From: Crocinitomicaceae bacterium
GTDB taxonomy: Bacteria; Bacteroidota; Bacteroidia; Flavobacteriales_D; Crocinitomicaceae
NCBI GenBank assembly: GCA_029251865.1
Contig: JAQXCN010000065.1
Span: forward strand, 1 to 45,075
Length of the DNA stretch: 45,075 bases
Direction of reading: 5' to 3'
Shown here: in pieces, positions 1 to 45,075 of the stretch
Layout of the letters: every line of letters starts with the position of its first letter
How positions within the stretch are numbered: position 1 is the stretch's first letter
The notes under the pieces: generated by a model
Seen by the model: the letters and a program-made list of their open reading frames with translations, nothing else
Told to the model about the DNA's origin: nothing
Database searches by the model: none
Program-made: the position numbers and the translations under genes

Positions 1-522
1 TACCCAGAGAATGCTTGGTACCATTATGACGATGAAACTTGTGACTATCAGTGTATGGCTATTGAATACTTATATTGGATGCAAGTAGCAAACATGGATA
101 TTCTCAATGATGTACCTACTTGTAATGGAATTGTAAATGAGTGGGAACCATGTTCACAGGCTTTGCTTCAATCCATGGATGTTTTAGGATACACGATAAT
201 TACCAATCCGCAATTCAAACTGCCTCAAAATGCTCCTGACGGTAATTATTGCCCTAAAGAGTCTTCAATTGATACTTTTGATAATGGCACAAATGAAATT
301 CAACTTATACCTAACCCGAGTAAAGAAAAACGTGTGAAATTAATAAGCAATCAAAATAATATGATTGAGATTGCATTATTCTCTTTTGAAGGAAAAAAGG
401 TATACAGTGGCCTAAAACCAAATGGAGGAACTATCAATCTTTCAAAATTAAACTCGGGAACGTATACCTATTACCTTTCAATTGATTCCCACAAAAAAAT
501 TGGGAAGCTTGTTTTGGATTAA
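1..522 (+). CDS. Secreted protein with T9SS type A sorting domain (5' truncated by window)
   Basis: The reading frame is open from base 1, so the start lies outside the window and 173 residues are visible. The N-terminal visible part is rich in cysteine and aromatic residues (seven Cys, with motifs such as DETCDYQCMA and WEPCSQ). I do not recognise its family. The last ~75 residues, beginning at LIPNPSKE and ending in KIGKLVLD, fit the type IX secretion C-terminal sorting domain: the PNP motif, a beta-rich stretch with an FEGKKVYSG turn, a LSKLNSGTY motif, and a short final strand. By family knowledge this domain sends the protein through the T9SS and is removed or anchored at the surface. 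The following 225 bases hold no gene, so it ends its transcription unit. Function of the mature part is unknown. Confidence 0.8.
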   Translation, partial: YPENAWYHYDDETCDYQCMAIEYLYWMQVANMDILNDVPTCNGIVNEWEPCSQALLQSMDVLGYTIITNPQFKLPQNAPDGNYCPKESSIDTFDNGTNEIQLIPNPSKEKRVKLISNQNNMIEIALFSFEGKKVYSGLKPNGGTINLSKLNSGTYTYYLSIDSHKKIGKLVLD

Positions 523-692
523 CCCACTACAAATCACAATAAACTCATTTCCAGCGCTGTATACTTAATAAGCGTTATAGGCAATGTTAAGAAATCGTTA
601 AGACATTTATTAATCTTATAATTCCTTGCAACCTAGCCCTGAATTATTGCGTCAATAAAAATAACTAGAAAAACTATTGTTTCGTAATATCC

Positions 693-713
693 TTATTCAT
701 TGCAAGTGAATAA
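693..713. repeat. Inverted repeat 1 (7-bp arms, 7-base loop)
   Basis: TTATTCA at 693-699 is the exact reverse complement of TGAATAA at 707-713, with loop TTGCAAG. No T-run follows, so it is a poor intrinsic terminator. It lies in the 225-base non-coding stretch 523-747, which otherwise shows nothing I can name. Confidence 0.55.
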
Positions 714-714
714 A

Positions 715-742
715 CCATAGTGTGAATGCTAAAAAACTATGG
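715..742. repeat. Inverted repeat 2 (7-bp arms, 14-base loop)
   Basis: CCATAGT at 715-721 pairs exactly with ACTATGG at 736-742. It begins one base after inverted repeat 1 and ends five bases before the ATG at 748. The arms would form a short hairpin or a protein-binding palindrome. There is no T-run. Confidence 0.5.
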
Positions 743-747
743 CCTAA

Positions 748-1020
748 ATGAAAAAACAAACGCTTCTAGATCTAAGGGAATACTCAACCTATTTAGATCT
801 ATTTTCAAATCTATCGCTCCTTAAAATCAAGGAGTATGCATCGGCAATACCACGAAATAAAGACAAATATAAAGTTGAAAATCTTGGACATCTGATGGAA
901 ATATTAAAGTCACACAGTATTCAAATAGAAAAAGATATACAACAGGATAAAGACAAACGGTTTTCTTTTATTCTCGATAAAGAAGGAAATAAAATTGAAC
1001 TTTGGGAACCTGTAGGATGA
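748..1020 (+). pseudogene. Remnant of a VOC/glyoxalase-family gene (C-terminal part only)
   Basis: The frame encodes 90 residues. The last ~47, from YKVENLGHLMEIL to EGNKIELWEPVG, match the final module of vicinal-oxygen-chelate (glyoxalase/bleomycin-resistance-like) proteins of the type that ends in DxEGNKIELWEP, including the terminal metal-ligand Glu of IELWEP. Full-length relatives are about 120-130 residues and begin with a beta-alpha-beta module. Here the first ~43 residues (MKKQTLLDLREYS and on) do not look like that module, and I found no continuation in the other two frames upstream. My reading is a gene that lost its 5' half and is probably not a working enzyme. The alternative is a short expressed protein of new function. 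Two inverted repeats lie directly upstream. Confidence 0.5.
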
Positions 1021-1052
1021 AAAAGAATTTCTTTTGAAAATCTCTTTTTTAC

Positions 1053-1081
1053 TTGGGTTTATATTTTCTTATCTATATTTG
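1053..1081 (+). promoter_or_regulatory. Bacteroidota-type promoter for the methyltransferase gene
   Basis: TTG at 1053-1055 and TATATTTG at 1074-1081 (exact TAnnTTTG) with an 18-base spacer. This fits the Bacteroidota primary sigma consensus (TTG, 17-23 bases, TAnnTTTG). It argues that translation starts at the ATG at 1128 and not at the in-frame TTG at 1053, which is part of the promoter. Confidence 0.6.
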
Positions 1082-1127
1082 CGCAACAGCCAAAAAGCAA
1101 CTTTTAGGCCTTGAGAAGCAGCACAAT

Positions 1128-1976
1128 ATGATTAAGGATATATACAGGTTTTTAAGTTCAAAATATCAAACTCTATTTTTAGAATACAAGGTTGCCTTTA
1201 AACCGAGATACGGACATGGGAATGCTCCTCACGCTTCATTGTATACCATTATTAATGAACACCGGGAAACCTATAATTCTATGATTGACAAAGCCTTGAG
1301 CTTTTCCAATGAAATATGGAGCATCAAGAAATCTGAGGATGAAAAGAATCCAAATAATCCATGTTGGAACAATGACTTCCTTCCTGGCTTAGATATCATA
1401 AGTATATACACGATGCTTGCGACCTACAAACCGAATAAATATATAGAAATAGGGTCTGGAAATTCCACGAAAGTGGCTTTCAAAGCAAAAAAAGAGCAAG
1501 GTCTAACCACGAAGATTATCTCAATAGATCCTGAACCTAGAGCAGAAATTGATAGTCTTGCTGACACGGTCGTGCGTAAACCCTTTGAATCAGTTGATTT
1601 TGATATCGTTGATGAACTCCAAGAAAATGACATTCTTTTTGTAGACAATTCTCATAGAATTCTTCCAAACTCAGACGCCATGGTGTTTTTTATGGAAATA
1701 CTACCGAGACTTAAAAAAGGAGTTATTGTTCATATTCATGATATTTATTTGCCCTATGATTATCCACAATTTATGTGTGACCGATTTTATTCTGAGCAAT
1801 ATGGCTTGGCCATGTATATTCTTGCCAACCCAAAGAAATATATAACGATAATGCCAAATTATTTCATATTCGAAGACAAGGCTTTGTCTGAAAAGCTTGC
1901 CCCCATATGGAAGCATAAAAACATGGAAAGTGTTGAAAAACATGGCGGTTCGTATTGGATTAAAATTGGAGCATAA
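1128..1976 (+). CDS. Class I SAM-dependent methyltransferase
   Basis: 282 residues from ATG 1128, chosen because a promoter box occupies the upstream in-frame TTG. A Rossmann methyltransferase core lies in the middle: motif I YIEIGSGNSTKVA (SAM-binding glycine loop), then IISIDPEP (acidic residue after strand 2), ENDILFVDNSH (strand 4), and GVIVHIHDIYLPYDYP (strand 5 and possible substrate loop). This resembles the Methyltransf_24 type. The N-terminal ~100 residues (MIKDIYRFLSSKYQ...) are helical and may contact the substrate. There is no signal peptide, so it is cytoplasmic. The substrate cannot be told; relatives occur among glycan and small-molecule methylating enzymes. It converges on the ZIP transporter gene with only 10 bases between the stops. 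Confidence 0.75.
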   Translation: MIKDIYRFLSSKYQTLFLEYKVAFKPRYGHGNAPHASLYTIINEHRETYNSMIDKALSFSNEIWSIKKSEDEKNPNNPCWNNDFLPGLDIISIYTMLATYKPNKYIEIGSGNSTKVAFKAKKEQGLTTKIISIDPEPRAEIDSLADTVVRKPFESVDFDIVDELQENDILFVDNSHRILPNSDAMVFFMEILPRLKKGVIVHIHDIYLPYDYPQFMCDRFYSEQYGLAMYILANPKKYITIMPNYFIFEDKALSEKLAPIWKHKNMESVEKHGGSYWIKIGA

Positions 1977-1986
1977 GGCTTCAAGG

Positions 1987-2811
1987 CTAACCTAAAGCAA
2001 CATCTAGCACCATCATCACCAAGAATCCACCAATAAAACCTAGTACTGCGATGTCTGTATATTTATCGCGCTGTGTCTCGGGTATGACTTCTTCCACAAC
2101 AACGAAGATCATTGCTCCGGCTGCAAAAGCGAGGGCGAAAGGCAATAAAGGCTCCATGTAGATTACAGCCAATGCACCACAGACACCAGCAATCGGTTCG
2201 ACTATTGCTGAAAGCTGGCCGTACCAAAAGCTTTTCAATCGACTTGCACCTGCTCGCCTTAAAGGCATCGCAACGGCAAAACCTTCCGGAAAGTTCTGGA
2301 TACCAATACCAATAGCCAAGGTAACTGCACCTGCAATAGAGGCACCTTCAATACCATGTGCACACGCTCCAAATAAAACACCAACGGCCAACCCTTCAGG
2401 AATATTGTGAAGTGTTATGGCTAATACTAATAGCGTTGTTTTATGAAATTGAGTCTTTACACCTTCTTTTTCAGATTCTTTGAAATTTATATGAAGATGG
2501 GGCAGACTTTTATCTAAAAAAAATAAAAACAAGGCTCCACTCAGAAAACCAACAGCTGCTGGCATCCAAATCATATCTGGGTACATGCGTTCGGATAGTT
2601 CAATTGACGGATTTAATAAGGACCAAAAACTTGCAGCGACCATTACCCCACCTGTAAAACCAAGCATACCATCTAACACTCCTCTATGCATTGATTTGAA
2701 AAAGAAAACTAAAGAAGCCCCTAAAGCTGTCACAAGCCACGTAAATGTTGTAGCCAGCAAAGCCGCATAGACTGGATCAATACTTTCAAAGTAAACAATG
2801 ACATTGTTCAT
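1987..2811 (-). CDS. ZIP-family divalent metal transporter
   Basis: 274 residues from the ATG at 2811. An in-frame TTG six codons upstream overlaps the promoter and is unlikely as the start. The protein is an inner-membrane transporter of the ZIP family with about eight hydrophobic helices. The signature metal-site helices are visible: TLHNIPEGLAVG in TM4 and GIQNFPEGFAVAMPLRRAG in TM5, plus FVVVEEVIPE near the end. The loop between TM3 and TM4 has a short histidine motif (PHLHINF), a common metal-binding loop. Likely role: uptake of zinc, possibly also iron or manganese. It stands alone on the minus strand, converging on the methyltransferase gene; the next gene upstream (VWA) runs the same way after a 31-base gap. 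Confidence 0.9.
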   Translation of the reverse strand: MNNVIVYFESIDPVYAALLATTFTWLVTALGASLVFFFKSMHRGVLDGMLGFTGGVMVAASFWSLLNPSIELSERMYPDMIWMPAAVGFLSGALFLFFLDKSLPHLHINFKESEKEGVKTQFHKTTLLVLAITLHNIPEGLAVGVLFGACAHGIEGASIAGAVTLAIGIGIQNFPEGFAVAMPLRRAGASRLKSFWYGQLSAIVEPIAGVCGALAVIYMEPLLPFALAFAAGAMIFVVVEEVIPETQRDKYTDIAVLGFIGGFLVMMVLDVALG

Positions 2812-2815
2812 ACTG

Positions 2816-2823
2816 CGAAAGTA
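2816..2823 (-). promoter_or_regulatory. Putative -7 box of the ZIP transporter gene (near-leaderless)
   Basis: On the minus strand TACTTTCG (one change from TAnnTTTG) lies only four bases before the ATG at 2811. If used, transcription would start at or next to the start codon. Confidence 0.4.
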
Positions 2824-2842
2824 ATACAATTAGCAGAAATTA

Positions 2843-3994
2843 CTACTTGCGCTTATCAAATCCAAGTTCAATTGCCTTAATTAAAATACTATTATTTATT
2901 GCTGTACCCAAATCATCATCCTCACCCGCATTCAAGGCTGCTCTCTTTTCTTTAATGAATGCCTCTCTTTTTGCCGATAGTTGCGCTATTTTATTCTGAA
3001 TTTCCTTGCGCTCCTTCAATTTGACATCGACAAAAAGTTGTAATTCCTTTGCTGTTTTTCCTTTCAATTCTTTTGGTAAATCTTCCTTTTTTAACCTGTC
3101 AATAAAAGTAGAATCTGCTAAATAGGCATCAACCAAATCCCATTCGCCATTTGAATAATTAGAAGATATTTTGGTCTTTGCACGCATATTGGCAACAGAA
3201 GGGTGCATCTGCTCCGCATTATGATCTTGTCGCACTTGCATGCCCTTTCTCTCCGAACCCAAGCTGTTGTATGCCACATATGTAGTATTAATTTTATTAC
3301 TGTATTCATTAATTTGATCGTCATATGGCGTTGGTATAAAAACAATTTTCTTATCTGAATTGATGTTGAAATAATCTCCTGAAGAACAGCTTGCACCATC
3401 TTTCCAAAACTCACGGATTCCTTGCATGTAGTCACCACAATAAATCGTATTCACTAAAATATCCATATGCCTCGCGGCAGCACAAGCTTCTTTGTACTTT
3501 ACTGGGCCCTGATTAAAGGGTTCGTTACCGGCTATGTAAATCATCTTCAGATCCTTGGAATCTGATGACCATTCTAGTTGATCGAGTGCGTCATCAATTA
3601 CGGCTCCACAAAACTCATCTCCACCATTGGTCCTTAAAGCAAAAAGTTTTTGAGAAACGAGATCTAAATCAGACGTGAAATCGAGCTGTTTTCTTACAAA
3701 TTCCCTGTTATGAATCGTTGTATTCCCATAGTCATACATTGCAATTTCTAACCTAGGAACTTCCCCATTATAGCGTAAAGCACCCGATTCATTTACAATT
3801 TCCCACAATCTTGATTTTGCCTGATCTAACAAACCATCCATACTACTTGAGGTATCAAATAAGATAACCAATTGAATTTTTCTATTAGAATTGGGGTCAG
3901 TAGTGCCTGAAACTTCATTTGATGGTTTAACTTGATCAATAATCGGCGTGAAGAATGCCGAACTTAGAAGCGTACTAAGAAGAATACTTTTCAT
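2843..3994 (-). CDS. Secreted VWA-domain protein
   Basis: 383 residues from the ATG at 3994. The frame is open further upstream, but that part overlaps aroQ and is a shadow. The N-terminus MKSILLSTLLSSAFF looks like a signal peptide without a lipobox Cys, so the protein is probably periplasmic. A von Willebrand A domain starts near residue 40: QLVILFDTSSSM carries the MIDAS D47-x-S49-x-S51. The second half is polar, ending in a lysine/glutamate-rich helical region with KERKEIQNKIAQLSAKRE, probably a coiled coil. Proteins with this VWA plus charged C-terminal helix exist in several phyla without an assigned function. It follows aroQ by 37 bases on the same strand and probably shares its transcript. 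A metal-dependent binding role is inferred from the MIDAS only. Confidence 0.75.
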   Translation of the reverse strand: MKSILLSTLLSSAFFTPIIDQVKPSNEVSGTTDPNSNRKIQLVILFDTSSSMDGLLDQAKSRLWEIVNESGALRYNGEVPRLEIAMYDYGNTTIHNREFVRKQLDFTSDLDLVSQKLFALRTNGGDEFCGAVIDDALDQLEWSSDSKDLKMIYIAGNEPFNQGPVKYKEACAAARHMDILVNTIYCGDYMQGIREFWKDGASCSSGDYFNINSDKKIVFIPTPYDDQINEYSNKINTTYVAYNSLGSERKGMQVRQDHNAEQMHPSVANMRAKTKISSNYSNGEWDLVDAYLADSTFIDRLKKEDLPKELKGKTAKELQLFVDVKLKERKEIQNKIAQLSAKREAFIKEKRAALNAGEDDDLGTAINNSILIKAIELGFDKRK

Positions 3995-4031
3995 GTTTTT
4001 TGTTACCCGTACACTTATCGCGTTAAAGCGT

Positions 4032-4442
4032 TCATTTTTTGAGCAAAAAAGATAGAGCAAGTTCATAACCAGTGAGGCCGAGACCGACAATACTGCCGAC
4101 ACAAACGGGTGCGAGTAACGATTCATTTCTAAAAGCCTCGCGTGCATGAATATTGGAAATATGCACCTCCACAACGGGGATTGAAATCGCTGAAATACAA
4201 TCTCGTATAGCAACACTAGTATGGGTGTAACCTCCTGCATTAATTACAATACCATCACAGTTCAACTGCTGTAACTTATTAATTAATTCGCCTTCAACAT
4301 TAGACTGAAAATAGGAGAGTTCTGCAGAAAAATTCAAACGCATTTGCGCAAAAAAATCTTCAAAATTCTCTGTTCCATATACTGAAGGCTCCCGAGAACC
4401 TAAAAGATTTAAATTTGGACCATTAATTATTGCTAATTTCAT
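4032..4442 (-). CDS. aroQ: 3-dehydroquinate dehydratase, type II
   Basis: 136 residues, normal for the type II enzyme. It catalyses 3-dehydroquinate to 3-dehydroshikimate, the third step of the shikimate pathway, in the cytoplasm as a dodecamer. Visible family motifs: NGPNLNLLGSREPSVYG with catalytic Tyr22, NAGGYTHTS (residues 68-76) and VEVHISN with the general-acid His94. The ATG start lies three bases from the GTG start of divergent xerD, and the xerD promoter seems to sit inside the first codons of this gene. The VWA gene follows 37 bases downstream. Other shikimate genes are not in the window. Confidence 0.95.
   Translation of the reverse strand: MKLAIINGPNLNLLGSREPSVYGTENFEDFFAQMRLNFSAELSYFQSNVEGELINKLQQLNCDGIVINAGGYTHTSVAIRDCISAISIPVVEVHISNIHAREAFRNESLLAPVCVGSIVGLGLTGYELALSFLLKK
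4410..4417 (+). promoter_or_regulatory. Putative xerD -7 box inside the aroQ coding region
   Basis: TAAATTTG, an exact TAnnTTTG, lies 28 bases before the xerD GTG. It is within the aroQ codons for the conserved PNLNL motif, read on the opposite strand. No good TTG -33 element was picked out. Confidence 0.45.
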
Positions 4443-4445
4443 CTT

Positions 4446-5351
4446 GTGTCGAATTGGAGTCGCTATATTACAGAATTTGTTTCATTTCTTAAAATTGAAA
4501 AGGGTCTATCTGTCAATTCGATTAAGGCGTACGCAAACGATGTTCAGAAGTTGGTGAGCTACTGTGCTTCAAAAAATATTAAAGCCAAAGATGTTACCTA
4601 TCATCACCTTAAATCTTTTGTTACTGAACTTTATGACTTAGGACTAAGCGCACGGAGTCAGGCGCGCATTATTTCAGGAATCAAACAGTTTTTCGGATAC
4701 CTAATGCTCGAAAACTTAATATCAAAAGACCCTAGCGAACTTTTAGAACAGCCAAAGTTAGGTCGAAAGCTTCCAGAGGTACTATCCATTGAGGAAATTG
4801 ATAATTTGATTCAGGCAGTTAACTTAACGACTAAAGAAGGTCCAAGAAACCGTGCTATTTTAGAGGTATTATATAGCTGTGGTTTAAGGGTAAGCGAGCT
4901 AATCAACTTAAAATTCACTGATCTATTTTACAACGAAGGATTTGTTCGTGTATTAGGGAAAGGAAATAAAGAAAGACTCGTACCCTTGAGCAAAAGTGTG
5001 GAAATCGAAATCAAGTCATATGAAGAAAAGATTCGTTCAAATCTTTTAATTAAATCAGGCCATGAAAATTTCATTTTTCTCAACAGAAGAGGAAAACAAC
5101 TAACCCGAGTTATGATATTCATCATAATAAAGGACCTTGCCAAAAGAATTGATTTAAGAAAATCTATTTCACCGCACACTTTTAGACACAGCTTTGCGAC
5201 ACATTTAATTGAAGGAGGGGCAAATCTACGCGCCATACAGGAAATGCTTGGACATGAATCAATAATCACAACAGAAATATACACCCACCTTGACCAAAGT
5301 TTCCTGAAAGATGCCATATTAACCTATCACCCAAGAAATTCAACGGAATAA
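4446..5351 (+). CDS. xerD: Site-specific tyrosine recombinase XerD
   Basis: 301 residues. It acts with a partner recombinase at dif to resolve chromosome dimers before division. An N-terminal SAM-like core-binding domain (about 1-90, with IEKGLSVNSIKAYANDV) is followed by the catalytic domain. All six active-site residues are present: R148 (SCGLRVSEL), K172 (GKGNKERLV), H244 and R247 (HTFRHSFATHL), H270 (LGHESIITTE) and nucleophile Y279 (IYTHL). Their numbering equals that of E. coli XerD. The start is GTG; the next amino-terminal residues (SNWSRYITEFVSFLKIEKG) fit the family start. The start codon is three bases from the aroQ start on the other strand. A stand-alone phage-type integrase is unlikely, as no att site or phage gene is nearby. 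Confidence 0.92.
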   Translation: MSNWSRYITEFVSFLKIEKGLSVNSIKAYANDVQKLVSYCASKNIKAKDVTYHHLKSFVTELYDLGLSARSQARIISGIKQFFGYLMLENLISKDPSELLEQPKLGRKLPEVLSIEEIDNLIQAVNLTTKEGPRNRAILEVLYSCGLRVSELINLKFTDLFYNEGFVRVLGKGNKERLVPLSKSVEIEIKSYEEKIRSNLLIKSGHENFIFLNRRGKQLTRVMIFIIIKDLAKRIDLRKSISPHTFRHSFATHLIEGGANLRAIQEMLGHESIITTEIYTHLDQSFLKDAILTYHPRNSTE

Positions 5352-5393
5352 ATGTCTTTTAACGGTATAAAAAAACTCCAATAATTTCTTTTA

Positions 5394-5429
5394 TAAATTT
5401 GCTTTATTTCTAAATAAATTGTTTCTTTG
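5394..5429 (+). promoter_or_regulatory. Promoter region of the ribosomal protein cluster
   Basis: TTTG at 5398-5401 and TTTCTTTG at 5422-5429 with a 20-base spacer give a likely main promoter. A second exact -7 box, TAAATTTG, sits at 5394-5401 and overlaps the first element. Transcription would start about 35 bases before the rpmB ATG. Confidence 0.5.
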
Positions 5430-5471
5430 CGCTCGCTTTTTACATTAATAACGTCTTAAAACGTCAAGCAC

Positions 5472-5708
5472 ATGTCAAGGATTTGTCAACTTACAGGAAA
5501 ATCAGTTATGGTTGGGAACAATGTTTCTCACTCGAAGAGAAGAACGAAACGTCGTTTTTATCCAAACCTAGTAACGAAGAAATTTTATCTTCCTGAAGAA
5601 GATTCGTTCATTACGTTAAAGGTTGCTACCTCTGCGTTAAGAACCATAAACAAAAAAGGAATTTCTGCTTGTGTTAAAGAAGCACGTTTGAAAGGATATT
5701 TAAAATAA
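5472..5708 (+). CDS. rpmB: 50S ribosomal protein L28
   Basis: 78 residues, normal length. The N-terminus [26 protein letters not shown]... has the family's CxxTGK and GNxVSHSxxxTKRRFxPN signatures. Only the first of the cysteines that bind zinc in some L28 proteins is present. L28 binds 23S rRNA near the E site in the large subunit. It is the first gene of the cluster rpmB-rpmG-DUF4295, which is typical of Bacteroidota. Confidence 0.97.
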
Positions 5709-5733
5709 GCGTTAAAAGTCAAAATAAAAGAAA

Positions 5734-5919
5734 ATGGCAAAGAGCAAAGGAAATAGAGTTCAAGTGATATTAGAGTGTACTGAGCATAAAAATTCAGGTT
5801 TAGCTGGGACTTCTAGATATATTACAACCAAGAATAGAAAAAACACTCCAGATCGAATGGAAATTAAAAAATTCAACCAGATCATGAAGAAGTACACAAT
5901 TCATAAAGAAATTAAATAA
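5734..5919 (+). CDS. rpmG: 50S ribosomal protein L33
   Basis: 61 residues. The pattern [14 protein letters not shown], then [21 protein letters not shown] and a C-terminal HKEIK, is the L33 family. Only one Cys remains where zinc-binding L33 has CxxC pairs, so it is the zinc-independent form. It sits 25 bases after rpmB and six bases before the DUF4295 gene. L33 is a small component of the 50S subunit close to the E-site tRNA. Confidence 0.97.
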
Positions 5920-5925
5920 TTTGTT

Positions 5926-6081
5926 ATGGCAAAGAAAGTAGTTGCAAGTTTACAAAAAGGTGGAGGAAAGGCTCATACCAAAGTAATTAAGATGGTTAAA
6001 TCAGACAAAACTGGTTCTTATTCTTTCAAAGAAGGAATTGTACATAACGATAAAGTTAAAGAGTGGTTTAGCAAAGGCTAA
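5926..6081 (+). CDS. DUF4295 small basic protein
   Basis: 51 residues beginning MAKKVVASLQKGGGKAHTKV and ending VKEWFSKG. This very small lysine-rich protein is found between rpmG and ftsY across Bacteroidota and is known only as DUF4295. Its size, charge and fixed position in a ribosomal protein cluster suggest a ribosome-associated role, but this is inference. It starts six bases after the L33 stop. A clear terminator follows it. Confidence 0.9.
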   Translation: MAKKVVASLQKGGGKAHTKVIKMVKSDKTGSYSFKEGIVHNDKVKEWFSKG

Positions 6082-6102
6082 TTCGCAATTATTAATATTT
6101 AT

Positions 6103-6129
6103 AAAGCTTCCTATGGGAGCTTTTTTTTT
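6103..6129 (+). terminator. Rho-independent terminator after the ribosomal protein cluster
   Basis: A 9-bp stem, 6103-6111 paired with 6115-6123 with one T-G wobble and a 3-base loop, runs into a T-run that ends at 6129. It lies 21 bases after the DUF4295 stop and only eight bases before ftsY. Confidence 0.85.
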
Positions 6130-6137
6130 ACAACAAT

Positions 6138-7088
6138 ATGGGACTTTTTGATTTCTTTTCTAAGCCGAAAAAGGAAACTCTTGACAAAGGGTTAGATAGA
6201 ACAAAAACATCCTTTCTTTCAAAGATTGCCAGAACAATTGTCGGAAAATCAAAGGTAGATGATGATGTTCTTGATGATCTCGAAGAGGTACTGATTTCAT
6301 CAGATGTTGGCGTTGAAACCACCCTTAAAATCATTGAAAAAATTGAGGCGCGTGTCAAAAAAGACAAAGTTCTAGGTACAGAAGAACTCCAGCGCATACT
6401 CAAAGAAGAGATTGCACAGCTATTAGATGAAGGCCCTGCAAATAATCCTATCCAAACATCTTTTCAGGAAGGTAAAGAACCATATGTTATTATGGTTGTT
6501 GGTGTCAATGGAGTCGGGAAAACTACCACAATTGGCAAACTTGCCCACCAATTTAAAACAGCAGGCAAAAAAGTTGTTTTAGGTGCCTCAGATACCTTTA
6601 GAGCCGCTGCTGTAGACCAACTCGTTATTTGGTCTGAAAGAGTCGGTGTACCGATTGTTCAACAAGGAATGGGCGCTGATCCCGCAAGTGTTGCCTTTGA
6701 CACCTTACAATCTGCAAAAGCACAGAATGCCGATGTGGTCATCATTGATACGGCAGGTCGACTTCACAACAAGGTCAACCTCATGAATGAGTTATCAAAA
6801 ATCAAAAAAGTAATGGACAAAGTTATTCCTAACGCACCCCATGAAATTTTATTAGTGATTGATGGTTCTACAGGGCAAAATGCATTTGAGCAAGCCAAGC
6901 AGTTTTCTCAAGCCACGGATATAAATGCGCTTGCTGTTACTAAACTTGACGGAACCGCAAAAGGTGGGGTTATAATTGGGATTTCTGATCAGATGAATAT
7001 CCCTGTCAAATACATCGGCATTGGCGAGCAGATGGAAGACTTACAACTCTTCAACAAAGAAAGTTTTGTTGACTCTCTTTTCTCCTAG
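6138..7088 (+). CDS. ftsY: Signal recognition particle receptor FtsY
   Basis: 316 residues, the short form without the long acidic A domain of E. coli. It is the membrane-associated GTPase that docks SRP-ribosome complexes on SecYEG. The N domain covers about residues 20-100. In the G domain are the P-loop GVNGVGKTTTIGK (near residue 121), DTFRAAAVDQL, IIDTAGRLH, TKLDGTAKGG and a C-terminal GIGEQMEDLQLF. An amphipathic MGLFDFFSKPKKE at the start fits a membrane-targeting helix. The start is eight bases past a strong terminator, so it probably has its own promoter or depends on readthrough. Its stop codon overlaps that of the convergent OsmC-family gene in the bases CTAG. Confidence 0.97.
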   Translation: MGLFDFFSKPKKETLDKGLDRTKTSFLSKIARTIVGKSKVDDDVLDDLEEVLISSDVGVETTLKIIEKIEARVKKDKVLGTEELQRILKEEIAQLLDEGPANNPIQTSFQEGKEPYVIMVVGVNGVGKTTTIGKLAHQFKTAGKKVVLGASDTFRAAAVDQLVIWSERVGVPIVQQGMGADPASVAFDTLQSAKAQNADVVIIDTAGRLHNKVNLMNELSKIKKVMDKVIPNAPHEILLVIDGSTGQNAFEQAKQFSQATDINALAVTKLDGTAKGGVIIGISDQMNIPVKYIGIGEQMEDLQLFNKESFVDSLFS

Positions 7089-7489
7089 ACTCCAATAATT
7101 TCATAACTAACCGCTATATCTGGATGCAAACTTGCACGTACAGAGCAATATTTGTTTAATGAAAGATCAATAGCACGATTTACTCTTTTAATATCAATTT
7201 CTTTATCGATACTGATTTTTAAATGAATCTTATCATAAGGCGTAGGTATCCCATCTTTCTTTTTTGCATCAGCCTCTACTTTATAAACCTTTGGAGATAA
7301 TTTCTGCTTCTTCAAAACAAGCATTACATCAATAGACATACATCCCATCAATCCACCGAGAAGGAGTTGCATTGGCGTCATTCCTCTATTTTTCCCCTCC
7401 AAACTTGCTGAAGAATCCATTACCAGCTTCAAATCATTTTCAGCATTAAGTTCAAAAACATAAGGCGCCTCAATCCTTGTCAACTTCAT
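7085..7489 (-). CDS. OsmC/Ohr-family peroxiredoxin-like protein
   Basis: 134 residues, typical for OsmC. The family reduces organic hydroperoxides with two cysteines; here C50 (LLGGLMGCMSIDV) and C115 (NKYCSVRASL) are at the expected places, as is the preceding GMTPMQLLLGG motif. The subgroup is the YhfA-like type, not Ohr proper, so the substrate is less certain. Cytoplasmic. The gene is divergent from the TonB receptor at 7578 and convergent with ftsY, overlapping it by four bases. Confidence 0.88.
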   Translation of the reverse strand: MKLTRIEAPYVFELNAENDLKLVMDSSASLEGKNRGMTPMQLLLGGLMGCMSIDVMLVLKKQKLSPKVYKVEADAKKKDGIPTPYDKIHLKISIDKEIDIKRVNRAIDLSLNKYCSVRASLHPDIAVSYEIIGV

Positions 7490-7550
7490 ATCTCTTTTTT
7501 CTTTTAAAGTTAGTTATTTCTGTGACCATAAGATATTGCAAACAATTCAC

Positions 7551-7558
7551 TAAATTTG
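7551..7558 (+). promoter_or_regulatory. -7 box of the TonB receptor gene
   Basis: TAAATTTG (exact TAnnTTTG) ends 19 bases before the ATG at 7578. No well-spaced TTG was found upstream. Confidence 0.5.
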
Positions 7559-7577
7559 CACCCTACATCACCATACT

Positions 7578-9917
7578 ATGAAAAATCTTCTTCTTTGCAT
7601 TTCACTTTTATTGTTTTCAGTTCAATTGTTTGGGCAAAACAAAACAATTCGTGGCTTCATTTACGACCAATCTAATGGTGAGCCCATGGCCTATGAAAAA
7701 GTTAAATTACTTAAGACGGATAGCACGACAGTCGCAGGAGCAATTACAGATCTAAATGGATTCTTTCAAATCCCCAAATTAGAGAACGACAATTACATTC
7801 TTAAAGTAGACAACTTCAAATATGAATTAGAAACGCTAAACATAGATCTCAAGTCAAAGAAAATCATTTTTGATGTGAAATTTGAATTAAAGATTTTAGA
7901 ATCTGTTCAAGAATTTAATGAAGTTAGGGTTTCTGCTGAAAGCAAAACAAAAAGGACCAAAATTGAAATTTCCAAACTAAAAATCAGTAAAGAGGGTCTA
8001 GAAAGGATACCAAGTTACGGTGCTGAAAATGATATTGTCGGCGCGTTTTCGGTAACTCCAGGTGTGATTACCACAGGTGACCAAGGCGGCCAGCTTTATG
8101 TTAGAGGTGGTACACCGATTCAAAATAAAATTCTATTGGATGGAATGACGATATACAATCCTTTTCATTCGATTGGATTCTTTTCGATTTTTGAAACGGA
8201 ACTTATTAAAAACGTGGACATATACACAGGTGGTTTCGAATCAAAGTATGGGGGAAGAATCTCTTCGATTATGGATATCACATACCGAGATGGTAACAGA
8301 AAAAAGTTTTCGGGTAAGGTCTCGGCCTCTCCGTTTTTAGGAAAACTGGTTTTAGAAGGACCTTTAGGCAAGCAAAAAGGTGAATCTCCAAGGGCAGGTT
8401 CATATATCTTTTCTGCAAAGAAAAGCCTACTTGATATTACCTCCCAATCCTTGTATCCAAATATAAATGACGGTAACGGTTTGCCTTTTAATTTTACAGA
8501 CCTGTATGGTAAAGTAACTTTTTCTGGTGATGGAGGTAGTAAATTTAGTGCTTTCGGATTTTCAAACCGTGACAGTGTAAACTACAGCGTTGCGGATCTC
8601 AACTGGAATGCAAGTGGTGGTGGTATTAACTTCCTTCTGGTACCTAGCGGATCTCCTATTTTTATTCGAGGACATGTTAATGGTAGTAATTTTACGACCA
8701 CATTTACAGAATCCGAGGTAGAACCTAGAACTTCGAGTATCGGGGGATTTGATTTAGGGTTTGATTTTAGCTACTTTTTACAAAATGAGGGCGAAATAAA
8801 TTATGGTTTTAACCTTAATGGATTCAACACAAAATACACTACATTCAACGAAGTTGGTAGAAAAATAGAAGATGAAAACTTTACTACAGAAATAGGGAGT
8901 TATTTTAATTACAGAGGTGTATTTGATAGGTGGGTCGTACAAGCAGGTATGAGGGCTCAAGTATACGCATCACTGAATACCGTCTCCTTTGAACCTAGAC
9001 TGGCTGCAAAATATAATGCAACAGAAAATATAAGATTTAAATTCTCCGGAGGACGTTTTTCTCAAAACTTCACCTCAGCATCATCGGATAAAGACATTGT
9101 AAATTTATTTAACGGTCTATTGAGCGCGCCTACCAATGTTCAAGATCAATTTGTCAATGAATTCGGCAATACTCGACAAGTAAACAATGGCTTGCAATAT
9201 GCATGGCATGCAATTGCAGGAATGGAAGTTGACCTGGGCAAAAACGTTACGGTAAATCTCGAAGGGTATTACAAATACTTTTCGCAGTTAAGTAATATTA
9301 ATCCAAACAAACTTTATGAAGATGTCGCTACATTCGAATTGATAGATGACGTTTTTAAAAAGGATTTCATAATTGAATCTGGCCAAAGTTTAGGTGCTGA
9401 TCTGTTGATTAAATATTCAAAAGACAGATTATTTCTATGGGGAGTCTATTCTTATGGTTATAATTTAAGATGGGATGGCTTCAATGAATATTTCCCAGTT
9501 TTTGACAGGAGACATAACATTAATTTAGTAGGCTCATATATTTTCGGCAAAAAGAAAGATTTAGACTTCAATGTTAGATGGAACCTAGGTTCTGGATTGC
9601 CTTTCACACCAACGGCCGGTTTCTATCAGTCTGAAAACTTCTCAGGCGGTGTCACCTCTGACCCGATAACGAATAATAGTAATTCCGTTTCTACATTGCT
9701 TGGAACATTCAATAGCCAAAGACTTCCTTATTACCATAGACTCGATGTAACCCTGAAAAAGAAATTTAAGTTTAAAAACAAAACAGTAATGGAGGTCGTA
9801 CTGAGTGTGACTAATGCATACAATAGAAATAATATCTTTTATGTAAATCGCGTAACGAACGAAGAAATCTATCAATTCCCATTACTACCTAGCTTTGGGA
9901 TGAGTTACAAATTCTAA
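7578..9917 (+). CDS. TonB-dependent outer-membrane receptor
   Basis: 779 residues. A signal peptide (MKNLLLCISLLLFSVQLFG) is followed by a carboxypeptidase-regulatory-like Ig domain (about 22-100, TIRGFIYDQSNGEPMAYEKV). The plug follows (about 130-240), with YVRGGTPIQNKILLDGMTIY and YTGGFESKYGGRISSIMDI. The rest is a 22-strand-type barrel rich in aromatic residues, ending MSYKF with a terminal Phe as outer-membrane proteins do. It imports an unknown ligand using TonB/ExbBD energy. There is no SusD-like gene beside it, so a polysaccharide uptake locus is not supported. The DUF1015 gene follows after two bases. A -7 promoter box lies just upstream. Confidence 0.92.
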   Translation: MKNLLLCISLLLFSVQLFGQNKTIRGFIYDQSNGEPMAYEKVKLLKTDSTTVAGAITDLNGFFQIPKLENDNYILKVDNFKYELETLNIDLKSKKIIFDVKFELKILESVQEFNEVRVSAESKTKRTKIEISKLKISKEGLERIPSYGAENDIVGAFSVTPGVITTGDQGGQLYVRGGTPIQNKILLDGMTIYNPFHSIGFFSIFETELIKNVDIYTGGFESKYGGRISSIMDITYRDGNRKKFSGKVSASPFLGKLVLEGPLGKQKGESPRAGSYIFSAKKSLLDITSQSLYPNINDGNGLPFNFTDLYGKVTFSGDGGSKFSAFGFSNRDSVNYSVADLNWNASGGGINFLLVPSGSPIFIRGHVNGSNFTTTFTESEVEPRTSSIGGFDLGFDFSYFLQNEGEINYGFNLNGFNTKYTTFNEVGRKIEDENFTTEIGSYFNYRGVFDRWVVQAGMRAQVYASLNTVSFEPRLAAKYNATENIRFKFSGGRFSQNFTSASSDKDIVNLFNGLLSAPTNVQDQFVNEFGNTRQVNNGLQYAWHAIAGMEVDLGKNVTVNLEGYYKYFSQLSNINPNKLYEDVATFELIDDVFKKDFIIESGQSLGADLLIKYSKDRLFLWGVYSYGYNLRWDGFNEYFPVFDRRHNINLVGSYIFGKKKDLDFNVRWNLGSGLPFTPTAGFYQSENFSGGVTSDPITNNSNSVSTLLGTFNSQRLPYYHRLDVTLKKKFKFKNKTVMEVVLSVTNAYNRNNIFYVNRVTNEEIYQFPLLPSFGMSYKF

Positions 9918-9919
9918 GC

Positions 9920-11140
9920 ATGGCAATCATTGCTAAATTCAGGGCGCTAAGACCGGTGCGAGATAAAGTTCACCTCGTGGCGACAAGGCCATACTATTCT
10001 TACAAGAAAAATGTTTTGAAGGCGAAGCTAGAAAGTAATCCTTTTACTTTTTTACATATCATAAACCCAGAATTTGGACATCGCACCAAAACGAAGCCGA
10101 ATTCTGAAGAAAGGTTTTCTCTCGTCAAAGAGGGATATCAAAATTTTAAAGATGATGGGGTTTTAATTCAGGACCCTAATCCACACTTCTACTTGTATAA
10201 GCAAACCTCAGCAAGTCACTCTTGTATTGGTGTAATCGCAGGTGCAAGTGTTCAAGAATATCTTGATCAAAAAATAAAAATCCACGAGGCGACGCTTACA
10301 AGCCGAGAAGCTCTATTCGAAAATTACTTGGGTATCGTCGGATACAACGCGGAACCCGTTTTATTATCATACAAGGGAAACAACTCTCTAAAAGAAAGTC
10401 TGCAGCTCATTCAAAGTGAACGCTCTGAATATGAATTCACAACAACAGATAATATTAAGCACGAGCTCTGGATTGTTCCAAAAAAATCTGAAGATGAACT
10501 AGAAGAACAATTCAGATCTATTGAAGAAGTATATATAGCGGACGGTCACCACCGCTCTGCATCATCTGCTGGTCTTTTCAAAACCCAAGGAGATAAATTC
10601 TTGCATTCTAAAAATTTCCTAGCCTATTTTGTTGAAGAAAAGCAGCTTAATATAATGGCATTTAACAGATTGATTCATTCCTTAAACAGCTTATCCCCTG
10701 AAAGTTTTTTAAAAAAGATAAACGCCTTAGGTGAAGTCAAAAAACTTCTCAAAGGCGCCGCTCCTCATATAAATCATACCCTGCATTTCTGCTTAGAGAA
10801 AGAATGGTACAGTTTAAAAATAAAAGCTGAACTCATTGATGTAAAACATCCTGTCAAAAGTCTCGACGCTGATATGCTGACAGAACTTATTTTGAAACCG
10901 ATTTTGAATATCCAAGATTTGAAAACAAGTGATGAAGTAGACTTCTTACCTGGAACTTTTAATGCAAAAGAATTTGAAGATGAAATGACTAAAAATAATT
11001 TCCGTCTTGGGTTTATGCTATACCCCGTTAACATTCATCAAATCAAAGCAGTCGCTGATGCAGGTTTATTTATGCCGCCAAAGTCGACTTGGGTTGAACC
11101 TAAACTAAGAAGCGGACTTACCATCTATAATTTGAAATAA
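9920..11140 (+). CDS. DUF1015 family protein
   Basis: 406 residues starting MAIIAKFRALRPVRDKVHL. It has the DUF1015 hallmarks: the N-terminal F-ALRP motif, HIINPEF near residue 46, and YIADGHHRSASS near residue 210. In Bacteroidota and Clostridia members are often encoded beside serine biosynthesis genes (serC, serA), but here those are absent. The family is predicted to bind a small molecule or act as an enzyme, with no settled reaction. It starts two bases after the TonB receptor stop and its stop overlaps the YggS start by one base (TAATG), so it is translationally coupled to the PLP homeostasis gene. Confidence 0.85.
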   Translation: MAIIAKFRALRPVRDKVHLVATRPYYSYKKNVLKAKLESNPFTFLHIINPEFGHRTKTKPNSEERFSLVKEGYQNFKDDGVLIQDPNPHFYLYKQTSASHSCIGVIAGASVQEYLDQKIKIHEATLTSREALFENYLGIVGYNAEPVLLSYKGNNSLKESLQLIQSERSEYEFTTTDNIKHELWIVPKKSEDELEEQFRSIEEVYIADGHHRSASSAGLFKTQGDKFLHSKNFLAYFVEEKQLNIMAFNRLIHSLNSLSPESFLKKINALGEVKKLLKGAAPHINHTLHFCLEKEWYSLKIKAELIDVKHPVKSLDADMLTELILKPILNIQDLKTSDEVDFLPGTFNAKEFEDEMTKNNFRLGFMLYPVNIHQIKAVADAGLFMPPKSTWVEPKLRSGLTIYNLK

Positions 11141-11802
11141 TGATTTCGGAAAAGCTCAATAAGCTACACAATGATATACCCGAAAATGTTACATTAGTAG
11201 CTGTTTCTAAAACGAAGCCTATAGAGGACTTAAAAGATGCCTTTGAGGCTGGGCAACGCGTATTCGGAGAAAATAAGGTGCAAGAAATGTGTGCCAAATG
11301 GGAGCATCTTCCGAAAGAAATTGAATGGCATTTTATTGGTCATCTCCAACGTAATAAGGTTAAGTATCTCGCCTCCTTTGTAGGATTAATTCATGGCGTT
11401 GAAAGCTTCAGGTTATTGAAAGAAATAAATAAACAAGCTAAAAAGAACGATAGAACTATCGACGTTTTATTGCAGTTTTTTATTGCCAATGAAGAAACCA
11501 AGTTTGGACTTTCCTTTGAAGAGGCCAAAACCATGTTACAATCGGATGAATTCAAATCTCTTGATAATGTCTGTATTCGCGGTGTCATGGGGATGGCAAC
11601 ATTTACGGATGAAAAAGAACAAATACAACGTGAGTTCAGTGGACTAAAAAAAATACACCAAGAATTAAGCACAGATTTTTTCAACGAGCAAACAAATTTC
11701 GATGTTATTTCTATGGGGATGAGCGGCGACTATAAAATTGCTATCGAACAAGGGAGTACAATGATTCGTCTTGGAAGCTCGATTTTCGGAAAAAGGAACT
11801 AA
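11140..11802 (+). CDS. YggS/PLPBP family pyridoxal phosphate homeostasis protein
   Basis: 220 residues, full length. A TIM-barrel alanine-racemase-like fold without racemase activity binds PLP on the Lys of VAVSKTKP near residue 24. Other family motifs: FGENKVQEM, WHFIGHLQRNKVK and SMGMSGDYKIAIEQGSTMIRLGSSIFG (phosphate-binding end). It buffers PLP and affects amino acid balance. The start codon overlaps the DUF1015 stop by one base. Convergent with the M16 peptidase gene with a four-base overlap. pdxH, which makes PLP, lies 1.2 kb away on the other strand. Confidence 0.93.
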   Translation: MISEKLNKLHNDIPENVTLVAVSKTKPIEDLKDAFEAGQRVFGENKVQEMCAKWEHLPKEIEWHFIGHLQRNKVKYLASFVGLIHGVESFRLLKEINKQAKKNDRTIDVLLQFFIANEETKFGLSFEEAKTMLQSDEFKSLDNVCIRGVMGMATFTDEKEQIQREFSGLKKIHQELSTDFFNEQTNFDVISMGMSGDYKIAIEQGSTMIRLGSSIFGKRN

Positions 11803-13028
11803 TCTTTCAAATCAAAAATAAGGCTCGATATCTCTGAGATTTTCATACAGTTCTGAGCCAATCCCTGTATATCTTCAGCTAATATGGCATCAATACTTCT
11901 GTGAATATCCTCAAGAGTATCAATTTGACCAAATGCTAATAAACTTTTGCCTAAGCTATGCATCATGCCTGAATTAACATCCATACTCAGGGCAAGCTGC
12001 CCTTTGAACTGTTGCTTTAATCTTTTTAGTTTTGCTTCACTGATTTGTTTATTTTGCAAGCGCGTAAGCTCTTTATGAATCAGCTTAATTGATTTATTGA
12101 TATTCTTAGACTCACAACCCACATAAATCTGCCAAAAACCAACATCTGCATAAGGCACATAAGCGGCTTCGATACTGTAAGCTAAAACATGTCTTTCACG
12201 CAAAGAGATATTCAGCGTTGCATTCATTGCTGGACCTCCGAGCATATTCATTAACATTGCCATTGCCGTGCGTTTTTCATCAAAATAATTCGGAGCCATT
12301 CCTCCCAAAATCAAATGCGCCTGATAGTTCGACTCTTTACGTACAATATTAAAAGGTTCATAACCAGAATAAGGATTGATTTTAATAGCAACACCTTTAT
12401 TTGGCATATTCTCCATGTACTTATTCAGATACCTTTCTAAAGATTCAATGGATATGTCGCCAACAAAAGAAACGACTAAGTTCTCTTTTGAAAAATAGGA
12501 CTGCACAAACTCATGAAGATCTTTTTGACTCAGTTTTTTTAGGTCCTCTCTTTTCCCAAGAATGTTATTACCTAGAGCGTGTCCTTTAAAAAACTCTTCT
12601 TCGAAATCATCAAATATTTTATCGGAAGGACTATCTAGATAAGAATTAATCTCATCGATAACAATCTCCTTTTCCTTTTGAACCTCGCGTTTTGAAAATG
12701 TTGGATTTACTGAGATATCCGATAACAATTCAATGGCTCTCGCTAAATGTTGTTTTGGAAATGATGCATGCAAACACAACTCCTCTTTTGCCGTATATGC
12801 ATTAAGCTCACCTCCTACTTCGTCAAGTCTCGAAATGGTTTGTATACCAGATCTTTTCTTTGTACCCTTAAAAACACAATGCTCTAGGAAATGCGCCAGA
12901 CCAGTTTGATTTTCCTTTTCAAAACGACTACCGGCTCTAAAAAAAAAGCCTAAATGGGCGACGGAACTGGGTTTATGCAAGTACACAAGTCTCAATCCAC
13001 TGTCAAACGTGATACAAGTTGGTTCCAA
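11799..13028 (-). CDS. M16 family zinc metallopeptidase
   Basis: 409 residues. The inverted zinc motif HFLEH (H46, E49, H50) lies in GLAHFLEHCVFKGT, and the distal Glu region is LNAYTAKEELCLHA. The C-terminal M16 half (LALSMDVNSGMMHSLGKSLL) is also present, so both halves of the pitrilysin/processing-peptidase fold exist. There is no signal peptide, so it is probably cytoplasmic. The start is TTG: the frame upstream is closed by the pdxH stop codon two codons earlier and the next Met is deep inside the protein. Hence initiation must occur at or just after 13028, probably coupled to pdxH termination. It overlaps the YggS stop by four bases. Confidence 0.9.
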   Translation of the reverse strand: MEPTCITFDSGLRLVYLHKPSSVAHLGFFFRAGSRFEKENQTGLAHFLEHCVFKGTKKRSGIQTISRLDEVGGELNAYTAKEELCLHASFPKQHLARAIELLSDISVNPTFSKREVQKEKEIVIDEINSYLDSPSDKIFDDFEEEFFKGHALGNNILGKREDLKKLSQKDLHEFVQSYFSKENLVVSFVGDISIESLERYLNKYMENMPNKGVAIKINPYSGYEPFNIVRKESNYQAHLILGGMAPNYFDEKRTAMAMLMNMLGGPAMNATLNISLRERHVLAYSIEAAYVPYADVGFWQIYVGCESKNINKSIKLIHKELTRLQNKQISEAKLKRLKQQFKGQLALSMDVNSGMMHSLGKSLLAFGQIDTLEDIHRSIDAILAEDIQGLAQNCMKISEISSLIFDLKD

Positions 13029-13031
13029 AGT

Positions 13032-13679
13032 TTAAGGATTTATACGATATGATTTCCATACATTTTTTACTTTCTCGAAAACGATTCTATCGTGAAGACG
13101 AGACGGGCGACCTTGCCAAAACTCAAACTGATGGGGAGCAATACCATAACCACCCCAAAATGGTGGACGTTCAACTTGCTCTGGAAAGCGTGCATTCAAA
13201 GCACTTAATTTATCTTCTAATTCCTCCCTAGAACCAAGTATTCTTGATTGGTCAGAAGCCCATGCACCTATTTGACTCGAACGTGGTCGAGATTTAAAGT
13301 AGGCATCACTTTCATATAATGCTATTTTTGAAGCAACGCCGTGTATTCTTATTTGCCTTTGTAATCCTGGCCAAAAAAACAAAAGACTTACGTTTCCTGA
13401 TTTCTCAATGTCCTTAGCCTTATCACTTTCATAATTGGTATAAAATACAAACGACTTGTTCTTTAATTCTTTGAGATAAACAATGCGACTGGACGGCTGT
13501 TGCGTTTCTTTATTTGTTGTGGAAAGGGCGAAAGCGTTGGGTTCGGGTTGCTGTGATGAACAAGCTTTATCAAACCAATTTTGAAAGGCCTCAAATGGAT
13601 TTTTCGCAAAAGCCTCATTCAATGCATTCAGCGCGAAATCCTTATGGTCATCACGAAGTCGGTCTAAATGCTCACTCAT
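13032..13679 (-). CDS. pdxH: Pyridoxamine/pyridoxine 5'-phosphate oxidase
   Basis: 215 residues, standard length. It oxidises PNP or PMP to PLP with FMN. Family motifs: NAFALSTTNKETQQPSSRIVYLK (substrate and FMN region), FYTNYESDKAKDI, LLFFWPGLQRQIRIHG, SRPRSSQIGAWAS and the C-terminal FWQGRPSRLHDRI signature. Its 5' end overlaps the DUF4494 gene by eight bases and the M16 gene starts three bases after its stop, giving a DUF4494-pdxH-M16 operon. Cytoplasmic dimer. Confidence 0.96.
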   Translation of the reverse strand: MSEHLDRLRDDHKDFALNALNEAFAKNPFEAFQNWFDKACSSQQPEPNAFALSTTNKETQQPSSRIVYLKELKNKSFVFYTNYESDKAKDIEKSGNVSLLFFWPGLQRQIRIHGVASKIALYESDAYFKSRPRSSQIGAWASDQSRILGSREELEDKLSALNARFPEQVERPPFWGGYGIAPHQFEFWQGRPSRLHDRIVFEKVKNVWKSYRINP

Positions 13680-14214
13680 TTGCTTCTAATTCATCAACAG
13701 TCTCTGCTTCATTCTCTGCAACAAAATCAGTATTTGGCGTCATTCCTTTAACCGAAGATTCCTTAGATGGCTCAACACGTTTCTCATCTTCCTTTGGATA
13801 AAACACCTCAATAATGGGTGATTCCGCGACGGAAATCACTTTATAATCCACCATAAGATTTGACATGTTCTCAGCTAGATTATCATACGCTTCCTTAACA
13901 GTTCCTGCCTCCACTAGAATCAGCTGATTGATTTTTTTACTCTTTCCGCCATCTGCATCTGCACTTTCATAAGAAATCTTGCATTTGTACCAAAGATTAC
14001 TTCCATCAAAAGGGAAAATTTCTTGAATATCCGTTCTAGCAATTCCCGTAACTAAGAATTCTCCACGAATAGTCGTTCCAAGTTCCTCATAGATTCTTGC
14101 CTCCGCATCTGTAAAGGTCATACCTGACAACATGTATGGCTCTGTTACTCTTTTGAGCGTTCCATCTTCTAGCTGTTTTGTGTATTTTAATTTAACGGTA
14201 AACCAATTGATCAT
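13672..14214 (-). CDS. DUF4494 domain protein
   Basis: 180 residues from ATG 14214 (MINWFTVKLKYTKQLEDG). The segment to about residue 140 is the DUF4494 domain, a Bacteroidota-specific family of unknown function: FTDAEARIYEELGTTIRGEF, TDIQEIFPFDG and WYKCKISY. The C-terminal ~40 residues are acidic and low in complexity (EAETVDELEANE). No signal peptide. It heads the operon with pdxH, which it overlaps by eight bases. A -7 box lies 18 bases upstream. An in-frame TTG seven codons upstream was not used because the conserved family start is MINWF. Confidence 0.85.
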   Translation of the reverse strand: MINWFTVKLKYTKQLEDGTLKRVTEPYMLSGMTFTDAEARIYEELGTTIRGEFLVTGIARTDIQEIFPFDGSNLWYKCKISYESADADGGKSKKINQLILVEAGTVKEAYDNLAENMSNLMVDYKVISVAESPIIEVFYPKEDEKRVEPSKESSVKGMTPNTDFVAENEAETVDELEANE

Positions 14215-14232
14215 AACTAAATTTTGAGACCA

Positions 14233-14240
14233 CAAAGATA
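14233..14240 (-). promoter_or_regulatory. -7 box for the DUF4494-pdxH-M16 operon
   Basis: Minus-strand TATCTTTG, an exact TAnnTTTG, 18 bases before ATG 14214. A TTTTG lies 14-15 bases further upstream, slightly close for the -33 element. Confidence 0.5.
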
Positions 14241-14276
14241 GTTACGAAGTGGCCCAAAACCTAATAAGGTTTAATA

Positions 14277-14753
14277 TTATTCTCCTGCACTAAAACCAAA
14301 AGGCAAGAGATCAATCACACTGTTTATAATAAGTGTTCTGCTGTCCTGATTGACAATAATAATTCGGATCTTATTATTTTGACGATTTTCTGTTTCGAGC
14401 ATCACTTGCCTGCAAGCACCACATGGAGATAACATTTTTTTAACCGGAATCAAATCGCCCTTAGCAACGATACACATGGTTTGCACAGTCTGTTTCGGAT
14501 AGTTGGCTCCAACATGAAATAATGCTACGCGTTCTGCACAGAGACCAGAAGGGTATGCAGAATTTTCTTGATTACTTCCCGTGATAATGGCGTCATTATC
14601 TAATCGAACGGCTGTACCGACTCGGAAATTACTATACGGTGCGTATGCAGACTCCATTGCTTCATAAGCACGATCTACGAGAATTTGATCTGCAACTGGC
14701 AGTTCCTTCCAGTTCGCAAGAAACTCGTACGAAAAAGAGTGATCATATTTCAT
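14277..14753 (-). CDS. cdd: Cytidine deaminase
   Basis: 158 residues, the small homotetrameric type. It deaminates cytidine and deoxycytidine in pyrimidine salvage. Zinc ligands and catalytic Glu are visible: C72 and E74 in GLCAERVALF and C111, C114 in SPCGACRQVM. The substrate-binding YAPYSNFRVGTAV (37-49) and the C-terminal LLPFGF are also family features. It lies upstream of the DUF4494 gene on the same strand with a 62-base gap containing that gene's promoter box, so it is probably a separate unit. Divergent from the FKBP gene at 14860. Confidence 0.95.
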   Translation of the reverse strand: MKYDHSFSYEFLANWKELPVADQILVDRAYEAMESAYAPYSNFRVGTAVRLDNDAIITGSNQENSAYPSGLCAERVALFHVGANYPKQTVQTMCIVAKGDLIPVKKMLSPCGACRQVMLETENRQNNKIRIIIVNQDSRTLIINSVIDLLPFGFSAGE

Positions 14754-14805
14754 AACCTTAAATACGTAAATTTTTCCCTAAGGTTACAAGGAATTAGCAG
14801 CATGA

Positions 14806-14840
14806 TTTGTATGTAAAACATTGAATTTTGATTATCTTCG
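14806..14840 (+). promoter_or_regulatory. Putative promoter of the FKBP operon
   Basis: TTTG at 14806-14809 and TATCTTCG at 14833-14840 (one change from TAnnTTTG) with a 23-base spacer. The -7 box ends 19 bases before ATG 14860. Confidence 0.45.
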
Positions 14841-14859
14841 TGGCTTCAAAAATATAAGA

Positions 14860-15459
14860 ATGCAAGAATTAAAAGAGAAAGTAAGTTACGCAGTAGGATT
14901 AAGTATTGCTGAAAGTTTAAAAAGCCAACAACTAGACGGGTTAAACCTAGATTTATTAAAAGATGGAATTCAGGACATCTTCGAACAAAGAGAGTTGAAA
15001 ATAAATCCACAAGAAGCTAATGGTTTGATTCAATCCTATTTGGAAGAGGCGAATTCAGCAGCCTTTGGAGAAAATAAAGAAAATGGAATCGCTTTTTTAG
15101 AGGGAAACAAAAATAAAGACGGTATATCATCGACTGAAAGTGGTCTACAATATGAAATTATACAAGAGGGCACAGGAAACAAACCAAGTGCGACTGATAC
15201 AGTAACTGTTCATTACCACGGAACACTTATTGATGGTACTGTTTTTGACAGCTCAACAGAAAGAGGAACACCAGCAAGTTTTGGTGTGAACCAAGTTATT
15301 CCAGGGTGGACCGAAGCACTTCAACTAATGTCTGTTGGATCAAAATTTAGACTTTACATTCCTCAAGAACTAGCCTATGGCGCTAATCCACACCCAGGTG
15401 GACCTATTCAACCATATAGCGCATTGATTTTTGACGTAGAATTGATTGAAATCAAATGA
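14860..15459 (+). CDS. FKBP-type peptidyl-prolyl cis-trans isomerase (no signal peptide)
   Basis: 199 residues from ATG 14860; an in-frame TTG at 14821 lies within the promoter region. An N-terminal FKBP_N helical dimerisation domain (about 5-75, KVSYAVGLSIAESLKSQQ) is joined to a C-terminal FKBP domain (about 90-199): VTVHYHGTLIDGTVFDSS, GVNQVIPGWTEALQLM and YIPQELAYGANPHPGG. The active-site aromatic and hydrophobic residues look intact. Closest in design to MIP/FkpA/FklB. Lacking a signal peptide, it should be cytoplasmic, unlike its tandem neighbour. It overlaps the next gene by four bases (ATGA). It assists proline-limited folding. Confidence 0.92.
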   Translation: MQELKEKVSYAVGLSIAESLKSQQLDGLNLDLLKDGIQDIFEQRELKINPQEANGLIQSYLEEANSAAFGENKENGIAFLEGNKNKDGISSTESGLQYEIIQEGTGNKPSATDTVTVHYHGTLIDGTVFDSSTERGTPASFGVNQVIPGWTEALQLMSVGSKFRLYIPQELAYGANPHPGGPIQPYSALIFDVELIEIK

Positions 15460-16412
15460 AAAAACTAATTGTTTTATTCTCGGGTGTTTTTCTATTAGGA
15501 TGCGGCAGTGATGCGACTGTATCCAGTCAGCAAGTCGTTTCCAAAACAATGACTGACATCAGTTACAACGAGAGTCAGGTGAAATTAAGTTCTGAAACTG
15601 ACAGTATTTCATACATACTTGGCCTTGAAATGTCAAAGCCGTTTCTACAAGATTCTGTTTTCTCAAACCTAAATAGAGATTTAGTTTCACAAGGTTTTGC
15701 AGAAGGAACCGAGGCTTATTCATTTGATTCATGCCAACAGGTCGTTCAGTCCTATGTATCTTCGCAAGATTTAAGAAAAGACAAAGCGTTTGCCGAACAA
15801 TGCGCTATTAGCATGGGTCGCATCCAAAAAAGTGGAATTGTTAAAACCTTCTCAGACATGGGTGCTATGGATATTTTAAACCTCAGCGTTGTCACAAATG
15901 GTTTTAAGGATGGTCTCAGTTTGAAAAATGTATTTAAGGATGATTCATCGAGCGTTAATATCCTCTTTGCAGAACTACGTACTAAAATGGACGCTAAATA
16001 CAAAGCATCAATTGAATCTACAGAAAAAGAAGGCCTTAATTTCCTAAAGCAGAATAAAAGCAAAAAAGGAGTTAAAACAACTCTTTCAGGGCTTCAGTAC
16101 AAAGTAATCAGAAAAGGAAAAGGAATGAATCCGTCGGCGAGTTCGCGCGTTCGTGTAAATTATAAAGGCTCATTGCTATCCGGAGAAGTATTCGACAGTT
16201 CATATGAGCGGGGTACACCAACTGAATTTGGATTGAATCAAGTCATTCCTGGATGGACTGAAGGAATTCAACTTATGAAACCAGGTAGTAAATTTGTATT
16301 CTACATTCCACAAGAATTAGCCTATGGCTCAAACCCAGATCCAAGGAGCGGTATAAAACCATATAGTCTTCTTATATTTGAAGTAGAACTTTTGGAAATA
16401 CTAAACCCATGA
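15456..16412 (+). CDS. FKBP-type peptidyl-prolyl isomerase lipoprotein
   Basis: 318 residues. The N-terminus MKKLIVLFSGVFLLGC ends in a lipobox Cys16, so it is an envelope lipoprotein. After this come two segments that each resemble FKBP_N: about 47-115 (SISYILGLEMSKPFL) and about 123-200 (CAISMGRIQKSG). A C-terminal FKBP domain follows (about 208-316, VRVNYKGSLLSGEVFDSS, LNQVIPGWTEGIQLM, YIPQELAYGSNPDP). The FKBP domain is very similar to that of the preceding gene, a tandem duplication. Likely role: folding of periplasmic or outer-membrane proteins. It overlaps both neighbours by four bases, so the three genes form one coupled operon. Confidence 0.92.
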   Translation: MKKLIVLFSGVFLLGCGSDATVSSQQVVSKTMTDISYNESQVKLSSETDSISYILGLEMSKPFLQDSVFSNLNRDLVSQGFAEGTEAYSFDSCQQVVQSYVSSQDLRKDKAFAEQCAISMGRIQKSGIVKTFSDMGAMDILNLSVVTNGFKDGLSLKNVFKDDSSSVNILFAELRTKMDAKYKASIESTEKEGLNFLKQNKSKKGVKTTLSGLQYKVIRKGKGMNPSASSRVRVNYKGSLLSGEVFDSSYERGTPTEFGLNQVIPGWTEGIQLMKPGSKFVFYIPQELAYGSNPDPRSGIKPYSLLIFEVELLEILNP

Positions 16413-17563
16413 TAAAACTCATTTCTGCGCTTTCGACACTCTGCCTTCTGTTTAGCTGTAATGAACAGATTGAATTGAGTGGAGACTTTAAAGAAACTGC
16501 CGTCGTATATGGCCTGATAGATCACAGTGATTCAATGCACTATGTTAAGATTACTCGTGCTTTTATTGGTCCTGGAAATGCAGTCGAAATAGCACAAATT
16601 GAGGACTCGAGCTACTTTAATGCGGTATACGCCACAATTGAAGAGTTTCAGTCAGGCGAAAACACAGCATCGAGAACATGGGTATTGAAGGATACAGTAA
16701 TTGAGAACAAAGACACGAATGGTGTCTTTTTTGCACCAACCCAAAGGGTTTACTATTTTAAGACTTTACCAACGACTTTATCCAGTTCTGGAGCCTTTGG
16801 AACTATACAAACTTCTCCCGACCCACAACTGTCCTCTTTAAACCCTGATGCACAATACAAACTGACTGCTGTGATTAATGATGGATTATTTACCGTTTCA
16901 GCAACTACGGGTCTTGTAAATGGTATTACAACAAATGCCACGTCTCAAAATTTCACTTTCAAATTTGCATCTAACCCAGGAGAATATAAGGCTCAAGCTG
17001 TTACAATTTCAAATACAGGAAACGCGCATGTTGTCAATGCTCAAATTGGAGTTCGTATTGCTGAATACATCGGTGAAGAGGCTGAAACCAAAACCATAGA
17101 TTGGTCTGTTGGTGAAAATGACGTCATGCCAAATTCCAATGTCACTTTTTCGGCACAGGGTGAAACATTCTATAATCTTGTCAATGATAATGTTACAAAT
17201 GATGCGCTTATTGATCAACGTAATTTTTTAGGATTTGAAATTACGGTTACAGGTGGATCCGAGGATTTATTTAATTATATCACTGTGAATCAACCCTCAA
17301 GTTCCTTAGCCCAAACCAAACCAACCTATACCAATCTCGAAGTTTCAAATGATTACAGGGTCATTGGTATTTTCTCTTCGATTCAAACCATAAAAACATA
17401 CAGACCGTTTTATATTTCACCCCAACAGGCTTTTATTCGTGCAATCGATAAAAAAAGTACGCAAGAGCTCTGCGAGGGTCCAATTACAGGTCTATTGCAA
17501 TTTTGCTCGAAGCATCCAGCAGATAATGTTGTTGGAAACGAAGAGAGCTTCGCATGTGATTAA
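16409..17563 (+). CDS. Lipoprotein of unknown function
   Basis: 384 residues with a lipoprotein signal (MIKLISALSTLCLLFSC, Cys17). The body is mostly beta-like, with AVVYGLIDHSDSMHYVKITRAF after the Cys, resembling the opening of Bacteroidota DUF4249 lipoproteins. I cannot confirm that family and call it unknown. The C-terminal end has three cysteines (ELCEGPITGLLQFCSKHP and FACD) that might form a disulfide. It begins inside the stop of the FKBP lipoprotein gene (four-base overlap), so it is co-translated and may be a client or partner. priA begins 18 bases downstream. Confidence 0.7.
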   Translation: MIKLISALSTLCLLFSCNEQIELSGDFKETAVVYGLIDHSDSMHYVKITRAFIGPGNAVEIAQIEDSSYFNAVYATIEEFQSGENTASRTWVLKDTVIENKDTNGVFFAPTQRVYYFKTLPTTLSSSGAFGTIQTSPDPQLSSLNPDAQYKLTAVINDGLFTVSATTGLVNGITTNATSQNFTFKFASNPGEYKAQAVTISNTGNAHVVNAQIGVRIAEYIGEEAETKTIDWSVGENDVMPNSNVTFSAQGETFYNLVNDNVTNDALIDQRNFLGFEITVTGGSEDLFNYITVNQPSSSLAQTKPTYTNLEVSNDYRVIGIFSSIQTIKTYRPFYISPQQAFIRAIDKKSTQELCEGPITGLLQFCSKHPADNVVGNEESFACD

Positions 17564-17581
17564 CAAACAAATGCACTTTTA

Positions 17582-20062
17582 ATGTCTAATCGGCGTACAC
17601 TATTTGCTGATGTGATATTGCCCGTTCCCATACACAGGGCTTTCACGTACAGAATACCATTCGAAATGAATGATGATGTTTCCGTTGGTTTGAGAGTAAT
17701 TGTTCCGTTCGGGAAAAATAAACTATATACAGCGATTGTTGTCAATGTTCATGAAAACATACCCGCTAACTATCAATCAAAATATATTGAGGCTGTACTC
17801 GATCACTCACCAATAGTAACAAGTTTACAACTGCAATTTTGGAAATGGATTGCACAATACTATATTGCAGCCATTGGAGAGGTAATGAATGCAGCACTTC
17901 CTGCAAACTTCAAGCTTGGAAGTGAAACGAATATTCAATTGCACCCTGAATTCGATGCGGCTATTGACCGCTTAGATGATAGAAGTAGTGAAATAATAGA
18001 ATACCTTGAAACAAAAGGCTCCTGCAATCTAAAAGAATTGTCTGAATTTCTCTCAATTAAAACCGTTCAACCGATTATCAAGTCTTTAATCGAGCAAAAA
18101 ATCTTAATCTCTAAAGAAGAGGTAAGGCAGCGCTATGCGGCAAAAACAGCAATTTGCTATGAGTTAAAATCTGAATTTCAAATAGAACATAATTTAAATA
18201 TCATTTTAAATGAATTAGAACAAAACTCAAAAAACATCAAGCAATTTGATGCGCTATTAGAAATTATAAAAATCTCGCATGATGAAGAGGGTTATTTTCC
18301 TATTGAAAAAAGAATACTTGTTGAAAAAGGAATAAGCGCCTCTGCCCTTTCAACACTTGAGAAAAAGGGAGTTTTGCATGCAGAACGTTTTCAAATAGAT
18401 CGTATTCATTTAAATAAGGGGAATTTATCTAAGTTCAAAACTTTAACTCAAGCGCAATCTGTTGCACTGGATGAGCTTCATACTGCGATGGAAGCACACA
18501 AAGTAACCTTACTCCACGGTGTCACAGGTTCAGGTAAAACAGAACTTTATGTTCAAATCATTCAAGAACAATTAGACCAGGGTAAACAGGTATTATTTCT
18601 ACTTCCAGAAATCGCGCTTACGACACAGCTTATCAAGCGTTTATCAGCATACTTCGGTGAAAAGATTGGTGTATACCACTCTAAATTCAATCAAAATGAG
18701 CGCGTTGAAATTTGGAATAAAGTTCTACAAGATGACCCACATGAGTTTAGAATTATATTAGGTGCAAGATCTTCTGTTTTCCTTCCCTTTCAAAATTTGG
18801 GCTTAATCATCGTTGATGAAGAGCACGAAAGTTCCTTTAAACAGTATGATCCTTCGCCAAGATATAATGGAAGAGATGCCGCCATTGTTCTCGGTAGAAT
18901 GCACAAGGCAAAAGTTGTTTTAGGAACGGCAACTCCGGCACTAGAGACATACACCAATGCAAAACAAGGCAAGTTCGGATTGGTTAGCCTTAAAGAACGC
19001 TACAAAGGATTATTAATGCCAGAGGTATGCTTTGCCGACTTGAAAAGAGAACGAAAACTCAAAAGTATGAATTCACATTTCTCCAATTATTTATTGGAAG
19101 AAATGGAAAGTGTTTTACAAAAAGGGGAACAAATTATTTTATTCCAGAATAGAAGAGGTTATACCCCACTATGGTCATGTGAAATCTGTAATTGGACACC
19201 GAAATGTAACCATTGTGATGTATCCTTGACGTACCACAAATCGGCAAACCTTCTGAAGTGTCACTATTGTGGGTTTTCGACAAACCCGGTTGGGTCATGT
19301 CCATCATGTGGAAGCAATCGTCTTAATATGATTGGGTTTGGAACCGAGAAAATTGAGGATGAACTTGGAATTATATTCCCTAACCGGGTTGTAAAAAGAC
19401 TTGACCTTGATACTACACGATCCAAGAATGCTTACGAAAAAATTTTAACTGACTTTGACAAAGGGCTAATCGATATACTTATCGGTACTCAAATGGTGAC
19501 CAAAGGTCTCGATTTTGATAATGTCTATTTAGTTGGAATTTTAGATGCAGACATGTTGTTAAACCGTCCAGACTTCAGAGCCTATGAACGCTCATATCAA
19601 CTTATGTCTCAAGTTGCTGGACGAGCAGGACGGCAGAGTAAACAGGGTAAAGTTATCGTTCAAACTGGTGATCCAGACCATTGGGTTCTTCAACTCATAG
19701 GAAAACATGATTATGAACAGTTTTATGATAGTGAAATAATTGAACGTAAAAACTACCATTACCCTCCCTTTTACAAGCTGATTGCCATAACGTTAAAACA
19801 CGAAAACCTACATGCATTAGATGGTGCCGCTGAACACCTTGCAGAATTGTTAAAAATAGTATTCAAAGAAAGAGTAATAGGTCCCGAATATCCCATTGTT
19901 CAAAAGATCCGAAACAAATATCTAAAAAATGTCAAGATAAAAATTGAAAAGGATGCTCCTGACCTGAAGGTAAAGCAAAAAATAAAAGATATTATTGATA
20001 CATTCTACACTTCAGCAGATCACAAAAAAATTCGCGTAGTAATAGATGTAGACCCTCTATAA
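17582..20062 (+). CDS. priA: Primosomal replication restart helicase PriA
   Basis: 826 residues, full length. It restarts replication at collapsed forks by 3'-5' helicase activity and loads the primosome. The N-terminal 3'-DNA-binding domain contains VILPVPIHRAFTYRIP and GLRVIVPFG. Walker A is GVTGSGKTELY near residue 313 and Walker B DEEH starts at D412. The zinc-binding insert has eight cysteines: C533, C536, C542, C545, C560, C563, C573 and C576. Motif VI-like QVAGRAGR is near residue 680. It follows the lipoprotein gene by 18 bases. Its TAA stop directly abuts the stop of the convergent sigma-factor gene with no base between. Confidence 0.96.
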   Translation: MSNRRTLFADVILPVPIHRAFTYRIPFEMNDDVSVGLRVIVPFGKNKLYTAIVVNVHENIPANYQSKYIEAVLDHSPIVTSLQLQFWKWIAQYYIAAIGEVMNAALPANFKLGSETNIQLHPEFDAAIDRLDDRSSEIIEYLETKGSCNLKELSEFLSIKTVQPIIKSLIEQKILISKEEVRQRYAAKTAICYELKSEFQIEHNLNIILNELEQNSKNIKQFDALLEIIKISHDEEGYFPIEKRILVEKGISASALSTLEKKGVLHAERFQIDRIHLNKGNLSKFKTLTQAQSVALDELHTAMEAHKVTLLHGVTGSGKTELYVQIIQEQLDQGKQVLFLLPEIALTTQLIKRLSAYFGEKIGVYHSKFNQNERVEIWNKVLQDDPHEFRIILGARSSVFLPFQNLGLIIVDEEHESSFKQYDPSPRYNGRDAAIVLGRMHKAKVVLGTATPALETYTNAKQGKFGLVSLKERYKGLLMPEVCFADLKRERKLKSMNSHFSNYLLEEMESVLQKGEQIILFQNRRGYTPLWSCEICNWTPKCNHCDVSLTYHKSANLLKCHYCGFSTNPVGSCPSCGSNRLNMIGFGTEKIEDELGIIFPNRVVKRLDLDTTRSKNAYEKILTDFDKGLIDILIGTQMVTKGLDFDNVYLVGILDADMLLNRPDFRAYERSYQLMSQVAGRAGRQSKQGKVIVQTGDPDHWVLQLIGKHDYEQFYDSEIIERKNYHYPPFYKLIAITLKHENLHALDGAAEHLAELLKIVFKERVIGPEYPIVQKIRNKYLKNVKIKIEKDAPDLKVKQKIKDIIDTFYTSADHKKIRVVIDVDPL

Positions 20063-20935
20063 TTATCCGAGATAGGACTTCAAGACTACATTTTTCGAAG
20101 TATGCTTTAGCCTACGAATTGCTTTTTCTTTAATTTGTCTTACACGCTCTCTCGTGAGATCAAAACGGTCGCCGATTTCTTCTAAAGAAAGTGGCATTTT
20201 ACCCTCTAATCCATAAAACATACTTACGACTTGACTCTCACGTGGTGTTAAAGTCTTGAGTGATTGTCTAATGTCACTTCGAAGAGACTCTAAAACCAAA
20301 TTCGATTCTGGACTAGGAAGAGAATCTTTACTACCCATAACATCGTACATACTTGAAGATGAATTATCACCTTCAACTAAAGGTGCATCCATTGAAATAT
20401 GACGTCCGTTTTGAGACAATGATTGTTTTACTTCTTGCGGAGTACAATCCATGATTTCTGCTAATTCGTCAGCAGAAGGAGGTCTTTCTAGCTTTTGCTC
20501 TAACTCTGAAAACGCTCTGTTAATTTTATTAATATTTCCGATCTTGTTTAGCGGTAACCTCACAATTCTCGCCTGCTCCGCTAGTGCCTGAAGAATAGAT
20601 TGTCTAATCCACCAAACCGCATAGGAAATGAACTTAAAACCACGCGTCTCATCAAAGCGTTCAGCGGCTTTTATTAAACCCAAATTTCCTTCATTAATTA
20701 GATCAGATAGTGTTAATCCTTGATTTTGATATTGTTTCGAGACAGATACCACAAAACGCAGATTGGCTTTAGTTAAGCGCTCAAGCGCTTGACGGTCACC
20801 AGTCTTAATTCTTTTCGCTAATTCAACCTCTTCCTCTGCTGATATTAAATCTACTCTTCCAATTTCTTGAAGATACTTATCAAGTGAGGCTGTCTCACGA
20901 TTTGTGACTTGTTTTGCAATTTTTAGTTGTCTCAT
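20063..20935 (-). CDS. rpoD: Primary sigma factor (RpoD/SigA type, Bacteroidota form)
   Basis: 290 residues, the usual short length for this phylum; region 1.1 and the nonconserved insert are missing. Region 1.2 is [17 protein letters not shown]. Region 2 is [21 protein letters not shown], then [28 protein letters not shown] with the promoter-melting aromatics. Region 3 is [12 protein letters not shown], and region 4.2 is [18 protein letters not shown]. It directs RNA polymerase to TAnnTTTG promoters such as those noted here. Convergent with priA with no gap, and 119 bases downstream of batD on the same strand. That gap shows no clear TAnnTTTG box. Confidence 0.96.
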
Positions 20936-21054
20936 ATGTTATCGCATTTGTACCTAAGACGATAAAATCTCGGTAAGGTTGGATGTTTTTACTACTTTTT
21001 TTAAAAAAGGTTCTAAAAAAATGAAAAAAAATACGTAATGACCTAGAATAAAGC

Positions 21055-22740
21055 TTACGAAAGTAAATTATCAAGTGTTTGTTTAAAGTTGATTTTTAGA
21101 GCCTTAAAGGGAACCTCAGAGAGATTATTACCGAATCTAATAGAATCAAGAGAAGAAAAAAGAATTTGAACTTCTTGCAAACTTTCTTGACTTAAATAAT
21201 TACCGAGTAGAAGATAAATTTCGTTCCTTGATAACTTGAGGGTGTCTTGAGCAAGAACATAAGAGCAATAACTCAGTAAACATTGCTCCATTTTTGATAA
21301 GACCAAGGCTGTTTCTAATCCAGGATCCAAAGCAACTTTTAAACTATGGCTCACCACCTGTTTACTGGGGATTGAAAATTCGTTATTTCGTAAAGAGGCT
21401 CGATTTTTACGTTTTTTTCTTATTTGTATAAAACCCCATATTCCTGAGATTAAACCAATAATCAAAAAAAACAAAAGTCTAGATTTCACATTCAATGCAG
21501 TGTCATCTGTAGTTTTGCTGCTTTTATCTTCTTGATTGTTTTGAGTTGCGGCATTTGAGGTTTCAGTACTGTAAGCGCTAAAAGTGTCATTTTGCAAACC
21601 GATATTTACAGTTTTAGTATAGGTCTCAATTGAAATATAAGACTCCCCTACAGGATCAAAATAAGAAATAATTGTTGATGGGAATTCTATTTTGTTATTT
21701 TTTAAAACTCGCAAAGGATATGTGTAAACAACAGACCCTTTATACCCTGAAGCCGAAATTTTATAACTTTTAGTTTCTATTGGATCTGCATATAACTCAA
21801 TGCCCTCAGGAAGAACAATTGATGGCGCAATTGTATTCTGTAAATTCCCAACACCAATAATCTTGAGCGTCAAGGAAAGTATTTCGTTGACATTCGCTAC
21901 TGTGTCTGAAATTGATGAAGTGATTTCAAAACGTCCAACCAAACCGGAAAAACTAGAAGGCTGATTTAATTCTGGTAATGCAAGAACTTCAACACGACTT
22001 GGTTTTGAACGAACAACATAATTACCATATCCGGAGAGAACCATCTCAAAGGGTGATATATTCATTGGACCTATTTCTTGAGGGTAAATCACTTTTTCCT
22101 CAAATAGAAGCTGTAAATATTGCTGACCCTCAAACTTTTTAGGCTCCCAATCGAGTTCTTTCTTTGGCCTGTAATTAATCGACTCCGTCTTTAGGTCAAT
22201 GACATAAGGGCTATAATTTCGAATACTCGAAAATTCTTTTTTTGAGTATACACTCGCCTTTAATAAAACGGATTGACCTCGGTAAATTTTATTCTCCGAG
22301 CAATTTGTTTCTGCAAAAACAGGAGGCATAGATTTGGAAGGTTCTACTTGACGCTTTTGACCACTTTTTAAATCTCCTTGATTCCCAACATTTACCTTGA
22401 CTTTTTTGGATAGGTATTTCTTCTTTCTTGACCTAAGCTCTACAGGCCCCAAATTAAAAACCCCAGGTGCTGTAAAGAAGCCTGATAGCGTTTGGTAATA
22501 AATCGTATTACTTCGCCCGTTAATGTAATCTTGCCGCATCCCACTCATCACGTTCATTCCTGATTGAAATTCATCAGGAAAATTCATTTTAAAATTACTT
22601 CCTATGGTTGAGGTCATTTGGACTGTAATGTATTCGCCTACTTGTGGCTGAAGGTTTGATACCTCGAGTCGAACCTTTTGTCCTTGAACGAAAGAACATG
22701 TAACTAGAATAAAGCCTAATATGTAAAAGAATCTACTCAT
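21055..22740 (-). CDS. batD: BatD family membrane protein
   Basis: 561 residues from ATG 22740. A signal peptide (MSRFFYILGFILVTCSFVQG) is followed by an extended beta-rich periplasmic region in repeated Ig-like modules (KVRLEVSNLQPQVGEYITVQM...). A TM helix comes near residue 420 (LLFFLIIGLISGIWGFI), followed by a basic cytoplasmic tail. This is the BatD (oxygen-tolerance) layout. In Bacteroides fragilis and Leptospira Bat proteins were linked to aerotolerance or stress, with unclear mechanism. It is the last gene of a seven-gene operon and its ATG overlaps the batC stop by one base. A batE gene does not follow; rpoD comes next. Confidence 0.88.
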   Translation of the reverse strand: MSRFFYILGFILVTCSFVQGQKVRLEVSNLQPQVGEYITVQMTSTIGSNFKMNFPDEFQSGMNVMSGMRQDYINGRSNTIYYQTLSGFFTAPGVFNLGPVELRSRKKKYLSKKVKVNVGNQGDLKSGQKRQVEPSKSMPPVFAETNCSENKIYRGQSVLLKASVYSKKEFSSIRNYSPYVIDLKTESINYRPKKELDWEPKKFEGQQYLQLLFEEKVIYPQEIGPMNISPFEMVLSGYGNYVVRSKPSRVEVLALPELNQPSSFSGLVGRFEITSSISDTVANVNEILSLTLKIIGVGNLQNTIAPSIVLPEGIELYADPIETKSYKISASGYKGSVVYTYPLRVLKNNKIEFPSTIISYFDPVGESYISIETYTKTVNIGLQNDTFSAYSTETSNAATQNNQEDKSSKTTDDTALNVKSRLLFFLIIGLISGIWGFIQIRKKRKNRASLRNNEFSIPSKQVVSHSLKVALDPGLETALVLSKMEQCLLSYCSYVLAQDTLKLSRNEIYLLLGNYLSQESLQEVQILFSSLDSIRFGNNLSEVPFKALKINFKQTLDNLLS

Positions 22741-23384
22741 TACCAATCCTTGCTATTATTTGATGATTGTGACCTCTTTTCTTCTAAGCGCCTTTTTGTT
22801 TGCGCCTCCTTTCTCAATAAATCATTTAGAATCTGCTTATTCTTTTGGGCTTCAAATGAATATTTTTTTTGAGGTACAGCTTTTTGTTGCTTCTTGTTTT
22901 TTTGAATTTGTGACGGTTTACTTGATGACTCCTTCTTTTCACCGTCATTGTTTTGCGCTGCGTTCTTTTTCATTCGAAGCGCATGAGAAAGATTGGATTT
23001 TGTTTCAATTCCTGCCCCATTAAGCTTGATACTAGATTTATAATAATTAATTGCTCTTTCAATATCACCTGCTTTTAAGGATGCATTACCCATATTATGA
23101 TAAATTTCAGATTGATTGATTGGATTTATTGTTCGCTTAATTGCTGATTCATAATGTAACAGTGCCTCCTCGTAGGCGTTCGTTCGATAAGCCGCTTGGG
23201 CAAGTTCAAGGACCAAATGCTCATGATTATTGTCAATAGATGCAGCTTTGTTATAAAGTGTTAATGCATTCTCGAATTCCTCTGTCTTATATGCTTCCTG
23301 TGCCTTAGATACGGACTCCAAAAAAGACTGTGCATTCAACGCAGTAGATAGCAAGAGAACAAGAATAATAATAAACCACTTCAT
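22740..23384 (-). CDS. batC: TPR protein BatC
   Basis: 214 residues. Signal peptide (MKWFIIILVLLLSTALNA), then about three TPR units (EEFENALTLYNKAASID, AYEEALLHYESAIKR, GDIERAINYYKSSIKLN). The tail is low-complexity and charged, rich in K, Q and S, and ends in a short helical repeat (NKQILNDLLRKEAQTKRRLEEK). By position and design it is BatC, the periplasmic TPR partner of BatA and BatB. It overlaps batB by four bases and batD by one. Confidence 0.85.
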   Translation of the reverse strand: MKWFIIILVLLLSTALNAQSFLESVSKAQEAYKTEEFENALTLYNKAASIDNNHEHLVLELAQAAYRTNAYEEALLHYESAIKRTINPINQSEIYHNMGNASLKAGDIERAINYYKSSIKLNGAGIETKSNLSHALRMKKNAAQNNDGEKKESSSKPSQIQKNKKQQKAVPQKKYSFEAQKNKQILNDLLRKEAQTKRRLEEKRSQSSNNSKDW

Positions 23385-24463
23385 CTTCGTTTCGGTATAA
23401 AAGGAGGTGCCAGTATATATAACATGAACGCAAATAGCGCCATGATTAACGGTGCTGAGAACAACCTACGTACAATCTTCCAATCCAAATTTCGCAAATC
23501 CCTTGAGGCATTCAGGTTAATTTCTGTTAATATTGGATCAGGTGAAGGATAAGGCTCAGTAAGATGAAACCAAATGCCTCTGCTTTTTTCTGCAAGACTT
23601 TTTACAAGTGAAAGGTTTACCTTTGAAAGAATTACATTTCCTTCGGCGTCTAATCGTATTTTCTTGTTATCTCCTTCTAAAACAGGACCTCCCGATTCTG
23701 TACCTATAGCCGTAGCAATTAATTTTATATTTGATTTGGTCAATGAATCAATAAATATGTCTTGTGTCTCCTGATGGTTTTCACCGTCAGTTAAAAGGAG
23801 AATAAAATGCTGCTGACCATTACGATTTAAAGAATTCCTCGCATTATCGACTGCGCTACTTATGTTTGTGCCTTGATTGCTAAAATAAGAGGTGTTAACT
23901 TCAGAAACCATAATTTTAAAACGATCATAATCTCTAGTTAAAGGAAGCTGAATAATAGAATTTTCAGCAAAAACACACAATCCAATACGTTGACCCGTTA
24001 ATTTATTGGCCAGTGCCTTTAAAACGTTTTTAGCTGATTCTAATCGGCTTTTATCTTCGATGTCCTTAACATCCATCGATCGAGATAGATCTAAACAAAC
24101 CATAATGTCACTGCCCTTTGAAGGTAAATCTTTCTTTTCAAAACCAAGAACAGGGTCGGAAAGAGCTAAAATCACACCAATAAAACAAAATTTCAACGCC
24201 AAAAACTTGACAGCAAAGCGCGTAAGCTGGCCACTAAAACCAATAATAGAATTGGCTTCAGAATAGGTCTTATTCAATTTTTGATAATTTGAGAAGAAGA
24301 AATAATAACTCGGGATTAATAACAACAAAAAATACAAAGACCTCGGATTATCAAAACGCAAGCCGTGGGCTCTAAAGGATAGGTAAGCAATAAGAATTCC
24401 AAGAGAAAATAGGATGTCAAGGCCAAGAGCAGTCGTTGGGATATTTTTATTTAATTTATTCAT
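23381..24463 (-). CDS. batB: VWA-domain membrane protein BatB
   Basis: 360 residues. Two or more TM helices at the start (about 15-30, 42-58 and 85-103), a VWA domain with a complete MIDAS (D125, S127, S129 in MVCLDLSRSMDV), and a final TM near the C-terminus (PLIMALFAFMLYILAPP). The domain faces the periplasm and binds a partner through a divalent metal. It pairs with BatA, encoded just upstream (eight-base overlap), and BatC (four-base overlap). Confidence 0.9.
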   Translation of the reverse strand: MNKLNKNIPTTALGLDILFSLGILIAYLSFRAHGLRFDNPRSLYFLLLLIPSYYFFFSNYQKLNKTYSEANSIIGFSGQLTRFAVKFLALKFCFIGVILALSDPVLGFEKKDLPSKGSDIMVCLDLSRSMDVKDIEDKSRLESAKNVLKALANKLTGQRIGLCVFAENSIIQLPLTRDYDRFKIMVSEVNTSYFSNQGTNISSAVDNARNSLNRNGQQHFILLLTDGENHQETQDIFIDSLTKSNIKLIATAIGTESGGPVLEGDNKKIRLDAEGNVILSKVNLSLVKSLAEKSRGIWFHLTEPYPSPDPILTEINLNASRDLRNLDWKIVRRLFSAPLIMALFAFMLYILAPPFIPKRR

Positions 24464-25478
24464 ACCCCTTGAATAATATTAAATCAGAGATTAATAAAAA
24501 AATACCTAAAATTAAAAGTGTAAGTAATAGCTCCCTTGGAATTGGTATAGCTGCATTCACAGAACCAGAATCTTTAATTCTCTTTTTCTCAATTTTATCA
24601 ATTTCAGTCAAAACACTTTGTAAAGATTCCGTATTCGTGGCACGAAAATATTTGGCATCGGTAAGTGAAGCAATATTCTTCAGAACTGTCTCATCAATTT
24701 CAACTGGAGTAAAAACAGAGCCCATGCCAAAAGGTGTATTATTAGGCATTGGTGCTAGACCATTTGTGCCCACACCGATGGTGTATACGCGAATCTTTTC
24801 GCCCTTTGCAAGGCCAGCTGCATCCTCGGGAGATAGTTCTCCACTATTATTTGTACCATCTGTGAGAAGAATGATTGCTTTGGATTCAGTACTGTCTCCT
24901 TTCAGTTGAGCTACAGCAGTACCTAAACCAATACCAATTGCTGTTCCCGGCACCAAGCCTTCTCCATTTGATTTTCTTAATTGAGAAAGCAAAAGATCAT
25001 GATCAGCAGTTCTAGGGCATACTGTGTATGCTTCTCCGGCATACGTAATTAATCCGATACGGTCACCATTACGGCTATTCACAAAACTTTCTATTACTTT
25101 CTTGGCCGCAGTTATTCGATTAGGTTTAAGATCCATGGCTTGCATGGATTCAGAAACATCAAGAACAAATAAAATCTCAATACCATTCCCATATTTGGGG
25201 CTGTTGTCTGTATTAACCCAAGAAAATGGTCTTGAAATAGAAAAAACCAAAAGTATAAAAGTGATAATCTTCAAAAACAACAATATCCACCTAAACCCTC
25301 GCACGAATTTAGATTCAGTTTTTTGTTGAAAAATAGAGGATTGAGTATACTTGAAACCAAGTGAAATTCGATTTTCCCTCTGGTATAAAAAGATTCCTAT
25401 AAATGGTGTTAAGATCAAGAGGTACAACCAATTTGGTGCAAGAAAATCATAACCCAATAAAAGCACCAAATCAATCAT
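24456..25478 (-). CDS. batA: VWA-domain membrane protein BatA
   Basis: 340 residues from ATG 25478. Two N-terminal TM helices (about 15-33, 63-82), a VWA domain with MIDAS D107, S109, S111 in FVLDVSESMQAMD and a conserved second metal-loop region (TYAGEAYTVCP), and a C-terminal TM (LLLTLLILGIFLLISDLIL). It is the first of two VWA membrane proteins in the operon. It overlaps both the preceding and following genes by eight bases. Likely forms a membrane complex with BatB under control of the MoxR ATPase. Confidence 0.9.
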   Translation of the reverse strand: MIDLVLLLGYDFLAPNWLYLLILTPFIGIFLYQRENRISLGFKYTQSSIFQQKTESKFVRGFRWILLFLKIITFILLVFSISRPFSWVNTDNSPKYGNGIEILFVLDVSESMQAMDLKPNRITAAKKVIESFVNSRNGDRIGLITYAGEAYTVCPRTADHDLLLSQLRKSNGEGLVPGTAIGIGLGTAVAQLKGDSTESKAIILLTDGTNNSGELSPEDAAGLAKGEKIRVYTIGVGTNGLAPMPNNTPFGMGSVFTPVEIDETVLKNIASLTDAKYFRATNTESLQSVLTEIDKIEKKRIKDSGSVNAAIPIPRELLLTLLILGIFLLISDLILFKGYE

Positions 25479-26415
25479 CAATTTGATCTTTAATGTGAAT
25501 AGTCAACTGAATAACCTTTAACGCCTTTTCTTGTAATTGAAGAATAGAAACCTCATCAATATTGGAGTCTGCAAATTTAATGTAATCAGAAGCTTTCAAA
25601 AGCTCAATTATCTGCTCTTTTAAATGCAAATCAATAGAAAGATGATCTAATAAAAGTACAGATTGTGTTGTTGTTTTCTCAAGAAATGAAACATGGTATC
25701 TTTTGGTTAGATAATCTCTCAGTATGAAAGAAAATCGAACGAAATGCTCTTGGATTTTATTCTCTTTCCATAACGCTTCATTAAACAATTTATTAAGCGC
25801 ATTAATGGCTTTATCCTCAATGGGAACAATGATTGCTAACTCTTTTTTAGTTCGTTTGAATTTTCGATAAAGTAAAAAAGTAATGAGTGCGATAACAATT
25901 AAACCTAAAACATAGAATGCATACATGCGATCAGAAGTAGCTTTCTTCTTAGGCCATTTATGGAAAGTTTCTTTGATATCATAAATTTCAGCACCTTCCC
26001 TTTCTTGGTAATATGAAACTTTTATATAGGCTTGTTGTGAGGAAACACTTTGGTCTCCTATCATATAATCAAAACCAACCAATGCCAGTTCACAGGAGTC
26101 CCAAGCTATAATTTTGAAGGTTCTTTGGGCATAATACGTTCCCTGCTTTGTGTATGTGCTATCTTCAATGGAAATGATTTCTAAATAATCGCAAGGCTTA
26201 TTGTTAAAAGCCGAATCTGCAGAAAGAAAATTAGCAGGATAACACTCGAACTGTTGAATAGGACTCGGGAATGTTTTTTGATCTTGAGCAGAGCAGATTA
26301 TAGAAAATGCATCCCCTACTAGAGGATTGGCGTTCGAGATAAAAACATTAATTGTTTTTTGGGCAATAGTATTTGCGCTAAAAAGAAGCAATATGACCAA
26401 ATAATAAAATCTCAT
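25471..26415 (-). CDS. Bat operon single-pass membrane protein (DUF4381-like)
   Basis: 314 residues. Signal peptide (MRFYYLVILLLFSANTIAQ), a beta-rich periplasmic domain of ~140 residues containing YYAQRTFKIIAWDSCELALVG, one TM near residue 170 (MYAFYVLGLIVIALITFLLY), and a cytoplasmic helical tail with ILRDYLTKRYHVSFLEKTTTQS. The order DUF58 protein, this protein, BatA matches the slot that DUF4381 proteins hold in many MoxR-VWA operons. Sequence identity to that family is not certain. It overlaps the DUF58 gene by four bases and batA by eight. Confidence 0.75.
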   Translation of the reverse strand: MRFYYLVILLLFSANTIAQKTINVFISNANPLVGDAFSIICSAQDQKTFPSPIQQFECYPANFLSADSAFNNKPCDYLEIISIEDSTYTKQGTYYAQRTFKIIAWDSCELALVGFDYMIGDQSVSSQQAYIKVSYYQEREGAEIYDIKETFHKWPKKKATSDRMYAFYVLGLIVIALITFLLYRKFKRTKKELAIIVPIEDKAINALNKLFNEALWKENKIQEHFVRFSFILRDYLTKRYHVSFLEKTTTQSVLLLDHLSIDLHLKEQIIELLKASDYIKFADSNIDEVSILQLQEKALKVIQLTIHIKDQIDD

Positions 26416-27278
26416 CTTATCAAGCCATTTAATTTCTTAAAAACATCTTCTTTCGTTGACATATCGAGATAATGTATTTTGGATTTTCTACATGCACTTC
26501 TCCAAAACGAATTATTCACCAGATGTTCCTTTTCATATTGCATTCTGTCGCGCTTGGAAAACCCATTATACCATGTCGACGTTCCATTTTCAATATGAAT
26601 AAGTTTATAGAATCCGAATTTTGGCATTCTAAATTCAGATTTATCGTTGACTTTCAATGCATAAACACGGTTGTTCTTTTTCGTTTTAACAAGGGCATCC
26701 ATCTGCAGTTCTGAAGACTCGAAATGAAAATCACTTAAAATAAACAAACGGAATTTTTTTAACTGAGCTGAACGAAGATAACTGAGTGCACTAGATAAAT
26801 TAGATGCCTCCTTCTGACTTTCCCAATGGATGAGCCTTGAAGCAATCATCCAAATATTCTTCATTCCAACCTTTGGCTCAAAATAACACTCCACTTGATC
26901 TGAAAAAAAAATAGCACCGACCCGGTCCTTATTCATAGCACACGAAAAACCAATTGTGGCGAATAACTCCGTGACGACATCCTTTTTTGTCCTATTATTC
27001 TCGCCAAAATCCAAAGATTTAGATACATCGATCATTAGCATATTCACTTGCTCTCTTTCCTCCTCAAATACCTTCACATGAGGATGGTTATATCTCGCGG
27101 TAACATTCCAATCAATAAACCGCGTTTCATCTCCGAATTGATATTCACGCACCTCGCTAAAGCTCATCCCAAAACCTTTAAACGAACTAGACACCTCGCC
27201 CAATCGCTTATGGTTAGACAATTTTTGCGTTTGAAACTGAATACAACGCACAGAACGTATTAGCGCTTTTAAATTCAA
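26412..27278 (-). CDS. DUF58 family protein (VWA-like)
   Basis: 288 residues, no TM segment. The DUF58 signature is present: SFSEVREYQFGDETRFIDWNVTAR (40-62), a positively charged GEVSSSFKGFG before it, and the MIDAS-like IDVSKSLDFG beginning at D84. DUF58 proteins are predicted VWA-fold partners of MoxR AAA ATPases and are encoded next to them. Here it lies between moxR and the membrane protein gene with four-base overlaps on both sides. Cytoplasmic or peripheral on the inner membrane. Confidence 0.92.
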   Translation of the reverse strand: MNLKALIRSVRCIQFQTQKLSNHKRLGEVSSSFKGFGMSFSEVREYQFGDETRFIDWNVTARYNHPHVKVFEEEREQVNMLMIDVSKSLDFGENNRTKKDVVTELFATIGFSCAMNKDRVGAIFFSDQVECYFEPKVGMKNIWMIASRLIHWESQKEASNLSSALSYLRSAQLKKFRLFILSDFHFESSELQMDALVKTKKNNRVYALKVNDKSEFRMPKFGFYKLIHIENGTSTWYNGFSKRDRMQYEKEHLVNNSFWRSACRKSKIHYLDMSTKEDVFKKLNGLIR

Positions 27279-28309
27279 GGAACTTCGACGTATTGTATGA
27301 TCTTCTCAATAATATCGTTTGCTGTTACAGCATCCATTTCCGCCTCATAGGAGATTCCTATTCTGTGGTTTAGCACAGAGACGGCCATAAATTTAACATC
27401 TTCAGGGATAACAAACGCACGACCTTCCATAAATGCCCTTGCCTTTGCAACAAGGGCCAGACTGATTCCTCCTCTCGGCGATGCACCGAAGGTAAGATAC
27501 GTTTTTAACGGCTCTAGCGCCTTTAATTTCGGAGAACGTGTTTGGTGAATAATATCTACAATATATTTTTCAATTTTCTCATCTAAATAAACCTGTTTAA
27601 CAAGTGTCTTTAAACGGAGAACGTCTTTTTTAGAAAGGATTTTCTGTAATGGCTTAAGCGGTTCGGATTGTACTTGAGATCGAATAATTTCTTGCTCCTC
27701 CTCTTGCGAGGGATAACCCACCTTCAATTTCATTAAAAATCTGTCCTTTTGGGCTTCAGGTAATACATAGGTTCCTTCTTGCTCGATTGGATTTTGAGTC
27801 GCCATCACTAAAAATGGTTCGGGCAACTTAAATGTTTTTTCACCTATGGTCACTTGACCTTCTTGCATGGCCTCTAACAAGGCACTCTGCACCTTCGCTG
27901 GTGCTCTATTAATTTCATCTGCCAATAAAAACGAAGAGAAAATAGGTCCTTTTCGCACTGTAAACGCATCTGATTTTTGTTGGTAAATCATTGTACCTGT
28001 CACATCTGCGGGCAACAGGTCTGGAGTAAATTGAATACGACCAAAATCTAAATCCATCGTCTCAGAAAGTGAACGAACTGCAAGCGTTTTTGCAAGTCCA
28101 GGCATACCTTCTAATAAAACATGACCCTCTGTGAGAAGCGCGATGATAAGTCCGTCGACCATGGCAGCTTGCCCGATTACTACATTTGCAACTTCAGACC
28201 TAAGCTGATCTAATAAGATTTTTTCTAAAGCGATTTCAGTATTTAATTTTCGCAAATGTTTTGAAGTATTACTTATTTCTTTATCCTCTTTCTGGGTTGG
28301 TTTACTCAT
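27275..28309 (-). CDS. MoxR-type AAA+ ATPase
   Basis: 344 residues from ATG 28309; an in-frame TTG seven codons upstream is possible but less likely. Walker A is GMPGLAKT (68-75), as usual in MoxR, and Walker B is LLADEINRAP (128-137). The sensor 1 region is VMATQNPIEQEG and the sensor 2 region is GASPRGGISLALVAKA. MoxR ATPases act as chaperones that load metals or remodel VWA partner proteins. It is the first gene of the seven-gene Bat operon. A loose -7-like box is at 28328-28335 on the minus strand. Confidence 0.93.
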   Translation of the reverse strand: MSKPTQKEDKEISNTSKHLRKLNTEIALEKILLDQLRSEVANVVIGQAAMVDGLIIALLTEGHVLLEGMPGLAKTLAVRSLSETMDLDFGRIQFTPDLLPADVTGTMIYQQKSDAFTVRKGPIFSSFLLADEINRAPAKVQSALLEAMQEGQVTIGEKTFKLPEPFLVMATQNPIEQEGTYVLPEAQKDRFLMKLKVGYPSQEEEQEIIRSQVQSEPLKPLQKILSKKDVLRLKTLVKQVYLDEKIEKYIVDIIHQTRSPKLKALEPLKTYLTFGASPRGGISLALVAKARAFMEGRAFVIPEDVKFMAVSVLNHRIGISYEAEMDAVTANDIIEKIIQYVEVP

Positions 28310-28392
28310 CGGTCTCTTTTTGAATAACAAAAATCAGAAACATTGAATTTTATGAATTGTATTTCATGTTAATTCTTGTTAATCTTGTGTAC

Positions 28393-28764
28393 GTGAAATC
28401 ACAAAAAAATAGAAAATGTTTAGAGTGCGAAACACTTCTTTTAGGTCGTAAAGATCAAAAGTTCTGTGCTGACTACTGCCGAAACACCTATAACAATCGA
28501 TTAAATGAGGATGTAAATTCTACAGTTCGTAAAATCAATAGCATTCTAAGAAAGAATAGAAGAATTCTTGCACAATTGAATCCAAAAGGTAAAAAAACCG
28601 TTCACCTAATTGAACTCGCTGAATTAGGTTTTAATTTTCACTATTATACCAATAGTTATAGCACGAAAAATGGACACCAATACTTCTTTTGCTATGACAT
28701 GGGGTATCGTGCAGTTGAAAAACAAGGGTTTCTGTTAGTCCATAAGCAAGAATATGTTTCTTAA
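28393..28764 (+). CDS. Small zinc-ribbon protein of unknown function
   Basis: 123 residues if read from the GTG at 28393 (VKSQKNRKCLECE). An ATG at 28366 would add nine residues. I prefer GTG since relatives, as I recall them, start a few residues before the first CxxC. Four cysteines (CLEC and CADYC spacing) form a zinc-ribbon-like motif: RKCLECETLLLGRKDQKFCADYCRN. A helical segment (STVRKINSILRKNRRILAQLNP) and a C-terminal beta part with FCYDMGYRAVEKQGFLLV follow. It resembles a family seen in Bacteroidota genomes near nucleic-acid functions, but function is unknown. Divergent from moxR; the hydrolase gene starts 18 bases after it. Confidence 0.75.
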   Translation: MKSQKNRKCLECETLLLGRKDQKFCADYCRNTYNNRLNEDVNSTVRKINSILRKNRRILAQLNPKGKKTVHLIELAELGFNFHYYTNSYSTKNGHQYFFCYDMGYRAVEKQGFLLVHKQEYVS

Positions 28765-28782
28765 ATAGAGAATACATTTAGT

Positions 28783-29610
28783 ATGATTTTTAAAGATGAA
28801 GTTTATCGAGGTGCAAATGGTAAAGAAAGTTTAATTGATCTTGAAATCCCCAAAAAATTTAATGGCGAAATCATTATTTTCTTACACGGTTTCATGGGGT
28901 TCAAAGATTGGGGTGCATGGCATCTTGTACAAGCACACTTTACAAATGAGGGCTTTGGATTTTGTAAATTTAATACAACTCACAATGGCGGCACAATAAT
29001 GAATGGCATTGACTTCTCTGATTTAGATGCCTTTAAGGAAAATACATACACCAAAGAAATTGAAGATGTCAAATGTGCGATTGATTGGATTAACGCCAAA
29101 GTATCGAAATGGAATGGGCATCTAATTGGTCATTCAAAAGGCGGTGCTGTAGCTCTAATCGCTGGTAAAAAGTTAAAATCAATCGCTTCTGTTGCCACAT
29201 GGGCTGCCATTGCATCTATTGGAGAGCGATTTCCAATCAAATTACAACTCGAAGAATGGAAAAAAAATGGTGTGCGCTATATAAAAAACGGCAGAACACA
29301 CCAAGAACTCCCTCAAAGTATTGACTTGTATAATGATTATAAAAAAAATGAAAAAGCGTATAATCTACGAGATTTATGTCTTAATTACGTTAAGCCGGTG
29401 TTTATTGCTCACGGTGAAGACGACAATGCTGTGCCTATAGAAAATGGACAAAGACTCGCGATTTGGACTCAGCAAAGTCTTTATACCATTTCAAATGCTA
29501 ACCATGTATTTCAAAGTAAACATCCATGGACGGCACCAACATTACCCCCAGAACTAAGGAAACTTTGTAATAAAACAATAGAATTCATAAGATCTTTAGC
29601 CCAACAATAG
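28783..29610 (+). CDS. Alpha/beta hydrolase
   Basis: 275 residues. Oxyanion region IIIFLHGFMGFKDWG, nucleophile elbow LIGHSKGG with Ser118, and late catalytic residues Asp in IAHGEDDNAVP and His in SNANHVFQSKHP. The fold is the serine hydrolase type, probably an esterase or related enzyme; the substrate is not predictable. No signal peptide, so cytoplasmic. It starts 18 bases after the zinc-ribbon gene and may be co-transcribed with it. After it come 95 bases with a promoter for the flavodoxin gene. Confidence 0.87.
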   Translation: MIFKDEVYRGANGKESLIDLEIPKKFNGEIIIFLHGFMGFKDWGAWHLVQAHFTNEGFGFCKFNTTHNGGTIMNGIDFSDLDAFKENTYTKEIEDVKCAIDWINAKVSKWNGHLIGHSKGGAVALIAGKKLKSIASVATWAAIASIGERFPIKLQLEEWKKNGVRYIKNGRTHQELPQSIDLYNDYKKNEKAYNLRDLCLNYVKPVFIAHGEDDNAVPIENGQRLAIWTQQSLYTISNANHVFQSKHPWTAPTLPPELRKLCNKTIEFIRSLAQQ

Positions 29611-29658
29611 AAATTACCCTTTTTTAGGTATTTCAGTTTCATCTTTTTTCTTTTTCTT

Positions 29659-29688
29659 TTGCATGTGGCTTAATTGCTTTTATTTTTG
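29659..29688 (+). promoter_or_regulatory. Promoter of the flavodoxin gene
   Basis: TTG at 29659-29661 and TATTTTTG at 29681-29688 with a 19-base spacer, an excellent Bacteroidota consensus match. The -7 box ends 17 bases before ATG 29706. Confidence 0.7.
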
Positions 29689-29705
29689 TCTTTTACTTCT
29701 ACAAT

Positions 29706-30230
29706 ATGAATGTTAAAATAATTTATGGCTCTGATACGGGTAATACAGATTATGTAATTGAAACCTACATGCTTAATGAGCTTGAAATTCATTTTAACCA
29801 TGTCTCCCACGTAAACATTTATAATATTCAAGAAAATGATTGGGATGATAAAGCACTCTTTATTATTGGCATACCAACATGGTATGATGGGGAACTTCAA
29901 AGTGATTGGGATACCTACTTTGAAGAATTCAAACAGCTTAATTTTAAAGGCAAAACTTTTGCCATATTTGGACTTGGAGATCAAATTGGCTACGGAGAAT
30001 ACTTCGTTGATGGTATTGGGATTTTAGCAGAGGTTATCCTTAATAATGGTGGTAATATTATTGGACTTTGGCCTACCGATCAATATGAATTCTCAGCTTC
30101 CAAGGCACTTGCAGATGCAAATCACTTCTATGGATTGGCTATCGACGAAGATAATGAGGACGATCAAACCTATGATAGGGTCAAATCTTGGGTGGAGCTT
30201 CTATACAACACTTGTTTTCCTGGAACTTAA
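29706..30230 (+). CDS. fldA: Flavodoxin (long-chain type)
   Basis: 174 residues, within the long-chain flavodoxin range. The FMN phosphate loop is SDTGNT (9-14) after strand 1 (KIIYG). The isoalloxazine loops are IPTWYDGELQSDW and FGLGDQIGYGEYFVDG. It is a cytoplasmic low-potential one-electron carrier, often replacing ferredoxin under iron limitation. It has its own promoter and a bidirectional terminator after it. No ferredoxin reductase lies nearby. I assign the fldA symbol by similarity only. Confidence 0.9.
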   Translation: MNVKIIYGSDTGNTDYVIETYMLNELEIHFNHVSHVNIYNIQENDWDDKALFIIGIPTWYDGELQSDWDTYFEEFKQLNFKGKTFAIFGLGDQIGYGEYFVDGIGILAEVILNNGGNIIGLWPTDQYEFSASKALADANHFYGLAIDEDNEDDQTYDRVKSWVELLYNTCFPGT

Positions 30231-30246
30231 ATTCTAAATTTTTGTC

Positions 30247-30277
30247 AAAAAAAAAGCCCGGATAAACCGGACTTTTT
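30247..30277. terminator. Bidirectional terminator between flavodoxin gene and tRNA-His
   Basis: The stem pairs 30256-30261 with 30267-30272 (one mismatch, loop ATAAA). It is flanked by A-run 30247-30255 on the left and T-run 30273-30277 on the right, so it can end transcription on both strands. Confidence 0.8.
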
Positions 30278-30280
30278 CTG

Positions 30281-30355
30281 GGTGGAAGATGGGTCTCGAA
30301 CCCACGACCCTCGGTACCACAAACCGATGCTCTAACCAACTGAGCTACAACCACC
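30281..30355 (-). tRNA. tRNA-His (anticodon GTG)
   Basis: Reading the minus strand: the encoded G at -1, D arm GCTC with loop AGTTGGTTA, anticodon stem TCGGT/ACCGA with loop TTGTGGT (anticodon GTG), 5-base variable loop, and T arm GTGGG-TTCGAGA-CCCAT. The discriminator C73 pairs with G-1, the identity mark of tRNA-His. The 3' CCA is not fully encoded (bases after C73 read CAG), so CCA must be added. The acceptor stem has U-U oppositions at 5:68 and 6:67. It ends at the bidirectional terminator. Confidence 0.93.
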
Positions 30356-30433
30356 ATTTAGTGGCGACAAATATAATAAATTCTTGTCATAAAAATTAAT
30401 CAAAATAAATGCGGTTGAAAATCGTTATGGTCT

Positions 30434-30441
30434 TAACTTTA
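30434..30441 (+). promoter_or_regulatory. Possible -7 box of the second TonB receptor gene
   Basis: TAACTTTA (one change from TAnnTTTG) lies five bases before the TTG start at 30447. TTG at 30415-30417 is a candidate -33 at 16 bases. If correct, the message would be almost leaderless. Confidence 0.35.
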
Positions 30442-30446
30442 CCAAC

Positions 30447-33071
30447 TTGAAAACAAATAGCCTTATTTTATTTTTATTACTTGCATTTTATCAGCAGGCC
30501 CAAATCAATACCATAGAAGGTTTCTGTATTGACACTAAGGGTAAACCTATTGAGAATGTGTTCATTAGAAGCAAAACTCAACCAGTGCAAAGTACCTATT
30601 CCAATAAGACTGGAATGTATACCTTCAATTTAAGTATAGGTGATACTGTCGAACTTGTATATCAGGCAAATGAAATAATTAAAAAGAAAAATATTTTTAT
30701 TGACAAAAATATGCGCAGATTTCCTGATGTTAGCTTCTCTATTCAGCAGCAGGAAGGTGTAGATGTCATACAAGACCGTGAAACTCCTTTTGAACTGGAA
30801 ACCTTACCGATCATTGATGCCCAAAGAATTACAGGAAGTGTAGAAAAAGGTTTGGTCCTAACTACAGCGGCAACATCAAATAATGAATTGACCTCCAATT
30901 ACAATGTACGCGGTGGGAATTATGATGAAAATCTTGTTTATGTAAATGGCTTCTTGGTTTACAGGCCCTTTCTTACAAGAAGTGGTCAACAAGAGGGAAT
31001 GAGTTTTATTCATTCAGCTCTCGTTAAATCGGTACGTTTCTCTGCAGGTGGCTTTGACGCACAGTATGGAGACAAGTTAAGTTCAGTACTCGATATCTCA
31101 TACAAAGACCCAAATGCTTTCAAAGCATCTGCAATGATATCGCTTTTAGGGATTGAAGCACATGCTGAACAAAAAATAAATGACCGTTTCAGCTATATTG
31201 CTGGTGCACGTTATCGCTCGAATGGTTATTTTTTGAACTCATTACCAACAAAAGGAGCATATAATCCCGTCTTCGCTGATGGTCAAATAGCGACAAAGAC
31301 CAAAATTTCTAAAACTTTAAGTTTTAATACGCTTTTACATTATTCCTCAAATAATTATCGCTTCAGTCCCCAAACATCCCAAACAGACTTTGGAACAGCA
31401 AATGAAGCTTATTCTTTTACAATCTATTTTGATGGACAAGAACAAACAAAATTTCAAACAATGATGGGTGGTCTTTCCTTGAACTGGGAACCAAGTGACA
31501 AAACAAAACTAGATCTTTATGCTACGGCCTTTCAAACTTCAGAAAGAGAATATTTTGACATTCAAGGTCAATACTATATAAATGAACTTGAAACAGACCC
31601 TTCCAAGGAGGAGTTTGGAGATTCTATTGCAGTATTAGGAATAGGCACATTCCTAAACCATGCAAGAAACAAACTAGATGCGACAATTATAAATATCTAC
31701 CATAACGGAGAGCAAGTTTTCTATAATGGATTTATTGATAAGAATCGAGAAAAATATAGAAATAGAACTTTGAAGTGGGGGCTTTCTTTTCAAGCTGATG
31801 AGTTTAATGATGTTTTAAGTGAATGGCGACTAATTGACTCTGCTGGTTATAGTATCCCTCAAGAAAATCCAAATGAAATAGAACTTTTCGAAACTATAAA
31901 AAATGATCTTTCATTAAGCAATCAAAGATACACTGGATTTATGCAGCTAAATTCCATTTGGGCTAAAACTAAAAAGAATGTGCTCATCAAACGGGCCTAT
32001 AAAACAGGTCCTCACGGTGAAAAAGAAAAAAAATGGTTAAGTGATACTGTTAAGGAATCAAGTGCTAAATTGGCATTAAGACTGGGGACAAGAGGTGGAT
32101 ATACGACCATAAATAACGAGCTTTATCTGACCCCAAGAGTTGCACTTGTATATTACCCGAGTGCTTTTGTAGTGCAAAACAATCGACTGAAAAAACGAAA
32201 TATATCCTATCGCCTATCTTCAGGAATGTATTATCAACCTCCATTTTACCGAGAATTCAGATTTTTCGATGGTACACTAAGAACAAATGTCCAATCTCAA
32301 AAATCAGTACATGTTGTTGCTGGAACAGATTTTTATTTCAACATGTGGCAACGCGAGCTTCCTTTTAAGTTCAGTGGTGAAATCTATTATAAATACCTCT
32401 GGGATGTGAACCCTTATCAAATAGAGAATGTGAGAACACGATATTATGCTGAAAATAATGCTGTAGCATTTGCATATGGTTTAGACGTAAATGTACACGG
32501 TGAATTCGTTGAAGGAATAGAATCTTTCTTCAAACTAGGTTTACTCTCAACAAAAGAGGATATTCTTGATGATCAATACACTGAGTATTATAATGAATCT
32601 GGAGAGCGTATTATTTTTGGTTTCAGTGATGATCAAGTGGTAGTAGATAGCGCTGTTATTTATCCAGGCTTCATACCAAGACCAACGGATCAACTTTTTA
32701 ATTTCGGTGCACTTGTTCAGGATCAGATGCCAGGTCTTGAAAGCTTTACGGTTCAAATGGGTATGCAGTTTGGGACGAGACTCCCCTACGGACCGCCAGA
32801 CCCCACGAGGTATAAGGATACATTAAGAATGAAGTCATACTTTCGTGTTGATTTGGGTATGTCTTACGATTTTCTTGGTAAGGCAAGTAAAAATTCATTC
32901 TGGAAAAAGAATTTCAGTCAAGCGCTTTTATCTTTGGAAATCTTTAATCTTCTCGGAATAAATAATGTGCTTTCTAAGCAATGGATTCAAGATGTCGGAG
33001 GACGTTATTACAGTATACCAAACTACCTTACACAGAGAAGATTCAACTTGAAAATGATCGTTAGGTTTTAG
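30447..33071 (+). CDS. TonB-dependent outer-membrane receptor (TTG start)
   Basis: 874 residues. The start TTG is used because no ATG or GTG lies near it in frame and it gives a proper signal peptide (MKTNSLILFLLLAFYQQAQ). Next come a regulatory-like Ig domain (INTIEGFCIDTKGKPIENVFI) and the plug (about 115-225) with YNVRGGNYDENLVYVNGFLVY and FSAGGFDAQYGDKLSSVLDI. The barrel is long and ends in NLKMIVRF with terminal Phe. No SusD partner, so the ligand is unknown. It is longer than the first receptor at 7578, and the two are only distantly similar. A response-regulator gene converges on it with a four-base stop overlap. Confidence 0.9.
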   Translation: MKTNSLILFLLLAFYQQAQINTIEGFCIDTKGKPIENVFIRSKTQPVQSTYSNKTGMYTFNLSIGDTVELVYQANEIIKKKNIFIDKNMRRFPDVSFSIQQQEGVDVIQDRETPFELETLPIIDAQRITGSVEKGLVLTTAATSNNELTSNYNVRGGNYDENLVYVNGFLVYRPFLTRSGQQEGMSFIHSALVKSVRFSAGGFDAQYGDKLSSVLDISYKDPNAFKASAMISLLGIEAHAEQKINDRFSYIAGARYRSNGYFLNSLPTKGAYNPVFADGQIATKTKISKTLSFNTLLHYSSNNYRFSPQTSQTDFGTANEAYSFTIYFDGQEQTKFQTMMGGLSLNWEPSDKTKLDLYATAFQTSEREYFDIQGQYYINELETDPSKEEFGDSIAVLGIGTFLNHARNKLDATIINIYHNGEQVFYNGFIDKNREKYRNRTLKWGLSFQADEFNDVLSEWRLIDSAGYSIPQENPNEIELFETIKNDLSLSNQRYTGFMQLNSIWAKTKKNVLIKRAYKTGPHGEKEKKWLSDTVKESSAKLALRLGTRGGYTTINNELYLTPRVALVYYPSAFVVQNNRLKKRNISYRLSSGMYYQPPFYREFRFFDGTLRTNVQSQKSVHVVAGTDFYFNMWQRELPFKFSGEIYYKYLWDVNPYQIENVRTRYYAENNAVAFAYGLDVNVHGEFVEGIESFFKLGLLSTKEDILDDQYTEYYNESGERIIFGFSDDQVVVDSAVIYPGFIPRPTDQLFNFGALVQDQMPGLESFTVQMGMQFGTRLPYGPPDPTRYKDTLRMKSYFRVDLGMSYDFLGKASKNSFWKKNFSQALLSLEIFNLLGINNVLSKQWIQDVGGRYYSIPNYLTQRRFNLKMIVRF

Positions 33072-33748
33072 CCGTTGTTGTTTGGTGCAAACAAGAACCT
33101 ATTCGGGGATACAATATTCATTTTAACAGCATACATAACTATTCCTGCGGTGTTTTTAACACCGAGTTTAGACATGATATTTTTACGGTGCGTATTCACA
33201 GTATGGTTACTCAAAAATAAAAGCTCTGCAATTTTACTATTCGTATTTCCTTCAGCAACTAACTTGATAATTTCATTCTCGCGTTCACTCAAGATTACAG
33301 CTTCACAAGTGAAAGAATCAAAGTCTAAATCATTCACATCGATCTCAGCTTTGTGAATCGTTTCTAGAATTTGACCACAGAAAAATTTATTACCTCTTTT
33401 TGTTTCTATAACTGCATTTACAATTTCGGCTAGGTCACAGTCTTTTTTAACGTAGCTATTCACCCCCAAACGCAAAGCATCAACTAGAATTTGGGCATTC
33501 TGTTCAGGTGTTATCGCTATAAAACGAATGGACGCATTAATATTTTGAACCTTGGATATGATGTCAATATCGAAACCTTCGGACGTGAAATCAATAAGAA
33601 TTATCGAGGTTTCAAAAGCCTGAATTTGCTCTAAAAGCTCGTTATTATTGGTTACTTCACCAACAATTGGCATCTGCGTTTGAGTAGCAATAATTGAACG
33701 CAAACCTGCACGTACTAGGTCATTACTATCAGCAAGAATGATTCCCAT
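33068..33748 (-). CDS. NarL/LuxR-type response regulator
   Basis: 226 residues from ATG 33748. A receiver domain (1-115) is followed by a LuxR-type HTH (about 155-215) with LSERENEIIKLVAEG and NSKIAELLFLSNHTVNTHRKNIMSKL. The phospho-accepting Asp is D53 (IILIDFTSEGFD) and the conserved Lys is in SYVKKDCD. The acidic pocket reads ADSND with D7 followed by Ser, where most family members have two acidic residues or D-H. No sensor kinase lies in the window, so it is an orphan. It presumably binds DNA; targets are unknown. It converges on the TonB receptor gene. Confidence 0.88.
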   Translation of the reverse strand: MGIILADSNDLVRAGLRSIIATQTQMPIVGEVTNNNELLEQIQAFETSIILIDFTSEGFDIDIISKVQNINASIRFIAITPEQNAQILVDALRLGVNSYVKKDCDLAEIVNAVIETKRGNKFFCGQILETIHKAEIDVNDLDFDSFTCEAVILSERENEIIKLVAEGNTNSKIAELLFLSNHTVNTHRKNIMSKLGVKNTAGIVMYAVKMNIVSPNRFLFAPNNNG

Positions 33749-33858
33749 CTTATTTAGATTAATTCTAAACAAAAATACATAACACAATTGAAAACCCTAT
33801 TTTTTTTCAAAAAAAATCTAAATATATTTCGTTAATAAATTAAACGCATAGATATCCT

Positions 33859-33866
33859 TACATTTG
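33859..33866 (+). promoter_or_regulatory. -7 box of tsaC, six bases before its ATG
   Basis: TACATTTG, an exact TAnnTTTG. An in-frame TTG (33864-33866) is part of this box and so is not a likely start codon. With the transcription start expected a few bases downstream, the mRNA would be near leaderless. Confidence 0.55.
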
Positions 33867-33872
33867 AGCACC

Positions 33873-34847
33873 ATGAGGACAGAGGTAGGAACAGATATTG
33901 AAAAAGCAAAACATCTTTTAGATAATGCACTGATTGTAGCTATTCCAACAGAAACGGTCTATGGTCTTGCGGCCAACGGAAGGAATTCCGAAGCCATTGC
34001 GAAGATTTATAGTGCAAAGAAAAGACCCCTATCGAACCCTTTGATTCTTCATTATAAGGATGCGCAGAGCGCATTTGATGATGTGTTAAATGTTCCTGAA
34101 AATGCAAAGATACTCGCTACGAGATTTTGGCCTGGTCCACTTACGATGCTTTTAGAAAAAAAAGCTATTGTTCCTGATGAAGTAACAGCAGGAAAACCGC
34201 GCGTTGCCATCCGTGTTCCCGCCCATGAGACATGTCATGGACTCCTCAAACTACTTTCTTATCCGATAGCAGCGCCAAGCGCCAATCTTTATGGAAGGAT
34301 TTCTCCGACATCTGCAGATCATGTTAAAGAACAACTCAATAATAGGATTTCCTATATTTTAGATGGAGGTAATTGTTCAAAAGGAATAGAATCAACCATA
34401 ATTGGATTTGAAAAGGATAAAATCCTTGTCTACAGATTGGGCAGTACAACTTTAGAGGAAATAACGAAAGCTACAAAAACAAACGTGGAGATGGTTAAAG
34501 GAAGTTCCCAATTGGAAAAAACGCCTGAAACAAGTGGGATGGTAAAACATCACTATGCTCCTAATACTCCTATGTTTTCTCTTGACGATTTGAACAAATT
34601 GGATGATTTATCAAATTGTGGTTTTATAGGCTTTGATTCGATCAATTCCAATTTCAACACTGCACATCAATTTATACTTAGTAATAATGGGGACCTTGAT
34701 AATGCAGCAAGTGAACTCTATCGTTCTTTTCATGTAATGGATGCTAGAGAATTTGAGCGTTTATATATAGAATGGCTTCCCGAAAAAGGAATTGGAAGAG
34801 CTATAAACGACAGAATCAAAAGAGCAATACAAAAAACCAAGACATAA
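33873..34847 (+). CDS. tsaC: L-threonylcarbamoyladenylate synthase (Sua5/TsaC type)
   Basis: 324 residues from ATG 33873. The YrdC domain (about 1-190) makes threonylcarbamoyl-AMP from threonine, bicarbonate and ATP for tRNA t6A37. Visible signatures: IPTETVYGLAANG, IYSAKKRPLSNPLILH, RFWPGPLTMLLEKK, RVAIRVPAH and APSANLYGRISPT. The extra C-terminal Sua5 domain is present (ETSGMVKHHYAPNTPM onward), so it is the long Sua5 form. tsaD, tsaB and tsaE are not in the window. It converges on rpmE2 across a terminator hairpin. Confidence 0.95.
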   Translation: MRTEVGTDIEKAKHLLDNALIVAIPTETVYGLAANGRNSEAIAKIYSAKKRPLSNPLILHYKDAQSAFDDVLNVPENAKILATRFWPGPLTMLLEKKAIVPDEVTAGKPRVAIRVPAHETCHGLLKLLSYPIAAPSANLYGRISPTSADHVKEQLNNRISYILDGGNCSKGIESTIIGFEKDKILVYRLGSTTLEEITKATKTNVEMVKGSSQLEKTPETSGMVKHHYAPNTPMFSLDDLNKLDDLSNCGFIGFDSINSNFNTAHQFILSNNGDLDNAASELYRSFHVMDAREFERLYIEWLPEKGIGRAINDRIKRAIQKTKT

Positions 34848-34871
34848 AAAAAGCCCTTGAAAAAAGGGCTT
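34845..34871 (-). terminator. Terminator of rpmE2 (also between convergent genes)
   Basis: AAGCCCTT at 34851-34858 pairs perfectly with AAGGGCTT at 34864-34871, loop five bases. On the minus strand the hairpin is followed by a T-run (A-run at 34845-34850 on the plus strand). On the plus strand no T-run follows, so it mainly serves rpmE2. Confidence 0.75.
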
Positions 34872-34894
34872 CAAATACGTATAATAAAATAAAT

Positions 34895-35149
34895 TTATTT
34901 CATGTGACGACCGTGACGGTTCTTGAATTTATCAATTCTACCTGCGGTATCGACAAACTGAGCAACACCAGTAAAGAACGGGTGAGACTTGTGAGATATA
35001 TCTAGTTTAACTAATGGATAATCCTTTCCGTCTTCCCATTGAATCGTCTCTTTAGTCGGAGCGCAAGAAGGACATACAAATGCATAATCGTTTGACATGT
35101 CTTTAAAGACTACAAGTCTATAATCGTCTGGGTGAATTTCTTTTTTCAT
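34895..35149 (-). CDS. rpmE2: 50S ribosomal protein L31, type B
   Basis: 84 residues, the type B length. Family motifs: MKKEIHPDDYRLVVFKDMSN, ETIQWEDGKDYPLVKLDI, SHPFFTG and DTAGRIDKF. Type B normally lacks the zinc cysteines of type A. Here there is a CxxC (CPSC, residues about 26-29) but no second CxxC (SHKSH stands in its place), an unusual mixture. Type B L31 often replaces type A when zinc is scarce. It has its own promoter and terminator. Confidence 0.95.
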   Translation of the reverse strand: MKKEIHPDDYRLVVFKDMSNDYAFVCPSCAPTKETIQWEDGKDYPLVKLDISHKSHPFFTGVAQFVDTAGRIDKFKNRHGRHMK

Positions 35150-35172
35150 AATAGCAATATCAAAATGGATTG

Positions 35173-35206
35173 CAAAAATATGAATTTCTTTTCTAATAAT
35201 ACCAAA
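35173..35206 (-). promoter_or_regulatory. Promoter of rpmE2
   Basis: On the minus strand, TTTG (35203-35206) and TATTTTTG (35173-35180, exact TAnnTTTG) are 22 bases apart. The -7 box lies 23 bases before ATG 35149. Confidence 0.6.
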
Positions 35207-35295
35207 GTTCTGTGATTAAATATTTCAGAATTACTTTAAACATTCACAAGGTGATAAGTCTTTTGATTTTCGAAGAAACCTGAATGTTCATTTAT

Positions 35296-35303
35296 TATTT
35301 TTG
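35296..35303 (+). promoter_or_regulatory. -7 box of the LpxD-like gene
   Basis: TATTTTTG, an exact TAnnTTTG, ends 12 bases before ATG 35316. The in-frame TTG at 35301 lies within it and is not a likely start. Confidence 0.5.
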
Positions 35304-35315
35304 ATAAAACGTGGC

Positions 35316-36227
35316 ATGAAATTTAAAACACCTGTTCCTCTAAAGAAAATCACAGACCAAATAAATGCTGTTTTTATTGGACCTGAAAACCACTTGGTAC
35401 TTGGTATAAGTGAATTAAATGTTGCAGAAAATGGCGACTTGATATTTGTTGACCATCCCAAGTACTTTGAGAAAGCTTTGCACTCGAAAGCCAATACGAT
35501 AATAATCAATGCTAGAATTGAGGCACCAGAAGGAAAAGCAATCATTACATCGGACAGGCCTTTTGAAGATTACAACCAACTTTGCAAATCTTATTTTCCG
35601 AAAACACCACTAAACGCGAATATTAACCAGCACATCCATCCGACAGCACGCATTGGAAATAACGTATCGCTTGGCAGTAATATTAAGATCGGTTCCGATT
35701 CTCAAATACTTCCAGGTGCTGTAATATCGAATAATGTTCACATCGGAGCAAATGTAATTATTGGTCCAAATACCGTAATTGGTCATGACGCATTCTACTA
35801 CAATTCTTCAAATTCAAAACATACCTTAATGCATACTATGGGCGGGGTAATTATTCACGATCATGTAGAAATCGGAGCAAATTCAACTGTTGATGCTGGA
35901 GTCTCTTCCCAAACTATTATTGGGGTAGGAACCAAAATCGATAATCTTGTACAAATTGGACACGATACGACAATCGGAAAGCATTGCATTATTGCCGCCT
36001 CTTCAGCCATTGCAGGTTGTGTTATCATAAAAAATCATGTTACGATTTGGGGACAAGTGGGGTGTACAAGTAAAGTCACTATTCAGGACAATGTCGTTGT
36101 CCTCGCGCAGTCAGGAGTCTCTAAAGATTTAGAGGCAGGAAAAACATACTTCGGCACACCATGTATAGAGGCCAAACAAAAATTCAGGGAACTAGCCGCT
36201 CTCAGAAATTTACCCAAGTATAGCTAA
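35316..36227 (+). CDS. LpxD-like UDP-3-O-acyl-glucosamine N-acyltransferase
   Basis: 303 residues. An N-terminal uridine-binding-like domain (about 1-95) is followed by a left-handed beta-helix of hexapeptide repeats (HPTARIGNNVSLGSNIKIG, ANVIIGPNTVIG). The putative catalytic His216 lies in LVQIGHDTTIGKH, equivalent in position to the LpxD active-site His. IGHDAFYYNSS and GGVIIHDHVEIGANSTVDAG are also typical. LpxD adds a hydroxyacyl chain to UDP-acyl-glucosamine in lipid A synthesis. Many Bacteroidota have a second LpxD-like paralogue, usually near efp; lpxC, fabZ and lpxA are missing here, so this could be that paralogue and the acceptor is uncertain. The PP2C phosphatase gene follows by eight bases. 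Confidence 0.85.
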   Translation: MKFKTPVPLKKITDQINAVFIGPENHLVLGISELNVAENGDLIFVDHPKYFEKALHSKANTIIINARIEAPEGKAIITSDRPFEDYNQLCKSYFPKTPLNANINQHIHPTARIGNNVSLGSNIKIGSDSQILPGAVISNNVHIGANVIIGPNTVIGHDAFYYNSSNSKHTLMHTMGGVIIHDHVEIGANSTVDAGVSSQTIIGVGTKIDNLVQIGHDTTIGKHCIIAASSAIAGCVIIKNHVTIWGQVGCTSKVTIQDNVVVLAQSGVSKDLEAGKTYFGTPCIEAKQKFRELAALRNLPKYS

Positions 36228-36235
36228 CGATAAAT

Positions 36236-37456
36236 ATGTACACGACAAGAGAACAAGATTTAGTATACCAAAATGAAGTCAAAGAAATTAAGCTAGGCTC
36301 TCTGTTAGAAATAACCAATGCTATTAATGAAAATGCGCCCGTAAAGCATTTAATGAAAATTTTCACATTTATATTAAAAGAGCAGTTAGGTTTCTCTAAA
36401 TTCGTTCTTCTTATGCACCAAAAACAATGGGAAAACCCTGTTAAAATTGGTTTCAAAGGAAAAATAGATCTTAAAGCGATCAATGAGGAATTCAGTAGGT
36501 TCAAAGAAATTACAATCATAGAATCGTCTAAGTCGAGAATTCTTCATCAGTTTCAAGTTATTATACCCGTCTTTCATAGCGAAAAGCCACTTGCTTTTCT
36601 GCTGCTATCAAGTAACCTTGATAGTGAAACAGAAACAAGTTATTTCTCCTTTGTTCAGACCCTAACGAATATTATTGCGGTAGCTGTCGAAAATAAAAGA
36701 TTAGGCGAGCAAACCATTATTAAAGAACGTATATCCAAAGAACTAGAGGTGGCTTCGGAAATGCAAAAACTTCTTTTCCCTTCGGATTTACCTTCAAATA
36801 GAAAAATGGATCTAAGTGCTAAATATATCCCGAGACATGCTATAGGAGGAGATTATTACGACTTTATACCACTTGGGGATGACGAATATATTATTTGTAT
36901 TGCAGATGTTTCTGGAAAAGGAGTTAGTGCTGCACTGCTAATGGCTAATTTTCAAGCCACAATTAGAACATTATTTAAATACCAAAGGTTTGAAATGCCA
37001 TTCCTCATAGAGGAACTGAATAAAAAAGTTATGCGCAGTGCTAAAGGAGAGAAGTTCATTACATTCTTCATTGCGCATTACAATGCCCATACCAGACATA
37101 TGAAATATGTTAACGCTGGTCACAATCATCCTTTCATTCTGCACGGCCGAAAAATATTTATGCTGGATAAAGGATGTATTGGACTCGGCATGCTTGACGA
37201 GATTCCAAAGATTAACGTTGGATCGATTGAACTCAGCCCCAATTCAACATTCGTTCTATATACAGATGGTCTTATTGAACTCGAAAATAATGAAGGAACA
37301 CTTTTTGGTGTAAATCAGCTTGTCAAGGCAGCACAAGCATACGCCCCGTTAAAAATGGAAGATATGAACAATATTATATTTTCTAAACTCGATGATTGGA
37401 GAGGAGATTTGAGTTTTGTTGATGATACAGCGATATTTAGCTGTAAGTTTTTCTAA
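36236..37456 (+). CDS. PP2C/SpoIIE-type serine phosphatase with N-terminal GAF-like domain
   Basis: 406 residues, no TM segments. The N-terminal ~165 residues look like a GAF-type sensory domain (LLEITNAINENAP, then NIIAVAVENKRL). A helical linker contains ERISKELEVASEMQKLLFP, the hallmark of RsbU-type phosphatases. The PP2C core has metal-binding Asp in AIGGDYYDF (D206), IADVSGKGVSAALLMANF, FVLYTDGLIELEN and FVDDTAIF. Likely role: dephosphorylating an anti-sigma antagonist or other phosphoserine target. No anti-sigma or STAS gene is adjacent. Follows the LpxD-like gene by eight bases; converges on porU2 with nine bases between. Confidence 0.9.
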   Translation: MYTTREQDLVYQNEVKEIKLGSLLEITNAINENAPVKHLMKIFTFILKEQLGFSKFVLLMHQKQWENPVKIGFKGKIDLKAINEEFSRFKEITIIESSKSRILHQFQVIIPVFHSEKPLAFLLLSSNLDSETETSYFSFVQTLTNIIAVAVENKRLGEQTIIKERISKELEVASEMQKLLFPSDLPSNRKMDLSAKYIPRHAIGGDYYDFIPLGDDEYIICIADVSGKGVSAALLMANFQATIRTLFKYQRFEMPFLIEELNKKVMRSAKGEKFITFFIAHYNAHTRHMKYVNAGHNHPFILHGRKIFMLDKGCIGLGMLDEIPKINVGSIELSPNSTFVLYTDGLIELENNEGTLFGVNQLVKAAQAYAPLKMEDMNNIIFSKLDDWRGDLSFVDDTAIFSCKFF

Positions 37457-37465
37457 GAACATGTA

Positions 37466-40400
37466 CTATCTGATAATATACATTTTACCTAACCCTTTGT
37501 GGAAATATTGATCTGCATCTGAATTCAATAAATCAATATCTTTCCCATCAATCTTAGCTTTAACTCGATACAGATAAACACCATTTGCTAGTAAATCACC
37601 AAATTGATCACGACCATCCCAGGAAAATTCGGTAATATTTCGACCGATCTGTATAGGACCAATTTCAACTTCCGTAATCTCTCTAACCACCCTACCGCTA
37701 ATCGTCATGATTTGAATTAAAACATCATCCGGTGCACGGTCTCCCGTAAGAGTAAATACAAATTTGGTAGCGGTTGAAAATGGATTAGGATAATTCATGA
37801 GATGCGTAATTCGGGACTCATGAATCACTTCAAAATCAATGGTATATTCGAAGTCGCCTGATACATTGCCCGACTTATCAGATCCTTGCACAAGTATATT
37901 ATACATACCATTTTGCTCAAAATATGCCGGGTACAATATTTTAAATTTATTCTGATTTTCATCGCCAGGAATCCAATTCATTACCATATTTCCTTGATTA
38001 TCAATAAATGGAATTCTCGAGGTTAATCCTGAAGGATCGGTAATATATATGCCAAACAATGAGGTGTCTGAATCACTATCAAGTAGCAGGTATGGATTTT
38101 CATCGTTCAAAGAAATATTGATTTCCGTAGTTGGAGCAACAATATCCTTGTTTAGGATATGAATACCGTTGAAGGTAACATCTAATATAGGATTAACTTC
38201 TTCTGCAATTACATTAAAAGGAATTTGTAAAATATTATTCAAATGAGAGAGTTCTAACTGATCTGTGACTGTGAGGGATGCATCGATGTAAGGATTTACC
38301 TCCATACAAAAGAAATTCGAGCCTACAAGATTCGTAGTCTCAAAATCAACAGTATCAGACAACACCCCGCCTATAATTAAAGAATCTTGTCGTTCGTATG
38401 GAATTAAATGTTTCTCTTGATTTTCGTCTAGGATAAAATATGAGACAAGAAGAGAATCCATGGAAACATCACTAATGTTTTTGATACCCATTGAGAACCG
38501 ACCTTTCTGGCCCTCTTGAATGGTATCCGAGGGCTCCCAAAACAAATTGGCTTTTCCTGAAATTGCTGCTTCCGGAATGGGGTCATAAAGCACATGCCAA
38601 AAATCCATTTGAGCGGGCGTCTGATCAACTGCATCTCTATACTTACTTATCAGTCTTATTTTCGGAACCGTATCAGCTCCTATAATTGAGTTCAATTCTA
38701 TAATAGAGTCGTGTGGTGTAAACAGAATATCCAAAGACGATTTATAATTCCCTAACGCATCCAAAAGCTGAACCTCGAGACGCGTCGAATCCGTTGTATT
38801 GTCCTCTAATGCATTTTGCTTCCAATGAACTGCATTCCATTTATTCACAGGACCTATGACTGGCGAGGATTCATATCCTATAATTTCAGAACCGGTAATG
38901 AGGGTGTCGAGATATATATCCTCGTTATTTTGAGAAAATAATTCAACAACAAAGTTTGGATCGCCTTTACGTGTTAAAAATATAAAAGGTCTGTTTGCCC
39001 GACCAGGAACTATACTATCAGAACCTAAATTAGAAAAGGTTGTATACAAATCAGGACTTATGGCGTCCCACAGGTCATATCGGGTTGTCATCGGTGTGTA
39101 AATAAGAATATAATTCCCATTCGGTATTTCATTTTCAACGAAATTTTGAAAAGCATCAATTTCAGTCTGGTTGTCTTGGTTAAAGGTGAAATATTTCATA
39201 ACCCTGTTTTCACAACCGCCATTATCATTATTGTTTCCAAAATTGTTGTTTGGATTTGAGACACTACCACTAGCGTTAACAAATCTTGTACCCCAAGATT
39301 CTAAAGATGATTTATCAACAACTGCAACATGAAATTTAGGAGTTACACTACAAATATTGTAATCCTGCATAGAACTATTAAGGAACCATGCATTATCATA
39401 GTGCCCTGGAGATTGACTTGTTGATTTACAAAGACATGAAATGTCAGCTTCGATAGGGACAAACTCTCTAAATTCGTTGGCAGTATTTAGAGCCACACCG
39501 TTAAACGAATTTCTTAAAAACTGCCCAACAACATCTTGACCCCAACCTCTTTTATTCGGTATATATTGAAATGATCTTCGTTTCCAAATCAATTCCTCAT
39601 CATCGAGTGCTATACGCCAAAAATAAACTAAACTATCCTCTAAAATAAGAGGTGCATTTAAACCGTTTGACTTCAACTTCCAATCTGAAGGATCGACCTG
39701 AAAAACTCCACCGGCGCCATTTACAACGACCAATCTTGCAAAGGAACTGGTAAAAGAAGTGCTCGTATCCAATTCAAACACATAAGAATTATTCGGCGCC
39801 AAAGGATCAATTGTCGATGCTTTTATCGAAATGGAGTCATTAGGAACAACAGCGAAAGGTTCGGGCCAAATAGGCTCAATACCATCAACGCTTATTAAAA
39901 AATTCTTCAGCACTTGATTGTTCACAATTTCGTCATATTGCTCTGTAATAAAATCAGGGCGATCAATCTTAACGTTAAACTGATTTACCCCAACACCTTG
40001 GCTTGGCTGAAAAGGTAATTTAATCGTAGTATCCTTTTCATAATCTAAACCTGAAATGTTATAAACATAATTAGAATCTATAAGTGACCCTGGAAAATCC
40101 CTATTAATGGTTAGATCAAAGGTTTCCGTTATAGATCGTCCAAGATTCCTGAATTTTACCTTAACTTCAATTGAGTCTGTAGCGAGTGAAAGATCATCTG
40201 GTCCAAACGAAACTCTTGATTCAGTGAGCTCTATCTCGGGGTATTCATGCCAATTCATACGAATCATAGGGTCACCATGGAGCGTCATTTGCATAAATGT
40301 AGATTCGGAAATTAAACTGGATGATGCGTCCATAACTGAATCTATGGTAGATTGGATATGTTCTCCAATCGTACCGCCATAATTTTGACGCGAAAATTGA

Positions 40401-42628
40401 TCATAAAAGTTACTTGAATATTCATTGAGCGACGAGGCGAAGCCGTAATTTAAAGTACCGATATAGGCAATTACGCCAGCATCTGGCGCAAGCACAAAAC
40501 TTTCTGAATTTGAAGTTGCATTATGAAATATATTTCCGTTATAGCAAGAATTGGCGAGAAGAACAGGGTACTTACCTTCATTATCCCAATTAACAGGATT
40601 GTCTAAATTGATATCAAAGCCGCTTTCAGAAGTGGAAAAATGACCAAAGAAATTCATTAATGAAACGCCTTGACTAATCCTATCCTTAATGTCTTGAATT
40701 TGACTCGGTCCTATTGGATTACCATTCTCTTTTGCAACAAGCTGAACCGTACCACCGAAATAATAATCTTCAGCCTTAGCTGCCATTCCATTTAAATATA
40801 TTTGTAACGATTGTTGCTCTTGATAGCCAGTTCCACCTGAAAAATGCAAAATATGTTTCTGCCAATCTTTTGTATTTGACGTATAGTCATCATTTTGATT
40901 TTGTTGCGCATCGTAAGCAATGATTTTCGTAAGGTAGTTTTGAAGTTCAATCTCAGTTTTAACAGATATTCGGCCAGTAGGAATAAGTGGTGTCCATTTA
41001 TCGGTACCGGGAAGATTAGAGGTAATACAGGCATCGCAAGAGGGCTGTCCAAAAGAGGGCACTAAAGAATTTTGGTAGGCCAAGGAGCTTGTTCTTGTGC
41101 CAGGACCTATGCTCGTTAAGGAGGTAATATTGGCCTCGCGAATCCCCTTTCCTATTAAAAATAACCCAACTGGCTTTTGAGTTGAGGCGTCATACATATG
41201 ATAAACAAATCGACGTATACCATTAATATGTTTTGGAATACCACCACCGTATTGCTGGTATAATTCTTTAATTTCCGCCTTTAAAACATTGTACCCGCCT
41301 CCATTTGAAGAAGTCCGATGTGCTTCGTATGCATTCACCGCCGCTTCAAGTTGAGCATTATATACAAATATTAATAAACTGTCAATATTATCCAATATCG
41401 AATAGTTAGTAAATAAACCATTCTCATTTACGGGCTGAATTGAAGTTACAGAGGTTATATTGTCCAAACTTTCAATAACCACATTTTGACGATCATTACC
41501 AACAGAATTTGGCACTAGGCATTTAAGGATTCCATTCGCACTTGAAACCAACAAAATGTGTGGCTCAGAACCAACTACGAGTGCAATCGGTAAATTTAAA
41601 TTACTGTTTTGAATATCTATTCGAGACTTTGCATCCGAAGTATTGATCACTTCAAAGTCCATTTGCTCATAATTTTCAAAGTTTAAATTCCGCGGGAATT
41701 TAAAGGACCAATAATTTATAGATTCATAATCTGTGGCAACATTTAAGTCTCCAATTATGGATACTTTGAAATTCGCAGATGAATTGGAAGATACGATGTT
41801 AGTCGGAAAAGAACCATTCACAAACACACTCTTGTAACCTGTAAATATCGAATCCGTAAGTACATAACTGCTTTCACCAATGGTATGTCGCGTATGGTGG
41901 TTTCCCGAACCAGAGGAGGCCTCTAAAGCATTTGATCTTCCTACTACAACCGATTCATAAGTAACCAATGGAGCATTCACATCCTGATAAATGTTATTAA
42001 ATATGAGGGAATTAAAATCCCAAGTATATCCTGAATTTCCGTTTTTCGGTGCACTTCCCCAGCCTTCACCTGGCATGTAAAAGGAGCTAGAAGCATCAGA
42101 GGATTTTTCACCCTCATTGTAACTACTCGAATAAAAATTAAATTCCTCTTCAATCACAAAGTCAGTTGGTGTATAATTTTCAAAATCGTTGGCTGTTTCG
42201 ACCTCAAACCTCAAGTTTTCATTTGAGGAATTCCATGTCAAGAAATACTGTAGGGTATCATTATAAAGACTGTATCTCGGGTTACCTATCCAATCGGGAT
42301 CGTCATACAAAGTGGAGTCGAGCCATCCATCATTTGCTTCGGCATAAAAAAGAAGATAATCTCCACCATTTATAAAACCATCGTTATTATCTACGATATG
42401 AAGGGGGATTTCTTTTTCCTTGCCAAACAACTGGAAATTAGTCGAGTTAATAGTTTCCAATGGCACTCCAGCATTTACTAGAGCAGCATGCTCAATCTTG
42501 TGTATCCCCGTCTGAACTACAGGAAAAGCATAATAGCGTTGGTCGTAAGAAATCCACTCATTGCCGTATGTCTGTGCCGAAAGTTGGGCACTCATTATTG
42601 ACAATAAAAAAATCAGCATCAATCTCAT
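37466..42628 (-). CDS. porU2: PorU2-type T9SS sortase-like C25 peptidase
   Basis: 1720 residues. Signal peptide (MRLMLIFLLSIMSAQLSAQ), then an N-terminal domain opening YGNEWISYDQRYYAFPVVQTGIHKI as in PorU proteins. A gingipain-like C25 catalytic domain covers about 430-810. The predicted dyad is His663 in NFFGHFSTSESG and Cys695 in LLANSCYNGNIF. The long remainder has Ig-like modules (GDPMIRMNWHEYPEIELTE marks the transition). A C-terminal FlgD/T9SS-sorting-like domain follows (about 1610-1720, NYPNPFSTATKF, SWDGRDQFGDLLANGVYLYRV). Canonical PorU is about 1100-1300 residues and lacks this tail; the longer version encoded with PorV2 is known as PorU2. Role (inferred): cleaves and anchors sorting domains at the cell surface, or is itself a surface peptidase. 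It overlaps porV2 by four bases. Confidence 0.85.
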   Translation of the reverse strand: MRLMLIFLLSIMSAQLSAQTYGNEWISYDQRYYAFPVVQTGIHKIEHAALVNAGVPLETINSTNFQLFGKEKEIPLHIVDNNDGFINGGDYLLFYAEANDGWLDSTLYDDPDWIGNPRYSLYNDTLQYFLTWNSSNENLRFEVETANDFENYTPTDFVIEEEFNFYSSSYNEGEKSSDASSSFYMPGEGWGSAPKNGNSGYTWDFNSLIFNNIYQDVNAPLVTYESVVVGRSNALEASSGSGNHHTRHTIGESSYVLTDSIFTGYKSVFVNGSFPTNIVSSNSSANFKVSIIGDLNVATDYESINYWSFKFPRNLNFENYEQMDFEVINTSDAKSRIDIQNSNLNLPIALVVGSEPHILLVSSANGILKCLVPNSVGNDRQNVVIESLDNITSVTSIQPVNENGLFTNYSILDNIDSLLIFVYNAQLEAAVNAYEAHRTSSNGGGYNVLKAEIKELYQQYGGGIPKHINGIRRFVYHMYDASTQKPVGLFLIGKGIREANITSLTSIGPGTRTSSLAYQNSLVPSFGQPSCDACITSNLPGTDKWTPLIPTGRISVKTEIELQNYLTKIIAYDAQQNQNDDYTSNTKDWQKHILHFSGGTGYQEQQSLQIYLNGMAAKAEDYYFGGTVQLVAKENGNPIGPSQIQDIKDRISQGVSLMNFFGHFSTSESGFDINLDNPVNWDNEGKYPVLLANSCYNGNIFHNATSNSESFVLAPDAGVIAYIGTLNYGFASSLNEYSSNFYDQFSRQNYGGTIGEHIQSTIDSVMDASSSLISESTFMQMTLHGDPMIRMNWHEYPEIELTESRVSFGPDDLSLATDSIEVKVKFRNLGRSITETFDLTINRDFPGSLIDSNYVYNISGLDYEKDTTIKLPFQPSQGVGVNQFNVKIDRPDFITEQYDEIVNNQVLKNFLISVDGIEPIWPEPFAVVPNDSISIKASTIDPLAPNNSYVFELDTSTSFTSSFARLVVVNGAGGVFQVDPSDWKLKSNGLNAPLILEDSLVYFWRIALDDEELIWKRRSFQYIPNKRGWGQDVVGQFLRNSFNGVALNTANEFREFVPIEADISCLCKSTSQSPGHYDNAWFLNSSMQDYNICSVTPKFHVAVVDKSSLESWGTRFVNASGSVSNPNNNFGNNNDNGGCENRVMKYFTFNQDNQTEIDAFQNFVENEIPNGNYILIYTPMTTRYDLWDAISPDLYTTFSNLGSDSIVPGRANRPFIFLTRKGDPNFVVELFSQNNEDIYLDTLITGSEIIGYESSPVIGPVNKWNAVHWKQNALEDNTTDSTRLEVQLLDALGNYKSSLDILFTPHDSIIELNSIIGADTVPKIRLISKYRDAVDQTPAQMDFWHVLYDPIPEAAISGKANLFWEPSDTIQEGQKGRFSMGIKNISDVSMDSLLVSYFILDENQEKHLIPYERQDSLIIGGVLSDTVDFETTNLVGSNFFCMEVNPYIDASLTVTDQLELSHLNNILQIPFNVIAEEVNPILDVTFNGIHILNKDIVAPTTEINISLNDENPYLLLDSDSDTSLFGIYITDPSGLTSRIPFIDNQGNMVMNWIPGDENQNKFKILYPAYFEQNGMYNILVQGSDKSGNVSGDFEYTIDFEVIHESRITHLMNYPNPFSTATKFVFTLTGDRAPDDVLIQIMTISGRVVREITEVEIGPIQIGRNITEFSWDGRDQFGDLLANGVYLYRVKAKIDGKDIDLLNSDADQYFHKGLGKMYIIR

Positions 42629-43722
42629 TTCTCCGCATTTTTAGGCTTAGCCAACCTTAATTTAATTGAAAAGATATGAGTGTAATAATTGGCATCACTT
42701 GCGCCAAGTCGTGTGAACGCATAATCCAACGAAAATCCTTTAAAACCAACGCCTAAACCTAAATTTGGTTGCATACCCCAGTATTGAGACTCATCAATAT
42801 TTGAAAATTGTTGAATGCTTGAAATTCCTCCCCGAACTTGAACGAGTTCTTTGAAGCCTATTTTAACCCCGAAATGAGGATCTAGCGAAAAAGGATTCAT
42901 TTTTATTAAGGTATTCCGCCTACCGTCTGTGGTAATATCAATATCGAGCTCTCCTCCCGCATAAATGCCTTTTGAGCCAAGACCGTATCTTGTACTTGCC
43001 GCTAAGATTAGTCTTGGTAACGTTATTTCTAGTCCATTTTCAGGAATCTCATTACCCGTCTGTAAAAAAACATTTTGCGTTGATTCATCTAAAGTAAAAA
43101 CCCAAGCATTAAAGGTAGAAGAAATGTCTCTTGCCATGACCCCCAAAGAAAGATGCTCATTGCGTTTGTATTTTAGACCTAAGTCAAGACCAAAACCCCA
43201 AGACTTGGCAAAGTCACCTACCTGTCGATAAATAACTTTAGCGCTACCTCCAAGGCTTAAACCTGGAATCTTTAAAGTTCTGGCATAACTACCGATAAAA
43301 GCATAATCACCTGCAGAAAACGAGCTGATATTGTCGTAATTAATAGCACCGTTATTATCTATAAGCTGTGTCGTATTGGGAATATCGTCTACTCCAAATC
43401 GAATAAAACCAAGTCCTAAAGCACTTTTATCATCAATAGCGTGAGCAACAGCTAAATAATCGTACTTCGCAATACCAGCAAAGTACTCGGAGTGCATAAA
43501 TGACACCTCTGCCCATTTCTTAACGCCAACCAAACCTGCTGGATTCCAATATAATGCGTTTGCGTCGTCTACATCAGCAACCACCGCATTCCCCATACCA
43601 TAAGCCTCAGCACCAACGCCAAGACTAAGAAATTCATTGGAATATTTGGGGGTGAGATTCTGGGCTTGAACCCCTAAACTGCTTAAGATTATGAATGTTA
43701 GACAAACAAGATTTTTTAACAT
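42625..43722 (-). CDS. porV2: PorV2-type outer-membrane protein (PorV/PorQ family)
   Basis: 365 residues. Signal peptide (MLKNLVCLTFIILSSLGVQA), then EFLSLGVGAEAYGMGNAVVADVDDANALYWNPAGL, the hallmark of PorV/FadL-like barrels. The rest is amphipathic beta strands ending in FSIKLRLAKPKNAEK. PorV binds T9SS C-terminal domains after they leave the translocon and hands them to the PorU sortase; PorV2 is the paralogue encoded with PorU2. Here porV2 precedes porU2 with an ATGA overlap, so the two are made together. No clear -7 box was seen upstream. Confidence 0.85.
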   Translation of the reverse strand: MLKNLVCLTFIILSSLGVQAQNLTPKYSNEFLSLGVGAEAYGMGNAVVADVDDANALYWNPAGLVGVKKWAEVSFMHSEYFAGIAKYDYLAVAHAIDDKSALGLGFIRFGVDDIPNTTQLIDNNGAINYDNISSFSAGDYAFIGSYARTLKIPGLSLGGSAKVIYRQVGDFAKSWGFGLDLGLKYKRNEHLSLGVMARDISSTFNAWVFTLDESTQNVFLQTGNEIPENGLEITLPRLILAASTRYGLGSKGIYAGGELDIDITTDGRRNTLIKMNPFSLDPHFGVKIGFKELVQVRGGISSIQQFSNIDESQYWGMQPNLGLGVGFKGFSLDYAFTRLGASDANYYTHIFSIKLRLAKPKNAEK

Positions 43723-43844
43723 AGAACTAATTTAATACTATTAACAACAGATATCGCAAAAAATTGTGTTCTTTGTGGAGTGAATATTTATATATTCGAA
43801 GATAATTAAGGACCTATAAATTCATGTTCTAAAGGACAATATCA

Positions 43845-44681
43845 ATGTTCAACTTAGCAAATATTCTAACAGGAATGAACCTTGTATGCGGGGTTATATC
43901 CATAATATTAAGTTTCTCTGGACAATTAGACTTGGCTGTTTATGCAATTTTCATTGGTGCTTTTTTTGATTTCTGTGATGGATTTGTCGCACGTAAACTA
44001 AACCTTGTGAGTGAGCTCGGGAAGCAACTCGACTCCCTATCTGACCTTGTAACTTTCGGTGTCGCACCTGGTATTTTAATGTTTATAATGATCATAATCG
44101 GTGTGAATCCAGACAATCTGATCGAAAGCCAATCAAGCAACACTCTGTTTTATGATTACTATGTTGTTCAAGAATTCTTCACATGGGTCAATGGTACTTT
44201 TTATGAAATCCCCAATACATTTGACGCGAGTATCAAATGGCTCCCATTTGTAGCTTTAATAGTACCCTTTTTTGCTTTGTTCCGTCTCGCGAAATTCAAT
44301 CTTGACAACTCACAATCGGTAAACTTCATTGGCTTCCCCACACCACTTGTTGCTATTCTTTTAAGCTTTTTTCCGCTCTACTTTTTTCTAAACATGCAGG
44401 ATTGGAATTCACAACCAGAACTTGTTTTTTGGATCTATGATTGTTATTCATTAGCGATAATTACTTTTGGCTTGTCCATTTTAATGCTAAGTCGAATTCC
44501 ATTAATGTCCCTTAAATTTCAAAAATTGCAAAGCAAGGAAAATCGGCTCAAAATTATTCTTATTCTCATCTCAGTGGTAAGTATTCCTTTTTTAAAGGTG
44601 CTGTCTATCCCATTTATTATAACTTTGTATTTCATAATTTCAATTTATCATTCAATCAAATTAAATCACAATGAAATTTAA
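43845..44681 (+). CDS. pssA: CDP-diacylglycerol-serine O-phosphatidyltransferase
   Basis: 278 residues, integral membrane protein with about eight TM helices. The CDP-alcohol phosphotransferase motif is complete: D42-x2-D45-G46-x2-A49-R50-x8-G59-x3-D63-x3-D67 (FDFCDGFVARKL and GKQLDSLSD). It transfers serine to CDP-diacylglycerol, the first step to phosphatidylethanolamine. The PSS subtype is chosen because the family with this length and N-terminal LANILTGMNLVCG is PssA. ATG 43845 is used; a weaker -7 box TATATTCG lies at 43791-43798. Its 3' end overlaps purS by 11 bases, so these two genes are coupled. Confidence 0.88.
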   Translation: MFNLANILTGMNLVCGVISIILSFSGQLDLAVYAIFIGAFFDFCDGFVARKLNLVSELGKQLDSLSDLVTFGVAPGILMFIMIIIGVNPDNLIESQSSNTLFYDYYVVQEFFTWVNGTFYEIPNTFDASIKWLPFVALIVPFFALFRLAKFNLDNSQSVNFIGFPTPLVAILLSFFPLYFFLNMQDWNSQPELVFWIYDCYSLAIITFGLSILMLSRIPLMSLKFQKLQSKENRLKIILILISVVSIPFLKVLSIPFIITLYFIISIYHSIKLNHNEI

Positions 44682-44922
44682 AGCTGAAATAGATGTCATG
44701 CCTTTAGACGCGCTGCTCGATCCTCAAGGAAAAGCCGTTAGTAGCTCAATGGGAAATGTAGGACTTCCAGAGATTGATGGTGTTCGTATCGGAAGACATA
44801 TTAGACTTTTCGTTGAGGCTGATTCGCAAGAGGTCGCTGAGCAAAAAGTGGATGAAGCCTGTAAAAAAATGCTCGCGAATCAAATTATGGAAAGTTACAC
44901 TTTCAGTCTAGCCAAAATGTAA
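44671..44922 (+). CDS. purS: Phosphoribosylformylglycinamidine synthase subunit PurS
   Basis: 83 residues, standard length. The sequence MKFKAEIDVMPLDALLDPQGKAV, with GVRIGRHIRLFVEADSQE and CKKMLANQIMESYTF, is the PurS pattern. It bridges PurL and PurQ in step 4 of purine synthesis, made from FGAR, glutamine and ATP. It overlaps pssA by 11 bases; purL and purQ are not in the window. The next gene starts one base after its stop. Confidence 0.9.
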   Translation: MKFKAEIDVMPLDALLDPQGKAVSSSMGNVGLPEIDGVRIGRHIRLFVEADSQEVAEQKVDEACKKMLANQIMESYTFSLAKM

Positions 44923-44923
44923 A

Positions 44924-45075
44924 ATGTCCAAAAGGACTTTTCATACATTCAATCCAAGAAATAACTGCAATAATGATGAGCTTTTCCTTTGCAATTCAAA
45001 GGAAGAAGCAAATATGTTGTTAGTCAAGGCCGAGCAAGCTTTTGAAAGCTTACAAAAAAAAACAAATCAAGATAT
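44924..45075 (+). CDS. Aldehyde-dehydrogenase-like protein, N-terminus only (3' truncated by window)
   Basis: The frame opens with ATG 44924 and runs to the window end, giving 50 residues. The start MSKRTFHTFNPRNN is followed by NSKEEANMLLVKAEQAFESLQ. This fits the N-terminus of NAD(P)-dependent aldehyde dehydrogenases (a FNP motif and a helix of AF residues), particularly the ketoglutarate-semialdehyde type. The catalytic Cys and Glu are outside the window, so the assignment is tentative. It starts one base after the purS stop. Confidence 0.45.
   Translation, partial: MSKRTFHTFNPRNNCNNDELFLCNSKEEANMLLVKAEQAFESLQKKTNQD

Follow-up and report, generated by a model that had tools for sequence, protein, structure and literature searches.

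A PorV2–PorU2 gene pair and a candidate second sortase of the type IX secretion system

Bacteria with a type IX secretion system (T9SS) anchor secreted proteins by the dozen, a process that is, to our knowledge, understood mainly from a few well-studied oral species. A second type of sortase, with a domain resembling a sugar module and its own barrel partner, would make anchoring in the other species testable. For the locus analyzed here, the question is: is its C25-family protein, PorU2, the main sortase of the cell, a second sortase or a surface protease of another kind? The locus lies in a stretch of 45,075 nucleotides from a Crocinitomicaceae genome (the window), in which the open reading frames of porV2 and porU2 overlap by 4 nt on the minus strand, just as the initial annotation had described. 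The features are:

42625..43722, minus strand: porV2, 365 aa, outer-membrane barrel of the PorV/PorQ family (open reading frame and family models)
37466..42628, minus strand: porU2, 1720 aa, C25-family protein (translation and family models)
42575..42628, minus strand: PorU2 signal peptide (probable), residues ~1-18 (translation read by eye)
41384..42571, minus strand: PorU-like N-terminal beta-rich region, residues ~20-415 (AlphaFold model)
40256..41371, minus strand: peptidase C25 domain, residues 420-791 (Pfam, 173.4 bits)
40640..40642, minus strand: predicted catalytic His663, invariant, after a beta strand in the model
40544..40546, minus strand: predicted catalytic Cys695, invariant, matched in the alignment by the Cys in ITATC (PorU, 6za2) and in VAC (RgpB)
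39914..40237, minus strand: CARDB-like Ig domain, residues ~798-905 (CARDB structure 3idu, Z 10.1)
38885..39454, minus strand: FAM3/POMGnT1-stem-like domain, residues ~1059-1248 (VIA-align of the predicted model)
38201..38590, minus strand: second CARDB-like domain, residues ~1347-1476 (3idu, Z 12.3)
37469..37792, minus strand: C-terminal FlgD/type-A-like domain, residues 1613-1720 (NYPNPF...SWDGRDQFG...; TIGR04183, FlgD_ig)
43845..44681, plus strand: CDP-alcohol phosphatidyltransferase gene (pssA-like), divergent neighbour outside the system (Pfam, 65.3 bits)

A gene pair apart from the canonical T9SS genes

For both genes, NCBIfam had named a family before this analysis, each as putative: NF052324 is the "putative type IX secretion system sortase PorU2" and NF052325 is "PorV2". 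The window pair passes both cut-offs (682.6 bits against 450 for PorU2, 474.6 against 325 for PorV2), and we saw no differences from these families, which are known by name only; a literature search with the two family names led to two unrelated papers, and none of the papers listed for related terms dealt with the pair. With the canonical PorU model (NF033707), PorU2 reaches 184.7 bits against a cut-off of 420. Like PorV and PorQ, the T9SS barrels that hold PorU and PorZ, PorV2 passes the PorV/PorQ family model (PorV_fam, NF033709; 102.2 bits, cut-off 90) and has a PorU-type gene next to it, but it stays below the cut-offs of the models for PorV (NF033710; 37.6 bits against 250) and PorQ (74.9 bits against 220).

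Is PorU2 simply the main sortase? A canonical porU-porV pair was found on another contig (C9), sprA on C4 and porQ on C77; the main sortase is thus another protein than PorU2. On C54, a GldM-like gene scored 100.0 bits, below its cut-off of 180. Consistent with the claim that no core T9SS genes lie near the pair, a family-model scan of 21 window proteins (the window holds 62 open reading frames) detected no T9SS protein except the pair itself. Canonical PorU of this genome (C25 at 2.5e-102; 1240 bits with the PorU model) is shorter than PorU2, as the initial annotation had it (an open reading frame of 1289 aa against 1720), but, contrary to the same annotation, it does not lack the tail: it carries NYPNPF...FWDGKDNYGDQLAKGVYIYRV and scores 26.2 bits with TIGR04183, the model of the T9SS type A C-terminal domain (CTD; cut-off 23). 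P. gingivalis PorU and PorZ are likewise described as retaining an uncleaved CTD (PMC10202324, PMC11285876). Because a tail of this type is present in the canonical PorU of both this genome and P. gingivalis, we rejected it as a hallmark of PorU2.

Fold and catalytic dyad of PorU2

The AlphaFold model of PorU2 residues 20-905 has a pLDDT of 90.5. P. gingivalis PorU (6za2) aligns over residues 1-780 of the PorU2 model (Z 19.7, rmsd 6.5 over 587), and the C25 domain is predicted to share the catalytic fold of the gingipains RgpB (1cvr; Z 37.6, 2.9 Å over 327 residues) and Kgp (Z 32.7), with the dyad positioned as in RgpB. Unlike the gingipains, to which it is 17 percent identical, PorU2 has a PorU-type N-domain and architecture. 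A phmmer search of PDB sequences returned FlgD as the sole match, and a profile was required for the alignment to PorU and RgpB. In that alignment, His663 and Cys695 share their columns with the His and Cys residues of both RgpB and P. gingivalis PorU. Both residues are kept in 43 of 43 PorU2 rows, drawn from this window and from other genomes (the canonical PorU rows L074, L076, L077 and L080 being excluded from this comparison), in 28 of 28 rows of another comparison and in all 65 non-redundant rows obtained from 73 full-length relatives in named genomes. Loss of the dyad was therefore rejected, and the proposed His663/Cys695 dyad of the gingipain clan appears intact by alignment and predicted fold. 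With its C25 domain and His/Cys dyad, PorU2 would thus qualify as a C25 peptidase of the PorU sortase type.

The FlgD-type C-terminus noted earlier was also borne out: FlgD_ig is present in 28/28 PorU2 members, and the last two domains of the predicted model match residues 935-1157 of PorU 6za2 (Z 10.0, rmsd 12.8 over 206), the high rmsd indicating that these domains are placed differently relative to each other in the two proteins. The tail of PorU2 itself falls just short of two curated cut-offs (TIGR04183, 20.9 bits against 23; FlgD_ig, 26.9 against 27), which counts against the explanation that we favour below. In sum, the N-domain, the C25 domain with its dyad, the last Ig domain and the FlgD-type CTD are common to PorU2 and PorU. 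What does distinguish PorU2 is its partner and the domains inserted in its C-terminal part: 929 residues follow the C25 domain in PorU2 against 362 in this genome's PorU (some 570 more), and porV2, which comes first, takes the place of porV. The CARDB model of Pfam matched somewhere in the sequence of 17 of 28 PorU2 proteins.

What is the inserted material? Foldseek with the C-terminal half of PorU2 returned mostly complement-like Ig chains at meaningless TM scores (0.1-0.2), and it was VIA-align that yielded a FAM3-like domain. In the predicted model, this domain matches the stem of POMGnT1 (5ggj; Z 17.8, 2.1 Å over 144 residues) and FAM3C (ILEI; Z 15.0); the rows of this fold (Z 17.8, 15.0 and 14.3) score above the unrelated rows beneath them. 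The domain is thus predicted to have the FAM3/POMGnT1-stem fold, which gives PorU2 an additional part that resembles a sugar-binding module. Pfam ILEI scored 20.1 bits, below its cut-off of 27. A profile of the domain matched 33/43 PorU2 and 0/20 PorU proteins. Arg129, Asp179 and Arg207 are given as the GlcNAc contacts of the POMGnT1 stem in PMC9802357; the positions placed at Asp179 and Arg207, by eye in a weak alignment to FAM3C (E-values 0.053-0.97), appear not to be conserved in the PorU2 profile.

PorU2 beside PorU, and the alternatives

PorU2 and PorU lie on opposite sides of one branch (52 PorU2 rows; support 100 for 20 PorU rows), and a FastTree run with a corrected L217 row again placed 21 PorU rows in a single group (support 1.0). 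Compared with its nearest relative (L131), PorU2 shows pN 0.17 and pS 0.79. Proteins scoring at least 300 bits with PorU2, including PorU2-like ones, occur in 97 of 392 sampled genomes and are thus common, so that the label "sortase PorU" in a genome may cover more than one kind of protein. Cultured PorU2-positive species include Crocinitomix algicola (locus L152) and Taishania pollutisoli (L146). SprA is present in 96 of these 97, and 87 of the 96 also keep PorU. Nine SprA-positive genomes without PorU have PorU2 over cut-off (three) or a PorU2-like protein (six), which fits a second sortase; PorU was scored at E 1e-100, by which G232 counts as PorU-minus although it may carry a split porU. 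The type A CTD counts of these nine (median 34) are close to those of 14 hand-chosen genomes with PorU and without PorU2 (median 34.5; both PorU-positive sets, 14 and 14, were hand-chosen) and exceed those of all 41 SprA-positive genomes with neither sortase (median 10; Mann-Whitney p 6.6e-4, a test that ignores kinship); large counts entered these medians only as at least 63 per genome, and the counts differ by a few from the tally used for the same-genus comparison below. G147 speaks for dispensability: it has neither PorU nor PorU2 yet 15 CTD matches, compared with 16, 17, 18 and 35 in four genomes of its genus that carry a PorU2-like protein.

PorU2 is dispensable, which counts against the explanation favoured below. 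A species of the same genus has lost PorU2 and kept PorV2, and its type A CTD matches have not fallen (86, against 85 in this genome); this gives no sign of the subset of cargo that the initial annotation had suggested for PorU2. This observation also suits an explanation that we consider less likely, namely that PorU2 is a surface endopeptidase, exported by the T9SS and held by PorV2, that cuts other surface proteins or prodomains instead of sorting cargo. The C25 fold and dyad are, after all, common to the gingipains, which are proteases, and genome G269 retains the pair though SprA, PorV and PorU are gone and a single CTD match is left, so that a cargo sortase would find almost no substrate there. 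On the other hand, PorU2 has the N-domain, Ig and CTD architecture of PorU, from which it is separated by one branch, and the PorU-less genomes that retain it are rich in CTD proteins.

Could PorU2 be a redundant copy that shares its reaction, cargo and acceptor with PorU? Family f4 (13/13 SprA-positive genomes) has PorU only, PorU2 only or both and never neither, and porU2 is lost in G041 and decayed in G115. We nevertheless consider redundancy improbable: joint retention in 87 of 96 genomes is long for a mere duplicate, and PorU2 has its own barrel partner and, in 33 of 43 proteins, a FAM3-like domain that 0 of 20 PorU proteins have.

Least probable is that the pair serves another purpose than the sorting of T9SS cargo, such as assembly or quality control of the outer membrane surface, PorV2 being the more ancient member: PorV2 occurs over cut-off without PorU2 in five of 25 PorV2-positive genomes among 50 (G041, G021, G029, G037, G012) and so has another use, G269 carries the pair with GldKLMN in a genus with SprA over cut-off in 0/17 members (surveyed for SprA only), and porV2 has a pssA-like gene on the opposite strand no more than 1 kb away in 49/71 porV2-bearing loci and an LpxD-like family adjoins in 21/82, but SprA accompanies nearly every PorU2 and the neighbours in the window's lineage (pssA, SpoIIE, LpxD-like), none clearly tied to sorting, may be housekeeping genes.

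A possible mechanism

How might PorU2 act? We favour, with a probability of about one half, a second C-terminal peptidase or transpeptidase held by PorV2, possibly with its own glycan acceptor. The "second sortase" of the initial annotation thus remains the best explanation: the folds shared with PorU, the invariant dyad and the position of porV2 immediately 5' of porU2 (65 of 68 loci in named genomes with more than 1.5 kb upstream) all support it, as do the branch between PorU2 and PorU, the co-occurrence with SprA and the presence of at least one of the two proteins in every SprA-positive f4 genome. Sec would carry PorU2 into the periplasm, and its type-A-like CTD would take it across the outer membrane, be retained and serve to dock PorU2 on PorV2, just as PorU docks on the PorV barrel. 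At the surface, the Cys695/His663 site would cut the CTD off T9SS cargo, which PorU2 would then release or hand to an acceptor. A glycan is the probable contact of the inserted FAM3-like domain, which perhaps assumes, within one protein, part of the acceptor handling that PorZ provides for PorU. Support also comes from the C690A mutant and from the subcomplexes of PorU with PorV and of PorQ with PorZ (PMC5562754). Against the PorV2-held arrangement, porV2 does not adjoin porU2 in G045, the sole genome of the same order outside the genus that was examined; PorU2 is over cut-off without PorV2 over cut-off in G249, G190, G355, G146 and G079, and the five genomes with PorV2 alone point the same way. 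PorU2-only genomes and the natural loss within the genus would allow the C-termini of cargo to be compared under PorU, PorU2 or both.

More tentatively, and on balance unlikely, PorU2 could be a self-contained, glycan-directed sortase in which the FAM3/POMGnT1-stem-like domain binds the acceptor sugar and cargo is attached to some polysaccharide that is not A-LPS. Acceptor binding, for which canonical PorU depends on PorZ, would then have moved into PorU2, and polysaccharide genes beside porU2 would make the acceptor in several classes. A parallel exists in the exosortases, which sit in exopolysaccharide clusters. In classes other than that of the window, PorU2-like genes often lie among glycosyltransferase genes. 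This holds for a scan of 146 of 160 listed neighbours (some short, cut or overlapping ones were skipped) plus L063:9852-11180, set beside ten PorU control loci, from which L233 (same genome, no target) was dropped; the tallies cover the top 25 Pfam families, so that rarer glycosyltransferases in the controls were possibly missed, and open reading frames picked in G+C-rich genomes may be in wrong frames, diluting both sets. Set A6 consists mostly of the loci where the glycosyltransferases were first noticed, and set A7, with 10 of its 12 loci fetched afterwards, gave the same glycosyltransferase pattern.

The pair and a canonical sortase in the same genome

We found both open reading frames of the pair, overlapping by four bases as initially described:

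37466-42628, minus strand: porU2, 1720 aa, C25 domain at residues 420-791 (Pfam, 173.4 bits)
42625-43722, minus strand: porV2, 365 aa

PorU2 scored 682.6 bits against NF052324, "putative type IX secretion system sortase PorU2" (cut-off 450), and PorV2 474.6 bits against NCBIfam NF052325 (cut-off 325); thus, the names of both families already stand in the curated library, as the initial annotation had it. Searching the open literature with both family names and related terms, we found no paper on the pair, which as far as we found consists of members of named families with no characterisation in the literature. Many close relatives belong to Crocinitomicaceae and other Flavobacteriales, the closest among named records being L131, a Flavobacteriales MAG locus (74% identity).

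Does the genome encode a separate canonical sortase? This search, set beforehand as a test of the proposed second sortase, found both porU and porV on contig C9 of the source genome (86 contigs totalling 2.38 Mb; completeness 100%), where PorU2 and this PorU are the only two C25 proteins.

Canonical sortase and type IX secretion system (T9SS) proteins of the source genome
Canonical PorU: contig C9, 1240 bits (cut-off 420)
Canonical PorV: contig C9, beside PorU, 388.8 bits (cut-off 250)
PorQ: contig C77, 267.3 bits (cut-off 220)
SprA: contig C4
GldM-like protein: contig C54, under its cut-off

The genome also carries 85 matches to the type A C-terminal domain (CTD) of T9SS cargo. In the window, an FKBP-type isomerase (15456-16412) barely exceeds the NCBIfam BamJ cut-off (102.7 vs 100).

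The most likely reading of PorU2 is a second peptidase/transpeptidase of the PorU type that sits on a barrel of its own and carries, unexpectedly, a domain resembling a sugar module; its export, docking and reaction steps we infer. The C-terminal tail does not separate it from canonical PorU. That earlier claim was wrong, because the PorU of this genome ends in the same FlgD-type tail and CTDs are also retained in PorU and PorZ of P. gingivalis (passages of PMC10202324, PMC11285876).

Active site and C-terminal extension

The probable His663/Cys695 dyad proved intact. Both residues were invariant in 43/43 PorU2 rows from the window and sampled genomes, in 28/28 rows of the A1 set of loci and, for the 73 full-length relatives in named records, in all 65 non-redundant rows. 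A profile search placed them opposite two residues of P. gingivalis PorU, the His in YAGHGG and the Cys in ITATC, and opposite the His/Cys pair of RgpB. A structure predicted for residues 20-905 (pLDDT 90.5) matched RgpB (Z 37.6), Kgp (32.7) and PorU (19.7); in this model His663 and Cys695 each come after a beta strand, as expected for the catalytic residues of the clan. By hand count, the P. gingivalis PorU Cys aligned to Cys695 is residue 688 of the PDB chain, which would presumably fit C690 if the chain starts without two residues. C690A is presented as a catalytic mutant in passages of PMC5562754.

PorU2 has 929 residues after the C25 domain, compared to 362 in the PorU of the same genome. 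Residues 893-1720 were predicted as a chain of domains (pLDDT 87.4, pTM 0.62). In the predicted model, residues ~1059-1248 matched the POMGnT1 stem (5ggj; Z 17.8, 2.1 A over 144 residues), FAM3C (Z 15.0) and FAM3B (Z 14.3), residues ~1347-1476 matched CARDB (Z 12.3), and the last two domains matched the end of PorU (Z 10.0, rmsd 12.8). A profile of the FAM3-like region matched 33/43 PorU2 proteins (E <=1.1e-5) and 0/20 canonical PorU, and the Pfam ILEI model detected the domain in 10/28 PorU2 (best 3.9e-15). Five of the ten PorU2 without a profile match are shorter, at 1080-1518 aa (L036, L037, L039, L040, L044), and the other five are long proteins of other classes (L058, L059, L068, L069, L071). 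The genomes of L036, L039 and L044 (PorU2 of 1080-1124 aa, no FAM3-like domain) have no PorV2 over the cut-off. Passages of PMC9802357 describe FAM3C as sugar-binding and POMGnT1 as contacting GlcNAc via Arg129, Asp179 and Arg207. That the FAM3-like domain of PorU2 might bind sugar is a guess from the predicted fold, because no counterpart of Asp179 or Arg207 was read from a weak alignment.

Distribution and cargo counts across Bacteroidota

Among 392 Bacteroidota genomes, PorU2 exceeded its cut-off in 34 and scored 300-450 bits in another 63; in a tree, sampled members of both kinds fell on one side and PorU on the other. SprA was found in 319 genomes and PorU in 269, every one of them with SprA.

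Genomes by SprA, PorU and PorU2 content, with median type A CTD (TIGR04183) counts
SprA+PorU+PorU2+: 87 genomes; median at least 63 (14 chosen)
SprA+PorU+PorU2-: 182 genomes; median 34.5 (14 chosen)
SprA+PorU-PorU2+: 9 genomes; median 34 (all 9)
SprA+PorU-PorU2-: 41 genomes; median 10 (all 41)
SprA-PorU2+: 1 genome

Of the nine SprA-positive genomes with PorU2 and no PorU, only G007, G091 and G126 exceed the PorU2 cut-off; the remaining six, all of family f36, carry PorU2-like proteins. CTD counts were higher in these nine genomes, which represent two families, than in the 41 without either protein (p 6.6e-4). However, G147, with neither protein, has 15 CTD matches vs 16, 17, 18 and 35 in congeners with a PorU2-like protein. 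The 41 genomes that lack both PorU and PorU2 at the thresholds used range from 2 to at least 63 CTD matches each.

G126 and G091 also carry second PorU2 copies (L049 4943-9847 and L047 4958-9751, respectively), neither ending in a PorU-type tail; the C-terminus of the G126 copy is a strong type A CTD match of 59.7 bits. In another genome, a PorV-family match (G195:C1:3115425-3116306) lies within an open frame of 938 aa that may be a fusion.

Gene neighbourhood and natural losses

porV2 lies directly upstream of porU2 in 65/68 named loci whose sequence extends far enough (intergenic distance between -26 and 195; -4 in 27 loci), and in 15/42 PorU2 genes from the window and sampled stretches reaching further lineages. 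A pssA-like gene lies on the opposite strand within 1 kb of porV2 in 49 of the 71 loci having porV2. At L168 (9001-14130), porU2 consists of two abutting ORFs (562 and 1146 aa) downstream of porV2.

In other classes, the 147 neighbours scanned at 24 PorU2-like loci (278-456 bits) included 21 Glycos_transf_1, 16 Glycos_transf_2, 9 WecG/TagA and at least 4 Polysacc_synt_2 matches. The A7 set alone (12 loci, 10 of them sampled after the glycosyltransferase idea had come up; 76 neighbours) gave 10, 10 and 6 of the first three. As a control, 53 neighbours of canonical PorU from nine of the same genomes gave 8 PorV, 1 Glyco_transf_5 and 1 Glyco_transf_9, with no Glycos_transf_1, Glycos_transf_2 or WecG/TagA among the matches listed. 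Treating neighbours as independent, which they are not, Fisher tests of the excess returned p values of 0.007 (Glycos_transf_1) and 0.03 (Glycos_transf_2) with one control match assumed, and 0.06 (WecG) with zero control matches. No such cluster was seen around the pair in the window's own lineage.

G269, a one-contig genome, keeps PorV2, an intact PorU2 (loci L042 3832-10062 and L251 4397-8895) and GldK, L, M and N; SprA, PorV and PorU are not found there over their cut-offs, a single CTD match is left, and SprA exceeds its cut-off in 0/17 genomes of the genus.

In G041, of the same genus as the source genome, porV2 keeps the same genes on either side and lies only 9 bases from the SpoIIE gene; the locus has no porU2, and a genome-wide search found no PorU2 elsewhere. 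Because L131, L133 and L134 have porU2 at the position vacant in G041, loss is likelier than gain. The LpxD-like gene (window 35301-36227) is also absent from the G041 locus (L111 6331-8649), where gene order is otherwise similar. In G115 (2.0 Mb genome; L129 3704-9899), porU2 is broken into four ORF fragments and the adjacent porV2 is whole. Thus, PorV2 is the more stable partner of the pair in these two genomes. The CTD count is unchanged in G041, at 86 vs 85 in the source genome.
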